A stretch of 64,000 bases of DNA from Ignisphaera sp. (GTDB lineage Archaea > Thermoproteota > Thermoprotei_A > Sulfolobales > Ignisphaeraceae), in contig JAVYNU010000002.1 of the NCBI GenBank assembly GCA_038735125.1, positions 160,816 to 224,815 of the forward strand, written 5' to 3'. Of this stretch, positions 1-64,000 are shown piece by piece; positions within the stretch are counted from its first letter, which is position 1, and the number at the start of each line of letters is the position of its first letter. The translations under genes were made by a program, and so were the position numbers. Under the pieces are notes generated by a model. It was not told where the DNA came from. It saw only the letters and a list, made by a program, of their open reading frames with translations, and made no database searches.

Positions 1-217
1 TAACCTCTCTCTCCAAAACATCCAGAAGATTCTTCTTTACATAGATGACATACCCCCAGTTATCAACAACTTCTCGGTTTGGTACATAATCTCTAGCATA
101 GCAGTAAAGACATCTGTGAGAACATCCTATATACGGATTTAAGGCATAGTCCAAATCGGGAAGCCCAGATCTGGATAAGGCATTTGAGATCGTGATTTCC
201 ACAATCCTAAATCTCAT
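1..217 (-). CDS. Radical SAM protein, SPL-like, N-terminal part (runs off the window edge)
   Basis: The first 72 codons of a radical S-adenosylmethionine protein lie here; the rest is beyond base 1. An ATG at 217 opens the frame. Residues 32-39 read C-S-H-R-C-L-Y-C, a CX3CX2C motif that binds the [4Fe-4S] cluster, preceded by NPYIG, as in spore-photoproduct-lyase-like (SplB/COG1533) archaeal proteins. The same motif spacing occurs in the complete paralogue at 2153-3397. The substrate cannot be inferred from this piece. Confidence 0.85.
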   Translation of the reverse strand, partial: MRFRIVEITISNALSRSGLPDLDYALNPYIGCSHRCLYCYARDYVPNREVVDNWGYVIYVKKNLLDVLEREV

Positions 218-255
218 CAAATCACAGTAAATATTGAAATTTTTAAAAACCAATT

Positions 256-870
256 TTATGTTTTTTGCGAAAGCGCCTCTATTATTAGTTGCACAAATTC
301 TGGTAGGTCGTCTGGTACTCTAGCTGTTATGATGTTTCCATCTCTTACAGCTGGTTCGTCAACAAATATTGCACCTGCATTTATCAAATCGTCTTTCACT
401 GCTTTGTACGCTGTAACCCTCTTTCCCTTTACTAGGCCAGCTGATATTAGCACTTGTGGTCCGTGGCATATTGCAGCAACTATTTTACCTTTTTCATACA
501 CCCTTCTAACAAAGTTTAGAACTTCTTCATCTATTCTAAGAGCGTCTGGGGAGAAGCCACCTGGTATTATGAGAGCATCTATATCTTCTGGACTAACCTC
601 ACTCAACTCCTTAACAACATACCTCTCCCCAAGGCTGAAAACCTCAAGTGGGATGGGAGTTCCATACCTACCAGTAACAGGTTTGCTAGGGTCAGCAGGT
701 CTTGGATGCAAACCTTTTCTAACAGGAATTACTATGACCTCAGCACCCTCCTCACTAAGCCTAACAAATGGATAGAGAAGCTCAACATCCTCAAACTCAT
801 TAGCAGCAATAATAGCCACAACCCTACCCCTCAACCTAGTTCCAGGACCAACCCTTCTAACAAAACGCAT
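256..870 (-). CDS. DJ-1/PfpI family protein
   Basis: A cytoplasmic flavodoxin-like fold protein of 204 residues, the usual length for PfpI/DJ-1 glutamine-amidotransferase-like proteins. The nucleophile-elbow Cys is at about residue 135 in A-I-C-H-G-P, followed by the His partner, and an early Glu sits in NEFEDVE. The family includes intracellular proteases, glyoxalase III-type enzymes and deglycase-like stress proteins; the sequence does not choose among them. I take the ATG at 870 because GGTGAGAGG lies just before it; a TTG at 882 would add four residues. A T-rich TATA-like stretch lies near 905-925. Confidence 0.85.
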   Translation of the reverse strand: MRFVRRVGPGTRLRGRVVAIIAANEFEDVELLYPFVRLSEEGAEVIVIPVRKGLHPRPADPSKPVTGRYGTPIPLEVFSLGERYVVKELSEVSPEDIDALIIPGGFSPDALRIDEEVLNFVRRVYEKGKIVAAICHGPQVLISAGLVKGKRVTAYKAVKDDLINAGAIFVDEPAVRDGNIITARVPDDLPEFVQLIIEALSQKT

Positions 871-957
871 TCCTCTCACCAAATAATGTAGTACAATGTA
901 ATAAAATAAAAAGTTTTAAATGGTTTTCGAGTCTAAATCGTATAGCTATTGGTAAAA

Positions 958-2088
958 TTATATAGTTGCCCCTGGCACAGCAACAAAGTCTCTTATGACC
1001 CACTCAAACATTGCTGCCCCATTTGATGACATTGTTCCCCACTCTGTTCCTATCTCCCAGTCCAGCAGGTAGTAGTCTGTGATATTGAATGTTGCATAAT
1101 TTTTAGCGGTTTGTACGAAGAGTGTTGGGTCGTAGGCGATCTGCCCGCATTTGACTCCCCAGCCCTTGGGGGCAAAAGCTATATATTGCCAGCCGCCCCA
1201 TTCAACACTATCGTGTCTCCAAACCTCAAATGTTGCGTTTGTCCTCGTTCCGTTGATTACTATTGGTATTGTGACCTCCCCAACCTTTCTGCCTGCTGGG
1301 CTGAGGTTCTGTCTATAGACCCAGACCATTATCTCTACATCTCCCTTTGCCGGAGCTGTCGCTGGTTTTAGGGCAACGCTCTCTCTTACTATCCATGCAT
1401 CAGCCGCTATGTTGAATGGCATTGAGGGGTCTATTCTCTCAACACATATGTAGAAAGATATTGTGAACGGTGTCATGTTGCTTATCTTCATTGGGAATGG
1501 CACTCCAAATCCATTGGCGTATCTTCCACCCCATGGCTTCCTGCCTATGTAGATCTCAGGGTATCCGTTGGTCCACTGCCGCGGGTTTGCATCTGTAATG
1601 TTTATCTCTGTTCTAAACTCTCTTTTGATGAGGTCTATTACCATCTGTTGAACACCTTTATAGCTGTTTAGATTCCATGGATTAACCTCTGCAAATAGAT
1701 CTGTAACCCCATCGCCATTGAGGTCAAGCTCTGCTGACGGCTTCGATGGGTAGCTGAGCACTATCTGGGTTGCCTGGGCAACTGTTTTTGTCACTGTACC
1801 CACCACAGTATATGTTATAGTCGTAGCCATCTCTTTTGTGAATGTGGAATAAAAGGTTTGTGTCACAGTTTGCGTCACACTAAGCTCTGTTGGCAGGAAT
1901 GTGGTTAGAGTCTCTATAGATGTGAGGGTCACAGTCTCTGTTTCTGTATATCTATGCTCGACAGGGGTTGTGAAAACAACTGTTTTTGTTGTTGGCTGGC
2001 TTGTGAGAGAGCTGTACATATAGCCTCCGGCAAACCCTATCACAAGCACTATTACTATAACTGCTATTGTCACCATCCTGCTAGCCAT
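958..2088 (-). CDS. Membrane-anchored extracytoplasmic protein with Thr/Val-rich stalk
   Basis: About 376 residues. One hydrophobic segment at residues 5-25 anchors the N-terminus. Residues about 30-110 are a low-complexity stalk very rich in Thr, Val and Ser. A D-x-N-x-D-x-x-x-D loop near residues 122-130 resembles a calcium-binding (dockerin/EF-hand-like) loop. The rest is a beta-rich globular domain with many Trp residues. ATG at 2088 is preferred because GGTGG precedes it by a few bases; a TTG at 2106 is possible. The stalk mirrors the C-terminal stalk of the solute-binding protein at 53247. I do not recognise the globular domain; a surface-layer or binding role is inference. Confidence 0.75.
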   Translation of the reverse strand: MASRMVTIAVIVIVLVIGFAGGYMYSSLTSQPTTKTVVFTTPVEHRYTETETVTLTSIETLTTFLPTELSVTQTVTQTFYSTFTKEMATTITYTVVGTVTKTVAQATQIVLSYPSKPSAELDLNGDGVTDLFAEVNPWNLNSYKGVQQMVIDLIKREFRTEINITDANPRQWTNGYPEIYIGRKPWGGRYANGFGVPFPMKISNMTPFTISFYICVERIDPSMPFNIAADAWIVRESVALKPATAPAKGDVEIMVWVYRQNLSPAGRKVGEVTIPIVINGTRTNATFEVWRHDSVEWGGWQYIAFAPKGWGVKCGQIAYDPTLFVQTAKNYATFNITDYYLLDWEIGTEWGTMSSNGAAMFEWVIRDFVAVPGATI

Positions 2089-2119
2089 TGCCACCACCCA
2101 CAACAATACTGTGGGGTCG

Positions 2120-2142
2120 AGGACAATTTAAATTTATTCAAC
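2120..2142. promoter_or_regulatory. Divergent TATA region between surface protein and radical SAM gene
   Basis: The A+T-rich stretch AATTTAAATTTATT sits about 36-50 bases from the leftward ATG at 2088 and about 20-25 bases before the rightward ATG at 2153. This fits archaeal TATA spacing, giving a near-leaderless transcript to the right and a short leader with GGTGG to the left. Confidence 0.45.
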
Positions 2143-2152
2143 AAGTTTATCA

Positions 2153-3397
2153 ATGCAAACACCACCAACTATTTTAACTTTTCAAGGACGGTTATACGAT
2201 CTTGAACCACCATATAATGTGGGTAAGCATATGCCAGAACTTGTTATAAATGTCAGCAACTTCATATCACCTCTCTGCTACACAGTACTTAGGCTAGAGC
2301 CCTACACAACATGTCCATTCAAATGCGTTTACTGTTACGCTAGATGGTATATGAAATCCCCTACAAATATTGTTTACCCTAGATACAAAGCTTTAGACAT
2401 GTTCAGATCATTCGTCAAAAAGGTTTATAGAAGAGGTTTGAAGCCTATCCCATTTAGGCTCTCAACCCTTGTAGACCCTTTCCCTCCTCACGAGCAACTC
2501 TACAGATTCTCTGAAAAAATGCTTAGTGTGGCTAGCGACTATGAATACCCACTCATCATAAACACTAAGAGTGTGTATTTTGCCTATGACCCCATAAAAA
2601 AGTATTTGCTTGGACTACTGGACAAGAGGCTGGCAATACTACAAATATCTGTTTCAGTACTTAGAGAAAGCGTGGCAAGGGTTCTAGAACCTGTTGCACC
2701 AGATCCTATAAAGAGGCTGGATGCAGTCAAAGAGCTTGGATCTACCGATGTCCCCATAGCTATTCGCTTATCGCCTTTCATACCATTTGCATCACCATCG
2801 ACTAGAGAGGACATAGAGCAGTTTGCTTTGTTAGCCAAGGAAGTGGGGGTTAAACACGTTATTGTAGAAACAATCAGGTTTGAGAGTAGTGGTATAGGGG
2901 ATCTGCTCAGAAGGCTAGGCATAACCAACATTGTTTTTGAGGGCTATAGCATCAGGGAAGTAGACGGTTTAAAGCCTGTTTCAAGAGCTTCTCTGAAAAT
3001 AGTTGAGGGCATATATCATATTCTTAGTCGAGAGCTTGAAAAGCATGGGATAGCGTTTGCAACATGTAAGGAAGGTCTATTCGATTTTCACACAGCTAGC
3101 GATTGCTGCGGGGCACACCTCTTGAGAGATGCTGCTATCCGGCTAACACTCTACGATGTTTATAGACACGTTGTAGAGTCTGGCACCAAATCTACAAGCT
3201 TTTCGCAGGAAATTGACTTGCTGAGAGATGTTAGCAAAAGATACTCTAGGCTTTTCGGCGACGATGTTTCTGTTTATCCAAGAGAGGTTTCAAAGCCTCT
3301 GAAAAACCATGAAAAGAAGTTGGTGAGGGTCTTGAGAAACAGGGAGCTGCTATCCCATGTCGCTCCGCATCTAGCCAGAAGGATTCTGTCTTCATAG
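2153..3397 (+). CDS. Radical SAM protein, SPL (spore photoproduct lyase-like) family
   Basis: Complete protein of 414 residues. C54, C58 and C61 (C-P-F-K-C-V-Y-C) form the CX3CX2C [4Fe-4S] site for S-adenosylmethionine cleavage. The region after it (about 85-250) has the alternating strand/helix pattern of the radical SAM TIM barrel, including S-T-L-V-D-P-F-P-P. Two adjacent Cys near residue 320 (D-C-C-G) may bind a further metal or be redox active. Archaeal SPL-like proteins are mostly uncharacterised; DNA photoproduct repair is possible but not shown. The start is the ATG close behind a TATA-like element. It converges with the PfkB gene, 20 bases apart. Confidence 0.88.
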   Translation: MQTPPTILTFQGRLYDLEPPYNVGKHMPELVINVSNFISPLCYTVLRLEPYTTCPFKCVYCYARWYMKSPTNIVYPRYKALDMFRSFVKKVYRRGLKPIPFRLSTLVDPFPPHEQLYRFSEKMLSVASDYEYPLIINTKSVYFAYDPIKKYLLGLLDKRLAILQISVSVLRESVARVLEPVAPDPIKRLDAVKELGSTDVPIAIRLSPFIPFASPSTREDIEQFALLAKEVGVKHVIVETIRFESSGIGDLLRRLGITNIVFEGYSIREVDGLKPVSRASLKIVEGIYHILSRELEKHGIAFATCKEGLFDFHTASDCCGAHLLRDAAIRLTLYDVYRHVVESGTKSTSFSQEIDLLRDVSKRYSRLFGDDVSVYPREVSKPLKNHEKKLVRVLRNRELLSHVAPHLARRILSS

Positions 3398-3417
3398 CAT
3401 TCAAAAATTGTTTAGCT

Positions 3418-4344
3418 CTATGTGGCCTCCCAGATATAGTCTACTACCTCTTCGTGTCTAGGGGTTTCGTGGGATCCCAGCCTAGTTATCTTCAGAGCAG
3501 CAACAGCGTTTGCATATAGAATAGCCTTTCTTGTTGAATAGCCCCTGACAAGCCCTGCTATGAGGCCTGCTGCAAACGCGTCTCCAGCACCTGTTGTGTC
3601 AACAACCTTGTCTACCCTTACAGCTGGAACCTCTTCGTCAATGCCGTTTCCAAGTGCGTAGACACCCCTTGGCCCAAGCTTTACAACAACAAGCTCTGGC
3701 CCAAGACCTTTGATGATCTTTGCCGCTTCTCTGTAGTTGTCGGGGCTTGTACCTGTTAGAGCAGCGGCCTCGTGGTTGTTCAGCGAAACAATGTCAACTT
3801 GTTTCACAAGTGCTTCGAGCTCTTTTAGCCCTTTTCTAGATAACACTCTTCCAGGATCCCAAGAAACCTTTACACCATTCTTTTTAGCTATCTCAATAGC
3901 TTTAAGAGATGTGTCAACCCTCAAGCTGGCTATGTGGATATAGCGTGTGTTTGCAATAACATCGTCTACCACATCGCTTGGCTCAAGCTCTTCTGCAACA
4001 CCTTTGAAGCCATACATTGTTATATTGCCATTCTTGTCTATGACAACTATTGTGAATCCTGTCTGCCCCTTTGAGGAAACTCTCAGACCCGTTATATCAA
4101 CACCTTCTCTGAGAAGCTCATCTACTATAATCCTCCCAAAACTGTCAAAACCTATTTTAGCTACTATAGCTGTTTTTAGACCAAGCCTACAGCCGTCTAT
4201 AGCAACATTCACAGCCGAGCCTCCGCCACCCCAAACCTGGCTGAGGACAATAGACTCCTCATCTGGCCCTGGAAACCTTTCGACAACTATTCTAATGTCG
4301 ACGAGGGCATGCCCAACAGTGACCAGGTCGTATCTTGGCTGCAT
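3418..4344 (-). CDS. PfkB-family carbohydrate/nucleoside kinase
   Basis: A 308-residue ribokinase-fold kinase. The N-terminal glycine-rich substrate segment is W-G-G-G-G-S-A-V-N near residues 38-47, and the ATP/anion-hole signature D-T-T-G-A-G-D lies at about 249-255 with the catalytic-base Asp last. It transfers phosphate from ATP to a sugar or nucleoside hydroxyl; the substrate is not readable. The ATG at 4344 follows GAGGA and lies 12 bases after the aldolase stop, so the two are co-transcribed. Pairing with a class I aldolase suggests phosphorylation of a ketose or deoxysugar before cleavage, or a role in sugar-phosphate metabolism; this is inference. Confidence 0.9.
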   Translation of the reverse strand: MQPRYDLVTVGHALVDIRIVVERFPGPDEESIVLSQVWGGGGSAVNVAIDGCRLGLKTAIVAKIGFDSFGRIIVDELLREGVDITGLRVSSKGQTGFTIVVIDKNGNITMYGFKGVAEELEPSDVVDDVIANTRYIHIASLRVDTSLKAIEIAKKNGVKVSWDPGRVLSRKGLKELEALVKQVDIVSLNNHEAAALTGTSPDNYREAAKIIKGLGPELVVVKLGPRGVYALGNGIDEEVPAVRVDKVVDTTGAGDAFAAGLIAGLVRGYSTRKAILYANAVAALKITRLGSHETPRHEEVVDYIWEAT

Positions 4345-4356
4345 CACAAAGTCCTC

Positions 4357-5172
4357 TTACTCAACATATTTTATGGCTTCCTCCGGCTCTTTACCCTCGT
4401 GAACAATAGACATTATGGCTTTTATCATCCCAGCCGGGTTCTTGTGCTGGAAAACATTTCTCCCCACAACAACGCCTCTGGCCCCAGCCTCCATAACATT
4501 CTTGACATCTTTGAGAAACTCTATTGGCTTCTCCCTAGCGGGGCCACCACTCATGAGCACGGGTATACCTGCAGCAACCTTCACAACCTCTTCAAATGTT
4601 TCTTTCGATCCTGTATAGTAGGTTTTGATCAAGTCAGCGCCACTCTCAATAGCCGCTCTAACACCGTATTTAACAATCTCAACATCATACATATTCTTTA
4701 TAGCTGGCCCCCTCGGATATGCCAGCTGAAGACATGGCAGCCCATATCTCTCAGCAGCTTCTCTCACACTAAACCACATGTTCAGCATGGCATCCTCGTA
4801 TTGGCTGCCCCAATAAACAGTTGCGGCAACAGCGTCTGCGCCAAGCGCCACAGCATCCTCTACATAGCCAAAGACGCTTTGGAGCATCCTCTGATCCTCT
4901 GGCCTCAGATTGGTTTTGCTGGTTACCTTGACAATTAGAGCTGTTTTATTTGCCCAAACCTCGTGGGTTAGATAAGCCATGCCAGGTAGGAGCATGACAG
5001 CATCAACACTAGCGTCAACAACTTTCTTGAGTATTACCCTAGGGTCTATGTGCTCAGGTGGGAAGTCCTTTGGACCGTGCTCAACACCATGATCAAATGC
5101 GAATACAACTGCTTTTCCATCTCTCAATATTCTTGAGAGCCTGACCCTCTTCCCAATGGCGTTGTAGGCCAA
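4357..5172 (-). CDS. Archaeal class I fructose-bisphosphate aldolase-like (DhnA family)
   Basis: A 271-residue TIM-barrel aldolase of the archaeal class I (DhnA/FbaB) family. [11 protein letters not shown] at about 24-34 is the family's start-of-barrel motif, K183 in L-I-K-T-Y-Y-T-G is the expected Schiff-base lysine, and S-G-G-P (208-211) and G-R-N-V-F-Q (237-242) are phosphate-binding loops. It would split or form a ketose bisphosphate; a 2-amino-3,7-dideoxy-heptulosonate synthase or LsrF-like aldolase is an alternative in this family. The start is TTG at 5172 with GGTGAT upstream. It is the middle gene of a three-gene leftward operon (ThuA-like, aldolase, PfkB). Confidence 0.85.
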
Positions 5173-5226
5173 GTAGAATCACCGAATACCTTCTGCACTA
5201 TTTGGAATATAAACTCATTTGCTTGG

Positions 5227-5901
5227 CTATATCTCCTTGTCTAAAACCCATGCAATACCCCCTAGAACATGCCTTTGGAACCACTCCTCCCTCCACCTCT
5301 TTGTCTGATGGCCAAAAGCCGTGTAGAAGACTTTTCCACCTCCGTATCTGTGGCACCAGGCGATGGGATAGTCAGAAACTTCTTTGGGTGCCTTGCCCAT
5401 GTCTACAGATGTTGTGTCTAGGCTTATGAGCACATGTGTCTTCTCTCTACCAAGCCAGTTCTTAAACAGGTATATCTCTTCGAAGGCTCTAAACGTCTTT
5501 GGAAGATGTTTTGTAGATGGATGCTTAGAGTCCTCGACAATGAAAACGGCTTCTTGTGTCCATGGATGTGAGTGGAAATAGCCTCCAAGCATCTCGCCGT
5601 AGGGGGGATAGCTATAGAGGGTGTCAGCAGCGTTGTGAATGCCTACAAACCCGCCCCCATCCCTGACAAAGTTTATCAGCAACTCTTTTTGTTTTTCTGA
5701 AAAGGGGATCTCCCCCGATGTGAGAAATAAAATAGCGCTGAAACCTGAAATCACATCCAGGTTGAACTCCTCTAGATCCTCTGTGGCGTAGGCTCTGAAA
5801 AGCCTAGACTCTTCACCCAGCCTCGTTAAAACCTCTATGGCAGTTGATATATAGTTATGCCTATAACCGGCATTATATGCGAATATAAGGATTCTGCTCA
5901 T
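5227..5901 (-). CDS. ThuA-like domain protein
   Basis: A 224-residue protein of the ThuA (trehalose-utilisation, glutamine-amidotransferase-like fold) family. Recognisable segments are A-Y-N-A-G-Y-R-H near the start, G-G-G-F-V-G-I-H-N-A-A-D-T in the middle, and P-I-A-W-C-H-R-Y-G-G-G-K-V-F-Y-T-A-F-G-H at the end. ThuA is implicated in 3-ketosugar metabolism in bacteria. The ATG at 5901 has GGTG eight bases before it; an upstream TTG/ATG start (5913) would add four residues. It is 54 bases ahead of the aldolase and probably leads that operon, pointing to a sugar catabolic unit. Confidence 0.85.
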   Translation of the reverse strand: MSRILIFAYNAGYRHNYISTAIEVLTRLGEESRLFRAYATEDLEEFNLDVISGFSAILFLTSGEIPFSEKQKELLINFVRDGGGFVGIHNAADTLYSYPPYGEMLGGYFHSHPWTQEAVFIVEDSKHPSTKHLPKTFRAFEEIYLFKNWLGREKTHVLISLDTTSVDMGKAPKEVSDYPIAWCHRYGGGKVFYTAFGHQTKRWREEWFQRHVLGGIAWVLDKEI

Positions 5902-6041
5902 TATAAACACCAAAAGCAGTTCTACTATAATCGTTATAGCTACCCCTATATTTGTGCTTTTTTGTTTTCAGCGAATACTTTATGGCATATCATGGACATG
6001 GTCCGTAGATGCTATTGAATGATCTAATCAATTCTATATCA

Positions 6042-7220
6042 TCAAATCATCAATAAGATTGTTATGCTCAATGTAATTATTATTGTCAAAACAATTGATT
6101 GTATCAGATGTTTTATGTATACGCTAACCAAACTCGATTTGAAGTATTTGGCTGAAAGCACGAAGCATGCATGCGAAGGTGATAACATAGCGCCTGTGAA
6201 GCCTCCGAGAAAGGCAAGTGTTATTCTATAGCCTTTCAATAGTGGAAGGATAGATGGGAAGGCAAGTGTTGCAAATGTGAATTCAAATCCCGTGGCAATA
6301 ACCATTAGAAATGGTATTGCAAAAACAGCTATATCAGCGTATCGATATAGATGCTGAGCTAGTTGATTTGATAAACCGGATCTTTCTATTACATTGCTGA
6401 ATATCAATGACTCTATTATGAGCATTGTTATCGTTGGATCAATTGAATACTTCAATCCATTCTTAATTGCGTATTTTGATGGCTTATGGATAGCAATAAA
6501 TAAGATGATTGTTGTTATTAGCGATAATGGAAGAGGCATCTTCACAACCATAACCAGTATCGCTATGACTATGAAGGGCCACAGATAGAGTAATCCACTA
6601 TAACTCCTATGCTTTTCTCTCTTGATACAATTACCACTAAATGCAAGCATAATAGGCATTGACTTTATCAATCCGCTGGTTAAGGCTCCGACAAATATCG
6701 GCCAATTGTAATAGAGTATATCATTAAAGCTCATATTAAGTATAGCTGAAGCTAGTATAACAACCTGGTAAAGCGGCCATACAGTTACCCAAACATGTCT
6801 AAACCAATAGTTGAGAAATGTTTTATCTTCAGAACCCAATTTGCAATTAGTGTATAGAGGATCTATAATGGTTGCTGAAATATAGGCGCCAGCAGGCATT
6901 GGAAGAAGACCTATGATTGCAGGAACAGAAAAAGCTGCCAATCTAGGGCTGAGAGACTCTAGAGAAGCAACCATTTTATTGCCTATGCCACTAGATCTAA
7001 ATAAGTCGGCCAGGAACATCGCTAGTATAAGAGACAAAACTGTGTTTAGAAGAATCAAATTGAAAGAATCTTTAATTATTTCTATTATTTCCAGACCCTG
7101 CAAAGGCAAGGAGTATACCAGTATGGCTAATCCAATTGCTATAGCAATGTTGAATCCATATAGTATTAAGATAAAGGCCAACAATGTTGAGATTATAAAT
7201 AATATTATTGTTAACGACAT
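6042..7220 (-). CDS. DUF401 family membrane transport protein
   Basis: About 392 residues with around ten hydrophobic segments and almost no soluble loops. G-L-L-P-M-P-A-G-A-Y-I-S near residue 105 is the signature of DUF401 proteins, distant relatives of gluconate/dicarboxylate-type permeases. The substrate is unknown. ATG at 7220 is preferred; a GTG at 7229 is possible. The gene is visibly richer in A+T than the sugar operon to its left, using ATA, ATT and AAT heavily. It is divergent from the aldo/keto reductase gene. Confidence 0.8.
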   Translation of the reverse strand: MSLTIILFIISTLLAFILILYGFNIAIAIGLAILVYSLPLQGLEIIEIIKDSFNLILLNTVLSLILAMFLADLFRSSGIGNKMVASLESLSPRLAAFSVPAIIGLLPMPAGAYISATIIDPLYTNCKLGSEDKTFLNYWFRHVWVTVWPLYQVVILASAILNMSFNDILYYNWPIFVGALTSGLIKSMPIMLAFSGNCIKREKHRSYSGLLYLWPFIVIAILVMVVKMPLPLSLITTIILFIAIHKPSKYAIKNGLKYSIDPTITMLIIESLIFSNVIERSGLSNQLAQHLYRYADIAVFAIPFLMVIATGFEFTFATLAFPSILPLLKGYRITLAFLGGFTGAMLSPSHACFVLSAKYFKSSLVSVYIKHLIQSIVLTIIITLSITILLMI

Positions 7221-7347
7221 TAATGTCACGTGCCAAATTCATCATTTTATTATTTTAAATAGGGATATAATGAAAATTTAAGCATTTATACAAGAAACGT
7301 ATGATATAGTCTATTAACTATTAGCTATATTAATAGGTGAGGAAACT

Positions 7348-8382
7348 ATGCAATACACCCGTCTTGGATGGTCTGGTTTAAAAGTTTCCAGATTTTGCTT
7401 AGGAACGATGTCATTTGGTGATCCCAAGCTTCAGACTCATGGTGGTGGTGGATGGGTTGTTGGAAAGGAGGAGGCTTTCAAGGTTTTGAAGAAGGCCTGG
7501 GATCTCGGAATAAACTTCTTTGACACAGCTAACGTGTATTCAAGAGGTAAGTCAGAGGAAATATTGGGCGAATTTGTGCAGGGACTTGATAGAGAGGAGG
7601 TAGTTATAGCCACAAAGGTTTACTTTCAGATAGGTTCAGGCATCAATGATTGGGGGTTGTCTAGAAAACATATTATGAGAGCTGTTAAAGAATCTTTACA
7701 GAGACTTAAAACAGATTATATAGATTTGTATCAGATTCATAGATGGGATGATACAACACCTATCGAAGAAACACTTTCAGCACTAACTGACTTAGTTAGA
7801 CAAGGTCTTGTGAGATACATTGGAGCTTCTAGTATGTGGGGATGGCAATTCGCTAAAATGTACTTTGTGGCTGAGTTTAAGGGATATGAGAAACCTGTTA
7901 GTATTCAAACGCCATATAATTTGCTTTATAGAGAAGAGGAAAGGGAGATAATACCATTTTGCAAAGCTCATAATATAGCATATATGGCATACTCACCAAC
8001 TGCTGTAGGAGTGCTATCTGGTAAATACTTTAAGGATGGAAAAATAGTTGTACCGCCAGATGCTCCAGAACGGCTTAGACCAGGTGTTGGCTATTGGTAT
8101 AAGATCTATGTAGAGCCGCCAGAAAATGCTGAAATACTCAAAAGAGTTATAGAGATAGCAAAAAATAAAGGTGCCACACCAACACAAATAGCATTGGCAT
8201 GGCTTTTACACAAAGATGTCATCCCAATAATAGCAACCTCTAAAGTAGAGCACCTAGAAGAAGATGTTGAAGCTTTAAATATAAAGCTTAAAGAAGATGA
8301 GATAAGATATCTTGAAGAACCTTACAAACCAAAGCCTGTACTCCATATTACGAAGGTTCAAATACCGCCAGAATTACTATAG
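7348..8382 (+). CDS. Aldo/keto reductase
   Basis: A 344-residue (alpha/beta)8 NAD(P)H-dependent oxidoreductase. The catalytic tetrad is visible: Asp in F-F-D-T-A-N-V-Y, Tyr four residues later (Y-S-R-G), Lys in A-T-K-V-Y, and His in Y-Q-I-H-R-W. The C-terminal cofactor loop contains I-A-T-S-K-V-E-H-L. It resembles the YajO/Tas-like subgroup that reduces aldehydes and ketones. A strong GGTGAGG site sits five bases before the ATG. Its neighbours suggest an accessory block (DUF401 permease, MATE pump), but no pathway is evident. Confidence 0.92.
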   Translation: MQYTRLGWSGLKVSRFCLGTMSFGDPKLQTHGGGGWVVGKEEAFKVLKKAWDLGINFFDTANVYSRGKSEEILGEFVQGLDREEVVIATKVYFQIGSGINDWGLSRKHIMRAVKESLQRLKTDYIDLYQIHRWDDTTPIEETLSALTDLVRQGLVRYIGASSMWGWQFAKMYFVAEFKGYEKPVSIQTPYNLLYREEEREIIPFCKAHNIAYMAYSPTAVGVLSGKYFKDGKIVVPPDAPERLRPGVGYWYKIYVEPPENAEILKRVIEIAKNKGATPTQIALAWLLHKDVIPIIATSKVEHLEEDVEALNIKLKEDEIRYLEEPYKPKPVLHITKVQIPPELL

Positions 8383-8626
8383 GTGTAATATCGCATAAAC
8401 TCTTGATTCATAATTTTAATCTCATTTTTTATTTTTACTTCACGAGTTATGGAATGTTCTTAAATTCAAAACGATATAGTGCAAACCATAATATTAATGA
8501 TTTTGAGAAGAGGCTATAGCAATATATAAAAATTTAGCTCTAGGTTTTGTAACATAAAGTCTTTAATATAGCTCAAGGTTGCGAAACGATTCCTATTAAA
8601 ACCACTGGTTGTGGTGATATATATAT

Positions 8627-10012
8627 ATGGATGGTAGTGAGAGGCTTGGCATCTACAGAGATAGAATCCTGAACGGCCCTGTAACAAAGATGCTTATATT
8701 GCTTGGCGCACCTCTTATCGTTGTTCAACTAGTCAATATATCTTATAATCTAGCAGATGCCTATTGGCTTTCCCAGTACTCTCCTATTCTTGTAAGCATC
8801 CCTAGGCAGATTTGGCCAACTTTCTTTCTTTTTCAGGCTCTTGCAATGGCTTTGAGTGCTGCAAACCAGACATTGATTTCGCAGTATATTGGCGCTAAAA
8901 TGTTTGAAGAAGCCGCTAGAATTTCTAGGCAGTATATCACAGTTTCGGCTGCTTTAGGGAGTTTCTTTGGGTTTTCATATTATTTGCTTAGACCTTTGAT
9001 ATTTGGTTCTATAACTTCTGTACCCCCAGAAATCTACAATGATGTTTTAACCTATTCTGGAATAATATCACTAGATCTTGCGGCAAGCTATTTCGGTATA
9101 TGCTTTTCAACAATTCTTCAAAGTATTGGAGATACAAAGACACCTTCTATAGTAAACGGCGTTTCAGCTACTATAAATATTGTTTTAGATCCTTTAATGA
9201 TTATGGGAATAGGCCCTTTTCCTCAGATGGGTGTGGCTGGAGCTGCTATAGCAACTGTTATATCTCGTGCAACTGGAAGTGCACTACTAGTCTATGTAAC
9301 GATAAAGAGGTTGCCAGCTATAAAAAATATGTTTACAAAGAATATAGAGCCTTCATGGATAGAATCGATAACTCGTGTTGGAGGACCAATACTTCTGATG
9401 AACATCCTAAACTCACTTGCATTTACATTTCAGCTTAGACTCGTTAACATGTTTGGCGTTGTCTCGGCAACTGCTTGGGGAATCGGGTTTACAGTTATAG
9501 ATGTTGCCGATGCAACTTTGTTCGGATTAACACAGGCAACAGCTATTACAGTTGGTCAGTGTCTTGGTGCTCAGCAAATTGGGAAGGCCAAGCAGTATGC
9601 AAACAAATCCAATGTTTTGGTCGGTTTAAGTGTCGGTTTGGGAGCGTTAATCGCATATCTAATTAAGAGAAACATAATATCCTTGTTTCTATCAAATAAC
9701 GATCCGCTAGCAGACGATATATTCCTTGAAACAGAAAACTTCTTAAACTATGCTATTCTAACCCTGCCATTCTTTGGCTTGTTCTTCGTCGGAATGTCTG
9801 TTGGGAGAGGCTCTGGACACACAGTATACCCAACTATAATCGGTATTGTAAGGCTATGGGTAATAAGAATAGGTTTTGGATACATCTTGTCGCTGTCACT
9901 AGGATCGACAGGAATATGGATTGCATTTGCATTGAGCAACATATTCTCAGGCATAGCCTCTTTACTATGGGTTCTTAAGGGGTCTTGGGCAAAGCCTATC
10001 ATAAAAACATAG
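8627..10012 (+). CDS. MATE family efflux transporter
   Basis: A 461-residue integral membrane protein with about twelve transmembrane segments in two similar halves, typical of the multidrug and toxin extrusion (NorM/DinF) family, which exports cations or organic compounds using Na+ or H+. The N-terminal half contains P-L-I-V-V-Q-L-V-N-I-S-Y-N-L-A-D-A-Y-W, a MATE hallmark region. GGTGAT precedes the ATG by about ten bases. Its stop is one base from the stop of the convergent thioredoxin-like gene, which looks truncated at that junction. Confidence 0.92.
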   Translation: MDGSERLGIYRDRILNGPVTKMLILLGAPLIVVQLVNISYNLADAYWLSQYSPILVSIPRQIWPTFFLFQALAMALSAANQTLISQYIGAKMFEEAARISRQYITVSAALGSFFGFSYYLLRPLIFGSITSVPPEIYNDVLTYSGIISLDLAASYFGICFSTILQSIGDTKTPSIVNGVSATINIVLDPLMIMGIGPFPQMGVAGAAIATVISRATGSALLVYVTIKRLPAIKNMFTKNIEPSWIESITRVGGPILLMNILNSLAFTFQLRLVNMFGVVSATAWGIGFTVIDVADATLFGLTQATAITVGQCLGAQQIGKAKQYANKSNVLVGLSVGLGALIAYLIKRNIISLFLSNNDPLADDIFLETENFLNYAILTLPFFGLFFVGMSVGRGSGHTVYPTIIGIVRLWVIRIGFGYILSLSLGSTGIWIAFALSNIFSGIASLLWVLKGSWAKPIIKT

Positions 10013-10013
10013 C

Positions 10014-10568
10014 TCAATACTCAACCTTATTGGTGTCAAGCCAGTAAACAGTGAAAATACCCGCATAATTCTGCTTAAAGAATGTGTACATGTTATGACA
10101 ATGAGGGCACGTGGTCAAACCGAACATTATAATGTGCGGACCGCTTCCACTTACAATACTCTTCAGCAATTCGTTTAACCTACTTTCATTTATATTCACA
10201 TAACCTATTACAGTCTGTCCAGTATAAACAGGTATCTGTACCACTCCAGCGCTCTTCTTGGCTTGTAAAGACAATATAGAGTCCCAGAAGGTTTTGTTCA
10301 CTATTTCACCTATTTCAATTGCTGTTACAGTATTGTTGTTCACTATAACGATATGTGGAACTGCATAGACAAGGCTTTCTTGTATGTTGCTTGACAGTTC
10401 TGCTTCTACCAAAGCTTGCCAGAAAGCTTTGTATGCGTTGTTAGTTGTGTTAGCTGTGTTATGAAGAGAGAGAAGAATCCATATGACTGCGATAACAGCT
10501 ATTATTGCTATCAAGGATATGATTAATGGTCTAGCCTTGCTTTTCTTTCTAATCCTAGCTTTTTTCAT
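10014..10568 (-). CDS. Membrane-anchored thioredoxin-like protein, apparently C-terminally truncated
   Basis: About 184 residues from ATG 10568. A basic N-terminus (K-K-A-R-I-R-K-K-S-K) and one hydrophobic segment at residues about 15-34 anchor it with the rest outside. The redox motif C-P-H-C lies at 154-157 in M-F-G-L-T-T-C-P-H-C. Only 27 residues follow, too few for the remaining strands and cis-proline loop of a thioredoxin fold. The stop lies one base from the MATE stop, so the 3' end may have been lost by rearrangement. It may once have been an extracytoplasmic disulfide oxidoreductase; whether it still works is doubtful. Confidence 0.7.
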   Translation of the reverse strand: MKKARIRKKSKARPLIISLIAIIAVIAVIWILLSLHNTANTTNNAYKAFWQALVEAELSSNIQESLVYAVPHIVIVNNNTVTAIEIGEIVNKTFWDSILSLQAKKSAGVVQIPVYTGQTVIGYVNINESRLNELLKSIVSGSGPHIIMFGLTTCPHCHNMYTFFKQNYAGIFTVYWLDTNKVEY

Positions 10569-10686
10569 TGGTTTTGACCCTGGATAGGTTTCACATCTCC
10601 AGATAATAACATTATGTGTTCGTGTGTCACATTGCAATAGCTTAATATTTTGTGGTAGAGTTTCGTGCTGTAGGGTTGGAAGATAT

Positions 10687-11475
10687 ATGATGAGAGCAGA
10701 TCTCAGAAATCTTAAAGATGTTAGGAACATTGTTGCAGTTATGAGTGGGAAGGGTGGTGTTGGAAAGTCGTTTGTATCAGCGGCATTGGCAATAGCTTTT
10801 AGAGAGCTTGGCTATAGCGTTGCTATACTCGATGCGGATATACATGGGCCTAGCATTCCCTGGATGCTAGGTGTCGAGTCAGGGTCTATGGGAGCCTCAA
10901 TAGATGGGAGCATAGTACCTTTAGATGTAGACGGTATTGCAGTGGCTTCATTCGAGCTTTTGCTACCGTCGAGAGAGAGCCCCATTGTTTGGAGGGGCCC
11001 TTTAAAGACTAGGGCTATACTCGAGCTTGTATCTAAAACTAGTTGGGGCTACAGAGACTTTATGGTTGTTGACATGCCTCCTGGGACGGGAGACGAGCAT
11101 TTGACAATAGCCCAGTTCCTCAAACCCTTTGTCAAGGGAGCTGTCCTAGTTCTGACACCAGGTGACCTAGTTCTCCATGTTGTTAAAAAGGCTAGGGAGT
11201 TCCTGAAGGGGGTTGGCATAGATCTTCTAGGGGCTATAGTAAACATGGCCTACTTTAGATGCCCGGTTTGCGGAACCATCCACAAAATATTTGGCGAATA
11301 CAGTGCAGAGGACATTCAAATACTTGCTGAGATACCGATAAAACCGGAGCTGGCACAAGCTATAAACAGGGGGGAGATAATCAAATATTTGAAGAGCTTT
11401 GATAGAGAATTGCTCGAAACATTTATTGAGGTTGCAAAAAAGATTGCAAGTAAGGTTGCTCCCTCAACCACATAG
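10687..11475 (+). CDS. Mrp/NBP35-type iron-sulfur cluster carrier ATPase
   Basis: A 262-residue P-loop ATPase of the Mrp/NBP35 (ApbC) family that binds and delivers [4Fe-4S] clusters. The deviant Walker A motif S-G-K-G-G-V-G-K-S is at residues 20-28, D-A-D-I-H-G-P-S at about 49-56, and D-M-P-P-G-T-G-D at about 129-136. C192 and C195 (C-P-V-C) are the cluster-bridging cysteines at the dimer interface. GGTTGGA precedes ATG 10687; the open frame extends 21 codons upstream, but those overlap the divergent promoter region. It probably serves the many Fe-S proteins in this window. Confidence 0.93.
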   Translation: MMRADLRNLKDVRNIVAVMSGKGGVGKSFVSAALAIAFRELGYSVAILDADIHGPSIPWMLGVESGSMGASIDGSIVPLDVDGIAVASFELLLPSRESPIVWRGPLKTRAILELVSKTSWGYRDFMVVDMPPGTGDEHLTIAQFLKPFVKGAVLVLTPGDLVLHVVKKAREFLKGVGIDLLGAIVNMAYFRCPVCGTIHKIFGEYSAEDIQILAEIPIKPELAQAINRGEIIKYLKSFDRELLETFIEVAKKIASKVAPSTT

Positions 11476-11509
11476 CAAATTTTCCAATACCATCCATTTT
11501 TAAACAATG

Positions 11510-12169
11510 CTATGCAGATTCCTCGAATTCCTTATATATATCTGCAAACCTTCTTATTAGCGGGGACTGCCTGATTATATCCATGGCGCTCCTCGGCTTC
11601 TTTGCAAAGAGTATCTCATATATGCTCTGGTGTCTGTGCAGTGTAGCTGCAATACATTTTGTTAGAGTGAGTATCGATGCTGGTGATAGCGGATCTGAGG
11701 CAAACACCTCTAGACAGTCCTTGAAGTATGGGTTTTCGGAAATAGCTATCTTAGTCATTGTCACTACATTGATTTTCAGAACAACTCTATCGCTATATGC
11801 ACCCTCGAGATACACCCTCAGAACATGGCTTCTAGGAGTAATACCGCAGTTGACAAGATCGCAGTCAAGCGCATCAACATATATGTTCGTATTTTCAATT
11901 CTATACGCCTCCTCAATACCGTGATGGAGAAACAGTTTGAAAGAGCCGAATTTGCTGCGATAGATCTCAACACCGTTGTACTTGCTTATAATATTCTCTA
12001 CAGCCCTCCAAAAACTTGTCTTTGCAGAATAGTTGTGCAGTCCATAGCTATCTAGCATACCCGAGGTCAGGCATGGGGGGTCTAAACAGCGAAGATTATA
12101 CTTAACACAGTTAATTGTCTGGTCATAAACGCCTCTAGCCGCTATCTTCACAACATCTGATACCTTCAT
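11510..12169 (-). CDS. Uncharacterised archaeal protein, 219 aa
   Basis: I do not recognise this gene. It encodes 219 soluble residues, with six scattered Cys residues in the N-terminal half (including N-C-V-K-Y-N-L-R-C-L-D-P-P-C near 20-34) and a helical C-terminus rich in Lys/Arg. There is no signal peptide or membrane segment. The codon pattern and length support a real gene, and it converges with the Mrp gene 34 bases away. The clustered Cys might bind a metal; no function is assigned. Confidence 0.7.
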   Translation of the reverse strand: MKVSDVVKIAARGVYDQTINCVKYNLRCLDPPCLTSGMLDSYGLHNYSAKTSFWRAVENIISKYNGVEIYRSKFGSFKLFLHHGIEEAYRIENTNIYVDALDCDLVNCGITPRSHVLRVYLEGAYSDRVVLKINVVTMTKIAISENPYFKDCLEVFASDPLSPASILTLTKCIAATLHRHQSIYEILFAKKPRSAMDIIRQSPLIRRFADIYKEFEESA

Positions 12170-12483
12170 TCTTTCAAGCCCAGTTAAAATTTCTTGAGGC
12201 AGTTTTATAAACTTCTATGGAACTCTCTCCAAAGCTCTAGTAATACAGTTATTGGAAACACAAATTCATTTTAATTTGAAAACCATTTAGTAGCTTAAAA
12301 ATGTTAGAATGTGGTTAGACTATGTGGTCTCACTTAAAGTGCCAGTTAAAGTTTTTTGTTTAGACCAAAGCGACACTGGTTTGGTGATCGAATAGACAAA
12401 GCATGTTTAGCATCGCCTCTGAGGTATATGGTGGCGGAATAAGGACGATGCTATATATGGTGAAGCATATCAACATAGTTAAA
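12170..12483. other. Intergenic stretch with a possible glycosyltransferase 5' remnant
   Basis: No intact gene lies here. From an ATG at 12403 a short rightward frame reads M-F-S-I-A-S-E-V-Y-G-G-G-I-R-T-M-L-Y-M-V-K-H-I, which resembles the N-terminal glycine loop of GT4 glycosyltransferases, and then runs antisense into the end of the THUMP gene. The rest is A+T-rich without clear structure. The remnant reading is tentative. Confidence 0.35.
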
Positions 12484-13587
12484 TCAAGCTATTTGCTCTT
12501 TTTCCTCAACAAGCTTTTCATGCAGAATTGTTGTCAATGCTATTAGGGCTGATGAGAGTGCATACTCGGTTGAAATCACTATGCCGGGCGCCACATCTAG
12601 TACAAAGTTTGCGTATCTGAAGAGGCTTGTTGGAACACCCTCTCTAGCGCCAATCATGATATTGATTCTTTTCCCTTTTTTCAGCGAGCTCATTACAAAT
12701 TCTGCAACCTCGTTTGACACCCTTGAAATGGGCTCTCCCTCTGGCTCGAATATTATTAGCGGTTCGCCTATTCTCGACCTGACGAACTGGTACATGTCTT
12801 GGACCACGACCTTGGTTTTCACAACCTCTCTTCCATAGCTCTTTCTCTGTATCTCATATCTCGATTCTATCCCTTCGAACAGCCCCCTCAAAAAGTTGTA
12901 TAGGCTGTGGGCATCGACAGGGCCTATTGGTGCTACAACAAGTTCTCCAACCTCGTAGGTCTGCACCTCCCTACCTATTCTAGTCCCAAATGTGTATGCT
13001 GCATCGGCGGGGCCTAGATATGGCTCGTGAGCAACAACAAGCTTGTTGAATATTTTGTACATGGGGTATTTATAGGGCTTCATCTTCTTGTAGAACTCGC
13101 TGCCTGGGACAATGCTTATATATGCGTAGTCCTTGATTATCTGAATCACAATAACCTTATCAGGGTTCTCCAGATCCACCCTAGCATTGGTCATCTCCTT
13201 TACAGCTGCCCCGACAGCCACATTGACATCTATGCTTGTGAAGCTGTGTGTGCCCCTTCTAGTTGTTCTAACAGCAAAGCTGTCGCTAGGGGATATGAGG
13301 TTCTTCACAACGCTTTTCACAGCATCTACAATGCTATTGACATCGGCTTTCGAACATGTTAAAACGGTATAGATTTTCTCTGCTTCTGGAACCCTTCTTC
13401 TAATCTCTTCTGCAAAAACGCTCTTGTCCCTAACGCCATAGACGATGACGAGACCCATGAAATTGTCGGGGGCTGGAACAGCCTTTGCATTGGGATCCAG
13501 CTCCGCTATGTATGAGGCTACTACCCTCTCCATGCCAAGCCTACAAGTAACTATTATGTCTACACAGCCCTCGTAATCAAATCGCAT
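12484..13587 (-). CDS. THUMP domain protein with SPOUT-like C-terminal domain (COG1818-like)
   Basis: A 367-residue predicted RNA-modifying protein. The N-terminal about 170 residues look like a ferredoxin-like plus THUMP RNA-binding module (residues about 60-165: F-A-V-R-T-T-R-R-G-T-H-S-F-T-S-I-D-V-N-V-A-V-G-A-A-V is the THUMP core). The C-terminal half, with V-V-A-P-I-G-P-V-D-A-H-S-L-Y and I-N-I-M-I-G-A-R-E-G-V-P, fits the SPOUT-like domain that COG1818 proteins carry. The target RNA is unknown. ATG 13587 follows GGGTTGG; a TTG at 13596 would add three residues. It is divergent from the winged-helix gene at 13695. Confidence 0.75.
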   Translation of the reverse strand: MRFDYEGCVDIIVTCRLGMERVVASYIAELDPNAKAVPAPDNFMGLVIVYGVRDKSVFAEEIRRRVPEAEKIYTVLTCSKADVNSIVDAVKSVVKNLISPSDSFAVRTTRRGTHSFTSIDVNVAVGAAVKEMTNARVDLENPDKVIVIQIIKDYAYISIVPGSEFYKKMKPYKYPMYKIFNKLVVAHEPYLGPADAAYTFGTRIGREVQTYEVGELVVAPIGPVDAHSLYNFLRGLFEGIESRYEIQRKSYGREVVKTKVVVQDMYQFVRSRIGEPLIIFEPEGEPISRVSNEVAEFVMSSLKKGKRINIMIGAREGVPTSLFRYANFVLDVAPGIVISTEYALSSALIALTTILHEKLVEEKEQIA

Positions 13588-13694
13588 TTTAGCCAACCCA
13601 AGCAGACAACGCTGTATACCGGTTTAATGCTTCTACTACTAAAAGATTTAAAAATGTGGAGAACACACAGTACTACTGGGTAGAGGGTCTGTAT

Positions 13695-14186
13695 ATGGTT
13701 ATAACAATCAAGAGGCTTATCCAAATTATCGCCCCATTTAAAGATAGGGAGTTCTCCCTTGAAGACCTCATCTCTAGAGGTAACATATCTCCCAACACTG
13801 CAAAGAGGTATGTAAGAGAGATGCTGAGGCAGGGTCTGATTAGAGAGGTCGGATATGACAAGTATGTGGTTTCTGACAAAGCAACAATATATATGGAGGC
13901 TTTTGACACAGCCAAAAAGTTTGTTGAGGAAAGACTTGCATATATATTCACAGACGAGAAGGATTCTCCGCTACCACTGAAAATAGATAGCATTGAAAAA
14001 CTGTATATAGCGATAAAACATGGTTTTATACCAGAAAAGGATGTTATGAGACATATAGAGAAGGGCTATCTACCAAAATGGCTTTCTGAAACGCTAGGCG
14101 CTAAAATGCTTGCCCAAAAGCTTCAGCAATGTAAAAGTGTGGGCGAGGTTATAAAGATATTGGAAGAGTATATGAAATTAGCTTAG
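13695..14186 (+). CDS. Winged-helix DNA-binding protein, uncharacterised
   Basis: A 163-residue protein. Residues about 1-55 form a helix-turn-helix/wing unit (F-S-L-E-D-L-I-S-R-G-N-I-S-P-N-T-A-K-R-Y-V split over two helices, then G-L-I-R-E-V-G as the wing), typical of archaeal regulators. The remaining 110 residues are helical and unrecognised. GAGGG six bases before the ATG at 13695 decides the start over an upstream ATG at 13656. A TTTAAAA box near 13645 would give a short leader. It may act on its own promoter region or on the divergent THUMP gene; target unknown. Confidence 0.7.
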   Translation: MVITIKRLIQIIAPFKDREFSLEDLISRGNISPNTAKRYVREMLRQGLIREVGYDKYVVSDKATIYMEAFDTAKKFVEERLAYIFTDEKDSPLPLKIDSIEKLYIAIKHGFIPEKDVMRHIEKGYLPKWLSETLGAKMLAQKLQQCKSVGEVIKILEEYMKLA

Positions 14187-14271
14187 ATTTGCCCAAAGCT
14201 TCTACGACAATATCTTTGCAATTTATTTAGCGACACAGTATCGTGTGTTTGACTATCCTCTATTTGGTTTG

Positions 14272-14994
14272 TCACGGTTTGACAGTATAATATAACCTCT
14301 TTTTGTTTCTTCCCTTGTTTTCTGCCTTCAGAAAGACTATCTCCCCTATCTCCCTCGTGTTTCTCACATGAGGCCCTCCATCTGCTTGTATGTCAACCCC
14401 TGGTATCTCAACTATTCTGAGAACATCTATCTCAGGCGGCATTCTAGACGCTAGCTTCACTATCCCCGGTATCTTCATAGCCTCTTCCCTCTTCAGCCAG
14501 TATATCTTGACCTCGATCCCCTGCTGAACAACCTGGTTAGCTTTATTCACAGCATCTTTAAATATTTCTGGATTGAATTGCTCCAAGCTGTAGTCGTCAT
14601 ACGCTTTCTCTGAGTCTATGTTACCGCCTGTAATCAGCGCTCCATAATCTCTATACATAATTGCTGAGAGTATGTGTGCAGCTGTGTGCATTCTCATTAT
14701 TCTGTATCTCCTATCCCAGTCTATAACACCTCTAACCTCATCACCGGCAACAATATCGTGGTTTTCGGACTCTAGATAGTGTAGAACCTCGCCACTATCC
14801 TTATCCATGACAACTTTAACAACCCTATAGCCCTTACTGCCCTTGTAGATATAGCCAGTGTCGTGCTCCAAGCCACCGCTTCGAGGGTTGAAAGCTGTTT
14901 TATCTAAGACTATAACCTCTTTATCAACTCTTTTCACAGTTGCTGTAAACTCTTTCAGGTAGCTATCTTTTTGGTATAGCAAATCTGTAGCCAC
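14272..14994 (-). CDS. alaX: AlaX-type alanyl-tRNA editing protein
   Basis: A 240-residue trans-editing enzyme related to the AlaRS editing domain; the family hydrolyses Ser- or Gly-tRNA(Ala). F-N-P-R-S-G-G is the substrate loop and M-H-T-A-A-H gives the HxxxH zinc ligands. The third ligand region reads Q-A-D-G-G-P-H-V-R-N-T-R-E-I-G: the Cys of the common C-G-G-T-H motif is Asp here, with the His kept. GTG 14994 is the likely start because the upstream frame runs through the promoter and antisense of the encapsulin gene. It is divergent from encapsulin, sharing an A+T-rich box. Confidence 0.85.
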   Translation of the reverse strand: MATDLLYQKDSYLKEFTATVKRVDKEVIVLDKTAFNPRSGGLEHDTGYIYKGSKGYRVVKVVMDKDSGEVLHYLESENHDIVAGDEVRGVIDWDRRYRIMRMHTAAHILSAIMYRDYGALITGGNIDSEKAYDDYSLEQFNPEIFKDAVNKANQVVQQGIEVKIYWLKREEAMKIPGIVKLASRMPPEIDVLRIVEIPGVDIQADGGPHVRNTREIGEIVFLKAENKGRNKKRLYYTVKP

Positions 14995-15028
14995 AGAAAA
15001 TCGCCTAGAGATAGAGTATTCAGTATAG

Positions 15029-15043
15029 CAAAGTTTATATAGA
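15029..15043. promoter_or_regulatory. Shared divergent TATA box of alaX and encapsulin
   Basis: AAGTTTATATAGATA reads as a TATA box on both strands (TTTATATA rightward, TATATAAAC leftward). Rightward it lies about 26 bases before TTG 15062 and 38 before ATG 15074; leftward about 40 bases before GTG 14994. The two genes may compete for TBP or be co-regulated. Confidence 0.45.
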
Positions 15044-15073
15044 TACTTCGCCCTTAACTCTTTGGTGCTGTAC

Positions 15074-16114
15074 ATGCTTTCCAAACACCCACTCGACTTG
15101 CCTGTTGGCAGGAAGCTGACTAGGGAAGAGGTTGCAGAGGCTCTTAGGCTTGCTGTAATAGCCGAGCTTGACGCTATCAACCTCTATCTACAGCTTGCCA
15201 GAGCCATTGAAGACGAGAAGATTAGAAAGGTTTTCGAGGACATTGCCAAAGAGGAGAAAACACATGTTGGCGAGTTTCTAGCGGTTTTAAAGTCTTTGGA
15301 TAGCGAGCAGGTTGAGGAGCTTAGAAAAGGTGCTGAAGAGGTCAGTAGGTTAACTGGACTTGAAGTTAAGGATCCTCCAAATAATGGCTCTGAGGATGTG
15401 TGGAAGGGTGTTTTGGATGTTATTGCAAAGACTGTTGACTCTGTTAGGATCTTTAGAAAGTACCTGCCTGTAACAGTTGTTGGCAGAGGTGTTGACGGAG
15501 TTCCGCTAGAGGCTGTTGGCTCTGGCACCAGAGTTGTGATACCCTTGGAGGAGATAAGCGTTGAGTTTAAGGTTTCGCAGAGATCTGTTGACTATGGAGA
15601 GGTCTACAAGCTTCCTACAGAGCTTGGCGATGGCTATAGAGCTGCTGTAGAATTCGCCTCAATGGAGGATAGATTCATACTCGAAAAGCTGCTGAAGCTC
15701 TCAAACACTATAAAACTCGATATTGGTAGCTGGGACGAGCCAGGACAAGCACTGCGAGAGGTTTCAGAAGCTATATCGAAAATGCTTGGAGGTGGTGTTA
15801 GAGAGCCATTCATATTATTCGTAAGTCCTGCTAGATATGCAAAGCTGTTGGCTGTTCACGAAAGGACAGGCGTGATGGAGATAACAAGGATTAAAGGCAT
15901 TGTGAAAGAAGTTGTTGCCACACCGATACTACCAGATGATACAGCACTACTTGTATCTGCCAACCCATATGTTCTAGATGTTGTCGTTGGCGTGGATACA
16001 AAAATAGACTATCTCGGACCTGAAAACGGCTATCACAAACTGAGGATATGGGAGACAATAGCTGTTAGACCAAGAATGGAAAAGGGAATTGCAGTACTGA
16101 AGCAGGTAAAGTAG
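15074..16114 (+). CDS. Encapsulin shell protein with fused N-terminal encapsulated-ferritin domain
   Basis: A 346-residue fusion. Residues about 15-110 are an encapsulated-ferritin (EncFtn-like) two-helix domain with the ferroxidase ligands E31, E61 and H64 in A-E-L-D-A-I-N-L-Y and K-E-E-K-T-H. After a linker, residues about 115-346 form the HK97-fold encapsulin shell (D-Y-G-E-V-Y-K-L-P, L-F-V-S-P-A-R-Y-A-K-L, Y-V-L-D-V-V-V-G-V-D). The arrangement matches the Pyrococcus furiosus virus-like particle protein, where ferritin is fused to the shell and faces inside. It should self-assemble into an iron-storing nanocompartment. ATG 15074 gives the same N-terminus style as that homologue (M-L-S); TTG 15062 is an alternative. 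Confidence 0.92.
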   Translation: MLSKHPLDLPVGRKLTREEVAEALRLAVIAELDAINLYLQLARAIEDEKIRKVFEDIAKEEKTHVGEFLAVLKSLDSEQVEELRKGAEEVSRLTGLEVKDPPNNGSEDVWKGVLDVIAKTVDSVRIFRKYLPVTVVGRGVDGVPLEAVGSGTRVVIPLEEISVEFKVSQRSVDYGEVYKLPTELGDGYRAAVEFASMEDRFILEKLLKLSNTIKLDIGSWDEPGQALREVSEAISKMLGGGVREPFILFVSPARYAKLLAVHERTGVMEITRIKGIVKEVVATPILPDDTALLVSANPYVLDVVVGVDTKIDYLGPENGYHKLRIWETIAVRPRMEKGIAVLKQVK

Positions 16115-16233
16115 TGCTCATCAGCCTTGAAACACCTCATCACATATCAATCAGTGTTCACAGCCATCATCACAGCAGCTGTTTTCCAATCAAAATTTTT
16201 AATATTTTAAAGCATATATTTCTCTTGATTAAA

Positions 16234-16695
16234 ATGGGCATCATCGAGGATATTGAGAAGAGGATTCTAAGGGCAATGATAATCTTCGTGGTTTTGCCTC
16301 CCACACCAATTATAATAGCCGTCATAATTTTTTCATATATACTGAAAAGCATTAGCCTATTGCTAAACACATTGATTATTTTAACACCTATCATAGCATT
16401 ATTCACAATTTTGAAGATATGGCTATGGAAAACAACATATATTGAGCCCATCAAGAATCTTGAGAAACACATAAAGAATTTGAAGAATCTGGGATATCAA
16501 ATAGACGACTCTACATATGTTGTTCTCCCTATAAACACAGCTGTTATCACAGTCAAAAGCTATAGCGATATACCGAAAAACCATGTATACAAGGTGGCAG
16601 CTGTAGAGACTGGGAGAAGAGGATACATAGCATTAATAGGCATTGCAAATGAAAATAACCAGATATATGATCTAACCAAGGTGAGGCCGCAGTAA
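16234..16695 (+). CDS. Small membrane protein, two transmembrane segments, unknown
   Basis: About 153 residues from ATG 16234. Two hydrophobic helices lie at about 13-37 and 42-65, followed by a soluble domain of about 85 residues (K-N-L-E-K-H-I-K-N-L-K-N-L-G helical, then beta strands with V-V-L-P-I-N-T-A-V-I-T-V). An A+T-rich promoter-like run (16190-16215) precedes it, so it may be transcribed separately from encapsulin, whose stop is 119 bases upstream. The frame is open further upstream but without sensible coding. Not recognised. Confidence 0.65.
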   Translation: MGIIEDIEKRILRAMIIFVVLPPTPIIIAVIIFSYILKSISLLLNTLIILTPIIALFTILKIWLWKTTYIEPIKNLEKHIKNLKNLGYQIDDSTYVVLPINTAVITVKSYSDIPKNHVYKVAAVETGRRGYIALIGIANENNQIYDLTKVRPQ

Positions 16696-16767
16696 AACAG
16701 CTGAGGATCTCTACACATCTAGCTGTTTTCGATAATGCTTATTAGAGTATGTTGTGTCAAGGTATTG

Positions 16768-16828
16768 CTGTAGATGATGAGTTCAAGACGGAATGACCAG
16801 TGATTGAAACTCCCCGACCTGATCAAAA
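16768..16828 (+). ncRNA. Candidate C/D box guide RNA
   Basis: In a gap between genes, the elements of an archaeal C/D box sRNA occur in order: box C ATGATGA (16774-16780), a 12-base spacer, a D'-like ATGA (16793-16796), a C'-like GTGATTGA (16800-16807), an 11-base spacer, and box D CTGA (16819-16822). Spacer lengths fit the archaeal rule of about 12. Spacer 1 (GTTCAAGACGGA) contains ten bases complementary to CCGUCUUGAA, part of the conserved 23S rRNA segment ACCCGUCUUGAAACACGG as I recall it; the base paired five from D' would be the U after CCG. The target of spacer 2 is not recognised. Box D' and C' are imperfect. Confidence 0.55.
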
Positions 16829-16898
16829 GGCTATTGTATGTTGGCATGTTTTAGGTTGTGATTTGCTCTACAAGATATAAGTTTTGTTGTTGCTATAC

Positions 16899-17636
16899 AT
16901 GAATGTGTATTTTATGAGTTTCGCTAGATATGCTGCAATTGTCAAGAATTTGAGGGGTGTTGTTCTAGCCGATATTGATGAGGATGGTGTTTGGAGTAGT
17001 GTTATGTGGCTTGTTAACCGGTTTAGGTATCGCGATCTTGGGATTGTACCAAGTGTTGTTAAGAGGTATAGGAGTTTGTTGGAGAGGTACTTGAATGGGA
17101 ATCCATTTAGAGAGCTTGTTTCTCCGACAGACTCTATCCAGATTTTTATAGAGAGGTTGGGGAGGGCATCTGGTCTTCCGCTAGAGGTTGTAGAGCTTTT
17201 GGCTCTATCATCAGCATATATATCGCCTGCTATTGTCATAGGCAATAAATATTCTGGGTATTTGAAAGAGATTTCGACAGATGTTGTCAATGTGTGCAAA
17301 GATATGGATACAAATTCTTGGAAGCTTCATCTGAGAATAGCTGACTATACTATTCTAGACCTCTATGAGGCTAGTGTTGGAGAGGTCTTAAACGCCATTG
17401 AGAAGGGGGTGTCGAGACAGCTTCTAGAGAAGATTTCGGATGGTAGAAGAGGTGTTATAGAGGCTGATAAGAAGAGGTATTGGAGGATAGCATGCGATAG
17501 TGGAAAGCCATTTCTATACTACATAGACATGGTAAACATTGTGCTTAGATACGATGTGTACAAAGATCTTGTTGCAGACCATGCTGCATGCCTATCGATA
17601 GTACCTGTAGTTATGATCCCGCCAAACATGAAATAG
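16899..17636 (+). CDS. Uncharacterised protein, possible degenerate DHH/RecJ-like
   Basis: About 245 residues. The N-terminus G-V-V-L-A-D-I-D-E-D-G-V-W-S-S-V resembles the D-x-D-x-D-G start of DHH/RecJ-type phosphoesterases, and crenarchaea carry degenerate RecJ-like partners of GINS/Cdc45, but I see no DHH motif and the match is weak. The remainder is helical with no signal or membrane segment. ATG 16899 lies about 25 bases after a TATA-like AAGATATAAG; ATG 16914 is possible. Its last 49 bases overlap the archaemetzincin gene in another frame. Confidence 0.65.
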   Translation: MNVYFMSFARYAAIVKNLRGVVLADIDEDGVWSSVMWLVNRFRYRDLGIVPSVVKRYRSLLERYLNGNPFRELVSPTDSIQIFIERLGRASGLPLEVVELLALSSAYISPAIVIGNKYSGYLKEISTDVVNVCKDMDTNSWKLHLRIADYTILDLYEASVGEVLNAIEKGVSRQLLEKISDGRRGVIEADKKRYWRIACDSGKPFLYYIDMVNIVLRYDVYKDLVADHAACLSIVPVVMIPPNMK

Positions 17637-18187
17637 CTGTAGGGCTGTATGAAATGGGTGTAGAGGTTTTCTACACAACCGAAGACATAGATGTTAGGAA
17701 ATGCGTTGAAGCTGCAATTGTAGAGATACTCAATCTAAAGATAGTTGATGAACGCGATATAGCCCTGCCAGACTGGCTATTCGATCAACGCAGAAAACAG
17801 TATAGAGCTGAGGAGGTTCTAGACTACATAGCTACACTAAGAAAATATGAGAAAACATATGTGTTTGGAGTCATAGATGCCGATGGCTATGTAAAAGGGC
17901 TCAACTTTGTCTTTGGAGTGGCATATCCACATATGGGAGCTGTGGTGTTTCTACAGAGACTGAAGACACAATCAAAAGAATTGTTTTTGTTGAGAACAAG
18001 AAAAGAGGTTCTACATGAGCTAGGCCACGTACTTGGATTAGAACATTGCAAACAATTTGGGTGTGTAATGAACTTCAGCAACTCGGTCTTCGAGGTAGAT
18101 ATGAAGAGAGATGCTTTTTGCAAAAAATGTGCCTCAAAGCTTAGCGAATTCGGTGTAGTGGTAAATCCTAGACATGTTCTAATCTAA
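17588..18187 (+). CDS. amzA: Archaemetzincin (archaeal zinc metalloprotease)
   Basis: A 199-residue metzincin-clan protease. The zinc site H-E-L-G-H-V-L-G-L-E-H has ligands H143, H147 and H153 with catalytic E144, and C154, C159, C178 and C181 form the family's second zinc site; C-V-M-N-F-S-N-S carries the met-turn. D-Q-R-R-K-Q-Y-R-A-E at 66-75 is also typical. Physiological substrates of archaemetzincins are unknown. The start at 17588 overlaps the upstream gene by 49 bases, implying translational coupling; a later Met (residue 23) would trim conserved sequence. Confidence 0.93.
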   Translation: MPIDSTCSYDPAKHEIAVGLYEMGVEVFYTTEDIDVRKCVEAAIVEILNLKIVDERDIALPDWLFDQRRKQYRAEEVLDYIATLRKYEKTYVFGVIDADGYVKGLNFVFGVAYPHMGAVVFLQRLKTQSKELFLLRTRKEVLHELGHVLGLEHCKQFGCVMNFSNSVFEVDMKRDAFCKKCASKLSEFGVVVNPRHVLI

Positions 18188-18258
18188 ACATATTGCAATA
18201 GCTGTTTAGACGAGCTTGACTTTTCATGACTGTGAAACATAATCTGTATCTACAAAAA

Positions 18259-18273
18259 CATTTATATATAAGA
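18259..18273 (+). promoter_or_regulatory. TATA box of the ferredoxin/OFOR operon
   Basis: CATTTATATATAAGA is a strong archaeal TATA match about 45 bases before the ferredoxin ATG at 18313. This predicts a leader of roughly 20-25 bases that carries the GAGGTG ribosome site at 18299-18304. Confidence 0.55.
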
Positions 18274-18312
18274 TCCAATGATTTTATTTGGTGAACACGA
18301 GGTGTGGTATCC

Positions 18313-18558
18313 ATGGCTAGATATAGGGTTGTAGTTGATAGAGTTACATGTATTGCATGTGGTGCTGCTCCAGCTACATGCCCTGAGATATTTGAGCTTG
18401 GGTCTGACAATGGGAAGAACAGGGTTGTTGAAAAGTATAGTGTTAAAACAGATGATAGTGTTTCCATAGGGGAGATACCCGAGGAGCTGTACAGTTGCGC
18501 CAAGGCAGGAGCTGATGTGTGTCCCGTTAACGCTATAAAGATCGAGAGAATTGAGTAG
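18313..18558 (+). CDS. Single-cluster ferredoxin with a missing cysteine ligand
   Basis: An 81-residue ferredoxin, the electron acceptor expected for the oxidoreductase downstream. Cysteines are C13, C16, C23, C62 and C70. In single-cluster ferredoxins such as that of Pyrococcus the ligands are positions 1, 4 and 7 of CxxCxxCxxxCP plus a late C-P, while the fourth Cys pairs in a disulfide. Here position 7 is Ala (A19): C-I-A-C-G-A-A-P-A-T-C-P. C13, C16 and C70 remain as ligands and C23/C62 as the disulfide pair. Three ligands suggest a [3Fe-4S] cluster or an external fourth ligand. GAGGTG precedes ATG 18313. Confidence 0.88.
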   Translation: MARYRVVVDRVTCIACGAAPATCPEIFELGSDNGKNRVVEKYSVKTDDSVSIGEIPEELYSCAKAGADVCPVNAIKIERIE

Positions 18559-18568
18559 GGGCTAGCCA

Positions 18569-18880
18569 ATGTCTGATAAAGATGTTTGTTCTAGATGCAT
18601 ATTTTTTAAACCAAATATCTATTATCCTTATATAGGCTATTGCATCATCAAAAAAGAGACAAGGTTCTATGAAGAGCCTGCTGTTTGCGAGTCTTTCAGA
18701 CCTTCTTCTATTGATGAGCTTAAAAAAGCTCTAGAAGCGCAGGGGTGGCTATATTGTGTGAATTGCAGGAAGGTTATCCACGATGTTGAGGAGCTGGAGA
18801 AGCATGTTAGAGAACACCTTGTTTCTACTGGGATAGTTATAGATGAGGCTGTGGCCGAGGAGGCTCACTCTGTTGACTGA
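18569..18880 (+). CDS. Cys-rich small protein in the OFOR operon, unknown
   Basis: A 103-residue soluble protein with C-S-R-C near residues 7-10, C25, C40, and C-V-N-C near 62-65, followed by H-x(n)-H residues (V-I-H, K-H, E-H) suggesting a zinc finger-like site. The CxxC...C...C pattern of the N-terminal half could bind a Fe-S cluster or zinc. It sits ten bases after the ferredoxin stop and just ahead of OFOR alpha, so it is probably co-expressed and may serve assembly or electron transfer. Not recognised as a named family. Confidence 0.75.
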   Translation: MSDKDVCSRCIFFKPNIYYPYIGYCIIKKETRFYEEPAVCESFRPSSIDELKKALEAQGWLYCVNCRKVIHDVEELEKHVREHLVSTGIVIDEAVAEEAHSVD

Positions 18881-18903
18881 TAACAGTGCTAAGGGTTGAG
18901 CAA

Positions 18904-21751
<2,848 letters not shown>

Positions 21752-21895
21752 AATCTTGGCTATGAGAATATGCCTACCTTTTCAACACCCCAATCCCACT
21801 AAATACGCTAAAATTCCCTAGATATGCTGGCTTTAGATGAGCTAAAGAGCCTCTAACATTGACAGTATTCTTAAATAACTATAAAGGGTTGCAAC

Positions 21896-22663
21896 ATGTG
21901 TGTACACATATTGTTGCCAATAGCTTCAGCTCTATTTTTATTAGAGTCTATTGTAGTGTTAGCTCATAACTTTCCTTGGATTGTGAGGCTGTGGAGGCTT
22001 AGAGTACATCATTTGAGGCTTTTCAGAGACGATCTGCCCATTCTAATAGTATCTGATATCCATCTAGGCAATAGAGATAGTTTGGGCAAGGATGTTCTTA
22101 GAATTGCTTCGAAGCGTGGTTTTCATACACTTGTCATAGCTGGAGATTTGCTTGACAAGAGAACTCTATTCAGCGACAAGATCTTCGATCTTCTCGAAAA
22201 ATTTCTTGTGGGGAACATTAGAAATGTTCTCTATGTACCCTCATCGTCTAGCCACGATATCAAGCCCCTGCCCACTGGCCCAATATCGAGGCAACTCAAT
22301 GGCAAGAGAGTTGTGGTGGTTCCCGAGGTGCTGGCTTTATCTGTAGACGGATGTGTTGGAAGTTTGTATATAACGCATGGCGACTATTCGTCGAGGAATG
22401 GTATATTCGCTCACATAATTGATGCAATAACTTTGAAAGTTTTTTCTAAGCCTTTCACAGGAACCATTCTCAGAAAGATTCTTGAGACCGGCGACGTCGA
22501 CTGGGTTATTCATGGCCATAGCCACTTAGCAGTACATTCACAAAAACTTAGGATTGTCGATACCGGGTGCTGGGTAAAGAGACCACATGAATCTGTGCAG
22601 AGAGCGTTTGCTGTTGCTACATGTAGAAATGGTGTTGTGGAGGTTGATTTGATCAGGATATGA
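21896..22663 (+). CDS. Membrane-associated metallophosphoesterase with altered metal motif
   Basis: A 255-residue calcineurin-like phosphoesterase. An N-terminal hydrophobic segment (residues about 5-25) may tether it. Motifs: S-D-I-H-L-G (53-58), G-D-L-L-D (83-87), T-H-G-D (about 163), G-H-S-H (about 207). The third motif, normally G-N-H-D/E, is S-S-S-S-H-D (116-121), so the metal-bridging Asn is replaced by Ser. It may hydrolyse a phosphomonoester, diester or lipid pyrophosphate, or have weaker metal binding. A CTTAAATAA box about 27 bases upstream suggests a near-leaderless transcript. Confidence 0.85.
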   Translation: MCVHILLPIASALFLLESIVVLAHNFPWIVRLWRLRVHHLRLFRDDLPILIVSDIHLGNRDSLGKDVLRIASKRGFHTLVIAGDLLDKRTLFSDKIFDLLEKFLVGNIRNVLYVPSSSSHDIKPLPTGPISRQLNGKRVVVVPEVLALSVDGCVGSLYITHGDYSSRNGIFAHIIDAITLKVFSKPFTGTILRKILETGDVDWVIHGHSHLAVHSQKLRIVDTGCWVKRPHESVQRAFAVATCRNGVVEVDLIRI

Positions 22664-22714
22664 AACTTGAGATGTGTCTGTGGATACCTAGGAATAATTG
22701 GGTTGGAAAAAAGA

Positions 22715-24319
22715 TTATTTGGAGAGTATCGCCTCGAACACATCTTTGTCTACTTCATCTACTGTTGGTATCCCCAACACCCTAGCAGCCCTTTCTGTTA
22801 GTGCTGCTACATCCGATCTGTCTAACAGCCACAGCTTATACTTTCTCTGCCCAGCCATCAAAATCTTTATTCCTACTGCAATTTTTGTGAAGTATGTGTA
22901 TAGACCTATTGCACCCGATTTCAGCAGCTTCTCATAGTTTGATGCTCCATATCTTGCCACAATCTCTGGGGCTGCCACGAAGAACTGCTCTGGCTTTGTG
23001 CCATACCTTTTAGCGAAGTCTGGTGGTAACGCACCTTTTTGGGCAAGCTCTAGGAAGTACTTTGACTTCATGACAGCTGTTATTGGTGCTCGGGCCACTG
23101 CAACTGCTTTAACGTATGGCCCTTCCCCAAAGTTGCTGAGGGCAATGGCCTTGACTATTTGGTGCTCGTTCGAGAAGCCGCCAGCCATTGCAATGTCTGG
23201 TATGTGCATACCCCTCTTCTTCATTATGTTGCATGCTTTTAGAACCCAGGCCTCCATGTATAGTGTTGGAACGCCGCTTTCATTCATCATTGGTATTGGT
23301 GACATTCCTGTTCCTCCGCCAGCACCATCAAATGTCACACCATCTGCTTTAGCCTCTGAGGCTAGCTTTAAAACAAATGCTATTTCTGCTGGTCTATATG
23401 TGCCAGTCTTTATCCATATCCTCTTAACACCCATTGATCTGAGCTTGTCTATCCTCTCTAGGAAGTGCTGCGGGTCTGGCTTAGCTATTCTGCTATGCCT
23501 TTCAAACGTCTTTATAGCACCAAGCTTGTATGCCTCTTGAACGTTTTTGTCTTCTGGGTCTGGAATAACGATGTAGCCTCTTCTCTTAAGCTCTATAGCC
23601 CTATTAATATCGCTTACCCTTACCTCACCACCTATAGATTTTGCTCCCTGGCCAAACTTCTTCTCAATTGTGTTCACCTCTAGCTTAGATGCAGCATATA
23701 TGTCAACCCCCATCATCTCGTCTTCAACATTTGTCTGAACGGCTATGTCTCCATGTCTACCATCCCAAAACTCTCTATATGTCCTAACCCTGTACTCCAT
23801 ATCCTTAGAGCTGACAACCTGGCCATTTGAAAACACAGCCTCTTTGTCCATGCCACACACATTTTCTCCAACAACCATTGCTGTACCAGATATCGCAGCT
23901 CCATATGCAAGTCCATCCCAATTCCTCTTGGCCACATCAGTAGAGCCAAGCGCAGCTATAAACACTGGTATTCTTAAATCGACACCACCATACCTTGTGG
24001 AGACATCGACATTTTCAAATATCATCTTATCTGGTATGGGCTCAACACCAAACACTTGGGATAGTCTCGGCATCAACTGTACATCTGACCAGTCTAGGCC
24101 AAAGTCCTTGTTGGCTGCTGCTGTACTCGCACCGAACTCTTCTGGCTCTGGATACAGCACCTCCCTGCCTCTGAAAGCGGCTTTGCCAATATCACATAGT
24201 ATAGGGCAGCTGTATATACATAGTGAGCAAATTCCGCTTAGAGGCGTTATATCGGGGCTTCTAGTTCTTGTGCCAGCCAGTAGACTGCTATTCTCTGTTG
24301 GAAGCTTTTTCTCAGGCAT
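22715..24319 (-). CDS. FMN-binding glutamate synthase-like protein
   Basis: A 534-residue protein of the archaeal-type glutamate synthase (GltB central/FMN domain) family. A Cys cluster near the N-terminus (C-S-L-C-I-Y-S-C-P-I-L-C) looks like an Fe-S site. The TIM barrel carries K-T-G-T-Y-R-P-A, F-D-G-A-G-G-G-T-G-M-S-P and A-G-G-F-S-N-E-H, which bind FMN and 2-iminoglutarate in GltS. No glutaminase domain is encoded, so it would need ammonia or a partner. ATG 24319 is preferred over an upstream start. A TATA-like run lies around 24360-24390. Confidence 0.85.
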   Translation of the reverse strand: MPEKKLPTENSSLLAGTRTRSPDITPLSGICSLCIYSCPILCDIGKAAFRGREVLYPEPEEFGASTAAANKDFGLDWSDVQLMPRLSQVFGVEPIPDKMIFENVDVSTRYGGVDLRIPVFIAALGSTDVAKRNWDGLAYGAAISGTAMVVGENVCGMDKEAVFSNGQVVSSKDMEYRVRTYREFWDGRHGDIAVQTNVEDEMMGVDIYAASKLEVNTIEKKFGQGAKSIGGEVRVSDINRAIELKRRGYIVIPDPEDKNVQEAYKLGAIKTFERHSRIAKPDPQHFLERIDKLRSMGVKRIWIKTGTYRPAEIAFVLKLASEAKADGVTFDGAGGGTGMSPIPMMNESGVPTLYMEAWVLKACNIMKKRGMHIPDIAMAGGFSNEHQIVKAIALSNFGEGPYVKAVAVARAPITAVMKSKYFLELAQKGALPPDFAKRYGTKPEQFFVAAPEIVARYGASNYEKLLKSGAIGLYTYFTKIAVGIKILMAGQRKYKLWLLDRSDVAALTERAARVLGIPTVDEVDKDVFEAILSK

Positions 24320-24517
24320 GTCTATCCGCCGATTTTGAACCAAATCTTGATCTACAATTATAAAAACTTTGCTATTGATTAGATTTTTATTTCTATTAAA
24401 ATATGCTTATATGTGTTTATACCATATTAAACACTGGTTTTAACCTCCGCAAAATACTACCTAAATTTGATAACACTAAAATATTGGTAGCCAAGACATA
24501 TACAAGAATGTGAAACC

Positions 24518-26413
24518 ATGGGAACAAAACTCGCCTTGTACATTGCCCTCCCCTCTGTAGATGCGCTACTACGTGATTCGAGAAAGTTTGACGCTTTGGT
24601 TTCACTATTGAAGCGCTTGGGTTTTGAGAAGGTCTATCTTGAGAACTATAGAGACGGTAAGCTGCTGAGCGAGGGTGAGATGGCCAGAGTTAGAGACATG
24701 TTTGAGAAGGAGTTTAGGGTTGCTGGTGGTGTTGCTATAGGTACTTGGGGGCCTGGCATGGGTAGAAACGCCGATTTTTGGAGTGTCTGTGCTTGTATAG
24801 ATGATGAGAGGAATGTTGGCTTATTTGAAAAGGCTGTTGCTCAGCAGGCTAAGGTGTTTGACGAGGTTCTAATCGATGATTTCTGGGCCAACTGGTGCTA
24901 TTCCAACGAAGGGGTTGAATATCTCAACAAATCATTTGGTGTTTCACTAACACTATCTAGTTTGAGAAGGCTTTTGATGGTTGATGACGAGGTTAGGAGG
25001 CTGTGGTCAGAATACTCAAAAACTCTTCTAGCCAATGTATCGAGGAGAATATACAATAGTGCCAAGGCTGTTAACAACAATGTTAGAGTTGTTTTGAAGG
25101 TTGCTGAGTGGCGCGAGCATTTTCTGCATAGAGGTCTTGACCTGCCACTCATGGCAAAGATATTCGATGGTATATATGTTGGTACAGAGTCTAGAGAGGG
25201 AACAAAGAGATTTGGATCTCTTTTTATAATAGACTATGTAAGAGCATTTGTGGGAGAGAAGCTCAGAGGCGCGTGGTTCGATTCGTACAATGGGCTTGGA
25301 ATACCTACTACAATGGCTCCAGAAACATTTGAGGAGCAGCTGTGGTATAGCTTTCTAGGCAAAGTCGATGAGATAACATTTTTCCAGGGAACAGAATACA
25401 TAGATTTTGTCGTTGACGAGTATAAGCATGATATGAAGAGTCTCTTCATATTAGATGAGAGCAGAAGAGAGCATATAGCACATGTTGAGAGGAGCTTACC
25501 TCTTCTAAGATCTGTTGAAAACCTGTTGACTGAGGAGAAGATCGGTGTTGTCTCCCCAGCTATCCAACCGACTTGGAGCGATCCATACGATGGATACATA
25601 GAAGATGTTCTCGGGTCTATGGGAATACCATTAACAGCCAAGCCCATTGACAAGCTGAGGCAAGGAGATGTTGTTTTGGTGAAAAGACATGTTCTTAGAT
25701 ATGTGGATATATTCGATCTGCTGAGGAAGGGGGTTAACATCGTCTTAACAGCCGCGGCAACAGAGAGCATTGCCAGAGGTGCTCTAGGTTATGATGCTAT
25801 TAGTGTTGTGGGTGCTGATATGGATGAGCCGATTCTTCATAGCGTTGTCGAAGCTGTGGCCTTCACCGATGGGAAAACCTATGCTGATAGAAGTCATAGA
25901 AGACCTTATGTATATGCCTTTGGCCCTGTCTTAAAAATGGATAGAAGTGCTAGCATCAGGGTGCTTCTATATGGTGTTGATGAGAGGGGCTGGAAATACC
26001 CAGCGATTTACGTGGTTGACCATGGAAATGCGAAAGTGGTTGTCGCTACCATAACCAGAAACTCTCTGGCATACCTACACCAGTTCCCAGAGATAGCTAG
26101 GCAGGCACTAAGAGACGCTCTATACAGTTTCATTGGCGTTAAGATAGAGTCTAGAGCTCGTGACCCCAATTCCAATGAGACTTCGGATATAGCTGTAGTT
26201 GTGTACAGGTCTAGGAGCATCGCCTTAGTGAACAACAATCTGTATAACAACTACCTTGGTCTTGTAGTCAACAAGAAGATGCTTGGCATATCCAATTTTG
26301 CTGGCTTTGAACTGGGTGCGGCGAAGGCGGTTGATGCTGAGGATGTTGGTGAGGAAATTAGGATTGGTATAAAGATTGCTAGACACTCTTTTGATCTAAT
26401 AAAATTTGAATAG
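24518..26413 (+). CDS. Large glycoside-hydrolase-like protein, unknown specificity
   Basis: A 631-residue cytoplasmic protein (no signal). The first half looks like a TIM barrel: V-L-I-D-D-F-W-A-N-W-C near residue 125 and Y-V-G-T-E-S-R near 230 place acidic residues at strand ends, and the second half has a flavodoxin/Rossmann-like segment (K-I-G-V-V-S-P-A-I-Q-P near 350) reminiscent of the trimerisation domain of GH42-like or 'hypothetical glycosyl hydrolase' families. I cannot place it in a named family. It may act on intracellular oligosaccharides. The start is an ATG after a TATA-like A+T run near 24475. Confidence 0.6.
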   Translation: MGTKLALYIALPSVDALLRDSRKFDALVSLLKRLGFEKVYLENYRDGKLLSEGEMARVRDMFEKEFRVAGGVAIGTWGPGMGRNADFWSVCACIDDERNVGLFEKAVAQQAKVFDEVLIDDFWANWCYSNEGVEYLNKSFGVSLTLSSLRRLLMVDDEVRRLWSEYSKTLLANVSRRIYNSAKAVNNNVRVVLKVAEWREHFLHRGLDLPLMAKIFDGIYVGTESREGTKRFGSLFIIDYVRAFVGEKLRGAWFDSYNGLGIPTTMAPETFEEQLWYSFLGKVDEITFFQGTEYIDFVVDEYKHDMKSLFILDESRREHIAHVERSLPLLRSVENLLTEEKIGVVSPAIQPTWSDPYDGYIEDVLGSMGIPLTAKPIDKLRQGDVVLVKRHVLRYVDIFDLLRKGVNIVLTAAATESIARGALGYDAISVVGADMDEPILHSVVEAVAFTDGKTYADRSHRRPYVYAFGPVLKMDRSASIRVLLYGVDERGWKYPAIYVVDHGNAKVVVATITRNSLAYLHQFPEIARQALRDALYSFIGVKIESRARDPNSNETSDIAVVVYRSRSIALVNNNLYNNYLGLVVNKKMLGISNFAGFELGAAKAVDAEDVGEEIRIGIKIARHSFDLIKFE

Positions 26414-26604
26414 TAAAGATTTTTCCATTTCTGTTATGCCAGCGTCCCTCCAGAATTTTCCAACCACTGTTTCTAGCCCTTGAGGCTTCTCTCGCTTAGC
26501 CACAGCTCTATATACATTTTTGCAGGTGTTATATAGTCAGAAGCTGTTTCCCTGCCATTCAAAACCTTTATAACAAGCTTGTAGAACTCTTTCACACAAC
26601 ACAT
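26395..26604 (-). pseudogene. Frameshifted small protein, unrecognised
   Basis: Leftward from ATG 26604 a frame reads V-K-E-F-Y-K-L-V-I-K-V-L-N-G-R-E-T-A and stops at 26473, while the neighbouring frame from about 26495 continues with protein-like sequence (E-K-P-Q-G-L-E-T-V-V-G-K-F-W-R-D-A-G-I-T) to a stop near 26395. Joined, they would make about 69 residues. A TATA-like run (26630-26640) is placed for both this and the divergent TldD gene. It is either a one-base-frameshifted small gene or two chance frames; no family recognised. Confidence 0.4.
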
Positions 26605-26681
26605 CAAATTTGGACTGAGAGGTGGCTAAGCTTTATATTTATGTACAGTGTTTTACATGTAATAGAGGAGGCTGTGAATCT

Positions 26682-28091
26682 ATGTCTGCGGATATATCGA
26701 TTGATTTTGGGAAAGAGGTTTTGGATAGGGTGCTAAAGAGAGGTGTTGAGGAGGGTTTGGTTAGGCTTCAGGAGAGGAGCTATGAACTGATAGTGTTTGA
26801 TAATGGTGTTCTTAGAAGCTATGGCATATCCAAGGTTGTTGGCATTGGCATACAAGTCTTTGTGAATGGTTTTACAGGCTATAGCTACACATCCTCACTG
26901 TCTTTGGACAGCATTGAAAACGCTGTTGATAGGGCCATCAAAAACGCTAAGGCGTTGGCAAATGTTGCGAAGCCGCGGAGGTTTGCCGAGGTCTCTGGTG
27001 TGAAGGGCTTCTATAGAACGGGTTATGCTGAAGACCCATTTGCTGTTGATCCTTCCGACAAGATTTCGCTTGTTAGAGACCTTAACGTTGGGAGCATGAG
27101 GTTCTCCAACATCGTTTCTGCTGTCACTAGATTTGCTTGTGAAAGGGATAGGAGGGTTGTTGTTTCTAGCAGAGGTGTAGAGGTTTTTAACGAGGTTACA
27201 GCAGTTGGCTTAAGCCACATGGCTGTTGCCAGATCTGGCGAAGTTATGGAGAGAGTCTACGACCAGAAAACATTTGTTGGCGGTTACGAGCATGTTAAAA
27301 GATTTGATTGGCATGGCTTCGTGGATGAGGTGAACGATCTTGCTGTGAAGGCTTCTCAGGCCAGGGCCCCAAAGGCTGGTGTTTATAGAGCTGTTATCGA
27401 CAATGAGTTGATAGGACTTATGCTCCACGAGGCCTTTGGACATGCATCTGAGGGTGACCTTGTTCTCTATAACGCATCTGTTTTGAGGGGTAGAATAGGT
27501 GAGAAGGTTGCTAGCGAGCTTGTGACCATAGTTGACGATGGTCGTGTTGATGGTGGCTACCCCGTATACTACGATGATGAAGGTGTTGAGAAGAGGCAGA
27601 CAGTTGTTGTTGAAAGAGGTGTTTTGAGAAGGCACTTGAGTAGCAGGTATGTTGCTGGGGAGCTGGGAATCGAGCTGACTGGAAATGCACGTGCACAGGA
27701 CATAACATTCAATGCTATTGTGAGGCAGACAAACTTTTATATGCTTCCAGGTGATGCAAAGGTTGAGGAGCTTTTCGAAGGGGTTTCCGAGGGGATATAT
27801 CTGAGGGGCAGAGGGGCTATGGGGGGACAGGTAGACCCTTCGATGGGGACATTCACATTTAGTGTAGGGCCCTCATACACAATCAAAAATGGTGAGGTTG
27901 ACAAGCTTGTCAGAGGTGTTACGGTATCTGGCAACATACTAGATGTTCTGAAGAGCGTTGAGATTGTTGCAAACGATCTGAAGGTTTCTACAAGCGTTTT
28001 TGGTGGTTGTGGAAAATCATCCCAGCTTGCAAGAGTTGGTGATGGAGGGCCACATGTAAGAGTGGCCAAGATTGTTGTGGGTGGTGAGTAG
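26682..28091 (+). CDS. tldD: TldD metalloprotease subunit
   Basis: A 469-residue subunit of the TldD/TldE (PmbA) protease, which digests unfolded or modified peptides in a heterodimer. The zinc motif is H-E-A-F-G-H at 249-254 (HExxxH) in L-M-L-H-E-A-F-G-H-A-S-E-G-D, with the third-ligand region C-G-K-S-S-Q near the C-terminus. ATG 26682 is chosen: GAGGAGG precedes it and the TATA run at 26630-26640 fits; the open frame to 26622 would overlap the promoter. tldE follows two bases after the stop. Confidence 0.93.
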   Translation: MSADISIDFGKEVLDRVLKRGVEEGLVRLQERSYELIVFDNGVLRSYGISKVVGIGIQVFVNGFTGYSYTSSLSLDSIENAVDRAIKNAKALANVAKPRRFAEVSGVKGFYRTGYAEDPFAVDPSDKISLVRDLNVGSMRFSNIVSAVTRFACERDRRVVVSSRGVEVFNEVTAVGLSHMAVARSGEVMERVYDQKTFVGGYEHVKRFDWHGFVDEVNDLAVKASQARAPKAGVYRAVIDNELIGLMLHEAFGHASEGDLVLYNASVLRGRIGEKVASELVTIVDDGRVDGGYPVYYDDEGVEKRQTVVVERGVLRRHLSSRYVAGELGIELTGNARAQDITFNAIVRQTNFYMLPGDAKVEELFEGVSEGIYLRGRGAMGGQVDPSMGTFTFSVGPSYTIKNGEVDKLVRGVTVSGNILDVLKSVEIVANDLKVSTSVFGGCGKSSQLARVGDGGPHVRVAKIVVGGE

Positions 28092-28093
28092 AC

Positions 28094-29455
28094 ATGGACT
28101 TGATAGACATGGTTGTAAATGGTGTTAGAAAAGCGGAGCAGCTAGGGGCATCGGAGGCTGAGGTGTACATCGTTAGAGAGTATTCAACGTCTATAACTGG
28201 AGATAGCAGGGGTGTGGAGTCTGTATTAAGCGGAGAATCTATAAGCGCGTTTGTGAGGGTTGTTATTGGGAAGAGGCTGTCTGTGCAAGGAGCAATGATG
28301 TCAAAGCCAAGTGACATTGAAACGCTTGTCGAAAATGCTGTTAAGATTGCTAGGGCATCTCCCGAGGACCCCAACTGGGTTTCGCTTCCAAAGAGAATCT
28401 CCTCATCGCAGATAATGGACATTGTTGATGAGAAGGTCAAAAGTCCTGATATAGAGTTCTATACACAGATTGTTAAGGAGGCTCTTGGAAAGCCTAGCGA
28501 GATAAGCAGAAATGTCTTAGTTAATCAGGCAGGGGTCTCGCTGTCGTTTAGCGAGAGGGCTATTGGGAACAGCTACAGCTCCCCCATATCCTATGAGAAA
28601 ACAGATTTTGTGTTTGGCATAGAGGTTAAAGCTGTTGGAGAGGGCTCTGAGTCTAGCTTCCACAGCTACTACAACGCGCCAACCCTAAAAGAGTTTAAGA
28701 TGGATAAAGTTGTTGAAGAGGCTACAAAGATCGCTTTGTCAACCCTTAAGGCGAAGCCCGTTGAAACAGGTGTCTACAAAGTTGTGTTCACCCCAAGGGT
28801 TTTCGCATCAATTCTACAAGCACTTATAGTACCTGCTGTCAGAGCTGATATGGTGCAGAAGAAGAGGTCTCCACTAGCAAACAAGCTATTCTCTGAAGTG
28901 CTATCACAACAGCTAACAGTTATAGACGATGGGGCAGCTCCAAACATGCCTGGGTCGGGGCCGTTCGACGATGAGGGTGTGGCAACGAAGAGGAAAACAG
29001 TTTTTGATAGAGGTGTTCTGAGAACATATCTATACGATACATATACAGCTAACATCGATGGCAGGGAGAGCACCGGAAATGCTAGGAGATCGGGTTCATC
29101 TAATACATTTCCAGACGCCACAAACATTATTGTGCTCCCAGGGACAGAGCCCCTAGATTCCATTATAAGAGATGTTAGAAGAGGTATAATAGTCTATGGA
29201 ACCATAGGAGAGTGGCTATCGAATGCTGTTAGCGGTTTTCTCAACGCAACTGTAACACATGGTCTACTAATAGAGGGTGGCGAGATCAAACAGGCTGTTA
29301 AAGGCGTTGTCATATCTGGTGATATATACAAGATACTCAAAGACAATTTGATCGGCATTTCAAAAGAATTCGACGCAGTTTCAAACTATTTGGTGCCTGC
29401 CATAGCTGTTGACGGGGTAACCGTTGCTGGTGAGGGTAGTGGACAGCGTTTTTAG
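28094..29455 (+). CDS. tldE: TldE/PmbA protease partner subunit
   Basis: A 453-residue TldD homologue lacking HExxxH; in the Sulfolobus and E. coli systems this half completes the channelled heterodimer. Conserved segments include V-I-D-D-G-A-A-P-N-M-P-G-S-G-P-F-D-D-E-G and G-N-A-R-R-S. GGTGAG at the tldD end serves as its ribosome site, so the two are coupled. Its 3' end overlaps the next gene. Confidence 0.93.
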   Translation: MDLIDMVVNGVRKAEQLGASEAEVYIVREYSTSITGDSRGVESVLSGESISAFVRVVIGKRLSVQGAMMSKPSDIETLVENAVKIARASPEDPNWVSLPKRISSSQIMDIVDEKVKSPDIEFYTQIVKEALGKPSEISRNVLVNQAGVSLSFSERAIGNSYSSPISYEKTDFVFGIEVKAVGEGSESSFHSYYNAPTLKEFKMDKVVEEATKIALSTLKAKPVETGVYKVVFTPRVFASILQALIVPAVRADMVQKKRSPLANKLFSEVLSQQLTVIDDGAAPNMPGSGPFDDEGVATKRKTVFDRGVLRTYLYDTYTANIDGRESTGNARRSGSSNTFPDATNIIVLPGTEPLDSIIRDVRRGIIVYGTIGEWLSNAVSGFLNATVTHGLLIEGGEIKQAVKGVVISGDIYKILKDNLIGISKEFDAVSNYLVPAIAVDGVTVAGEGSGQRF

Positions 29456-30182
29456 GAATGAGCTTAGAAACAGGATATGGAGAATCATGGAGGAGAGGAA
29501 CATAGCTAGGTTCCCCAGACCAGTGTTCGGCAGGATACCAAATTTTGTTGGTGCGGAAGACGCTGCGCAAAGACTTGTCCAATCCGATCTATTTAAGAAG
29601 GCTGCGGTAGTCAAGGTGAATCCCGATGCTCCGCAGAAACCCGTTAGAGAAGCTGTTTTGAAAAGCAACAAAGTTTTGGTCATGCCAACACCCAGAATCT
29701 CCAGGGGTTTCCTACTTCTAGACCCCAAGAAGATAAGCCCAAACCTCTATACAGTTGCATCAACAATCCAAGGCGCTTTCAAATATGGAACATTTGTAGA
29801 CCCCCAAGACCTTCCAGAGATAGATCTGATTGTTGCCGGCTCTGTTGCTGTCAGCATCTATGGCGAGAGACTTGGAAAAGGGGAGGGATACTCAGAACTC
29901 GAATACTCAATACTAAGAGAATTCGGCAAAGCCTCTGAAGAAACCCCTATAGTAACAACTGTACACGATGTACAAGTTGTTGAGCACCACATACCCCTAG
30001 CACCATGGGACTTCACAGTAGACTACATATTCACACCAACAAAAACAATGAAATGCCTGGGCGAAAAGCGAAGACCGCCCGGAATAATGTGGGAGCATCT
30101 ATCAAAAGAAAAGATAGAGTCTATACCAATACTCAAAAAACTAGCACAGCAAAGAAATGCTATGGCAAGCCAACAGGTTTAG
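29439..30182 (+). CDS. 5-formyltetrahydrofolate cyclo-ligase-like (MTHFS family) protein
   Basis: About 247 residues of the MTHFS-like NagB/RpiA-fold family (COG0212). [12 protein letters not shown] near residues 145-156 matches the ATP/substrate signature G-K-G-G-G-Y-x-D. Archaeal members are longer and of uncertain substrate; a role in folate or C1-carrier repair, or in thiamine-related chemistry, is possible. GTG 29439 is preferred because GGTGAGG sits just ahead; TTG 29424 is an alternative. Either overlaps tldE, so it is the third gene of that operon. Confidence 0.8.
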
Positions 30183-30420
30183 TTGTAACTGGCTTTCAAA
30201 TATTTATTTTAACCACATCCAAGGCGCTTCTAATCGCCTTTCATGGACATGTTCTGCAGAATTTTGAAAGAGCCAACGAATTGGTAATTGTTGTTAGAAT
30301 CGTTTAAGAGAGTCATAGAGTATCCTTTCACAGCTTGTAGAAGAATACCTATGATTAAAATGTTTTATAAGAGAGAAGAACCTCTAAATATTTGGAATGA
30401 AGTATAACAGTCGAGGCGAT

Positions 30421-31356
30421 ATGTCAGTGGGTTACAGAAAAGAACTTATACTAGCATTATTTTTATCGATTCTGTTTACCATTGCGCTCCTCTATACAAT
30501 ATCCGAGGTTACATTGATACTCGACAAAGTTCTCCAACGGTACTTCCCAGAAGCTTATTGGGATCCAGAGGAGAGGAACAAGATACTCAATATCCTAAGA
30601 CCAATAGGCTATACCGCTTTCGTAGTAACCGTTGCTCTAATACTCTTGGGTTTTGCTTTAAAGAAAGGCTTAATATCTTTAGCAGGGTCTCTAGCCATGT
30701 ACCTGCCGATCTTTGGCTACTTCGCCGGTGCCATGTTCATCCTGACGGGGTTGGGGGCTCTAAGGGCTCTATGGCTACCAATTCTTGACTACTCACCAAA
30801 GCTACTAAAACTAGGTTGTATAGTCTACCTACCCCTTACATTTGGTAGGATCAGTTTAATTTCAACATTTTTAATGTTCGTAGGCATATTCATCTTTGTC
30901 CTGGGCTCTACAACTTGGCTCTATGGCAAGTTCAAAGGATGTACAGTCATAGACTTCTGGATATACAGATATAGCAGGCACCCTCAATATCTTGGCTTTA
31001 TAATATGGAGCTATGGACTACTAATAGAAGTTAGCATACGTGGTTACATAAAGGGGGCTTTTACAACGCCACCAGCTATAATATGGCTCATCTCAACAGA
31101 TGTAGTGATAGGAATTGCGATGATGGAGGAGATAGAAATGGTTAAGAAGTATGGCGAGAAATATGAGGAGTATCGCAGAAAAACACCTTTCCTAATCCCC
31201 TTGCCAAAGCCACTAGCAAAAGCAGTAACAATGCCGATGAAACTCCTCGGAGGATATCCTCCAAAGAACCTAAAGAGCGTAACATTAACTATATTGCTCT
31301 ACACCCTCATAACAATAGCTGTGAGCTGGCCTTTGCTAGTTCTTAACCTTTGCTAG
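30421..31356 (+). CDS. Membrane methyltransferase-like protein (ICMT/PEMT family)
   Basis: About 311 residues with six or seven membrane segments. The C-terminal catalytic-type region reads Y-R-Y-S-R-H-P-Q-Y-L-G-F-I-I-W (near 185-200) followed by M-E-E-I-E-M-V-K-K-Y-G-E-K-Y-E-E-Y, the R-H-P-x-Y and E-E-x(n)-Y-x-Y pattern of isoprenylcysteine carboxyl methyltransferases and phospholipid methyltransferases, which use S-adenosylmethionine. Lipid or quinone methylation is plausible. ATG 30421 follows GAGGCG; ATG 30397 is possible, closer to a TTTTATAA box at 30362. Confidence 0.78.
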   Translation: MSVGYRKELILALFLSILFTIALLYTISEVTLILDKVLQRYFPEAYWDPEERNKILNILRPIGYTAFVVTVALILLGFALKKGLISLAGSLAMYLPIFGYFAGAMFILTGLGALRALWLPILDYSPKLLKLGCIVYLPLTFGRISLISTFLMFVGIFIFVLGSTTWLYGKFKGCTVIDFWIYRYSRHPQYLGFIIWSYGLLIEVSIRGYIKGAFTTPPAIIWLISTDVVIGIAMMEEIEMVKKYGEKYEEYRRKTPFLIPLPKPLAKAVTMPMKLLGGYPPKNLKSVTLTILLYTLITIAVSWPLLVLNLC

Positions 31357-31585
31357 GAACATTACAAGCAATTGTTGCTGGAAATAGCGAGAGATAATCG
31401 AGGAAACATATGGGGTAACATTACGGTCATATTATAGAAGAAATGTGAATTCAAATGATGTGGAGACCGTGCTGAAGTAGCAAATACATGGTCAAGTGCT
31501 TTACAGATATAGAGAGGGCTAGGGTTCAAAAGCTCTGCAATGAAGGGTATAGCAATGCAATCGGGAATATTCAAAATGTGAAGTA

Positions 31586-31843
31586 TTATCCTGACTTGAG
31601 CTCCCTCCCAATCTTTCTAATCTCATAGTCGTTAAAGAACCTCCCGATGAGCTCAACAATAGAGTCTAAAACCTTTACACTATCCAAAGTGTTTTCAACT
31701 ATTATCAAGAACCTGTCATGAGATGTTATAACGGCTTTGACGCTCTTTCTAATCCACGGATCTCTATCCATAAGCTCCTTCAACTCTTTTCTAAGTAGAT
31801 GGGCAACAATGCCAGGGTTTCTACGCTCAATCTCTACGAACAT
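31586..31843 (-). CDS. Small conserved-looking protein, 85 aa, unknown
   Basis: An 85-residue soluble, charged protein (V-I-T-S-H-D-R-F-L-I-I-V-E-N-T in the middle), with alternating helix and strand that could be an ACT-like or ferredoxin-like small fold. It has no recognised motif. The start is an ATG at 31843. It lies alone on the minus strand between the ICMT-like and dolichol-kinase-like genes. Confidence 0.6.
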   Translation of the reverse strand: MFVEIERRNPGIVAHLLRKELKELMDRDPWIRKSVKAVITSHDRFLIIVENTLDSVKVLDSIVELIGRFFNDYEIRKIGRELKSG

Positions 31844-32037
31844 CTCTATTCAGTAAAGAGCATACTTTAGAGAGGCTAATATTACACAGCTAAAATTGGT
31901 CTCAGATCTCAGTGTCTGTTAAGCAGGTAATATAGGAGTTAATGTTCTATTTATACCAGATCCACTGATATTCTACAGGCAGATAACCAGAAAGTCTTTT
32001 ATAGTTCTGCAAAAGAACCTCTATTCGATGAACATCC

Positions 32038-32718
32038 ATGGAATTGGGTATAAAAGATATTTTATGGGATTTTGCTATTGCGATACCTCTATTCATATAC
32101 GTCATGCTTATAGTGTCTATCGTGACAAAACGTTTATATGACTATATGGTTGGGAGGGGGGTTAAGAGAAATGTTGCTGTTTACTACAATAGAAAGATTA
32201 TACATGTTTCGACAGGTGGGGTTATAGCGCTTCTAGTTCCAATGATATTCAGAGAGCCTTTCACACCATTTGTCTTCGCCCTCATACTAGCGGTAATAAC
32301 TCTGTATCCGCATTTGAAGGGAAGTGAATTAAGCTGGTTTCAAACAAAGGACAATGCATATGAGGTGAATTTCTGTATTGCTTGGGGATCCTCTATCCTT
32401 GTCCTGTGGCTCTACTTCAACAATGCATGGATATCTATTTTGCCGGCTCTCTTCATATCAATAGGCGATGCTGTTACAGGTGTTGTGAGAAACGCTATAT
32501 TTGGCAAAAGAACAAAGCATTGGATTGGAAACCTAGCAATGGCTGTAACCACGATACCGATAGGCTATAGCCTAGCGGGAATCCCAGGCGCAATAGCAGG
32601 TGCCCTTGCAACAATAGCAGAGAGGTTTGAGTTTGGCTACATAGACGACAACATACTGATAACAATAATCTCTACAGCAACCCTAATAGCCGCTAAGAGT
32701 TTACATTACTTCTCGTGA
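32038..32718 (+). CDS. Dolichol kinase / CTP-dependent polyprenol-lipid kinase-like (SEC59/DGK1)
   Basis: A 226-residue membrane protein with about seven hydrophobic segments. R-K-I-I-H-V-S-T-G-G (near 52-61) and G-D-A-V-T-G-V-V-R-N with G-K-R-T-K-H-W-I-G-N-L-A-M-A (near 143-170) are the cytidylyltransferase/dolichol-kinase signatures. It probably phosphorylates a polyprenol with CTP, feeding N-glycosylation lipid carriers or recycling prenyl alcohols. A CTTTTATAG box lies about 37 bases upstream of the ATG. Confidence 0.85.
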   Translation: MELGIKDILWDFAIAIPLFIYVMLIVSIVTKRLYDYMVGRGVKRNVAVYYNRKIIHVSTGGVIALLVPMIFREPFTPFVFALILAVITLYPHLKGSELSWFQTKDNAYEVNFCIAWGSSILVLWLYFNNAWISILPALFISIGDAVTGVVRNAIFGKRTKHWIGNLAMAVTTIPIGYSLAGIPGAIAGALATIAERFEFGYIDDNILITIISTATLIAAKSLHYFS

Positions 32719-32731
32719 ATTCTAATTACTT

Positions 32732-32875
32732 TTAATCACTTTCTTCTATCACCACCACCTTAACTTTCTTTCCGTGCAGCTTTGATAGCTTTTCTTGGTA
32801 TTCCTTCGGTGGGTATATTAGGAACTTCCCCATGGTTTTAACAATCTTTGTCTCAAATACATATATTGAGACCAT
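32732..32875 (-). CDS. Small basic protein, 47 aa
   Basis: A 47-codon frame, M-V-S-I-Y-V-F-E-T then ...G-K-F-L-I-Y-P-P-K-E-Y-Q-E-K and ending L-H-G-K-K-V-K-V-V-V-I-E-E. The alternating pattern and the K-V-x-V-V-I ending resemble AbrB-like or DUF-type small beta barrels. GAGGGTG ends about five bases before the ATG at 32875, and a CATATTTACA box lies upstream. Good start signals and amino-acid pattern support a real gene; no function is assigned. Confidence 0.6.
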   Translation of the reverse strand: MVSIYVFETKIVKTMGKFLIYPPKEYQEKLSKLHGKKVKVVVIEESD

Positions 32876-32951
32876 AGCACACCCTCTGCTAATGTTGGGA
32901 TACAAAAGCTTGTAAATATGTATTCTAAATGCTTAAACTGGTGAACACCCA

Positions 32952-33263
32952 ATGAAGGCGTCTATCCACCTAATCAGTAGGTGGATGCCTGAGGGTACAT
33001 ACTACAAAGCCTTTAAGGCAGATGCTGAGGTTGTTGATGGAGATGCAAATGACTTGCTGTAGGACTTGGCGATATGTAGTAGACAAGAAGTTTCTATGGA
33101 GTGGCTATTAGAAATGTTGAGGAATGGGTATAGCAATGTAGATGAAAATATGTTAAAGAAAGATCTTGTTAGTGCATTGTGTCAATTGTTTATGTACGGA
33201 TATATCGAAGTTGATGGGAAGTCCATAGTAGATTTTTATTTTAATAGAGATATAAGGATATAA
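32952..33263 (+). pseudogene. Small gene interrupted by in-frame TAG
   Basis: From ATG 32952 (GGTGA eight bases before) the frame runs 36 codons to TAG at 33060-33062, then continues in the same frame for 67 more codons to 33263. The second part reads M-E-W-L-L-E-M-L-R-N-G-Y-S-N-V-D and G-Y-I-E-V-D-G, a winged-helix or PqqD-like pattern. One amber codon separates two well-formed coding stretches, so this is a nonsense-mutated gene, or one expressed as two pieces (a TTG lies at 33066). It heads the ABC exporter cluster, whose permease is also broken. Confidence 0.6.
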
Positions 33264-33299
33264 TTAGGGATGAAAATAGGTAAGGATTAGGCGAGAGGA

Positions 33300-33785
33300 T
33301 TGCGTTTAAGGCGTTCTCATATACTATTGCTAACAATGATGCTGGTGGTTATAGCCCTTATTCTAGTAGTAGTGTGTATAGCATTTGTAACGCATTTCCA
33401 CGTAGTTGCAATTATACTTGGATTAGTTCCTGCAATTATTGTAGCAATTACATTGATACCTCTACTACGCCATTTCATGGACATTCCCATAGACATAGAA
33501 GTAGATTTTAAGAATAGAAAAGTTATCACTAAGACTAGGCGTGGTACTAAAGAGTATACTTACAATAGCATTGAATGTGTGAGAACGGGTAGATACCTTA
33601 GTGTGAGGGTGTTTGGCTTGGGCTTCCCTGGAATCGCTGTCGGCCTATTCACTTCTATAGATGGCTCTACCGTCTATGCGTATACCGATACTAAGCTAAG
33701 TCTTTTGGTAGAGACTGTTGATGGTAAGAAGTATTTGTTTTGGCTTCCAGAAAACCTTAGGTATCTGTGTAGAGGTGTAGAATAG
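33300..33785 (+). CDS. Membrane protein with bacterial PH-like domain
   Basis: A 161-residue protein with two hydrophobic segments at about 8-30 and 35-55, then a domain whose pattern V-R-V-F-G-L-G-F-P-G-I-A-V-G-L-F, Y-A-Y-T-D-T and V-E-T-V-D-G-K-K-Y-L-F matches bacterial PH-like domains (bPH_5 type). The only usable start is TTG 33300, because a TAG precedes it in frame; GAGAGGA abuts it. It lies between the broken small gene and the broken ABC permease and is probably part of that exporter operon. Confidence 0.65.
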   Translation: MRLRRSHILLLTMMLVVIALILVVVCIAFVTHFHVVAIILGLVPAIIVAITLIPLLRHFMDIPIDIEVDFKNRKVITKTRRGTKEYTYNSIECVRTGRYLSVRVFGLGFPGIAVGLFTSIDGSTVYAYTDTKLSLLVETVDGKKYLFWLPENLRYLCRGVE

Positions 33786-33787
33786 TG

Positions 33788-34608
33788 ATGAGGTCTAGAG
33801 CTTTAGTGCCTTAATATCCAAAGAGATTGGGTATCTCAAGAGATCGAGGCAACCGGTCTTTCTGCTAGTCTTTGGGGTTCTGATAACTCTATTTCTGATC
33901 GTGCCGGTGTATCTTAGCCGTGGTATGCTACTCACATCAGTATCGCGAGCATTGGCTATTCAATATCTTAATAGACTTGCTGAGCTGATGGGCATACCCC
34001 ACAGTTCTGTAAAAAGCATCGACCCAGATCTGCTGATGGTTCTCTCAGCTGTGTTAATACAGCTACCTCTAGGTACGTCAGCGCCTCTGGGCTATGCCAT
34101 AGCATACCTATTTATATCGCAGTCATGGCAATTGGAGAAGCTTTTAGGCACGGGAGAATATATATTGGCAACACCTATTTCGAGAAGGTGCTTGGTTGCC
34201 AGCAAAATAGTTGTGGGGCTCGTAATTGGGGTTCTAGTCTGCATCTCTTCGAGTATGGCGATACTTCTGTTCGTAGAGTACATAGTGATTGCTACGCTCT
34301 CTACTGTGTGAACTCCAACATATGTCATTACCGAGTTACTATTTCTCTATCCCCTCAGCTTGGTGTTTCTTGCATGTGGTATAGGAACAGTTGCAGGTGT
34401 CAAAGGCAGTAGGGGTACGGTTCAAGCAGGCGCACTTCTACTTCTAATACCTTTGATAAGCACATTTCTGCTCCCGATAGCAGATATAGCTACATTGGTG
34501 AGACCCTGGATTCTCTGCCTATCGACAGGACTGGCCCTCATAATCGTATCTATCTACTATGCAGACAGACTTGTCACTGGCAGAGATCTAATAGCAAATA
34601 TTGGGTGA
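33788..34608 (+). pseudogene. ABC-2 type transporter permease, broken by a frameshift and an in-frame TGA
   Basis: ATG 33788 reads M-R-S-R-A-L-V-P and stops; the next frame takes up at about 33799-33811 with A-L-I-S-K-E-I-G-Y-L-K, the usual N-terminus of an ABC permease, so a base is missing near 33808. The frame then runs through hydrophobic segments to TGA at 34309-34311 and continues in the same frame to 34608 with more membrane segments. Restored, it would be about 272 residues with six segments, ending just before the ATPase gene. Two lesions make loss of function likely. Confidence 0.8.
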
Positions 34609-34611
34609 GAT

Positions 34612-35544
34612 ATGTTGAGCAACGCTGTTGAGGTTGGAGGACTTTATGTAGGTTATGACAGATATAACTATGTATTGCAAGACATATCCTTCGACGTCCC
34701 CAGGAACACCATATGCGTTGTTGTAGGGCCTAACGGGTCTGGAAAATCAACACTATTTCGCACTATTGTAGGTGTGTTAAGACCTGCCAAAGGCTATGTG
34801 AGGGTTCTGGGTATGGATCCCTGTCTAGACGATGTTAAGAAACTTATTGGCTATCTCCCCGAGGGATCTAGGGTATACCCTATGCTTTCTGTATGGGAAA
34901 ACCTAGAGTTTTTCGCTAAGATATACGGTGTAGATCTTGATAGGGTAAACCAAGTTCTCGAAGCAATGAAGTTGGGTAGCTATAGGAATAAGTTAGCGGG
35001 CTCTCTAAGCCAAGGCCTTAGAAAGAGATTGGCGCTTGCCAGAGCTATAATGCATAGTCCAGAGGTGCTTGTTCTCGACGAGCCTTTCACAGAGCTAGAT
35101 ATTGAAAGCCTAGGTATTGTTAGAAACATTATTAGGGAATACATCGAGGTCTATGGGCGCACAGTGATACTGTCAACACATAGAAACGAAGAGATAGAAA
35201 TGATGAGCTCTTTAAGTCCTAACATGAAGCTAGTTATACTAAAGAATGGCAAGCTCATTAGTACATATACATACGATGAGCTAAGATCACACACAAGAAA
35301 TGTCGAGGTCATTATAAGGTTTCCCAGCGAACAGACAGACAAAGCCGTTGCCGTCTTGGAGATGGAGAACATCGATATAGTTGAAAAACACCCTGGTTTC
35401 ATAATAGTTCGAGTTGACAATCTATTAAATGATGTCCCACGCATAATAAAGATGTTGAACGCTATGAACATCAATGTGTATGAAGTAAAACCATTGAGAA
35501 CAGCTTTAGAGTCGATGTTGGAACTACTCCTTGTAGAAAAATAA
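34612..35544 (+). CDS. ABC transporter ATP-binding protein
   Basis: A 310-residue ABC-2 exporter-type ATPase. Walker A is G-P-N-G-S-G-K-S-T (39-47), the signature L-S-Q-G-L-R-K-R-L (near 133), Walker B V-L-V-L-D-E-P-F (near 153-160), and the H-loop S-T-H-R-N. The C-terminal 100 residues are the extension common to export ATPases. Its ATG is four bases after the permease stop. The ATPase is intact while its permease is broken, so the system is probably inactive. Confidence 0.93.
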   Translation: MLSNAVEVGGLYVGYDRYNYVLQDISFDVPRNTICVVVGPNGSGKSTLFRTIVGVLRPAKGYVRVLGMDPCLDDVKKLIGYLPEGSRVYPMLSVWENLEFFAKIYGVDLDRVNQVLEAMKLGSYRNKLAGSLSQGLRKRLALARAIMHSPEVLVLDEPFTELDIESLGIVRNIIREYIEVYGRTVILSTHRNEEIEMMSSLSPNMKLVILKNGKLISTYTYDELRSHTRNVEVIIRFPSEQTDKAVAVLEMENIDIVEKHPGFIIVRVDNLLNDVPRIIKMLNAMNINVYEVKPLRTALESMLELLLVEK

Positions 35545-35570
35545 ATTGTTATAAGCAGTTTATACGAAGA

Positions 35571-35864
35571 ATTATACGAAGAACCTCAATAGCTAAGGCA
35601 ATCGAATATGACGTCCCAATAGTTGTTGTAGACCCAAGAAACACGTCATCGATTTGCCCAAAATGCATTTCCAAACTAACCTATACACATAGACTAGCGA
35701 TTTGCAGAAAATGCGGGTTCAAAAGAGACAGAGACTCTGTTGGAGCCATAAACATCTGGATTAGGGCACTCCAAGCGTATGCGGGGGAGCCTGGGTCTCC
35801 CCAAAGAGCCCCTACGATGAAGGGTGAAACCCGACAGAGCAGGGGAAAAGAGATGAGGGGATGA
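35571..35864 (+). pseudogene. 3' remnant of an IS605/IS607-family tnpB (OrfB)
   Basis: A frame without a start encodes the C-terminal about 97 residues of TnpB: V-V-V-D-P-R-N-T-S-S-I-C-P-K-C, then C-R-K-C-G-F and R-D-R-D-S-V-G-A-I-N-I. The four Cys form the zinc ribbon and the final R-D carries the last RuvC catalytic Asp. Everything before the third RuvC region is missing; an imperfect duplication (ATACGAAGAA) lies near 35562-35581 at the truncated 5' side. It abuts the ABC ATPase gene by 26 bases. Confidence 0.85.
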
Positions 35865-36202
35865 AGCAAGTAATCAGAAGTATTCAAAAGCAATTAAAAG
35901 CATCATTTAGACCCGAACCCTTAAAAACTGGTTGCCCTAGAACACTTAGAGATGACTGCGATCTCCGATTCTGAATAGTGATGAGGCCCCGCAGTGAGGA
36001 GATTGTCTACTAGATTGTTGCTAGCTCAATTTATCAATATTATGAAATAATTTTGCAAACTCTGTATATTGCTATTCTATTGAATCTGGGACAAAGTGGA
36101 TTGATATATGGTAACTGTGGCAGCGCATTTATTAATACAATACCTAATGTAATCATAAGCATTAAATTAGATTTATGAATTACTCTGTATTGTGAGGAAG
36201 AT
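35865..36202. other. Region after tnpB remnant with stem and K-turn-like motif
   Basis: No gene. GCGATCTCC (35958-35966) pairs with GGAGATTGT (35998-36006), enclosing CTGA-ATA-GTGATGA (35971-35984), the arrangement that forms a D'/C' K-turn. It lies about 95 bases downstream of the tnpB stop, where right-end guide RNA (omega/reRNA) scaffolds of such elements are found, so it may be a scaffold relic; a C/D box RNA is less likely because the spacers are 15 and 9. The rest is A+T-rich upstream sequence of the PsiE-like gene. Confidence 0.35.
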
Positions 36203-36643
36203 ATGGATCTTCGTGAAGCTGTACAAAGGTTTGTAGTTAATGTAGCTAGAATTGCTAGATATATTGTCGAGGTCTTAGAAGCTACCTTGATATTGATTAT
36301 TATTGGACTTACCCTGATTGCAATGATATATATTTTTAAAGATATAACAAGTCTTAGAGTTGAAAGTGCTTGGAATGAAATTAATTTAATTGTAACCGAT
36401 GTTCTAGTTGCTATAATACTTATTGAACTTACCCGTAGTTTCATCATATCTTCTATAGGGAGAGAGCGTTTTTTAGAGGGATTCATCGAACTTGCCATAA
36501 TCATACTCGTTAGAGAGATAGCAATAGGTGTACTATCTGGAAATGTCCTAGCCGCTTTAATGGCTTCAGGAGGGGTATTATTTCTAGCTACTAGTCTTTG
36601 GATAATCAAAGAAAAGGTTAAGAAATTAAAAGAAGGAGAATAG
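36203..36643 (+). CDS. PsiE-like membrane protein
   Basis: A 146-residue protein with four hydrophobic segments, resembling the PsiE (phosphate-starvation-inducible E) family: V-L-V-A-I-I-L-I-E-L-T-R-S-F-I in the second segment and E-L-A-I-I-I-L-V-R-E-I-A-I-G in the third carry the conserved Glu and Arg. Function of the family is unknown. GTGAGG precedes the ATG. Confidence 0.8.
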   Translation: MDLREAVQRFVVNVARIARYIVEVLEATLILIIIGLTLIAMIYIFKDITSLRVESAWNEINLIVTDVLVAIILIELTRSFIISSIGRERFLEGFIELAIIILVREIAIGVLSGNVLAALMASGGVLFLATSLWIIKEKVKKLKEGE

Positions 36644-36702
36644 CAGTATTTGCTGTAATTAAACTTATATTCTGTGATTTTGCGAAGAATTTGATGTGAT
36701 GT

Positions 36703-38019
36703 GTGTTGGAGTCTAACTGGTTTTTGAAGTCTCTTGAGCTTCACCAGCTGTATAGAGGCAAGATCGAGATTGTTCCAAAGGTTCCCGTAACAGGTTTAGA
36801 CGATTTCTCTATTTGGTATACACCTGGCGTGGCCGAGCCTAGCAAGAGGATTTATCAAGAAGGTGATGACCTCTCGTTCGAGTATACCTGGAGGTGGAAC
36901 ACGGCTGTTGTTGTAAGCGATGGTACAAGGGTTCTTGGCTTGGGTAGCATCGGCCCTGCAGCTGCTTTGCCTGTTATGGAGGGCAAGGCCCTTTTGTTTA
37001 AGTATCTCGGTGGCGTGGACGCCATCCCACTTGTTGTTGGTGAGAGGGATCCAGATAAATTCATCTATATTGTCAAGGCTCTTGAGCCGAGTTTTGGAGC
37101 TGTTAATCTAGAGGATATAGAGTCGCCGAAGTGCTTCTACATCCTCGAGAGGCTCCAGGAGATTCTAGACATACCTGTTTGGCACGACGATCAGCAGGGG
37201 ACGGCCCTAGTAACCATAGCGGGTCTGCTAAACGCTTTGAAGATTGTCGGTAAAAAGATTGGAGATGCTAGAATCGTTTTGTTTGGCGCTGGAGCGGCGA
37301 ATATATGCACATACAAGTATCTCAAGGCTGTTGGCGCGAAACCTGGTAACATAGTTGTTGTCGATAGCAAGGGGCCTTTGCATAGGGGTAGAGCTGATTT
37401 GGAGGAGATGAAGAGGGGCAACCCATGGAAGTATAGAATTGCTGTTGAGAGCAACGCTGAAGAGGTTAGAGATGTTGCAAAGGCTTTTGAGGGAGCAGAT
37501 GTCGTTATAGCGGCTTCATCTCCTGGCCCAGGCGTTATTAAGAAGGAGTGGATAAGGTCTATGAACAAAGACGCCATTGTTTTTGCAGAGGCAAACCCAG
37601 TTCCAGAGATATGGCCTTGGGAAGCCAAGGAGGCTGGCGCAAGAATAGTTGCTACAGGTAGGAGTGATTTTCCGAATCAGATAAACAACAGCCTTGGGTT
37701 CCCAGCTGTCTTCAGGGGTGTTCTAACTGTTAGAGCCAGGAAGATGACAGATGAAATGTTTTTGGCAGCTGCACACGCAATAGCTAGGTACACAGAGGAG
37801 ACTGGTCTGCACGAGGATAGGATAGTGCCGACAATGCAGGAGACAGAGATGTATGTGAGAGAGGCTATAGCAGTAGCGGAGAAGGCTATGGAGCTAGGAT
37901 ATGCAAGAAGAAAGATGTCTAGAAGCGAATTGGAGAAGGAGATTAGAGAGGCTATCGAAAGACCGAGAAGGTTTATGGAGATAGCCCTAAGAGAGAACCT
38001 GGTCAAGAAATGGAGATAG
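36703..38019 (+). CDS. Malic enzyme (malate dehydrogenase, decarboxylating)
   Basis: A 438-residue NAD(P)-dependent malic enzyme converting malate to pyruvate and CO2. Y-T-P-G-V-A-E-P (near 39-46) holds the catalytic Tyr, K-A-L-L-F-K-Y (near 94) the general-base Lys, E-D-I-E-S-P and H-D-D-Q-Q-G-T-A the metal-binding acids, and F-G-A-G-A-A-N (near 195) the Rossmann loop. Length and lack of a phosphotransacetylase tail match short archaeal enzymes. The start GTG 36703 is within a purine-poor context; no earlier start fits. Confidence 0.93.
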
Positions 38020-38051
38020 CCCGCAGACAGAGGTTTGCCCAAGGCCTTTTT

Positions 38052-38768
38052 TCAAGGAGCTAGAAACAGCGTACAACCCCCAACAACACTGACGGCAAGA
38101 ACCACTAGAACCTCGCTAAGCCTAGGCCTATCAACTTTTGTTCTAGGCGTTTGTGGAAGACCATACCAGTACACGGCCTGTGCAACATCTCTTGAAAGCA
38201 GTATAGAGTGTGTTATCAGCGGCTTCAAAGATTTGTATGCATATCTCCTACCATATTTTAGAAGCGTAGCTGTGTAAGCCTCTGAATAGAGGTTTAGCAC
38301 AGCGGGTATGAGGGTGAGCACAACAGTTGTTAGACTTGCTATTGATCCGAGACCAGCTTTGCTGAGAACCCATCTAAGCTCTCTTAGGCTAATCCACTGA
38401 AAACCTAGGGCGATAATGAGGAAGAGAGCTGTGAGTTTTGCTGTTGAGAGTATCACTGCTTGGGGGGATGGGGCTGCATACCCCATAGCCACGGAAAAAA
38501 GCATTGTTGCAAAACCTATTAAAATGAATATTAGCGGCAGTTTCAAGGCGTTTAAAACCCTCTTAAACCCGCCGACCCAAAACGTTAGTGCAAACAGCAA
38601 TGCAATCGAATATACCGTGAATACTATGTTAGACTCTTTGAAGAGTGTTATAGATATTGTAACCTCTACTAGAAGCACAGCCAGCAAAAGCATTTTTGTG
38701 TACAGCGAGAAGCTTGCACCCCCTCTTCTCGATATAAACAAATTTGAGAAGTCTCTAACCAGGCTCAT
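38052..38768 (-). CDS. ECF transporter T component (EcfT-like)
   Basis: About 238 residues with five or six membrane segments. The cytoplasmic coupling region L-K-Y-G-R-R-Y-A-Y-K-S-L (near 168) supplies one Ala-Arg-Arg-type coupling helix, followed by helical amphipathic sequence and a final membrane segment. It couples the ATPase to the substrate subunit. It is the last gene of the leftward operon S component, fused ATPase, T component. ATG 38768 is used. Confidence 0.82.
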   Translation of the reverse strand: MSLVRDFSNLFISRRGGASFSLYTKMLLLAVLLVEVTISITLFKESNIVFTVYSIALLFALTFWVGGFKRVLNALKLPLIFILIGFATMLFSVAMGYAAPSPQAVILSTAKLTALFLIIALGFQWISLRELRWVLSKAGLGSIASLTTVVLTLIPAVLNLYSEAYTATLLKYGRRYAYKSLKPLITHSILLSRDVAQAVYWYGLPQTPRTKVDRPRLSEVLVVLAVSVVGGCTLFLAP

Positions 38769-38802
38769 CAACCATCCCCCAACGCATATCTGCGCCTAGC
38801 AT

Positions 38803-40242
38803 CTACTCATATACGTATATCCTCTTCGCCAAATCTACAAGGCGCTGTATACCGTTCTCGTTATAGCTAAACGGTTTCAGCACCCCATCCTCGATCTTGT
38901 ATATCTTGCCACCTCTAATCAGAGGTATGTAGTCTTTAGAGCTTAGTGTCACAATCTTTGCAGAGCTCTCCAGTCTCTGCAGAGCCTCTATAATCTGGTG
39001 TGCCTCGAAATATGTAGAGCCTGTAAAGGGCTCGTCGAGCAGTATAACACCATTTTTCGAAGCTATATAGGCTAGGACTGTCGACAACCTCGTTACCTGG
39101 CCCCACGACAAATTTAGTGGGGTTGCGCCAAGGTCTGTATAGCCAAAGCTCTTTACAATGCTAGTTCCATACTCGATGCAGTTGCCGCCAATCTTTTTGT
39201 GTCTACAGATAGAGTTGATCTCCTCTGCAATACTGTCCTCGGTGATGAATAGGTGGGGTATCTGCGGAACGTACACAACATCAGCATATCTTTTAACAAC
39301 CCCTTTTACAGGCTTTACAACCCCTGCCAAGATTCTTAGAAGAGTTGATTTGCCAGATCCATTAGCACCGTAAACAACTATGGTATCCCCTCTGCAAATC
39401 TCCATGTTGACCCCTCTTAAAACCCATTTCGAATCCTCATACCTGTGCCAAACATCTCTCAACTCCAAAACAACATCACATCTACTCGCCGGGCCACCGC
39501 CACCATATCTATACTCGCTATGTGCAGGCGGTGCAGACCCATCTGTATTCAAACCTCTGAAGAGCTCTTTGCCAAGCTTTTCCAGCAAGTCTCGCCGCAT
39601 TATATAAATCTCGTCGACTAGATCCAGCAGATGTTTGAATCTGTGCTCAAAGACTATAACCGTTTTTCCAGAGCTTCTAGCAACTCTAATGGTATTCAAA
39701 ATAACTTCAGTCCCATCAACATCGTCAAGCCACATAAGAGGTTCGTCAAGTATCAAGACACTTGGATTTGTTATGAGGGCTTTTGCTATAGACAACCTCT
39801 TTAGCTGTCCCCCCGAGAGGCTTGTTATTGGCCTCTCCAGAAGGTCTTTAACTCCAACTGCTTGTGCAACTCTATAAACATGCTCTAATGCGCTTTCTCC
39901 ATAGACTGTTTCCGCATAGCTGACTAGGTCGTCTATTGGTATGGGCTCTAAAAAATGTGTGTATGGGTCTTGGTTGACCATCTGGACACAGCTTTGGATC
40001 TCCCTCAAACCCATCTCCTCTAATCTTTTTCCGCACAGCTGTATCTCCCCCTTGACCTCGGCACCAAAAATGCTTTGGGCCACACCTGTCAATGCTCTTG
40101 CAAAAGATGTTTTTCCACACCCACTCCTACCAATGATGAGCACAGTCTTTTCAGTATCTACAGAAAAGCTTATGTTTTTCAGAACCCAGTCCTCTTCCCC
40201 ATATCTAAGCCAGAGATTCTTGACATCCACTACCCTGTTCAT
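38803..40242 (-). CDS. Tandem ECF-type ABC ATPase (fused EcfA-EcfA')
   Basis: A 479-residue protein with two ABC domains. Domain 1: Walker A G-R-S-G-C-G-K-T-S (38-46), signature L-S-G-G-Q-L-K-R-L, Walker B V-L-I-L-D-E-P. Domain 2: Walker A G-A-N-G-S-G-K-S-T (near 295), signature L-S-W-G-Q-V-T-R-L (a W replaces the second Gly), Walker B V-I-L-L-D-E-P. It powers uptake through the EcfT and S subunits. A strong AAGGAGG lies before the ATG at 40242. Confidence 0.93.
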   Translation of the reverse strand: MNRVVDVKNLWLRYGEEDWVLKNISFSVDTEKTVLIIGRSGCGKTSFARALTGVAQSIFGAEVKGEIQLCGKRLEEMGLREIQSCVQMVNQDPYTHFLEPIPIDDLVSYAETVYGESALEHVYRVAQAVGVKDLLERPITSLSGGQLKRLSIAKALITNPSVLILDEPLMWLDDVDGTEVILNTIRVARSSGKTVIVFEHRFKHLLDLVDEIYIMRRDLLEKLGKELFRGLNTDGSAPPAHSEYRYGGGGPASRCDVVLELRDVWHRYEDSKWVLRGVNMEICRGDTIVVYGANGSGKSTLLRILAGVVKPVKGVVKRYADVVYVPQIPHLFITEDSIAEEINSICRHKKIGGNCIEYGTSIVKSFGYTDLGATPLNLSWGQVTRLSTVLAYIASKNGVILLDEPFTGSTYFEAHQIIEALQRLESSAKIVTLSSKDYIPLIRGGKIYKIEDGVLKPFSYNENGIQRLVDLAKRIYVYE

Positions 40243-40273
40243 TGATAGCCTCCTTCAATAATAAAACAGAGTA

Positions 40274-40903
40274 TTAGATAATTCGAAGCCTTTTAAGCGA
40301 TGCCCATATGGAAATCGATAGTGGGGCTACATAGCAAACAATAATCGCGTTGAACAATGCTATAAATGGTAGATAGGCAACTGTGAAGCTATATCCAGCC
40401 TCCAGCGACTTTACCCACCCAGCCCACACAAGCCAGTATGGGGTCACCAAATAGTTTAGCAGAGACATTAGGCCGACTCTGCATATCAAAGCAGAGGCAA
40501 ATGCTATAATAGATGATGTTTTAGCGCTTGCACCCCTTCTTGAGAGTATTTGTATTGTTGCTGCAAGCGGCAGGGCAGTTGCAATTTCTGCTACAATCTT
40601 CATTGTCGGCCCCACAACCTTTGTCGGATCAGATGTTAGCAACACGCTGCCGAGCCAGAAAATTGGTGCAGAAATCAATGTGTATCTCATATCGATTAGC
40701 GCTATAATGGCTATTGGCACCCCAGCCAAGTCGAATTTTAGAAATGGTGCTAAGGGGAATGGCCACTGGTATATGTGTAGCACTATTGCAAGAGCAGTCA
40801 AAACAAGTATCAAAACCAGCTCGACTATGTTGGTCACCGTTTTCATTACCTTAAAACTTGGGCTCGCCGTTGCGGAACTGCCCATGGTTTGCCCACCTAG
40901 CAT
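40274..40903 (-). CDS. ECF transporter substrate-specific (S) component-like membrane protein
   Basis: A 209-residue protein with six hydrophobic segments, the S-component architecture. P-F-P-L-A-P-F-L-K-F-D-L-A-G-V-P near 48-63 resembles the substrate loop of riboflavin/vitamin S components (RibU-like F-L-K-Y-D), so a flavin or similar vitamin is a candidate, not proven. It leads the operon with the fused ATPase and EcfT. A TATATAGC box about 30 bases upstream suggests a leaderless start at ATG 40903; ATG 40885, with GGTGG ahead, is an alternative. Confidence 0.75.
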   Translation of the reverse strand: MLGGQTMGSSATASPSFKVMKTVTNIVELVLILVLTALAIVLHIYQWPFPLAPFLKFDLAGVPIAIIALIDMRYTLISAPIFWLGSVLLTSDPTKVVGPTMKIVAEIATALPLAATIQILSRRGASAKTSSIIAFASALICRVGLMSLLNYLVTPYWLVWAGWVKSLEAGYSFTVAYLPFIALFNAIIVCYVAPLSISIWASLKRLRII

Positions 40904-40929
40904 GTGTATATGGATCGGCTGAGCTGTTT

Positions 40930-40942
40930 TGCTATATAAGGT
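40930..40942 (-). promoter_or_regulatory. TATA box of the ECF transporter operon
   Basis: On the minus strand CCTTATATAGC lies about 30 bases before ATG 40903, the spacing of archaeal leaderless promoters. The rightward phoU-like gene has its own TTTTTAAAC/GTTTAAAC boxes near 40970-40990. Confidence 0.5.
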
Positions 40943-41006
40943 TGGCTCTCTAAGAGCTATCTAGTTAAAACTTTTTAAACTAGTTTAAACACTGAAGTGA
41001 TATTGG

Positions 41007-42041
41007 GTGTTGCTATTGAGGAAAATCTATAGGTTGCAGGGTATTGGAGGCTCTATATATGTTGCATTGCCTAAGGAGTGGCTCAGAAGATTCAACTTGG
41101 ATAAGGGCTCTGCTGTCGAGGTCTCTCTGGAGTCTGATGGAAGTCTTAGGATAGCCCCTATTAGAGAAGGTGGTGAGGGGGCTGGCGAGGAGAAGAAGCA
41201 TTTGAGTGAGATAGAGATTTTTGTTGAGAGGCCTGGCGATGTCTACACATCGCTTTTAACAGCATATCTAAGGGGTTTCGACATGATAACACTTAGATTC
41301 TCTACAAGTGCTATTGAAAGAGAGGTTAAGAGTGTTATAGACTCTGCCAAGGATCTTCTCCTAGGCCTGGAGGCGGTGGAGATTGAGAGTAGCTACATAG
41401 TTTTGAGGGTTCTTGCATCAGAAGACATGGAGATGGACTCGATGGTCAGAAACATGCACAAAACAGTTAGGTCCATGTATCTAGACGCCCTAAACTCCCT
41501 CAAACAAAACGATGTTGAGCTGGCAAAAGCTGTTGTTCTGAGAGACAGGGATGTAAACAAACTCTACTTCTACCTAACAAGAACTATAAGAAGAAAGATA
41601 CAGACAGTCTCCCTAGACCCAAAAACACTTCTAAAGCTAGTCGATATGAGAATGCTCATAAAATTCATAGAGGAGATAGGAGACGAAGCCAAAAACGCTG
41701 CCTCTGCATTGATAGAAGCCTTCTCAAAAAATCTCAAAATAGATGAAAACTACGCCACCCAAATAGAAGACGCCGTCAACAGAGTAGACGAGATCTACAA
41801 AAACGTCGTTATGAAAGCACATGAAAAATCCATCGAAATATCAGAGCTAAGACAACACATGAAAACATGCTTGAATGTTAGAGACTCTATGAGGAGCTTG
41901 AGAATAAAGCTGGCTGAAGAGGGAAGAGACTACTACTGGTTCCTAGAGTTCATAAAATCATTTGAAAGCATAGCTATGAGCGTCTACGACATTCTAAGCC
42001 TAATGCCATTCGAAATAATATCCACAATGATCTACGAATAG
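41007..42041 (+). CDS. PhoU-domain protein with N-terminal AbrB-like domain
   Basis: A 344-residue regulator-like protein. Residues about 4-50 form a SpoVT-AbrB-type swapped-hairpin domain (G-G-S-I-Y-V-A-L-P-K-E-W-L, then K-G-S-A-V-E-V-S-L); residues about 115-335 are two helical PhoU repeats with the acidic metal-binding stretches (E-I-G-D-E-A-K-N-A). Such proteins in archaea are linked to phosphate-responsive regulation. GTG 41007 is the start, with no earlier in-frame start in the promoter region. A PsiE-like gene lies 4.4 kb upstream, but no Pst transporter is here. Confidence 0.88.
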   Translation: MLLLRKIYRLQGIGGSIYVALPKEWLRRFNLDKGSAVEVSLESDGSLRIAPIREGGEGAGEEKKHLSEIEIFVERPGDVYTSLLTAYLRGFDMITLRFSTSAIEREVKSVIDSAKDLLLGLEAVEIESSYIVLRVLASEDMEMDSMVRNMHKTVRSMYLDALNSLKQNDVELAKAVVLRDRDVNKLYFYLTRTIRRKIQTVSLDPKTLLKLVDMRMLIKFIEEIGDEAKNAASALIEAFSKNLKIDENYATQIEDAVNRVDEIYKNVVMKAHEKSIEISELRQHMKTCLNVRDSMRSLRIKLAEEGRDYYWFLEFIKSFESIAMSVYDILSLMPFEIISTMIYE

Positions 42042-42080
42042 AGCTTCGCTCTATGCTATTAAAAAGTAAAAAAGTGTTTT
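42038..42080. terminator. Bidirectional terminator-like hairpin with T/A runs
   Basis: ATAGAGC-TTC-GCTCTAT (42038-42054) is a perfect 7-base-pair hairpin covering the phoU-like stop, followed by ATTAAAAAGTAAAAAAG, which is T-rich on the minus strand. It lies between convergent genes. A role in termination is inference. Confidence 0.4.
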
Positions 42081-42088
42081 AGTGTATG

Positions 42089-43078
42089 CTAATGCCTCAA
42101 CAGCTCTCTTATCAGTTTCTGGGCTTCTATCGGGTTGTTGGAGTCTATGACTTTTCTTATTCTCTCCCATCCGATGCTCTCTAGAGCTCTGTATATGGCT
42201 CTTACGTTCTCTATGCTTTGTCTGACCATCTCGGCTGCGTCTAGGTATCTTGGGAATAGGTCTAGGCCGAACCAGCCGCTGTAGTTTGTTTCTTTTAGCC
42301 AGTATAGGAGCTCTGCAAACTCTAGTAGGTGGACGCTTGCTGGGAATAGGTCTAGGTCTACCTCTGTGAATATGTCGTTTAGGTGTAGGTGGTACAATGC
42401 GTTGTATCTGGATATGAGGACTATTGCCTCTGGCACATACTCTTTAGCTAGTTTTGCATGGGCAAACTCTACGTTTATACCAACATTCTTTATGCCCTGC
42501 ATCCTAAGCTCTAGTATTGTTGTCAGGGCTCTTGCTGCTGAGCCGTGTAGGAGGTAGCTCGATGGATCCTCTATCTTGTACTCCAACGCAACCTTTATCT
42601 CTGGCCCATACTCGGCTACCTCTCTTATAGAAGAGACATAGTTGTTCCAGAGCTTCCTATAGTCTGTTGTGAATGGGAAGTCAAAACCTTCTCTACCTGG
42701 CCATATAATTAGTATCTCTGCCCCCAACTCCCTAGCTATATCTATTGCCTTCTTACATCTTTCAACAGCCCTCCTCCTAGTACTCTCATCGAGTGCCGAT
42801 AGCGCTCCCCTAGCCCACTGAGCCTCCTGGGAAAGCACAGGGGCTATAGCCACAGCCCTTAGATTTGCAGTTGATAGAGCGTCTTTAACCTGCTTGACGT
42901 TCTCTTCATTGACTTCTGTTGGATAGTGGAACTCCAGGCCCTGGAGACCCTCAACCCTGCCGGCCTCTTTTATCAGCTCAACAATTGGCTTGGCAGGTTT
43001 GTAGCCCGTTGGAGCAAACCTCTCTACACCAGCTCCGAAGACCCATATACCAGTTGAAAACCTTATCTCCATTTTCAT
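42089..43078 (-). CDS. Sugar phosphate isomerase/epimerase-like TIM barrel (xylose isomerase-like)
   Basis: About 329 residues of the AP-endonuclease-2/xylose-isomerase-like barrel family. Metal-site residues appear at strand ends: E in L-E-F-H-Y, W-P-G-R-E, A-L-E-Y-K, N-V-E-F-A-H-A-K, H-L-H-L-N-D and G-L-D-L-F-P-R. Sugar isomerase or epimerase activity is likely; substrate unknown. ATG 43078 is preceded by GTGG; an upstream frame to 43141 is weakly supported. It is divergent from the thioesterase gene. Confidence 0.85.
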   Translation of the reverse strand: MKMEIRFSTGIWVFGAGVERFAPTGYKPAKPIVELIKEAGRVEGLQGLEFHYPTEVNEENVKQVKDALSTANLRAVAIAPVLSQEAQWARGALSALDESTRRRAVERCKKAIDIARELGAEILIIWPGREGFDFPFTTDYRKLWNNYVSSIREVAEYGPEIKVALEYKIEDPSSYLLHGSAARALTTILELRMQGIKNVGINVEFAHAKLAKEYVPEAIVLISRYNALYHLHLNDIFTEVDLDLFPASVHLLEFAELLYWLKETNYSGWFGLDLFPRYLDAAEMVRQSIENVRAIYRALESIGWERIRKVIDSNNPIEAQKLIRELLRH

Positions 43079-43237
43079 GCACCACAATCTAATAAAAGAG
43101 TTGGAAAACATTAAAAAGTTTACTGTGTTAACCTCATCCAATAGCCTAGTCTATGCGGGAACGTTTATTCACATGGAAAAACCTATAAGGATTTCCCTGC
43201 AAATTCTTATGTCCAAACATATAGTTGGGGTTGTGCC

Positions 43238-43633
43238 ATGCACCAAGACCTTAACGATGTGGTTATACCTGTGGGCATTAGATGCACAGAGTTTTATAGG
43301 GTTGGGGATGCACATGTTGCGTGGCATGTCGGTGCTCTGTCAACCCCCTCTATGATACTTTTTATGGAGTTGACTGCAATGCGATGTGTTGAAAAGTATA
43401 TTCCCATTGGCTACACAACCGTTGGCTTTTCTGTTAATGTGAGGCATGTCAGTCCAGCCCCTCCAAACGCTGTTGTTAGAGTTGAGGCAGAGCTTGTCTC
43501 TAGGGAGGGTAGAAAGCTTGTTTTCAGTGTTAGGACGTTCCTTGGTGAGAGGGTTGTTGGTGAGGGTGTTCACGAGCGGTATATAGTCTTTGTCGAGAGG
43601 TTTTTGGACAAGATAAGAAGGTCTTGGCTATGA
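43238..43633 (+). CDS. Hotdog thioesterase, fluoroacetyl-CoA thioesterase (FlK)-like
   Basis: A 131-residue hotdog-fold thioesterase. T36, E44 and H70 have exactly the spacing (8 and 26) of the FlK triad Thr42/Glu50/His76, and G-Y-T-T-V-G-F-S-V-N-V-R-H matches the family's central helix-strand segment. It should hydrolyse a small acyl-CoA; the natural substrate in archaea is unknown and need not be fluorinated. ATG 43238 is the likely start. Confidence 0.88.
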   Translation: MHQDLNDVVIPVGIRCTEFYRVGDAHVAWHVGALSTPSMILFMELTAMRCVEKYIPIGYTTVGFSVNVRHVSPAPPNAVVRVEAELVSREGRKLVFSVRTFLGERVVGEGVHERYIVFVERFLDKIRRSWL

Positions 43634-43747
43634 AGACTTGTATTCTCCAAAACCATTGCTGTGGCTAGAAATAGTTAATAGGTTTTCTCGCTAAACCAAT
43701 AGCCTAGCTGTGGATCTTGTCAGCAGGTTCTTATATGGGGAGGGGGG

Positions 43748-44590
43748 TTGCTGGCTATAAACAGTAGAAGAGTTGATGAGCTGGCTGAAATGGTTAGAGC
43801 CATTGGGCTGGAAAAGATAGTGGTTTTTGAGGATATTGACCCCCAGTTCGAGGCTATCAAGAACCTGTCTAGGGTCTGCGGCTCTACAGCCTATCTCCTA
43901 GCTGTTCTCAATAGCGTTATCAGCTATAGGCTTTCCCAGCCTGGGGAGGTTTACTGGAGCCTCTTCTCAGACTATGCAAAAAGCAGGTGTAGGTCGATCG
44001 AGGGGCTGGAAAAAGCTGTTGGGCTTGTCAAAGAGTTTGCGAGAATGTATAACAGGGTTGCAGTTGATCAGAAGCTTAGAAGACTTGAGAAGATTGCTAG
44101 GTGTAGCCAGCTGGAGCAGGCTGTTTTGTCGACGGATCTAGAGGCTGTTAGGAGGGAGATAGCTCTGTGCCTAGATGTGGAACAAGACTCCAAGACCGTT
44201 GTTTTCTCAGCTAAAATGGTTTACTATGTGCACAAGGCACTCAGCAAAAAGGTGTCTATACCGATGACAATTCCAATACCTGTAGACAGCAGAGTTGCCG
44301 CAATAACCTATCTATCAGGAGCTATAGACGTAGTTGGCGAGGCTACTAGCGAGGGCCACCCCCTACTCAAATACAGCAAAACAATTAGAGACGTGTGGAT
44401 GGAGATAGGCAGGAAATCCTCTACCCCACCACTAAACCTAGACGCACTCATATGGCACTTCGGAAAATACCACAACACAAAAAGCATAGACCACATATAC
44501 GCCTCGGAATACAGCAAACTCAGGCAGTTTCTAACACCAGATGAGATAATGCTTATAATAAGAAACCTCTTCTACAGATTAACCAAATGA
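43748..44590 (+). CDS. Archaeal 8-oxoguanine DNA glycosylase/lyase (AGOG)
   Basis: A 280-residue helix-hairpin-helix base-excision enzyme of the AGOG (COG4047) family, which removes 8-oxoguanine and cleaves the abasic site by a Schiff base. The Lys/Asp catalytic region lies around A-K-M-V-Y-Y-V-H-K and the later P-I-P-V-D-S-R-V-A; L-N-L-D-A-L-I-W-H-F-G is the conserved C-terminal segment. The start is TTG 43748 right after GGAGGGGGG; no in-frame ATG exists nearby. Confidence 0.85.
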   Translation: MLAINSRRVDELAEMVRAIGLEKIVVFEDIDPQFEAIKNLSRVCGSTAYLLAVLNSVISYRLSQPGEVYWSLFSDYAKSRCRSIEGLEKAVGLVKEFARMYNRVAVDQKLRRLEKIARCSQLEQAVLSTDLEAVRREIALCLDVEQDSKTVVFSAKMVYYVHKALSKKVSIPMTIPIPVDSRVAAITYLSGAIDVVGEATSEGHPLLKYSKTIRDVWMEIGRKSSTPPLNLDALIWHFGKYHNTKSIDHIYASEYSKLRQFLTPDEIMLIIRNLFYRLTK

Positions 44591-44708
44591 GCGCCCCAAG
44601 ATGGATATGGGAAATGAGCTAGCAAATCAACTCAATTGCCATTGCAAAAACAGTTATAAAAAATATAAAACTTATATACTGGAAATACGATTATTATACT
44701 GCGTGACC

Positions 44709-45478
44709 ATGCCTATGATCTGCTTCGAAAAACCTACAACATTTCCGAGTGCTGGCTATGAGCTTTCAGCCCATGTCCACATCCCGCCTCAAGGCCCAAA
44801 GAACATGGTTCTCATGCTTCACGGCTTCACAGGTTTTAAAAGCGAGGTCAACAGGCTTTTCATCGATATTGCAAGGGCTTTGTGTAAAAATGGCGTTGCT
44901 GTCTTCAGATTCGATTATAGGGGGCACGGAGATTCCCCCTAGACTTCGAGGAGTTCAGATTTGAGTATGCTGTTGAAGATGCTGAAAATGCTTTGAGGTA
45001 TATCTCAGAGGCTTACAGACCCTCAAAGATCTTTTTGATCGGATTGAGCATGGGAGGCAATATAGCTGTTAGACTAGCGAAGACCTATAGCAATAGGATC
45101 TCTGGTGCAGTCCTACTCTCACCTGGTCTCAACGGCGTTGAGCTTAGAGAGAGGATGAAGAGATCTATTGTTAAGATCGGCAACTACTACTACTTCGGCG
45201 CCTATAGACTAACCGAAGACCAGGTTGAGGAGCTTCACAGAGACAACCTCATTGAATGGGCAGACAAAATATATGTGCCAATGTTGATAATACATGCGAA
45301 AGACGATCAAGCCATACCATACACACAATCACAACAATTCTTCGAGAAGCTGGCCGCCAAAGACAAGAAACTGGTTTTATTAGAGTCAGGAGGGCATGTA
45401 TTCTCTACATATGAATCCAAGACAAGGGTTATAGAAGAGGTTGTGAATTGGGTCAAAGAAAGGGTTGGCGAAAAATAG
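44709..45478 (+). pseudogene. Alpha/beta hydrolase split by a frameshift in a C run
   Basis: ATG 44709 opens a serine-hydrolase-fold protein: M-L-H-G-F-T-G oxyanion loop and F-R-F-D-Y-R-G-H-G-D. The frame stops at TAG 44940, but the -1 frame continues from there with L-D-F-E-E-F-R and holds the nucleophile G-L-S-M-G-G, the acid in K-D-D-Q-A-I-P and the His in G-G-H-V-F, ending at 45478. The join lies at TTCCCCCTAG: one extra C would restore about 256 residues. All catalytic parts survive, so it may be a recent mutation, a sequencing error, or -1 slippage. Confidence 0.85.
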
Positions 45479-45573
45479 AATAAGAGGTTACCTGCTAGTT
45501 AGTATTTTGAATGCTTTATTATAGAAGCTAGGTATATTTAACCCGTTTAAATTAATACAGGGCTGTGGTGGTT

Positions 45574-46242
45574 ATGTGCTCTGGTTATACTCCTTGGTGG
45601 AAAGAGGTTTGGGGTTGGGATAGGGTTAAAGATGTTTTAAGGACTTTGCCTGGTAGGCTTGGTTTCGAGAGGAATAGGTATTTGAGGTTTTTTAGACTTA
45701 GGGTTGATCTAGAGTCGGGAGAGGTTTTTGATGAGGTTTTAGAGAGGTTTTTAAGTGAGAGGGAGAGATATGGGCTATACTATGTGCTGTATAACTATGC
45801 ACAAACAGCTATTGATATTGGGGAAAGCAGAGAATACATCACATTAACACAGATATGCCCTGCTGTTCACTGCCCCATGGTAAAGCAAAATATAGATGCG
45901 TTCAAGGTACTTGTAGATTCTGTCTTCTCATCCAATCCAGACCTTCTATACAAAGCTGCTGAGACATTTAACTACGAGAAAATAGATTTTGGGGATGCAG
46001 CTGTGAAGGTGTATACATTGCCGAGAGTCCCAATAGTTGTTGCTATATGGTTTGGCGAGGAAGGCATGCCATCATCAGTCTCACTGTTATATGACAAAAA
46101 CGTTTCTAGCTACCTCGAATGCGAAGCAGCCTCAATCATGGGCGGGGTTCTGTTGGCAAGACTAATAATATCACTAGGCAAGTCAGCAGGTATAGATATA
46201 AGCAACGTTAGATATGGCTATAGGTATCAGTGCCCAGAATAA
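45574..46242 (+). CDS. DUF3786-like protein
   Basis: About 222 residues, soluble. The C-terminal half with Y-T-L-P-R-V-P-I-V-V-A-I-W-F-G-E-E-G-M-P and S-V-S-L-L-Y-D-K-N-V matches the DUF3786 pattern, a domain often found with corrinoid/Fe-S proteins in anaerobes. Two Cys in Q-I-C-P-A-V-H-C-P-M near 95-105 could bind a metal. ATG 45574 is used; GTG codons up to 45565 are possible. A TTTAAATTAATA box lies about 25 bases upstream. Confidence 0.7.
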   Translation: MCSGYTPWWKEVWGWDRVKDVLRTLPGRLGFERNRYLRFFRLRVDLESGEVFDEVLERFLSERERYGLYYVLYNYAQTAIDIGESREYITLTQICPAVHCPMVKQNIDAFKVLVDSVFSSNPDLLYKAAETFNYEKIDFGDAAVKVYTLPRVPIVVAIWFGEEGMPSSVSLLYDKNVSSYLECEAASIMGGVLLARLIISLGKSAGIDISNVRYGYRYQCPE

Positions 46243-46343
46243 AGCCTCTGACAGGTTTATTTTTGTAGATTGTTTTCTAGTAATCGTAGCAATGTTCATT
46301 ATAACGCTATATTCTTTTAAAATATCGTGTTGTTGGGAATATG

Positions 46344-48164
46344 TTAGTGGATGGTTTTTGATAGGTATCTTGGATTGTCGACAGGTCTATTCAAGATTAA
46401 ACCTAGCCTATATGCTATAAACTGTATTGGAAGTGATAGTACTATTGGCGCTAGGTGTCTTGGTGTAGGGGGGATAAGAATCTTTTCAATATTTGTCATT
46501 TCGCGGAGTTTGGAATCGGTTTCAAATCCTATAGCAATGGTTGTAGAGCCTTTTTCTGATGCCATTGATATGAGTTCGTAGGTTGCTTGTAAAGCTTGTT
46601 GCTCTATAGGCATTATAAATATTGTGAAGATTCCTTGCTCAATTATTGTCTGCGACCCATGCTTAAACTCGCCTGCTTCAATACCTTCAGCGTGGATATA
46701 CGCAGTTTCTTTCAATTTTAGTGCAGCTTCTAATGCTAGCGGATATGTAATACCTCTGGAAATCACATAACCACTCCTACAACCAGCTATACTTTTAACA
46801 ATATTCCCCACCTGTACATCAACAAAACTTGTATAGCTAGCCAATTCGCTAGCAAGCCTTCTAACCTTCTCAACCATGTCACCATATTCATCTTTGCCAA
46901 TCCTATGATTCGCAACGCCAGCCTTCAATGCAAGGAGGTATAGTAGCAATAAGGTAGATGTAAACGTCTTGGTAGCTGGAATAGCCACTTCTGGACCAGC
47001 ACCAATTGGTAGGTAAAGATTCGATAGATTAGCTAATCTAGAGCCGATATAATTTGTGATGCCGAGAATTGTTGCTCCTCTTAGCTTAGCCTCGAAAACA
47101 GATGCTAGTACATCACTTGTTTCACCAGATTGTGAAATTGCTATAACAACTGTTCCAGGCTTAACACTATCTACATGGTATAGTGGGAACTCAGCAGCAC
47201 TCACAACAGTAGATGCTATTCCAGCTAATTCCGAGAGGTAGTAAGAGCCTATATTAGCCGCGTAGAGGCTAGAGCCGTTGCCTATAATAAAAACTTTTTC
47301 AGCATCTGCAACAAGCTTGGCTGCAAAAGATAGGTATTTCTCTTGAACAGAATACAAGGTTCTTAAAAGAGATTCTGGAACCTCATAAATTTCTCTAAGC
47401 ATGTGGTGTGGATACCCATCTTTATCAACATACCTGGCATCGATATCCATTTGTTTGAACTCCTTATCTACTCTATACCCCTTAGTATTCTCAACGACAA
47501 CACCATCTTCGCTGACGACAGCTATTTCACCTTCATTAAGCTTGAAATACTTTTCAGCAAGTCCATGCATAGCTCCTTTACCAGATGATACCACCACATA
47601 GTCGCTGGATACACCTATGTATAGAGGTGGCCCATGAACATAGGCTGCAATGCATCTACACCTCGAATCCAATATAGATAAGCTGTAGTATCCATTAACA
47701 TCCTTCAAACCGTTTCTAACAGCAGTTAAAATGTCCTCACCTTTGTTGAGATGCTCCTCAATGATATGTGCAACAACCTCGAAGTCGCATTTAGAAATAA
47801 CTTTGTGTTCCCTCATAATCATCTCGTCTTTCAGCATTTCATAGTTGGCTATAGCCCCGTCTCCAGCTACAGCTATTCTATTGTTGCAATCTGTGTGTGG
47901 CTGGGTATTGCTTATATGTGGCTTGCCATGTGTAGGATATCTCGTATGCCCTAGTGCAATCCATGAAGAGAGGCTACCCAGCCCATACTTGTCATACACA
48001 CCATCTATCCTCAGAACATCTTTGTATACAGCAACGCCATTGTCACCTGTTATCGCTATTCCGCTACCATTAAAGCCTCTGTACTCAAGAAGCTTAAGAC
48101 CCTTAGAGACAACGTCAATAACATTGAGTTTCTTAGGGGATAGTGCAGCGAATATTCCACCCAA
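46344..48164 (-). CDS. glmS: GlmS-like glucosamine-6-phosphate synthase with degenerate glutaminase site
   Basis: A 606-residue protein co-linear with glucosamine-6-phosphate synthase: an N-terminal class II glutaminase domain and two SIS isomerase domains. The isomerase half keeps I-G-N-G-S-S, S-Q-S-G-E-T, E-A-A-L-K-L-K-E, E-F-K-H-G and the C-terminal N-P-R-Y-L-S-K. The glutaminase half keeps H-T-R-Y-P-T-H-G and the Asp of C-D-F-E-V, but begins M-G-G-I-F where M-C-G-I is required, and has G-D-G-A-I-A-N-Y for H-N-G-I-I-E-N: nucleophile Cys1 and oxyanion Asn98 are both lost. The start is TTG 48164; no upstream reading restores a Cys. Confidence 0.9.
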   Translation of the reverse strand: MGGIFAALSPKKLNVIDVVSKGLKLLEYRGFNGSGIAITGDNGVAVYKDVLRIDGVYDKYGLGSLSSWIALGHTRYPTHGKPHISNTQPHTDCNNRIAVAGDGAIANYEMLKDEMIMREHKVISKCDFEVVAHIIEEHLNKGEDILTAVRNGLKDVNGYYSLSILDSRCRCIAAYVHGPPLYIGVSSDYVVVSSGKGAMHGLAEKYFKLNEGEIAVVSEDGVVVENTKGYRVDKEFKQMDIDARYVDKDGYPHHMLREIYEVPESLLRTLYSVQEKYLSFAAKLVADAEKVFIIGNGSSLYAANIGSYYLSELAGIASTVVSAAEFPLYHVDSVKPGTVVIAISQSGETSDVLASVFEAKLRGATILGITNYIGSRLANLSNLYLPIGAGPEVAIPATKTFTSTLLLLYLLALKAGVANHRIGKDEYGDMVEKVRRLASELASYTSFVDVQVGNIVKSIAGCRSGYVISRGITYPLALEAALKLKETAYIHAEGIEAGEFKHGSQTIIEQGIFTIFIMPIEQQALQATYELISMASEKGSTTIAIGFETDSKLREMTNIEKILIPPTPRHLAPIVLSLPIQFIAYRLGLILNRPVDNPRYLSKTIH

Positions 48165-48209
48165 TTCACGAACACCTGATATAGAATATTATGGTTTTAG
48201 ATTATAAAC

Positions 48210-48884
48210 TCATTGGTAAACAAATAGATAGCCTCCTTCATATTTTATAACACCTAGAGATATGCCAAGCCTAATCAAGTTTAAAACACTTTCTCTATCC
48301 ATATTCAACTTTTTAGAGACATATTTGAGGAAATCAGAGGCTTTCACAGATCCAAAGTTTCTAACAATAACATCCAACTCATCAATGATGTATTGGAGAT
48401 CTTGGGGAATCTCGTACTCGACAACCCTGCAGTTAGCAATCTTTAGAAATGTGTAAAACTCTTCTCTGCCACCTGAAATCCTCGATAATCTGTATAGATT
48501 AGGCCCGCAGCCCCTCACACTATAAACAGCATAAGACATTTTCTCAAACCCTGGTCTCTTCCCAAAGCGACTTGTAATACATATCACGTTTGTGCCCTCA
48601 TTACCAAAACAATTACTAGCTTCATCAACAATTTTTATGACATGATATTGTCTGGTAGAGGATATGCAAAGACCATTTCTAATCTCGCTATCGCCACATA
48701 GATCTACAACCACATGTTCTGAGATGTTGGAACCCCCAAAATCTATGCATGCACCAATACCTCTATTATCCAAACCCTCTAAAAGGTGTATAGAGAAAGC
48801 TATGTTAAAGTTGCTGTAAGGTGATATAACAACAACCCTACCACTTCTGATTATGTCAGATAAAATGTTGTTTAATCTAGCCAT
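48210..48884 (-). CDS. Uncharacterised protein with C-terminal winged helix
   Basis: About 224 residues from ATG 48884. The N-terminal 120 residues have a Rossmann/RecA-like alternation (G-R-V-V-V-I-S-P-Y-S-N-F-N-I-A near 16-30, where a P-loop would sit but no GKT is present). The last 70 residues (F-L-K-Y-V-S-K-K-L-N-M-D-R-E-S-V, I-K-Y-E-G-G-Y-L-F) form a winged helix. Ten Cys are unusual for the size. A TTTTTAAT box about 40 bases upstream supports this start; the open frame to 48971 would overlap Cren7. It lies between glmS-like and cren7. Confidence 0.65.
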   Translation of the reverse strand: MARLNNILSDIIRSGRVVVISPYSNFNIAFSIHLLEGLDNRGIGACIDFGGSNISEHVVVDLCGDSEIRNGLCISSTRQYHVIKIVDEASNCFGNEGTNVICITSRFGKRPGFEKMSYAVYSVRGCGPNLYRLSRISGGREEFYTFLKIANCRVVEYEIPQDLQYIIDELDVIVRNFGSVKASDFLKYVSKKLNMDRESVLNLIRLGISLGVIKYEGGYLFVYQ

Positions 48885-48961
48885 CCTCAAGGAGGTATCC
48901 TTAAAGAATATTTGTAGAACGTTATTAAAAAATATTTGCTTTTCTAAATCTAAATTTTGTT

Positions 48962-49147
48962 TTAGCTGCATTCTGGGTAGTCGTCTGGTACTTTTGCTCT
49001 GAAGTATTTTCCTGATGCTGGATCTTGGAATAGGCCTATCTTAACCCCTTTCCTACCCTTTGGAGACAGGCTCCAGACCTTCTTTGGAACAAGCTCCTTC
49101 TCTCCACCCTCAGGCATCTTAACCTTAACAGGCTTTGTACAGGCCAT
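48962..49147 (-). CDS. cren7: Chromatin protein Cren7
   Basis: A 61-residue SH3-like chromatin protein that binds the DNA minor groove in crenarchaea. [44 protein letters not shown] and D-D-Y-P follow the family almost throughout. GGTGG lies a few bases before the ATG. It is the clearest lineage marker in the window. Confidence 0.97.
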
Positions 49148-49175
49148 TCAAACCACCGAGAAGATAGGTAAGAGA

Positions 49176-49192
49176 AAACAAGCTTAAAAACA
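49176..49192 (-). promoter_or_regulatory. TATA box of cren7
   Basis: On the minus strand CATGTTTTTAAGCTTG sits about 35 bases before the cren7 ATG, fitting a short leader with the GGTGG site. Confidence 0.4.
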
Positions 49193-49492
49193 TGGTGATA
49201 GGCGTGGAGCTTACGTATATGTTATAGGTTGATCCTATTTAATGCAGTTTTTAGGTATAAACATTGTTCAGAATATTTTTAATGTTCATCGAATTTGATC
49301 TAAGTTTCATTAACTATTTTCCTAGAGCGATGTTAAACTGGATTGAGTGATCCCATAATAGAATGGGGTGTTTCCTGACAGAGGAGAAGCTCTTAGCTGG
49401 CTTGATAGGATAATGACCCAAAACTTCAATAGGATGTTCGACGAATAGCAGAAAAATTCGACATATTCTATGAGGATAGTTGCACAGACAAT

Positions 49493-49666
49493 AGCTATAT
49501 CCACTTGTTTTCTATCGCTTGTCACAAGCTCTGTTCCCATCTCTTTTGCGGCTACAATGAAGAGTGCATCGTATATGGTGATCTTCTCGTTGACTGCTAG
49601 GCTAAAGGCTTTTGCGAGAAACCTCCACTGGTCTGTAATAGGTATGGCCTTCTCCTCGGCGTCTAC
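49493..49666 (-). pseudogene. VapC-like PIN domain C-terminal fragment
   Basis: About 58 residues of a PIN-domain toxin end: A-F-S-L-A-V-N-E-K-I-T-I-Y-D-A-L-F-I-V-A followed by E-L-V-T-S-D-R-K. The two Asp residues (Y-D-A and T-S-D) are the third and fourth acids of the PIN site. The N-terminal half with the first acids is absent and no VapB antitoxin is next to it, so it is a remnant. The frame is open on both sides but not PIN-like there. Confidence 0.65.
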
Positions 49667-49678
49667 ACGATTGTATGG

Positions 49679-49963
49679 GTGTTCTATGTGGTGCTGGTGC
49701 ATCTAGCACTCTACTCAACTCTGTGGGGTGTTCTCAGACTCTCCAAACCCTACCTGTACGTTGCCATAGCAATCTATCTCCTGAACCTAGTCCTCGTACT
49801 TGTGGGGCTCTCAGACCATAACCTCATCCACTACGTCCACACCTACACACTAGGTCACGCAGGCCTCCTACCAGGACTGGGGCTCACAACAGCAATCGAA
49901 TGGCTTGGACTCAAAGCATCCACCAGACAGTGGAAAAAGCCCCGCGGCTACCAGCAAGAGTGA
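49679..49963 (+). CDS. Membrane protein fragment, three segments, unknown
   Basis: About 94 residues with hydrophobic segments at about 3-15, 24-43 and 58-72. Codons favour C-ending forms, unlike the A+T-rich flanks, and the open frame extends upstream without a good start and antisense to the VapC fragment, so this is probably the end of a larger membrane protein cut by a rearrangement. The tail (residues 80-94) enters the region antisense to the tnpB remnant. Not recognised. Confidence 0.4.
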   Translation: MFYVVLVHLALYSTLWGVLRLSKPYLYVAIAIYLLNLVLVLVGLSDHNLIHYVHTYTLGHAGLLPGLGLTTAIEWLGLKASTRQWKKPRGYQQE

Positions 49964-49975
49964 GGCGTTTCCACC

Positions 49976-50161
49976 CTCACGGTACTTCAAAGCTTTTAAT
50001 CTCGTGAAACTCTTTGCATTGCTTCTAACAGCAAATATTGTTAGCTGCTCAACGATGTTGCAGTACATGCCCTCCAGCTCAGCAAATACCCTAAATGCTT
50101 TTCTCGGGAGCTTAACACTTCTAACGATAACAGTCCTCGCTATTCTAGCCACTCTTCTCAA
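49976..50161 (-). pseudogene. 5' remnant of tnpB (IS607-type element)
   Basis: Sixty-two codons match the start of crenarchaeal TnpB: R-T-V-I-V-R-S-V-K-L-P-R-K-A-F-R-V-F-A-E-L-E-G-M-Y split across two strands, then S-F-T-R-L-K-A-L-K-Y-R-E. Similarity ends there; the following codons belong to the adjacent sequence. The start overlaps the end of the tnpA remnant by 17 bases, the IS607 arrangement. All RuvC residues are missing. Confidence 0.75.
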
Positions 50162-50414
50162 CCTCTTCTAGGAGTCCTCTGAAGTCTTCTACTAGCTTCT
50201 TCTTCCTGTGGCTTCTCATACTGTAGAGCTTTCCAGCGAATGATGTTACTGTGGCTGCCAAGTCCTCGACTAGCTCTTGGTATGCATCTTTAGGTTCTTC
50301 ACCATAGACAACTTCTATCCTAGCACCATACTGCTTAGAGAGAACTCCTACAAGTCCATCAGAAACCAGCATTCTATACAAGTAGTAAAACCCATCTCTA
50401 TAAACCTTCGCCAA
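50145..50414 (-). pseudogene. 3' remnant of IS607-type serine recombinase (tnpA)
   Basis: An 89-residue frame matches the C-terminal half of IS607 resolvases: E-L-V-E-D-L-A-A-T-V-T-S-F-A-G-K-L-Y followed by R-S-H-R-K-K-K-L-V-E is the family's closing helix. The MerR-like DNA-binding part and the catalytic Ser region are lacking. It overlaps the tnpB remnant, so both derive from one insertion truncated at both ends. Confidence 0.8.
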
Positions 50415-50796
50415 ATCGTTTGTAAATGATTATGACATTGTATCACAGCATATAGGGACACTTAAAAGTACACAAGTTGTGATATCATGTCAAGATTTTC
50501 AAAAACTCCAACCAAGAGTGTTATATGAGGAAAATCATATGGTAATGAAAAGTCGTAGCAGTTATGATGTACTCGCTAACTCTAGTTATTCTAGGTCTAG
50601 GTTTAGAAATAATGTGCATGGGATTCAAATACATCGAATAAAGCCAGTATCACATTTACATTGTGGTAGAACCATTATCGATTTTCTGGCGACTTTAATG
50701 TTGTGACATGATATCATCAAGACAATACTTAATACAAGTCTCAACACTGTTTTTAAATGCATATTTCAAGTCGAGTTGTAAAGGTGGCTGTTAACC
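50415..50796. other. Intergenic, no gene recognised
   Basis: About 380 bases between the IS607 remnant and the next gene. A 76-codon rightward frame (about 50479-50706) has no plausible start signal or protein-like pattern and is not called. A GGTGG ribosome site at its right end serves the gene at 50797. The element's left end may lie here, but no terminal motif was identified. Confidence 0.5.
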
Positions 50797-51561
50797 ATGT
50801 CAAAACGTGTAAAATCTAGAGGTAGTACCATCAGAAATATTATTGGAGGGGGTGTACCAATCGTTTTGATAATTGTTGGCATTATGCTAGAAATTGGGGG
50901 GCTTATGTTGCTGCTTTTCAAAGGCATTGATGTGATAATTGATGAATCGGTATTATCTATTCCTAGGTCTTTCTATGGCGAAGTAGAGATAGGTGTTCCT
51001 CCATACCGTATAGTCTATGAGAATATTTCTTTAGTGAGAAATGTTGAATTAATTGGAGGGGTGGCTAAGGATATCTCGGAGTTCAGTATTAAGAATAGAT
51101 CCTACTACCCAATAATCATAACGATTAGAGCTAGATCGATTAAACAGCCTATCAACCTCTATATACAGTTCATAAATGCCTCTACAAACACTGTAATTGG
51201 GGGGATAACACCATCTAATAGCACACCATATCTAGATGGACAATTCATAGTCGACGCTGTTCTTCCACAGGGTAGCTACAGAGTTAATGTTTTATCTAAC
51301 TATAACACAACAATATACTATTTAGCAGTATCTGGCATAGCAATAGTAAATAATACAAGAAGTGTTCTTGGAATAAACTTCTCCCCTCAAACAGCGTATA
51401 ACTACTTCATAAAGTATGTTAAGGGATTAAACGTAACTTATTTAGCGATATCAATATTTACAATGAATATAGGCTCAATGTTTATAGTGATAGGAACAAT
51501 AATGTTTATTGGGAAAGATACTCTATTGATGAGATTGGGCAGTAGAAAACGAATGAAATGA
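50797..51561 (+). CDS. Membrane protein with extracytoplasmic beta domain, unknown
   Basis: A 254-residue protein with membrane segments at about 18-42 and 220-242 and an extracytoplasmic beta-rich domain between them carrying several N-x-S/T sites (N-I-S, N-R-S, N-A-S, N-S-T, N-T-T, N-V-T). It looks like a surface protein open to N-glycosylation. GGTGG precedes the ATG. Next downstream is a lipid- or membrane-anchored binding protein; a functional link is not shown. Confidence 0.7.
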   Translation: MSKRVKSRGSTIRNIIGGGVPIVLIIVGIMLEIGGLMLLLFKGIDVIIDESVLSIPRSFYGEVEIGVPPYRIVYENISLVRNVELIGGVAKDISEFSIKNRSYYPIIITIRARSIKQPINLYIQFINASTNTVIGGITPSNSTPYLDGQFIVDAVLPQGSYRVNVLSNYNTTIYYLAVSGIAIVNNTRSVLGINFSPQTAYNYFIKYVKGLNVTYLAISIFTMNIGSMFIVIGTIMFIGKDTLLMRLGSRKRMK

Positions 51562-51687
51562 TGCCATGCCATGGCCCCTATCATAATATAACGATCTTGT
51601 CACGGCATTCAGCGCGACATTATGAATATTTTTAAACTCTATAAAAGTTCGTAATATAATGAAAAAGCTAAGTGAAGTGTGTTGTAA

Positions 51688-53145
51688 ATGAATAAGAATA
51701 TAGACACTATTGTTGGTTGGGCAATCATAATAATTTTAGTTGCATCAGTCATATACCTTCTACTAGCAGCTAAACCCGTCGTACAACTACCTGAACTGGG
51801 TGCCAAAGGCAATTATACACTATACATTGTGACTACATGGAGTCAATGGCGTATCGATGACTTTAGGCAGTGGATGTATTATCAAAGTGGTGTTGGATTG
51901 GGAGGGGCTATGATAGTAAAACCCCCAGCCGCACAAACTCTTGGAATAACCAAAATGGAGTTCACATCGAGTAAACTTAATATCAGCAAATGGGCTGAGC
52001 TGGCGATGTCTGGCGAAGTTTCAGGCTTTATGACAGAAGGAATAAGCTATGAAAATGCCACCAAGCTATGTAAAGCCGGGGTTTTCAAGCCCATTGAGTC
52101 TGTATACGTAGTTTCGGTAGCTCAAAATCTTCCCCAAATCTTTAAGGGTTATACTGATGATGGAAAGCTGTGTTGGGTTGCGATGTGGTTTTATGCAAAC
52201 AATGTATGGTTTGTCAATACCAGGGTAGCACAAAGGCTAAATGTTAGTATACCGCAATCCATTGAAGATCTTCTTAATCCACAGTACGCCGCGGTCTTAC
52301 TCAAAGGTAAAGATGTCTTAGTTTGGGGTAGCCTTGATGAGACCCCAACTATTGCAATGTTTGATGCAATTCTTCAGCGTTATGGTTGGGAGCAGGGCTG
52401 GGTCTATATAAAATATCTTGTTGCCATCTCCCATATGGCAGCAAGCGTCCCTGAAGCCAGGTCAGAGGTTGCATTCTCAAAAACCATGATGGCTGTAATG
52501 GACTTTGGTAGTGCTGCTGATGGAACAGCTCTTGGCAAGAACCTGACAATAATTGTTCCCAGAGGCTTAGTAACATATAGCATAGGTATTGCAGGTATTG
52601 CTAGAAATGCGGATGCCGAGGCTACAGAAGGAATGTCAAGACTCATAGGATATATGTTAACAGCTGCACAAAACGATGTCATGCTTACCCGTTGGAGAGG
52701 AGAATACCCGACAAACCCAACTAACAACCCCAGCAAATTTGCTGTTTACTACAAACAACTAGTTGATAATATCTATGGCAAGTATAACAGCACACTAGCA
52801 TCAAAGTTAGATCCTGTTGTGAAGACATATCTAGGAGTTCTCTTCGATAGTGAGGTTCAGTCGATGCTCAAAAATATTGTCAAGGCGCTAGCAAAGAAAT
52901 ATATAGAAGGCTCGATTGACTTAAATGCATACTACAGCATTATCAACGAAATGGGCAAGATCCCAACCTTTACAGATCCTAGAACAAACACCCCAATTAA
53001 GCTAGATATCAGTACAGCGCTAGAGCTTGCCAAAGCTATAAATAGTGGTGAAATCACCAAAGACGAACTACAAGCTAGTATGAAGAAAGCAGAGCTACAA
53101 CACCTACAAATGATTGCAAGCGGCATTGGATTAACAGAAACTTAA
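51688..53145 (+). CDS. Extracellular solute-binding protein (family 1/iron-putrescine type)
   Basis: A 485-residue membrane-tethered binding protein with one N-terminal hydrophobic segment (about 8-28). Y-I-V-T-T-W-S-Q-W begins lobe 1, and A-M-W-F-Y-A-N-N-V-W-F-V-N-T-R is the cross-over typical of extracellular binding proteins of the Fe3+/polyamine/sugar kind. The C-terminus is helical. No permease gene is adjacent that fits this class; the Dpp-type permeases at 55.6 kb belong to a different class, so it is an orphan here. Confidence 0.78.
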   Translation: MNKNIDTIVGWAIIIILVASVIYLLLAAKPVVQLPELGAKGNYTLYIVTTWSQWRIDDFRQWMYYQSGVGLGGAMIVKPPAAQTLGITKMEFTSSKLNISKWAELAMSGEVSGFMTEGISYENATKLCKAGVFKPIESVYVVSVAQNLPQIFKGYTDDGKLCWVAMWFYANNVWFVNTRVAQRLNVSIPQSIEDLLNPQYAAVLLKGKDVLVWGSLDETPTIAMFDAILQRYGWEQGWVYIKYLVAISHMAASVPEARSEVAFSKTMMAVMDFGSAADGTALGKNLTIIVPRGLVTYSIGIAGIARNADAEATEGMSRLIGYMLTAAQNDVMLTRWRGEYPTNPTNNPSKFAVYYKQLVDNIYGKYNSTLASKLDPVVKTYLGVLFDSEVQSMLKNIVKALAKKYIEGSIDLNAYYSIINEMGKIPTFTDPRTNTPIKLDISTALELAKAINSGEITKDELQASMKKAELQHLQMIASGIGLTET

Positions 53146-53246
53146 AACAATTTTATAATTTAAAATACAGTTTTTATAGTTTAAACCGCACTAGAACGAT
53201 AAAACTTTTAAAGCCAGAACGATTTTTCTTATTTATGGTGTGAAGA

Positions 53247-55517
53247 ATGCCATATCTCGGTATTTCAAGAAAGGATGTGTCAAGAGCACTAATGATATCT
53301 GCAATACTCATATTATTGATTGCCTTGGAAATCAAAACCTTCATTGTCCAAGCCCAAGTAACACTCCCAAGAGAGCAAACACTAGTAATAGCATATGCCG
53401 GTTCAAACCCAACCCTTTGTTGGAATCCATTTGCTGGGGGAGTAGTTGGAATTGATGATGCAATGAGACATCTATCCTACATTCCAACAGCTGCTCTAAA
53501 TGGATACAACCTTACATGGACATTTCTACTAGCACAAAGCCTAACATTTGATGGCCAAAACATTGTCGCTAGGGTAAAAATATGGGATAATGCTAAGTGG
53601 AGTGATGGAACACCAATAACAGTTAAAGACATTATAGGGAGCTTCAATCTCAGCAGACAAATTGGCGGTGGCTGGTGGGGTGACTGGAATGTCTACAACT
53701 ATGTTGCAGTAGATGATAAAACATTTGAATACTACATAGGGAGAAGGCCAGGTCAGGATATGCCGAAGAGAGAATCAATAAGAAGCGTAGTACAAGGAGG
53801 AGTTATATATGTAAGACCACTGCCATACCATGTGCTAAAAGCTAAGGTTGATGAAATGGGCGATGCAATGAAAAGCAAGTGGTGTAACGATAAACCAGAT
53901 GAGCAAGTGGTGTCAGGACCATATAAACTATACTACTTCGACTCAACACAGATAATCTACCAGAGAATTGACAATTGGTGGGGCAAAGATATATTTGGCC
54001 TTCCAGCTCCAAAGTACATAAAGTTCGTCTACTACAGAGATGCACAAACAGCTGTTGCAGCACTACAGAGTGGAGATGTCGATGTATACCTCGGTTATGC
54101 ACCACGCCCACAAGATTTGATTGCTGCAGGTATAGGGACATGGTATAAAAAATCGCCATACTTCCTATCTTCTGGAGCAGTGTGGCTCTTCTTCAACTTC
54201 AACTACTCAATATTCCAGCCAATCGAGGTTAGAAGAGCTATTGCATGGGCAATGCCATGGGATCAGATAGTAAACTATGCAGCGCTAGGCTTGACAGTAC
54301 AGCCATCTATGACAGGTCTAAATGATCAGTACCCATTCCTAAGAGACTTCATCAATACAGATGCATGCAAAGAGTACTGGGGCACACCAACATGTAGACC
54401 TGCACAAAACTTGACTAAAGCAAAGCAGATACTGGATAGTGCTGGTATTGTGGATAGGGATAAAGATGGAATTAGAGAACTTCCAGATGGAACAAAGCTG
54501 AAGTTCACGATAGCTGTTCCAGCAACCTATACAACCTATGTGATAGCTGCACAGCTAATAGCCAACGCCCTAAACCAAATTGGAATGAAAGTTGATGTGG
54601 ATACACAAGATTATAGAGTTTGGGATCAGAATCGTAGAGCAGGCAAACTCATGGCAACCCTCGGAAACGCAGGCGGTGGGATAGGGACGGCCACACCATT
54701 TACAGACATGTATGGAAACGCATTTGAATACAACAACTACAAGCAGTGGGCTCTCTGGTTCAACTATAGAGACGACGATGTTACATCATTTATAAGTGAG
54801 ATGAACTTCAACTACATGTTCCCAGATCAGCTAAAAGATGTTGTGAAAACATTCCAAGAGGTTATACTATTCGATAGACTGCCTGCAATACCAGTAATGT
54901 ACGATATAGTGTATTACATGTATAACACAAAGTACTGGGACGGGTTCCCGAATGCAGAAAGAGCTTGGTGGTATATACCATGCTGGTGGGGTGAAACCTT
55001 CTTCTACTTCCTAATAGTTCCTAAGGGACAAACTCCACAAATGCCGTGGTATCTAAAACACATATCAAAAGGAGGTGCAACAATACATGGATGGTACGAC
55101 TTCTACAAAGCTCAGGGACTTGCTATAAGAAATGCCACATCGACAACATGGACTGTAGTACCATCTTCACCAACAACTACTACTCCTGTAACATCCCCGA
55201 CTACTCCTGTCACAACTGCGACAACCACTACTCCCCCAACATCATCCCCAGCCACAACAACACCTCCTGCAACATCCCCATCTCCAACACAAACACAGAC
55301 CGTTGCCACACCAACACCAACAGTAACAGTTACAGCAACAATTGAGAGGAGTGTTACAGTACCGTCAACAGTAACAGTATTATCAACAAAAATAACAACA
55401 ATAGTATCAGCATCACCAACAACAATAGCTCAAACAAATTGGACTATGACAACAGTGTTAGCAGTAGTGCTTCTAGCAGTCGGAATAGCAATAGGATGGA
55501 CAATAAAAAGAAAATAA
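53247..55517 (+). CDS. Peptide/oligosaccharide-binding protein (SBP family 5) with stalk and C-terminal anchor
   Basis: A 756-residue ABC-importer binding protein. Residues about 14-35 form a signal segment (K-D-V-S-R-A then hydrophobic to V-Q-A-Q), followed by an SBP_bac_5 domain (W-S-D-G-T-P-I-T-V-K-D, A-L-Q-S-G-D-V-D-V-Y). Trp residues are unusually common, which suits sugar ligands as in Sulfolobus glucose/maltose systems. Residues about 640-720 are a Thr/Pro/Ser/Val stalk and the last 25 a membrane anchor ending K-R-K. GGTGTG precedes the ATG. Two permeases follow. Confidence 0.9.
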   Translation: MPYLGISRKDVSRALMISAILILLIALEIKTFIVQAQVTLPREQTLVIAYAGSNPTLCWNPFAGGVVGIDDAMRHLSYIPTAALNGYNLTWTFLLAQSLTFDGQNIVARVKIWDNAKWSDGTPITVKDIIGSFNLSRQIGGGWWGDWNVYNYVAVDDKTFEYYIGRRPGQDMPKRESIRSVVQGGVIYVRPLPYHVLKAKVDEMGDAMKSKWCNDKPDEQVVSGPYKLYYFDSTQIIYQRIDNWWGKDIFGLPAPKYIKFVYYRDAQTAVAALQSGDVDVYLGYAPRPQDLIAAGIGTWYKKSPYFLSSGAVWLFFNFNYSIFQPIEVRRAIAWAMPWDQIVNYAALGLTVQPSMTGLNDQYPFLRDFINTDACKEYWGTPTCRPAQNLTKAKQILDSAGIVDRDKDGIRELPDGTKLKFTIAVPATYTTYVIAAQLIANALNQIGMKVDVDTQDYRVWDQNRRAGKLMATLGNAGGGIGTATPFTDMYGNAFEYNNYKQWALWFNYRDDDVTSFISEMNFNYMFPDQLKDVVKTFQEVILFDRLPAIPVMYDIVYYMYNTKYWDGFPNAERAWWYIPCWWGETFFYFLIVPKGQTPQMPWYLKHISKGGATIHGWYDFYKAQGLAIRNATSTTWTVVPSSPTTTTPVTSPTTPVTTATTTTPPTSSPATTTPPATSPSPTQTQTVATPTPTVTVTATIERSVTVPSTVTVLSTKITTIVSASPTTIAQTNWTMTTVLAVVLLAVGIAIGWTIKRK

Positions 55518-55651
55518 ATATATAAATATATATTTTTTAATTTTAATCTTAAATTTGTGGCTCAACCTTAATATTAAAAAGGTTAAGGGGTGTATCAAGT
55601 ACGAGCTATGTAATAAGGAAAATAAGTGATGCATTCAGAAGTCCTTTGGTT

Positions 55652-56641
55652 ATGTATGTAATAGAAAAGTTGGCTATGTTCGTATTTGTTTATATAATTG
55701 CCTTGCTAATAGTTTTTTTACTTCCTAGGTACATACCTGCCAATCCCTTTGCAACATTATTAGGCAGAATTATTAGCCAATATATCTGGACCCCTGAACT
55801 AATCCCAGAGGTCTATGCGAGAGTACTGAGCTATTTCGCTGTAGACAAGCCTGTTTATGAACAGTTTTTGACGTTTTTAAAGGGAGCTTTTGTCGGGGAT
55901 TTTGGGATTTCGATATCAATGTTCCCTAGGAGCGTCTCAGACATAATCATGATGGCCCTTCCATGGACGCTGGCACTGATGGTTCCAGCAACAATTGTGT
56001 CATGGACTCTTGGAAACTATATTGGTGCTTATGCTAGCTATAAACGAGGTAAGACAGCTGAAAAAATTATTCTCGGATATTCATTCATAGCATCTTTCAT
56101 TCCTCAGTATTGGCTTGCAATGATGCTGATATTTGTATTTGCATATGGATTGAGATTATTCCCAGCTTTTGGAGGTAGTAGCATTCCACCATCATTGTCA
56201 CTGTCATTTATCACTGACTTCCTCTGGCACTACACATTACCATTTCTATCAATTGTCATAATTAGTATAGCGGGCTGGATGAGGAGTATGAGGTTCGTAG
56301 CGACACCAGAACTTGGCTCGGATTACATACAATTTAGCGAATCTCTTGGAACCAGAGATGGAATTCTATTTAGATACGTCCTCAGAAACTCTCTATTGCC
56401 TCAAGTAACAGGTTTAGCACTATCACTAGGATCTGCAATAGCTGGTCAAGCATTGGTTGAGGCTGTGTTTGGTTATCCAGGTCTTGGATACTACTTGCAG
56501 ATGGCAATAGGATCAATAGATTACCCACTTATACAAGGAATCTTTGTGATCTTAATAGCTACAACATATCTTGCAAACTTTTTAGTTGACTTCATCTATG
56601 TTATTATAGATCCTAGAATAAGAATTGGTGGGGGGCGATAG
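55652..56641 (+). CDS. ABC transporter permease (DppB-like)
   Basis: About 329 residues with six membrane segments. The coupling motif region reads Y-V-L-R-N-S-L-L-P near 250, the EAA-type loop, and E-A-V-F-G-Y-P-G-L-G the usual C-terminal mark of DppB/OppB. It forms the channel with the permease below. ATG 55652 is used; TTG 55646 would add two residues. Confidence 0.9.
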   Translation: MYVIEKLAMFVFVYIIALLIVFLLPRYIPANPFATLLGRIISQYIWTPELIPEVYARVLSYFAVDKPVYEQFLTFLKGAFVGDFGISISMFPRSVSDIIMMALPWTLALMVPATIVSWTLGNYIGAYASYKRGKTAEKIILGYSFIASFIPQYWLAMMLIFVFAYGLRLFPAFGGSSIPPSLSLSFITDFLWHYTLPFLSIVIISIAGWMRSMRFVATPELGSDYIQFSESLGTRDGILFRYVLRNSLLPQVTGLALSLGSAIAGQALVEAVFGYPGLGYYLQMAIGSIDYPLIQGIFVILIATTYLANFLVDFIYVIIDPRIRIGGGR

Positions 56642-56643
56642 AA

Positions 56644-57525
56644 ATGGCTTTAGAAACTACAATGCGTAGGCCAAAAATGACATTATTATACATCCTTTTG
56701 GGTAACAGAAGATTTATCTTGGGCTTAATAATATTTGTTGTGCTTTTTGTTATGGGAACTATCGGGCCTTTGATATATAGAGTAAACCCATTAGCTATAG
56801 GGAATTATCCAGCCGATTTACCGCCATCTTTGGAGCATCCCCTAGGCACCGATGCTCTAGGGAGAGACGTGTTTGCAATGTTTCTTAATGGCATAAGGAA
56901 CTCCTTATACGTAGGCTTTATAACAGCTGTGATAGCAACACTAATAGGGTTACCCATAGGTGTTGTTTCAGGTATGAGAGGAGGCACGTTTTTGGATGAG
57001 GTGCTAATGGGGTTAACAAACATAGTTTTGTCTATACCATCATGGTTAGTGGCAATTCTAGTCTTATCTATGATTCCCTCAGAACAAAGAGGTGTAGAAA
57101 TCGTAGGTGCAATATTAGGGTTATTCAGCTGGCCCTGGTTTGCAAGAGCTATTAGAGCACAATTCTATAGCTTTAGGGAAAGAGATTTTGTTTATCTATC
57201 AAGAATTGCAGGCTACAGCGACTTAAGAGTGGCTTTCGAAGATATACTACCTAACATGGGCGCATTCATACTATCATCTTTCACATCATTTATAGCTACA
57301 GGGATTGGTGGAGAAGCTGGTTTGGCTGTAATAGGCGTTGGTGTAACAAAACACGTTTCCCTTGGTATGATGCTCTACTGGGCACAGGTATACCAAGCAT
57401 ATGTAAGAGGTGCATGGTGGTATTTCATTCCAGCAGGCCTAACAATAATCCTATTAATGCTGTCTATGCAATTACTTTCACTAGGAGCCGAAATAATATT
57501 TAACCCTAGACTTAGAGAAACATAA
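56644..57525 (+). CDS. ABC transporter permease (DppC-like)
   Basis: A 293-residue partner permease. H-P-L-G-T-D-A-L-G-R-D-V-F near 68-80 is the DppC/OppC hallmark, the coupling loop is near residue 175 (R-E-R-D-F-V-Y-L), and about five membrane segments are present. Its ATG is two bases after the DppB stop, with GGTGGGGGG ahead. No DppD/DppF ATPase follows; these must be elsewhere or shared. Confidence 0.92.
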   Translation: MALETTMRRPKMTLLYILLGNRRFILGLIIFVVLFVMGTIGPLIYRVNPLAIGNYPADLPPSLEHPLGTDALGRDVFAMFLNGIRNSLYVGFITAVIATLIGLPIGVVSGMRGGTFLDEVLMGLTNIVLSIPSWLVAILVLSMIPSEQRGVEIVGAILGLFSWPWFARAIRAQFYSFRERDFVYLSRIAGYSDLRVAFEDILPNMGAFILSSFTSFIATGIGGEAGLAVIGVGVTKHVSLGMMLYWAQVYQAYVRGAWWYFIPAGLTIILLMLSMQLLSLGAEIIFNPRLRET

Positions 57526-57685
57526 GAAAACAGATATGAATCACCTTTTTATCTTATCAACATTTTATCACTATTAAAGAGAAGATTAGAATACTATGAT
57601 GTGTTCATAATTCTTCAACTTCAATGCCCATATGAATAACCTTTATATATTGCACATAGATAATATGATCTTGTGTGGTTTCATC

Positions 57686-58621
57686 ATGGATATAGTAATG
57701 TCTATGATTACAAGGGATAGCACTGAGAAGGTTGGGGAGGAGGCATTTTACAAGGTATGGAAGTCCTCTCTTCAGATACCATATAAACTCATAATACTTG
57801 TCGATGACTCTATCTCTTCTAGAACCAGAGATTTTGTTAAAAGGTTTGCTGATGAGCATGGAAAAGAGCTAATAGTGTTGAAGAGCAGGCTTTATGGCTA
57901 TCACAAAGCGACAAGAGCGACTGCTAGGCAAACAGCTATAGACATATTCTTTGAGAATACCAAAGCAGATTGGCTGTTTTTCCAAGATGACGACTTCGTT
58001 CTTGGCGATGGCTGGTGGGAGAAGGCGCTACAGCATATCTCACAAAGTGATGTTGGGCTAATTTGGGGTATAGATTATACACCGTATTGGCGAGGAAGAA
58101 TTGAATGGATGTCAGCAAGAGGATTTCAAGAGAAAAGCTATGCCATACAAAACTTTGCTATTAGAGGTGGTTTACATGATACCTTGCTCAGGCGCGAGGC
58201 TATAGAGGGGGTTAGGCTGCCCCCATGGCTACATGTATATGAAGATGCATGGATAAAGAGATATGTTGAATGTAAAGGCTTTAAATGGATTATAATTGAC
58301 GTAAACAACATACATCTTAGATATGCTGGAGATAGACTTTCTAAAGAAGATTTTGTGTCAATGGCGAAAGCAGCCTCGCTGTTAAATCTTAAAACCATAT
58401 CATTATCACAAGTACTTAAAGTAGTTTTTGGTTTGCCAGGCTACATCTATTATTCCAGCAAGGCATACAAGTCTCTAGGCAAAGGCATTACAATATGGAG
58501 AGAAAGAGCCTCTTACTACACCAAGTACTACTATTATTATATTATTTACTTATTAAAAAGGACAAGAAAATTTGGAAACAGAAGCTTATGTGATGTTGTA
58601 CTGCATGGCATTACATATTAA
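57686..58621 (+). CDS. Family 2-like glycosyltransferase
   Basis: About 311 residues of GT-A fold. L-I-I-L-V-D-D-S near 35-42 starts the nucleotide-sugar fold, and F-F-Q-D-D-D-F near 99 is the D-x-D metal site; E-D-A-W near 190 is the likely catalytic acid region. A C-terminal amphipathic/Tyr-rich tail (Y-Y-Y-Y-Y) may touch membrane. ATG 57686 follows a CTTTATATATT box by about 40 bases; an upstream frame is less likely. First gene of a glycosyltransferase cluster. Confidence 0.8.
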   Translation: MDIVMSMITRDSTEKVGEEAFYKVWKSSLQIPYKLIILVDDSISSRTRDFVKRFADEHGKELIVLKSRLYGYHKATRATARQTAIDIFFENTKADWLFFQDDDFVLGDGWWEKALQHISQSDVGLIWGIDYTPYWRGRIEWMSARGFQEKSYAIQNFAIRGGLHDTLLRREAIEGVRLPPWLHVYEDAWIKRYVECKGFKWIIIDVNNIHLRYAGDRLSKEDFVSMAKAASLLNLKTISLSQVLKVVFGLPGYIYYSSKAYKSLGKGITIWRERASYYTKYYYYYIIYLLKRTRKFGNRSLCDVVLHGITY

Positions 58622-58723
58622 CATTATATAGCAGATTCATATAGCTTAAACTAAAGCATTTTAGGTTAGTAAATTTATAAACCTTGGCCTCTTCAGTTTT
58701 GTTATACATGGGTGTTATTTAAT

Positions 58724-59977
58724 ATGGATAGCTATGCTGTTATAGCTCATCGCTTTTGGAATAGACCTGGTGGAGGAGAGGTTGTATGCGCAGCAACGGC
58801 ATATACATTCGATATTATGGGCTTCAAACCTGTTCTGGCATCTATTGGCGGTATTGATATTGGTGAATATGATAGTTGGTTTGGGATAAATTTCTTGGAT
58901 AAATACCCTAAAATTACTTTATATCCCTTTAAGATTGGGTTTTTCGGTATCTATCTAAGACTTTTGATGTGGAGAGTTATTAAGAAGGCTGTAGAGAGGT
59001 TTTCTCCACAAATAGTTTTTGTTGATGAGCCTACATACAGACCTGTTATAAATATTCTAAAGGAGAGAAATGTGAAACTTATCGAATATATCCACTCGCC
59101 AATTGAAGCATCGATAGATGCGAGATTTAAAGGTTCTGGGCTTCACTATACAGAAGATCCCTATATCCTTGAGAGATTTAGCAAATTTCCACTTAGCATC
59201 TATTGGAAGATGTATGTAAAGCTTTTGCCAAGATATTTAAGGGAAAATCCATTTCAAGTAGCGTCACTCGTTTTGGCAAACTCTAAGTGGACTGCAAACA
59301 TCATTAAGCAACTCTATGGCGAGAGTCCAGAAGTTTTAAATCCTCCAATAGCACCAAATGTAGAGATTGTTGAGAAACCAAGAGAGTTTAGTGAAAGAGA
59401 GAATGCTGTGGTTATGTTGGGGAGATTTGCAGAAGAGAAAAGGTATCACTGGATTGTAAGAGAGGTTTTGCCAAAACTAAGAAGAGAAGCATTAAATACA
59501 AAGCTGTACATTTTTGGAGGTGCAAAAACAAAAACAAGTCTAAATTATCTAGCAAAGTTAGAGAAATTAGCATTTGAAATGGGATTCAAGGTGTCTAAGG
59601 ATATTGATGCAGAGGCAGATGTGTATCTAATACCAAATGCATCAAGAAGCGCAATAAATATGGTTATGGACAATGCAAAAGTATTTCTGCATGCAACGGT
59701 CAATGAGCATTGGGGAGTAGCAATAGCAGAGGCGATGGCTAGAGGCCTACCTGTAGTGCTACACAAGTCTGGTGGTGCTTGGAGCGACCTAGCAGAAGAG
59801 GGGGTATATGCGCTAGGGTATACAAACCCAGAAGAGGCTGTAGAAGCTATAGCAAAGCTCTTAACAGATGAAAAAACATGGAAAAAACTCTCAAGGCATT
59901 CTATTGAGAAAGCAAAGGATCTAACACTAGAGAAATTCGTTGAGAGGTTGTCGAAAATTCTAACGAGGGTCTTGTAG
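58724..59977 (+). CDS. Family 4 glycosyltransferase (ALG11-like)
   Basis: About 417 residues of GT-B fold. N-R-P-G-G-G-E-V-V near the start is the glycine loop, V-M-L-G-R-F-A-E-E-K-R-Y-H the start of the GT1 domain, and N-E-H-W-G-V-A-I-A-E-A-M-A-R-G the E-x7-E nucleotide-sugar motif. The H-S-P-I-E-A and E-x-W arrangement resembles ALG11-type mannosyltransferases. ATG 58724 is used; GTG 58712 is possible. It likely builds surface or N-linked glycans. Confidence 0.88.
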   Translation: MDSYAVIAHRFWNRPGGGEVVCAATAYTFDIMGFKPVLASIGGIDIGEYDSWFGINFLDKYPKITLYPFKIGFFGIYLRLLMWRVIKKAVERFSPQIVFVDEPTYRPVINILKERNVKLIEYIHSPIEASIDARFKGSGLHYTEDPYILERFSKFPLSIYWKMYVKLLPRYLRENPFQVASLVLANSKWTANIIKQLYGESPEVLNPPIAPNVEIVEKPREFSERENAVVMLGRFAEEKRYHWIVREVLPKLRREALNTKLYIFGGAKTKTSLNYLAKLEKLAFEMGFKVSKDIDAEADVYLIPNASRSAINMVMDNAKVFLHATVNEHWGVAIAEAMARGLPVVLHKSGGAWSDLAEEGVYALGYTNPEEAVEAIAKLLTDEKTWKKLSRHSIEKAKDLTLEKFVERLSKILTRVL

Positions 59978-59979
59978 GC

Positions 59980-60204
59980 ATGGAAAGCTATTACAACACT
60001 ACAGAAAAGCCTAGTATAATATGCGTAGCAAATCCTTCGCCTATTTATAGTGGCGGAGGTTTAAGGGCTTTAAGATCATTAAAGGAGTATTCAAGGCACT
60101 TCAAAATGCACCTCTTCTTGTTGCGTCCGCCGTTCGGGAAAGAGTTGGAGAGAGATAATGGAGGAGGTGGCTATCATCAGAAAAGCGTTGAGGATGTAAT
60201 ATGA
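59980..60204 (+). pseudogene. Truncated glycosyltransferase 5' fragment
   Basis: The frame starts two bases after the previous stop and encodes a GT4-like N-terminus, I-I-C-V-A-N-P-S-P-I-Y-S-G-G-G-L-R-A-L, then diverges after about 55 residues and stops at 60204. The GT1 nucleotide-binding domain is missing. It is an internal or 3' deletion remnant in the glycosyltransferase cluster. Confidence 0.6.
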
Positions 60205-60271
60205 TAATGTCTGCTAGATTGCATAGTATCTTTAAATGCTTTTTGTTTATATGTTTCACTAGGCGGTGTTT

Positions 60272-61309
60272 ATGAAACAAGGAATTGTTTTTATTGCTTG
60301 GTCTAAGCTTAGTAGAAGGTCTCGTGATTTAGCTAGAGAGCTTGGTGCAAACCTCATTTTCTTTGCCGATAAACCCCCATATCTATCTACATTTGAGAAG
60401 ACTAGAAGGTTTTTAGAGCGTGAGAAACCTGATGTTGTCTTTGTCCAGCTTCCTCAGGGCCCTCTCCTCTGGCTTGCTCTAAGACTTTCTAAGAGGCTTG
60501 GCTTTAGGATTGTTGCCGATGTTCATACAGGCTTTGTTTATATCACATCTTTTAAAGGCTTTGTACTCAACAAGCCTTTTAACCACATGCTTAAAGATGC
60601 TGACTTAGTTATTGCTCACAATCCTTTGCAGAGAAGCTATATTATTGAAAAGCTTGGGCTTGTAGAGGAAAAGACTATTGTTGTTTATGATCCGATACCA
60701 AAATACATTAAGGATGTTGATAAACAAGTTGAGGGTTTGGATCCTGGAAAATACATTGTATTCCCAGCTTCGTGGGCTTCAGACGAGCCCATAGACTTTA
60801 TAGTTAAAGAGTTTTTGTCATCAGAAATATCCGAGGAGTTCAAGCTCGTTATAACAAACGATTTTAGAAGAAATATGCGGCTATATAGAAGAGTTGAAAA
60901 CACTCTAAAAAAGTTTTCTAGTCTAGACAAGGTTGTGATATCTGGGTATCTTGAGGAGCCTCAGTATCGATGGGTTATAGAGCATAGCAGAGCCGTTATA
61001 GCGGCAACTAATAGAGAATACACAATGTTATCAGCGATATGGGAAGCTGTAGGATTTAGAAAACCATTTATAGCATCTAAAACAAATGCTATTAAAAGTA
61101 TTGTTGGCGAATACCCATGCCTATTTCAGCTAGCAGAAGGAAGTTTGAGGAAGGTTCTCGAAAAATGTTTCAATGAAATAGATGTAGAGTCTATAGCTAA
61201 ACCTGTTATAAGTAAGCTGGAAAGATTGTCGCAAGAAAGCATTGAGAATTTAAAGAATTTGTTGAAAGCTATGATCAGCGACAGTTCTACCTCTTACAAC
61301 AAAGAATAA
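60272..61309 (+). CDS. Glycosyltransferase, GT-B fold
   Basis: A 345-residue glycosyltransferase. N-terminal Rossmann half: P-D-V-V-F-V-Q-L-P-Q-G-P-L and I-V-A-D-V-H-T-G-F; linker V-V-Y-D-P-I-P; C-terminal half: Y-I-V-F-P-A-S-W-A-S-D-E-P and A-T-N-R-E-Y-T-M-L-S-A-I-W-E-A, the acidic sugar-nucleotide site. The H-T-G-F and polyprenol-type context suggest transfer onto a lipid-linked sugar. ATG 60272 follows GGCGGTG. Confidence 0.82.
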   Translation: MKQGIVFIAWSKLSRRSRDLARELGANLIFFADKPPYLSTFEKTRRFLEREKPDVVFVQLPQGPLLWLALRLSKRLGFRIVADVHTGFVYITSFKGFVLNKPFNHMLKDADLVIAHNPLQRSYIIEKLGLVEEKTIVVYDPIPKYIKDVDKQVEGLDPGKYIVFPASWASDEPIDFIVKEFLSSEISEEFKLVITNDFRRNMRLYRRVENTLKKFSSLDKVVISGYLEEPQYRWVIEHSRAVIAATNREYTMLSAIWEAVGFRKPFIASKTNAIKSIVGEYPCLFQLAEGSLRKVLEKCFNEIDVESIAKPVISKLERLSQESIENLKNLLKAMISDSSTSYNKE

Positions 61310-61577
61310 GGCTTTTTTAGCTATGCACTAGCTCTTGTAGAAGAAAAGGGAGCCAGGTATGAGAGTATGAGGCAAAGCATTCTAAAGTGTTTTAGGCTGT
61401 TAGAAATGTCATCCAGACCCAGCTTTTTGTGCCCTCATTGAGCGCATAGAAACATCTACAAATATCAAAAAGGTAAGATCAACAACAATCTCCAGCTATG
61501 TATTATTTATTTTACGAAAACTAAAAATATGTGCAAATATGTAAAAGTTTTTGTATAACTTTTCGGGGGTTTGTTCT

Positions 61578-61781
61578 ATGCCTGTAGTTGTTGTGTATAT
61601 GTGGAGTGGCGTATCTAGAGAAGCTAAGGAGAGGATAGTTAAGGGTATAACCAAGGTTTTTGAAGAGCTTGGAATTCCGCCCCAAGCTGTTGAGGTGATA
61701 ATCCACGAGGTTCCCAAAGAGAATTGGGGTGTTGGGGGAGAGATAGCAGATGTGAAGTTCAGAGAAGTTAAACCCCCGTAG
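61578..61781 (+). CDS. 4-oxalocrotonate tautomerase-like protein
   Basis: A 67-residue tautomerase-superfamily monomer. The initiator Met is followed by Pro (M-P-V-V-V-V-Y), giving the N-terminal catalytic proline; I-V-K-G-I-T-K-V-F-E-E and V-I-I-H-E-V-P-K-E-N-W follow the family. It would act as a hexamer on enol/keto substrates; role unknown. GGGGGT seven bases upstream and the Pro-2 need decide ATG 61578 over an open upstream frame. Confidence 0.9.
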   Translation: MPVVVVYMWSGVSREAKERIVKGITKVFEELGIPPQAVEVIIHEVPKENWGVGGEIADVKFREVKPP

Positions 61782-61811
61782 AACTAACGAGAATAGAGGC
61801 AAAGGTCATTT

Positions 61812-62050
61812 ATGAAGATTTTGATAATTAATGGTGCTGGGCTTATAGGACATAACTTAGTCTTGTATTTAGCTGGGAAGGACTTTGATGCAACCGTTTT
61901 AAATATACTTAGGAATACTGGTACACCTGTAGCCAGAGCTGGGCGCCAGATTCTTTGAAGGCTGTATAAACTTTGATGTGGTTATCCATACAGCTACATA
62001 TGTAAGCTTTTCTGAATATATTGAGAAAAGACTGTCGAACACCTAGACTA
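61812..62050 (+). pseudogene. Decayed NAD-dependent sugar epimerase/dehydratase
   Basis: ATG 61812 starts M-K-I-L-I-I-N-G-A-G-L-I-G-H-N-L, the GxxGxxG NAD loop of the extended SDR sugar epimerases, and stops at 61956-61958. The next frame goes on with F-D-V-V-I-H-T-A-T-Y-V-S-F-S-E-Y-I-E, the second conserved strand of the same family, then stops near 62045. Frameshift and truncation show a dead gene; the rest of the enzyme is gone. Confidence 0.7.
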
Positions 62051-62186
62051 ATTTATATGTTAGATGGTGTTGCTGACAATGCCCACCTTGAACCTAGCTA
62101 TCTAGGCATCTTCTTTGCTAGGACAAAGCTAGGATTATGGCTTGTGTGCTTGGCTAGCATGTTTCTAGAGAATACAGGATGAGATT

Positions 62187-62348
62187 ATGATTAGATGCGC
62201 TGTTTTTGATTTGGATGGTGTTTTGTTTGAACAAAAACACTACACAAACAAGCAGCTTAAAGAAGCTATAACACCATACAACAAAATATTCTTCAGACCC
62301 ACAAAAAACTACAAAAAAGATCACAAACCCAAAACAAATACAAAATAA
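62187..62348 (+). pseudogene. HAD hydrolase 5' remnant
   Basis: ATG 62187 encodes I-R-C-A-V-F-D-L-D-G-V-L-F-E, HAD motif I with the nucleophile Asp, then low-complexity Lys/Asn/Thr-rich sequence to a stop at 62346. Base composition changes to a strongly A+C-rich run from about 62225. A possible continuation (D-A-V-K-A-I-L-P-H-T-K and, one frame over, G-L-D-S-E-K-P-K-K-A-L) follows to about 62460. A decayed phosphatase is likely. Confidence 0.55.
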
Positions 62349-63107
62349 CCAAGATCTAAGACAACAACAAAAATGTTGCCGATGCAGTTAAAGCTATTCT
62401 CCCCCACACAAAAATAGTTCACTATAGGATTGGACTCTGAAAAACCAAAGAAAGCACTTAGCTCACAGCACAGACTATCCAGCACATTGTATTTTAACTA
62501 CTTTGTAGTGAAAAAGCTTTATATTGTCTCTACAAGGCTCCTCAAAATCTCTGCATACCTAGCTAAAGCCTGTTCCATTTGGCGATGCCCAGTAGTTTCC
62601 ACCACTCCTGTTGCCCCTAACAATATTCTTGCCAGGGGATAGGATGGTATTCCAGTAGTTCATGCTATCGATAATGTCAACATCTTCAATGTTATTAAAC
62701 AATTGTTATAAATGATATTTTTATTGGAATATACTATGAAAATGCCAACAGCACTGTTATTTGCAATGGTATTGTTAAAAAAGATTCTCCAAGGGCTGTG
62801 TTCACATAACCGTTAACAACTGTGTTATTTGTAACAACGTGTATGATGCTCTGTAAAGATTTGTGCCGTGCCAGCTGTTGTCCATAATTCTACTTTCTAT
62901 CCTTGAGAAGTTTGTCTCGAAAACTCTATCCCTATAGTGGTTCTCTCAATCACCAGATTCCTCACAGTGATGTATTTAGATCTAACTGCATTAACTGCCG
63001 GTACCGAGGTAAGCTATGGTTTTAACTCAATGCAAATTAGCTCACCCTTCATTTTTCCGTGTAGTTGTCAATAAAATATTCGATGATTAAATTTTAGGTT
63101 ATTGTTT
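62349..63107. other. Long non-coding stretch with degenerate coding traces
   Basis: About 760 bases with no intact gene. Traces of HAD-like sequence occur up to about 62460. Around 62650-62810 short rightward frames rich in Asn and hydrophobics (N-D-I-F-I-G-I-Y-Y-E-N-A-N-S-T-V-I-C-N-G) hint at a decayed beta-helix repeat protein, but stops interrupt every frame. Nothing regulatory was recognised. Confidence 0.45.
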
Positions 63108-63980
63108 TTAGGGATATGCTTCGAATTGTTTATCTAGCCAGTTTAAGGCAAGTTCAACCCATTTTGCGACGTGTGGGTTTATTTGCTCAGGATTTTTAGC
63201 AGTAGTTCTATTAGCTAACGACAGTCCATGCACACCCTTATCAAATATATGGAGTTCAAACGGTACCCCGTTTTCTGCAAGAGCTTTCACATAGGTAAGA
63301 ATGCTCTCAACAGGTACTATACTATCATCAGCCGTTGACCATATAAATGTTGGTGGCGTATTCTGATCAACATAATACACAGCGCTAACTTCTTTCAGTT
63401 TTTCTACTGAGATATTTGCTTCGCCAAGTAATGCTGAGATTATCCTGTGGAAAGCCTCTATAGCTGCGCCACCACGTCTTTTAAGAGCTTCATACATGGT
63501 TATATAGTCTAGTGCTGCTGGATAAGCGAGTATAACCGCGTTTGGCTTTAGATTCTCCTTCGAAATATTAAGTGATTTGCTTAGCCAATCCCTATGCCAG
63601 TTAACGCTATATAGAGCCGCTAAAGCACCTCCGGCTGAGAACCCGATAATAGCTATCTTATCTGGGTCTACCCCCCATTCGCCTGCATGACCCCGGATTA
63701 AGGTCAAAGAGTTCGCCAAGTCGTAGATAATGTCTGGGTAGACTTTTCTGACCCCCATATCAGCCGTGGTATACCTTAAGACAAAAGCGTGGTACCCCCT
63801 AGACAGAAACGTCATGGCTACGGGTTCAGCCTCTCTATCAGATGTATAAAGAAATGATCCTCCAGGGCAAACAATTACAGCTGGTCTTTTTCTCCATGCT
63901 ATCTGTGGTGAAAGATCAAGAATATATGTATACAGTTTTACAAGTCTATCATCTCTGAGTTTAATGACATCAAACTTCAT
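63108..63980 (-). CDS. Alpha/beta hydrolase, esterase (HSL/BD-FAE-like)
   Basis: A 290-residue serine hydrolase. C-P-G-G-S-F near 38-43 is the oxyanion H-G-G-like loop, G-F-S-A-G-G near 114-119 holds the nucleophile Ser, T-A-D-D-S-I-V-P the Asp, and K-G-V-H-G-L-S the His. It resembles acetyl-xylan or feruloyl-type esterases that deacylate carbohydrates or small esters. No signal peptide, so it acts in the cytoplasm. ATG at 63980. Confidence 0.9.
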   Translation of the reverse strand: MKFDVIKLRDDRLVKLYTYILDLSPQIAWRKRPAVIVCPGGSFLYTSDREAEPVAMTFLSRGYHAFVLRYTTADMGVRKVYPDIIYDLANSLTLIRGHAGEWGVDPDKIAIIGFSAGGALAALYSVNWHRDWLSKSLNISKENLKPNAVILAYPAALDYITMYEALKRRGGAAIEAFHRIISALLGEANISVEKLKEVSAVYYVDQNTPPTFIWSTADDSIVPVESILTYVKALAENGVPFELHIFDKGVHGLSLANRTTAKNPEQINPHVAKWVELALNWLDKQFEAYP

Positions 63981-64000
63981 ATCTATACACCTAACCTAAC

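Follow-up and report, generated by a model that had tools for sequence, protein, structure and literature searches.

The GlmS-like gene of the window (the whole stretch of 64,000 nucleotides of Ignisphaera sp. DNA analyzed here) probably encodes an amino-sugar-6-phosphate deaminase, derived from a GlmS in which the glutaminase half has died and yet been kept. We assign this reading a probability of about 70%; the most likely reaction is the conversion of GlcN-6-P to Fru-6-P and NH3. Deamination is the best reading because all tested parts of the ammonia-delivery path other than its amino-acid clamp have been lost, the sugar-phosphate site is intact, and members of the subfamily are linked to NagA. 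According to this model, an ancient duplication of GlmS would have given rise to the paralogue lineage; NagA would deacetylate first, and the paralogue would then act in amino-sugar breakdown. As the sequence shows, the SIS half keeps all residues that serve the aldose-ketose and Schiff-base steps, and the glutaminase half, devoid of nucleophile, oxyanion Asn and channel gate, is unable to feed ammonia. The gene context suggests that the SIS reaction is run toward ammonia release. The dead half is probably a docking or dimer element, perhaps an amino-acid-binding regulatory domain.

Conserved residues and phylogeny of the paralogues

The minus-strand open reading frame of 606 aa begins with TTG and has the N-terminus M-G-G-I-F. 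It is GlmS-like from end to end and matches the GlmS model TIGR01135 with 465.7 bits, above the cut-off of 418.05; its closest relative of solved structure is E. coli GlmS (E about 1e-75). Pfam recognizes the two SIS domains strongly, whereas the match to the degenerate glutaminase domain is weak (GATase_6/GATase_7, 40 bits). In E. coli numbering, Cys1 is replaced by Gly (residue 2) and Asn98 by Asp (residue 102), with Gly99 retained. The isomerase residues Ser303, Ser347, Gln348, Ser349, Glu481, Lys485, Glu488, His504 and Lys603, each of them invariant in all 44 paralogues compared, are present in the window protein, as is Thr352. The initial annotation, made from the letters of the window, had described both substitutions and the preserved SIS site correctly. 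It had also stated that no Cys can be gained by an earlier start, and indeed the TTG is preceded by only eight codons after an in-frame stop; they read YSISGVRE and include no Cys.

The comparison set, drawn from the searched genomes, consists of 44 paralogues, which span the Thermoproteota, and 25 canonical archaeal GlmS. The alignment with archaeal GlmS that had been proposed as a check separates the two groups clearly: position 1 is Gly in every paralogue and Cys in all 24 canonical proteins with an N-terminus, and position 98 is Asp in 43 paralogues and Glu in one, as opposed to Asn in 25 of 25 canonical sequences. Furthermore, His97 is lost in all paralogues, the channel gate Trp74 is replaced throughout by Tyr, Phe or Ser, and the tails beyond Lys603 are shorter than the canonical ones. 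The catalytic roles of Cys1, Glu488, His504 and Lys603 in GlmS are known (PMC9272926), and Trp74 forms the ammonia channel together with the C-tail (PMC7948480). Because nucleophile, oxyanion Asn and channel gate are all lost, the glutaminase half is unable to supply ammonia, in agreement with the earlier claim that glutamine is not usable as its source. Three further residues of this half, Arg73, Asp123 and Glu125, are conserved in 44 of 44 paralogues.

In a quick phylogenetic tree, all 44 paralogues form a single clade (SH-aLRT 100); under midpoint rooting, E. coli GlmS and the archaeal canonical GlmS lie opposite this clade. A second, canonical GlmS, for which the initial annotation had suggested looking, is encoded in the same genome (MCGIIGF, 611 aa; G000:C7:94484-96316) and scores 701.9 bits with the GlmS subfamily model. 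The window protein shares about 34-35% identity with it and is thus a paralogue, not the sole GlmS of the organism. Canonical GlmS is also present in most of the paralogue genomes checked.

The dead half evolves faster than its partner: the mean pairwise identity of the paralogues is 39% in the glutaminase half versus 53% in the SIS half, compared with 53% and 52%, respectively, in canonical GlmS. Nevertheless, the dead glutaminase half is retained under purifying selection. Its dN/dS is 0.075-0.16 in closely related pairs from the same genus, for which dS stays below about 1; pairs of larger dS yield higher, unreliable values. A decaying domain is excluded by these close pairs.

Table 1. Features of the GlmS-like gene and its upstream neighbor (window coordinates; residue numbers of the window protein, with E. 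coli GlmS equivalents).
Feature	Position	Strand	Basis
GlmS-like protein of 606 aa starting at TTG; proposed to be an amino-sugar-6-phosphate deaminase, glutaminase domain inactive	46344..48164	-	sequence
Glutaminase domain of Ntn type, degenerate and without nucleophile (residues 1 to about 239); an intact fold is predicted, with pLDDT above 90	47448..48164	-	Pfam GATase_6/GATase_7, residue table, model, dN/dS
Gly2 codon replacing catalytic Cys1; Gly in 44/44 orthologues	48159..48161	-	residue table
Asp102 codon replacing oxyanion Asn98; orthologues 43/44 Asp, 1 Glu	47859..47861	-	residue table
Tyr76 codon replacing channel-gate Trp74; Trp in 0/44 orthologues	47937..47939	-	residue table; role of Trp74, PMC7948480
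Arg75 codon (E. coli Arg73), invariant in 44/44	47940..47942	-	residue table
Asp127 codon (E. coli Asp123), invariant in 44/44	47784..47786	-	residue table
Two SIS domains, residues 243-606, sugar-phosphate active site complete	46344..47438	-	Pfam SIS x2; residue table; Foldseek TM 0.9 to GlmS isomerase domain
Invariant phosphate-binding motif Ser344-Gln345-Ser346 (E. coli 347-349)	47127..47135	-	residue table
Pro396 codon (E. coli Ala400); all 44 orthologues have Pro and all 25 canonical proteins Ala; subfamily signature	46977..46979	-	residue table
Codon of the invariant isomerase base Glu486 (Glu488 in E. coli)	46707..46709	-	residue table; role, PMC9272926
His502 codon (E. coli His504), invariant	46659..46661	-	residue table; role, PMC9272926
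Codon of the invariant Schiff-base residue Lys603 (also Lys603 in E. coli); shortened tail follows	46356..46358	-	residue table; role, PMC9272926
Gene without Pfam family, upstream, gap 45 bp; may be a partner or regulator	48210..48971	-	neighbor comparison, Pfam search

Gene neighborhood and co-occurrence with NagA

We searched 299 genomes of the phylum for NagA, and 48 of them contain a homolog over the cut-off. Paralogue genomes number 38 according to a match list read by hand, with identities of about 37% or more and nearly all matches starting at query residue 1. NagA over the cut-off occurs in 29 of these 38 genomes, compared with 19 of the 261 others; the corresponding Fisher p-value of 6e-20 overstates the association, because the genomes are related. 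The other nine paralogue genomes possess no NagA over the cut-off. Searches with the model of the classical NagB (TIGR00502) yielded no match in the 38 paralogue genomes, but NagB is found in seven of the 19 genomes that have NagA and lack the paralogue. Ten paralogue genomes contain an extra SIS protein of about 350-390 aa. In 15 genomes, NagA lies only 23-307 bp from the paralogue, in divergent, convergent or co-directional arrangement, which indicates that the linkage was formed or rearranged more than once.

In the window genome itself, NagA is located on a separate contig (C4), unlinked to the paralogue. Its open frame (L134:8790-9806, minus strand) begins near LTLLPGFVDTHTHG, so that about 48 N-terminal residues are missing; since no single open frame continues upstream, either the gene itself is disrupted or its assembly is wrong. 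A search of this genome for kinases gave one ROK kinase and no GlcNAc kinase of the BadF type.

Among the 33 loci compared (the window, L007-L011 and L102-L128), the GlcNAc-6-P deacetylase NagA is the commonest shared neighbor (13 loci), and both NagA neighbors tested directly pass the TIGR00221 cut-off. Genes of a mannose-class PTS are found in three loci of Thermofilaceae type (L114, L115, L116): L115 combines EI, HPr, EIIA, EIIB and a fused EIIC-IID with NagA, while no NagA occurs in the stretch of L116 that was read. In L107 and L125, a GlcNAc-kinase-like (NagK-like) gene adjoins either the paralogue or the NagA that accompanies it; L124 encodes a GH84 N-acetylglucosaminidase, and in L105, L141 and L151 GH38 and GH116 genes are close to one of the two, NagA or paralogue. 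The GH38 protein of L105 was identified as an alpha-mannosidase and has a homologue in L104; in both loci, a gene for a sedolisin-like (pro-kumamolisin) protease is found near the paralogue and NagA.

In L102, the paralogue and NagA stand beside a peptide-type ABC transporter. Homologous ABC components are present in the Sulfolobaceae locus L151, where a bare SIS protein of 324 aa, whose gene overlaps nagA, occupies the place of the paralogue. This protein scores 158 bits with the NagB-II model and 128 bits with that of GlmD, both under the cut-off. The ABC and NagA proteins of the two loci are 29-43% identical, which suggests a shared gene kit; common descent of one operon is not proven by such values. 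Two consecutive genes for GH116-type glycosidases (L151:2263-6671) also adjoin nagA and the bare SIS protein.

The family of the gene directly upstream (48210-48971, minus strand) neighbors the GlmS-like gene in eight Ignisphaera loci, with identities of 25-43%. It is weakly conserved overall and best in its C-terminal stretch, and a Pfam search with the product of the window gene gave no match. On the plus strand of the window, an alpha/beta-hydrolase-like gene is apparently split into two open reading frames (44601-44942 and 44993-45478): the first ends at FRYDYRGHGDSP, and the second begins inside the same fold, which has the look of a single interrupted gene.

Predicted structure and the retained glutaminase half

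An AlphaFold2 model of the paralogue, based on an alignment with 38 orthologues, is of high confidence (pLDDT 94, pTM 0.93). In Foldseek comparisons, its SIS half superimposes well on the isomerase domain of GlmS, with a TM of about 0.9 and 2-3 A. Over the complete chain, however, the TM with full-length GlmS is just 0.54-0.57. As a control, the canonical GlmS of the same genome was modeled likewise; although this model is less confident (pTM 0.85), it agrees with the active E. coli and human GlmS at a TM of 0.86-0.92. Hence, the N-terminal half of the paralogue is predicted to dock otherwise than in GlmS.

In GlmS, Arg73 and Asp123 hold the backbone of glutamine, the former as ligand of the carboxylate and the latter as ligand of the amino group. 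The conservation of this pair is compatible with a regulatory N-domain, which the initial annotation had considered in connection with an isomerase. A tentative extension, which we regard as possible though not probable, is that the dead half acts as a sensor: re-docked, it would bind glutamine or glutamate with the Arg73/Asp123 clamp and switch the release of ammonia from amino sugars according to nitrogen supply. The structure 3ooj (E. coli GlmS C1A with bound glutamate) shows that the pocket can hold an amino acid without Cys1. Our canonical model compares with 3ooj at a TM of about 0.54; this structure thus departs from the active arrangement, and domain placement in the GlmS family is mobile.

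Alternative functions and related enzymes

Of the three functions that had been offered initially, deamination is favored by the gene neighborhood, the co-occurrence with NagA, the absence of NagB and the replacement by a bare SIS protein. Points against it are the nine paralogue genomes without NagA over the cut-off, the extra SIS protein in ten, the unlinked and apparently broken NagA of the window genome and its missing BadF-type kinase, the two Ignisphaera assemblies described below, and the GlmD and NagB-II scores of the paralogue, which are not above those of canonical GlmS. The second option, a GlcN-6-P synthase that aminates fructose-6-phosphate with free ammonia in its SIS half, as its main role or as reversal of the deaminase, keeps some standing, but we consider it unlikely. 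Every residue of the synthase site is retained, and two near-complete Ignisphaera assemblies (G004, 99%; G011, 97%) contain the paralogue and an archaeal GlmU, with no canonical GlmS detected; their GlcN-6-P might be supplied by the paralogue or by NagA salvage. However, canonical GlmS coexists with the paralogue in most of the genomes checked, the linked genes (NagA, PTS, GlcNAc kinase, glycosidases) are all catabolic, draft assemblies may miss genes, and salvage by NagA could account for the GlcN-6-P of G011. The third option, a plain sugar-phosphate isomerase resembling phosphoglucose isomerase, would draw on a side activity of the SIS half, which the isolated isomerase half of GlmS reportedly has (a reference given in PMC7948480). 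The linkage to NagA and the replacement by a bare SIS protein of deaminase kind make it very improbable, and an open reading frame of the window genome (G000:C1:106683) looks like a bifunctional PGI/PMI.

All or some members could instead be AgaS-like and convert galactosamine 6-phosphate to tagatose 6-phosphate as deaminase/isomerase. The PTS subunits of Thermofilaceae type score about equally with GalNAc/GalN models and with general mannose-class models, and the substrates of AgaA and NagA overlap (PMC3668189). Yet Aga-specific cut-offs are never reached, whereas that of NagA is passed, neighbors elsewhere are a GlcNAc-kinase-like protein and GH84, and no tagatose-bisphosphate aldolase was recognized among the listed neighbors; a preference for galactosamine is therefore rather improbable. 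A degenerate or misread gene, resulting from decay or from a sequencing error, is hardly credible at all. Other genes of the assembly look frame-broken (window 44601-45478; the NagA in L134), but here the frame is intact, the dead domain has the low dN/dS given above, and the same change from Cys1 to Gly in 44 of 44 orthologues is due neither to chance nor to sequencing error. An assembly error or a missed upstream start with Cys is excluded by the same count.

The proposed deaminase can be set beside several known enzymes. With GlmS (EC 2.6.1.16, TIGR01135), it shares the domain architecture, the SIS site including Glu488, His504 and Lys603, and the Arg73/Asp123 glutamine clamp; it differs in the lack of Cys1, Asn98 and Trp74, in the shorter tail after Lys603, in Pro for Ala400, and in its separate clade. 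The GlcN-6-P deaminase GlmD of the archaeon Thermococcus, like AgaS of E. coli, is related to the isomerase half of GlmS and has no glutaminase half (PMC3668189). GlmD (NF041128) shares the proposed reaction, the SIS fold and the catalytic residues with the paralogue, which differs by possessing a glutaminase half, as seen in Pfam and in the confident model. The bacterial SIS-type deaminases NagB-II (NF046059) and AgaS share the proposed reaction, the SIS fold, the linkage to NagA or AgaA and sometimes a mannose-class PTS, but they lack the N-terminal glutaminase-type domain of the paralogue. Classical NagB takes the same pathway step and shows a complementary distribution in NagA-bearing genomes.

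Membership in the families of GlmD, NagB-II and NagB was also considered and rejected. The window protein scores 67.4 bits with NF041128, compared with a cut-off of 580 that is reached in none of 57 genomes, and 116.5 bits with NF046059 (cut-off 430); classical NagB is an unrelated sequence model without a match. A literature search, which covered few subscription journals, returned no paper on Cys-less archaeal GlmS paralogues and no measured activity.

TIGR01135, the NCBIfam equivalog model of GlmS, accepts eight of nine members tested, i.e. the window protein and seven of eight others, and automatic annotation would therefore name these paralogues GlmS. If the deaminase reading is true, many NagA-bearing crenarchaea finish the breakdown of amino sugars with a protein to which databases would assign the opposite, synthetic function; for Sulfolobales, Desulfurococcales and Thermoproteales, reconstructed nitrogen and glycan metabolism would then contain a step in the wrong direction. 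The subfamily would also be a natural example of an amidotransferase whose glutaminase half has been inactivated although selection maintains it throughout a phylum. Among relatives of the amidotransferases, beta-lactam synthetase keeps a glutaminase-type Ntn domain without glutaminase activity; it belongs to the asparagine-synthetase lineage, and its synthetase half is unrelated to the SIS half.

The GlcN-6-P 4-epimerase ST2245 of Sulfolobus tokodaii was also considered as an identity of the paralogue, but the positions seem to differ: the paralogue of L102 lies at 2.554 Mb of a genome of 2,694,756 bp, which we take to be that of S. tokodaii, and ST2245 is expected near 2.24 Mb by its gene number. 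In another genome, one contig (G286, C3) contains a pair of equal-scoring canonical GlmS matches, one on each strand (141692-143551 and 147878-149737), as well as two NagA matches that likewise score the same, as would result from an inverted duplication or a misassembly.
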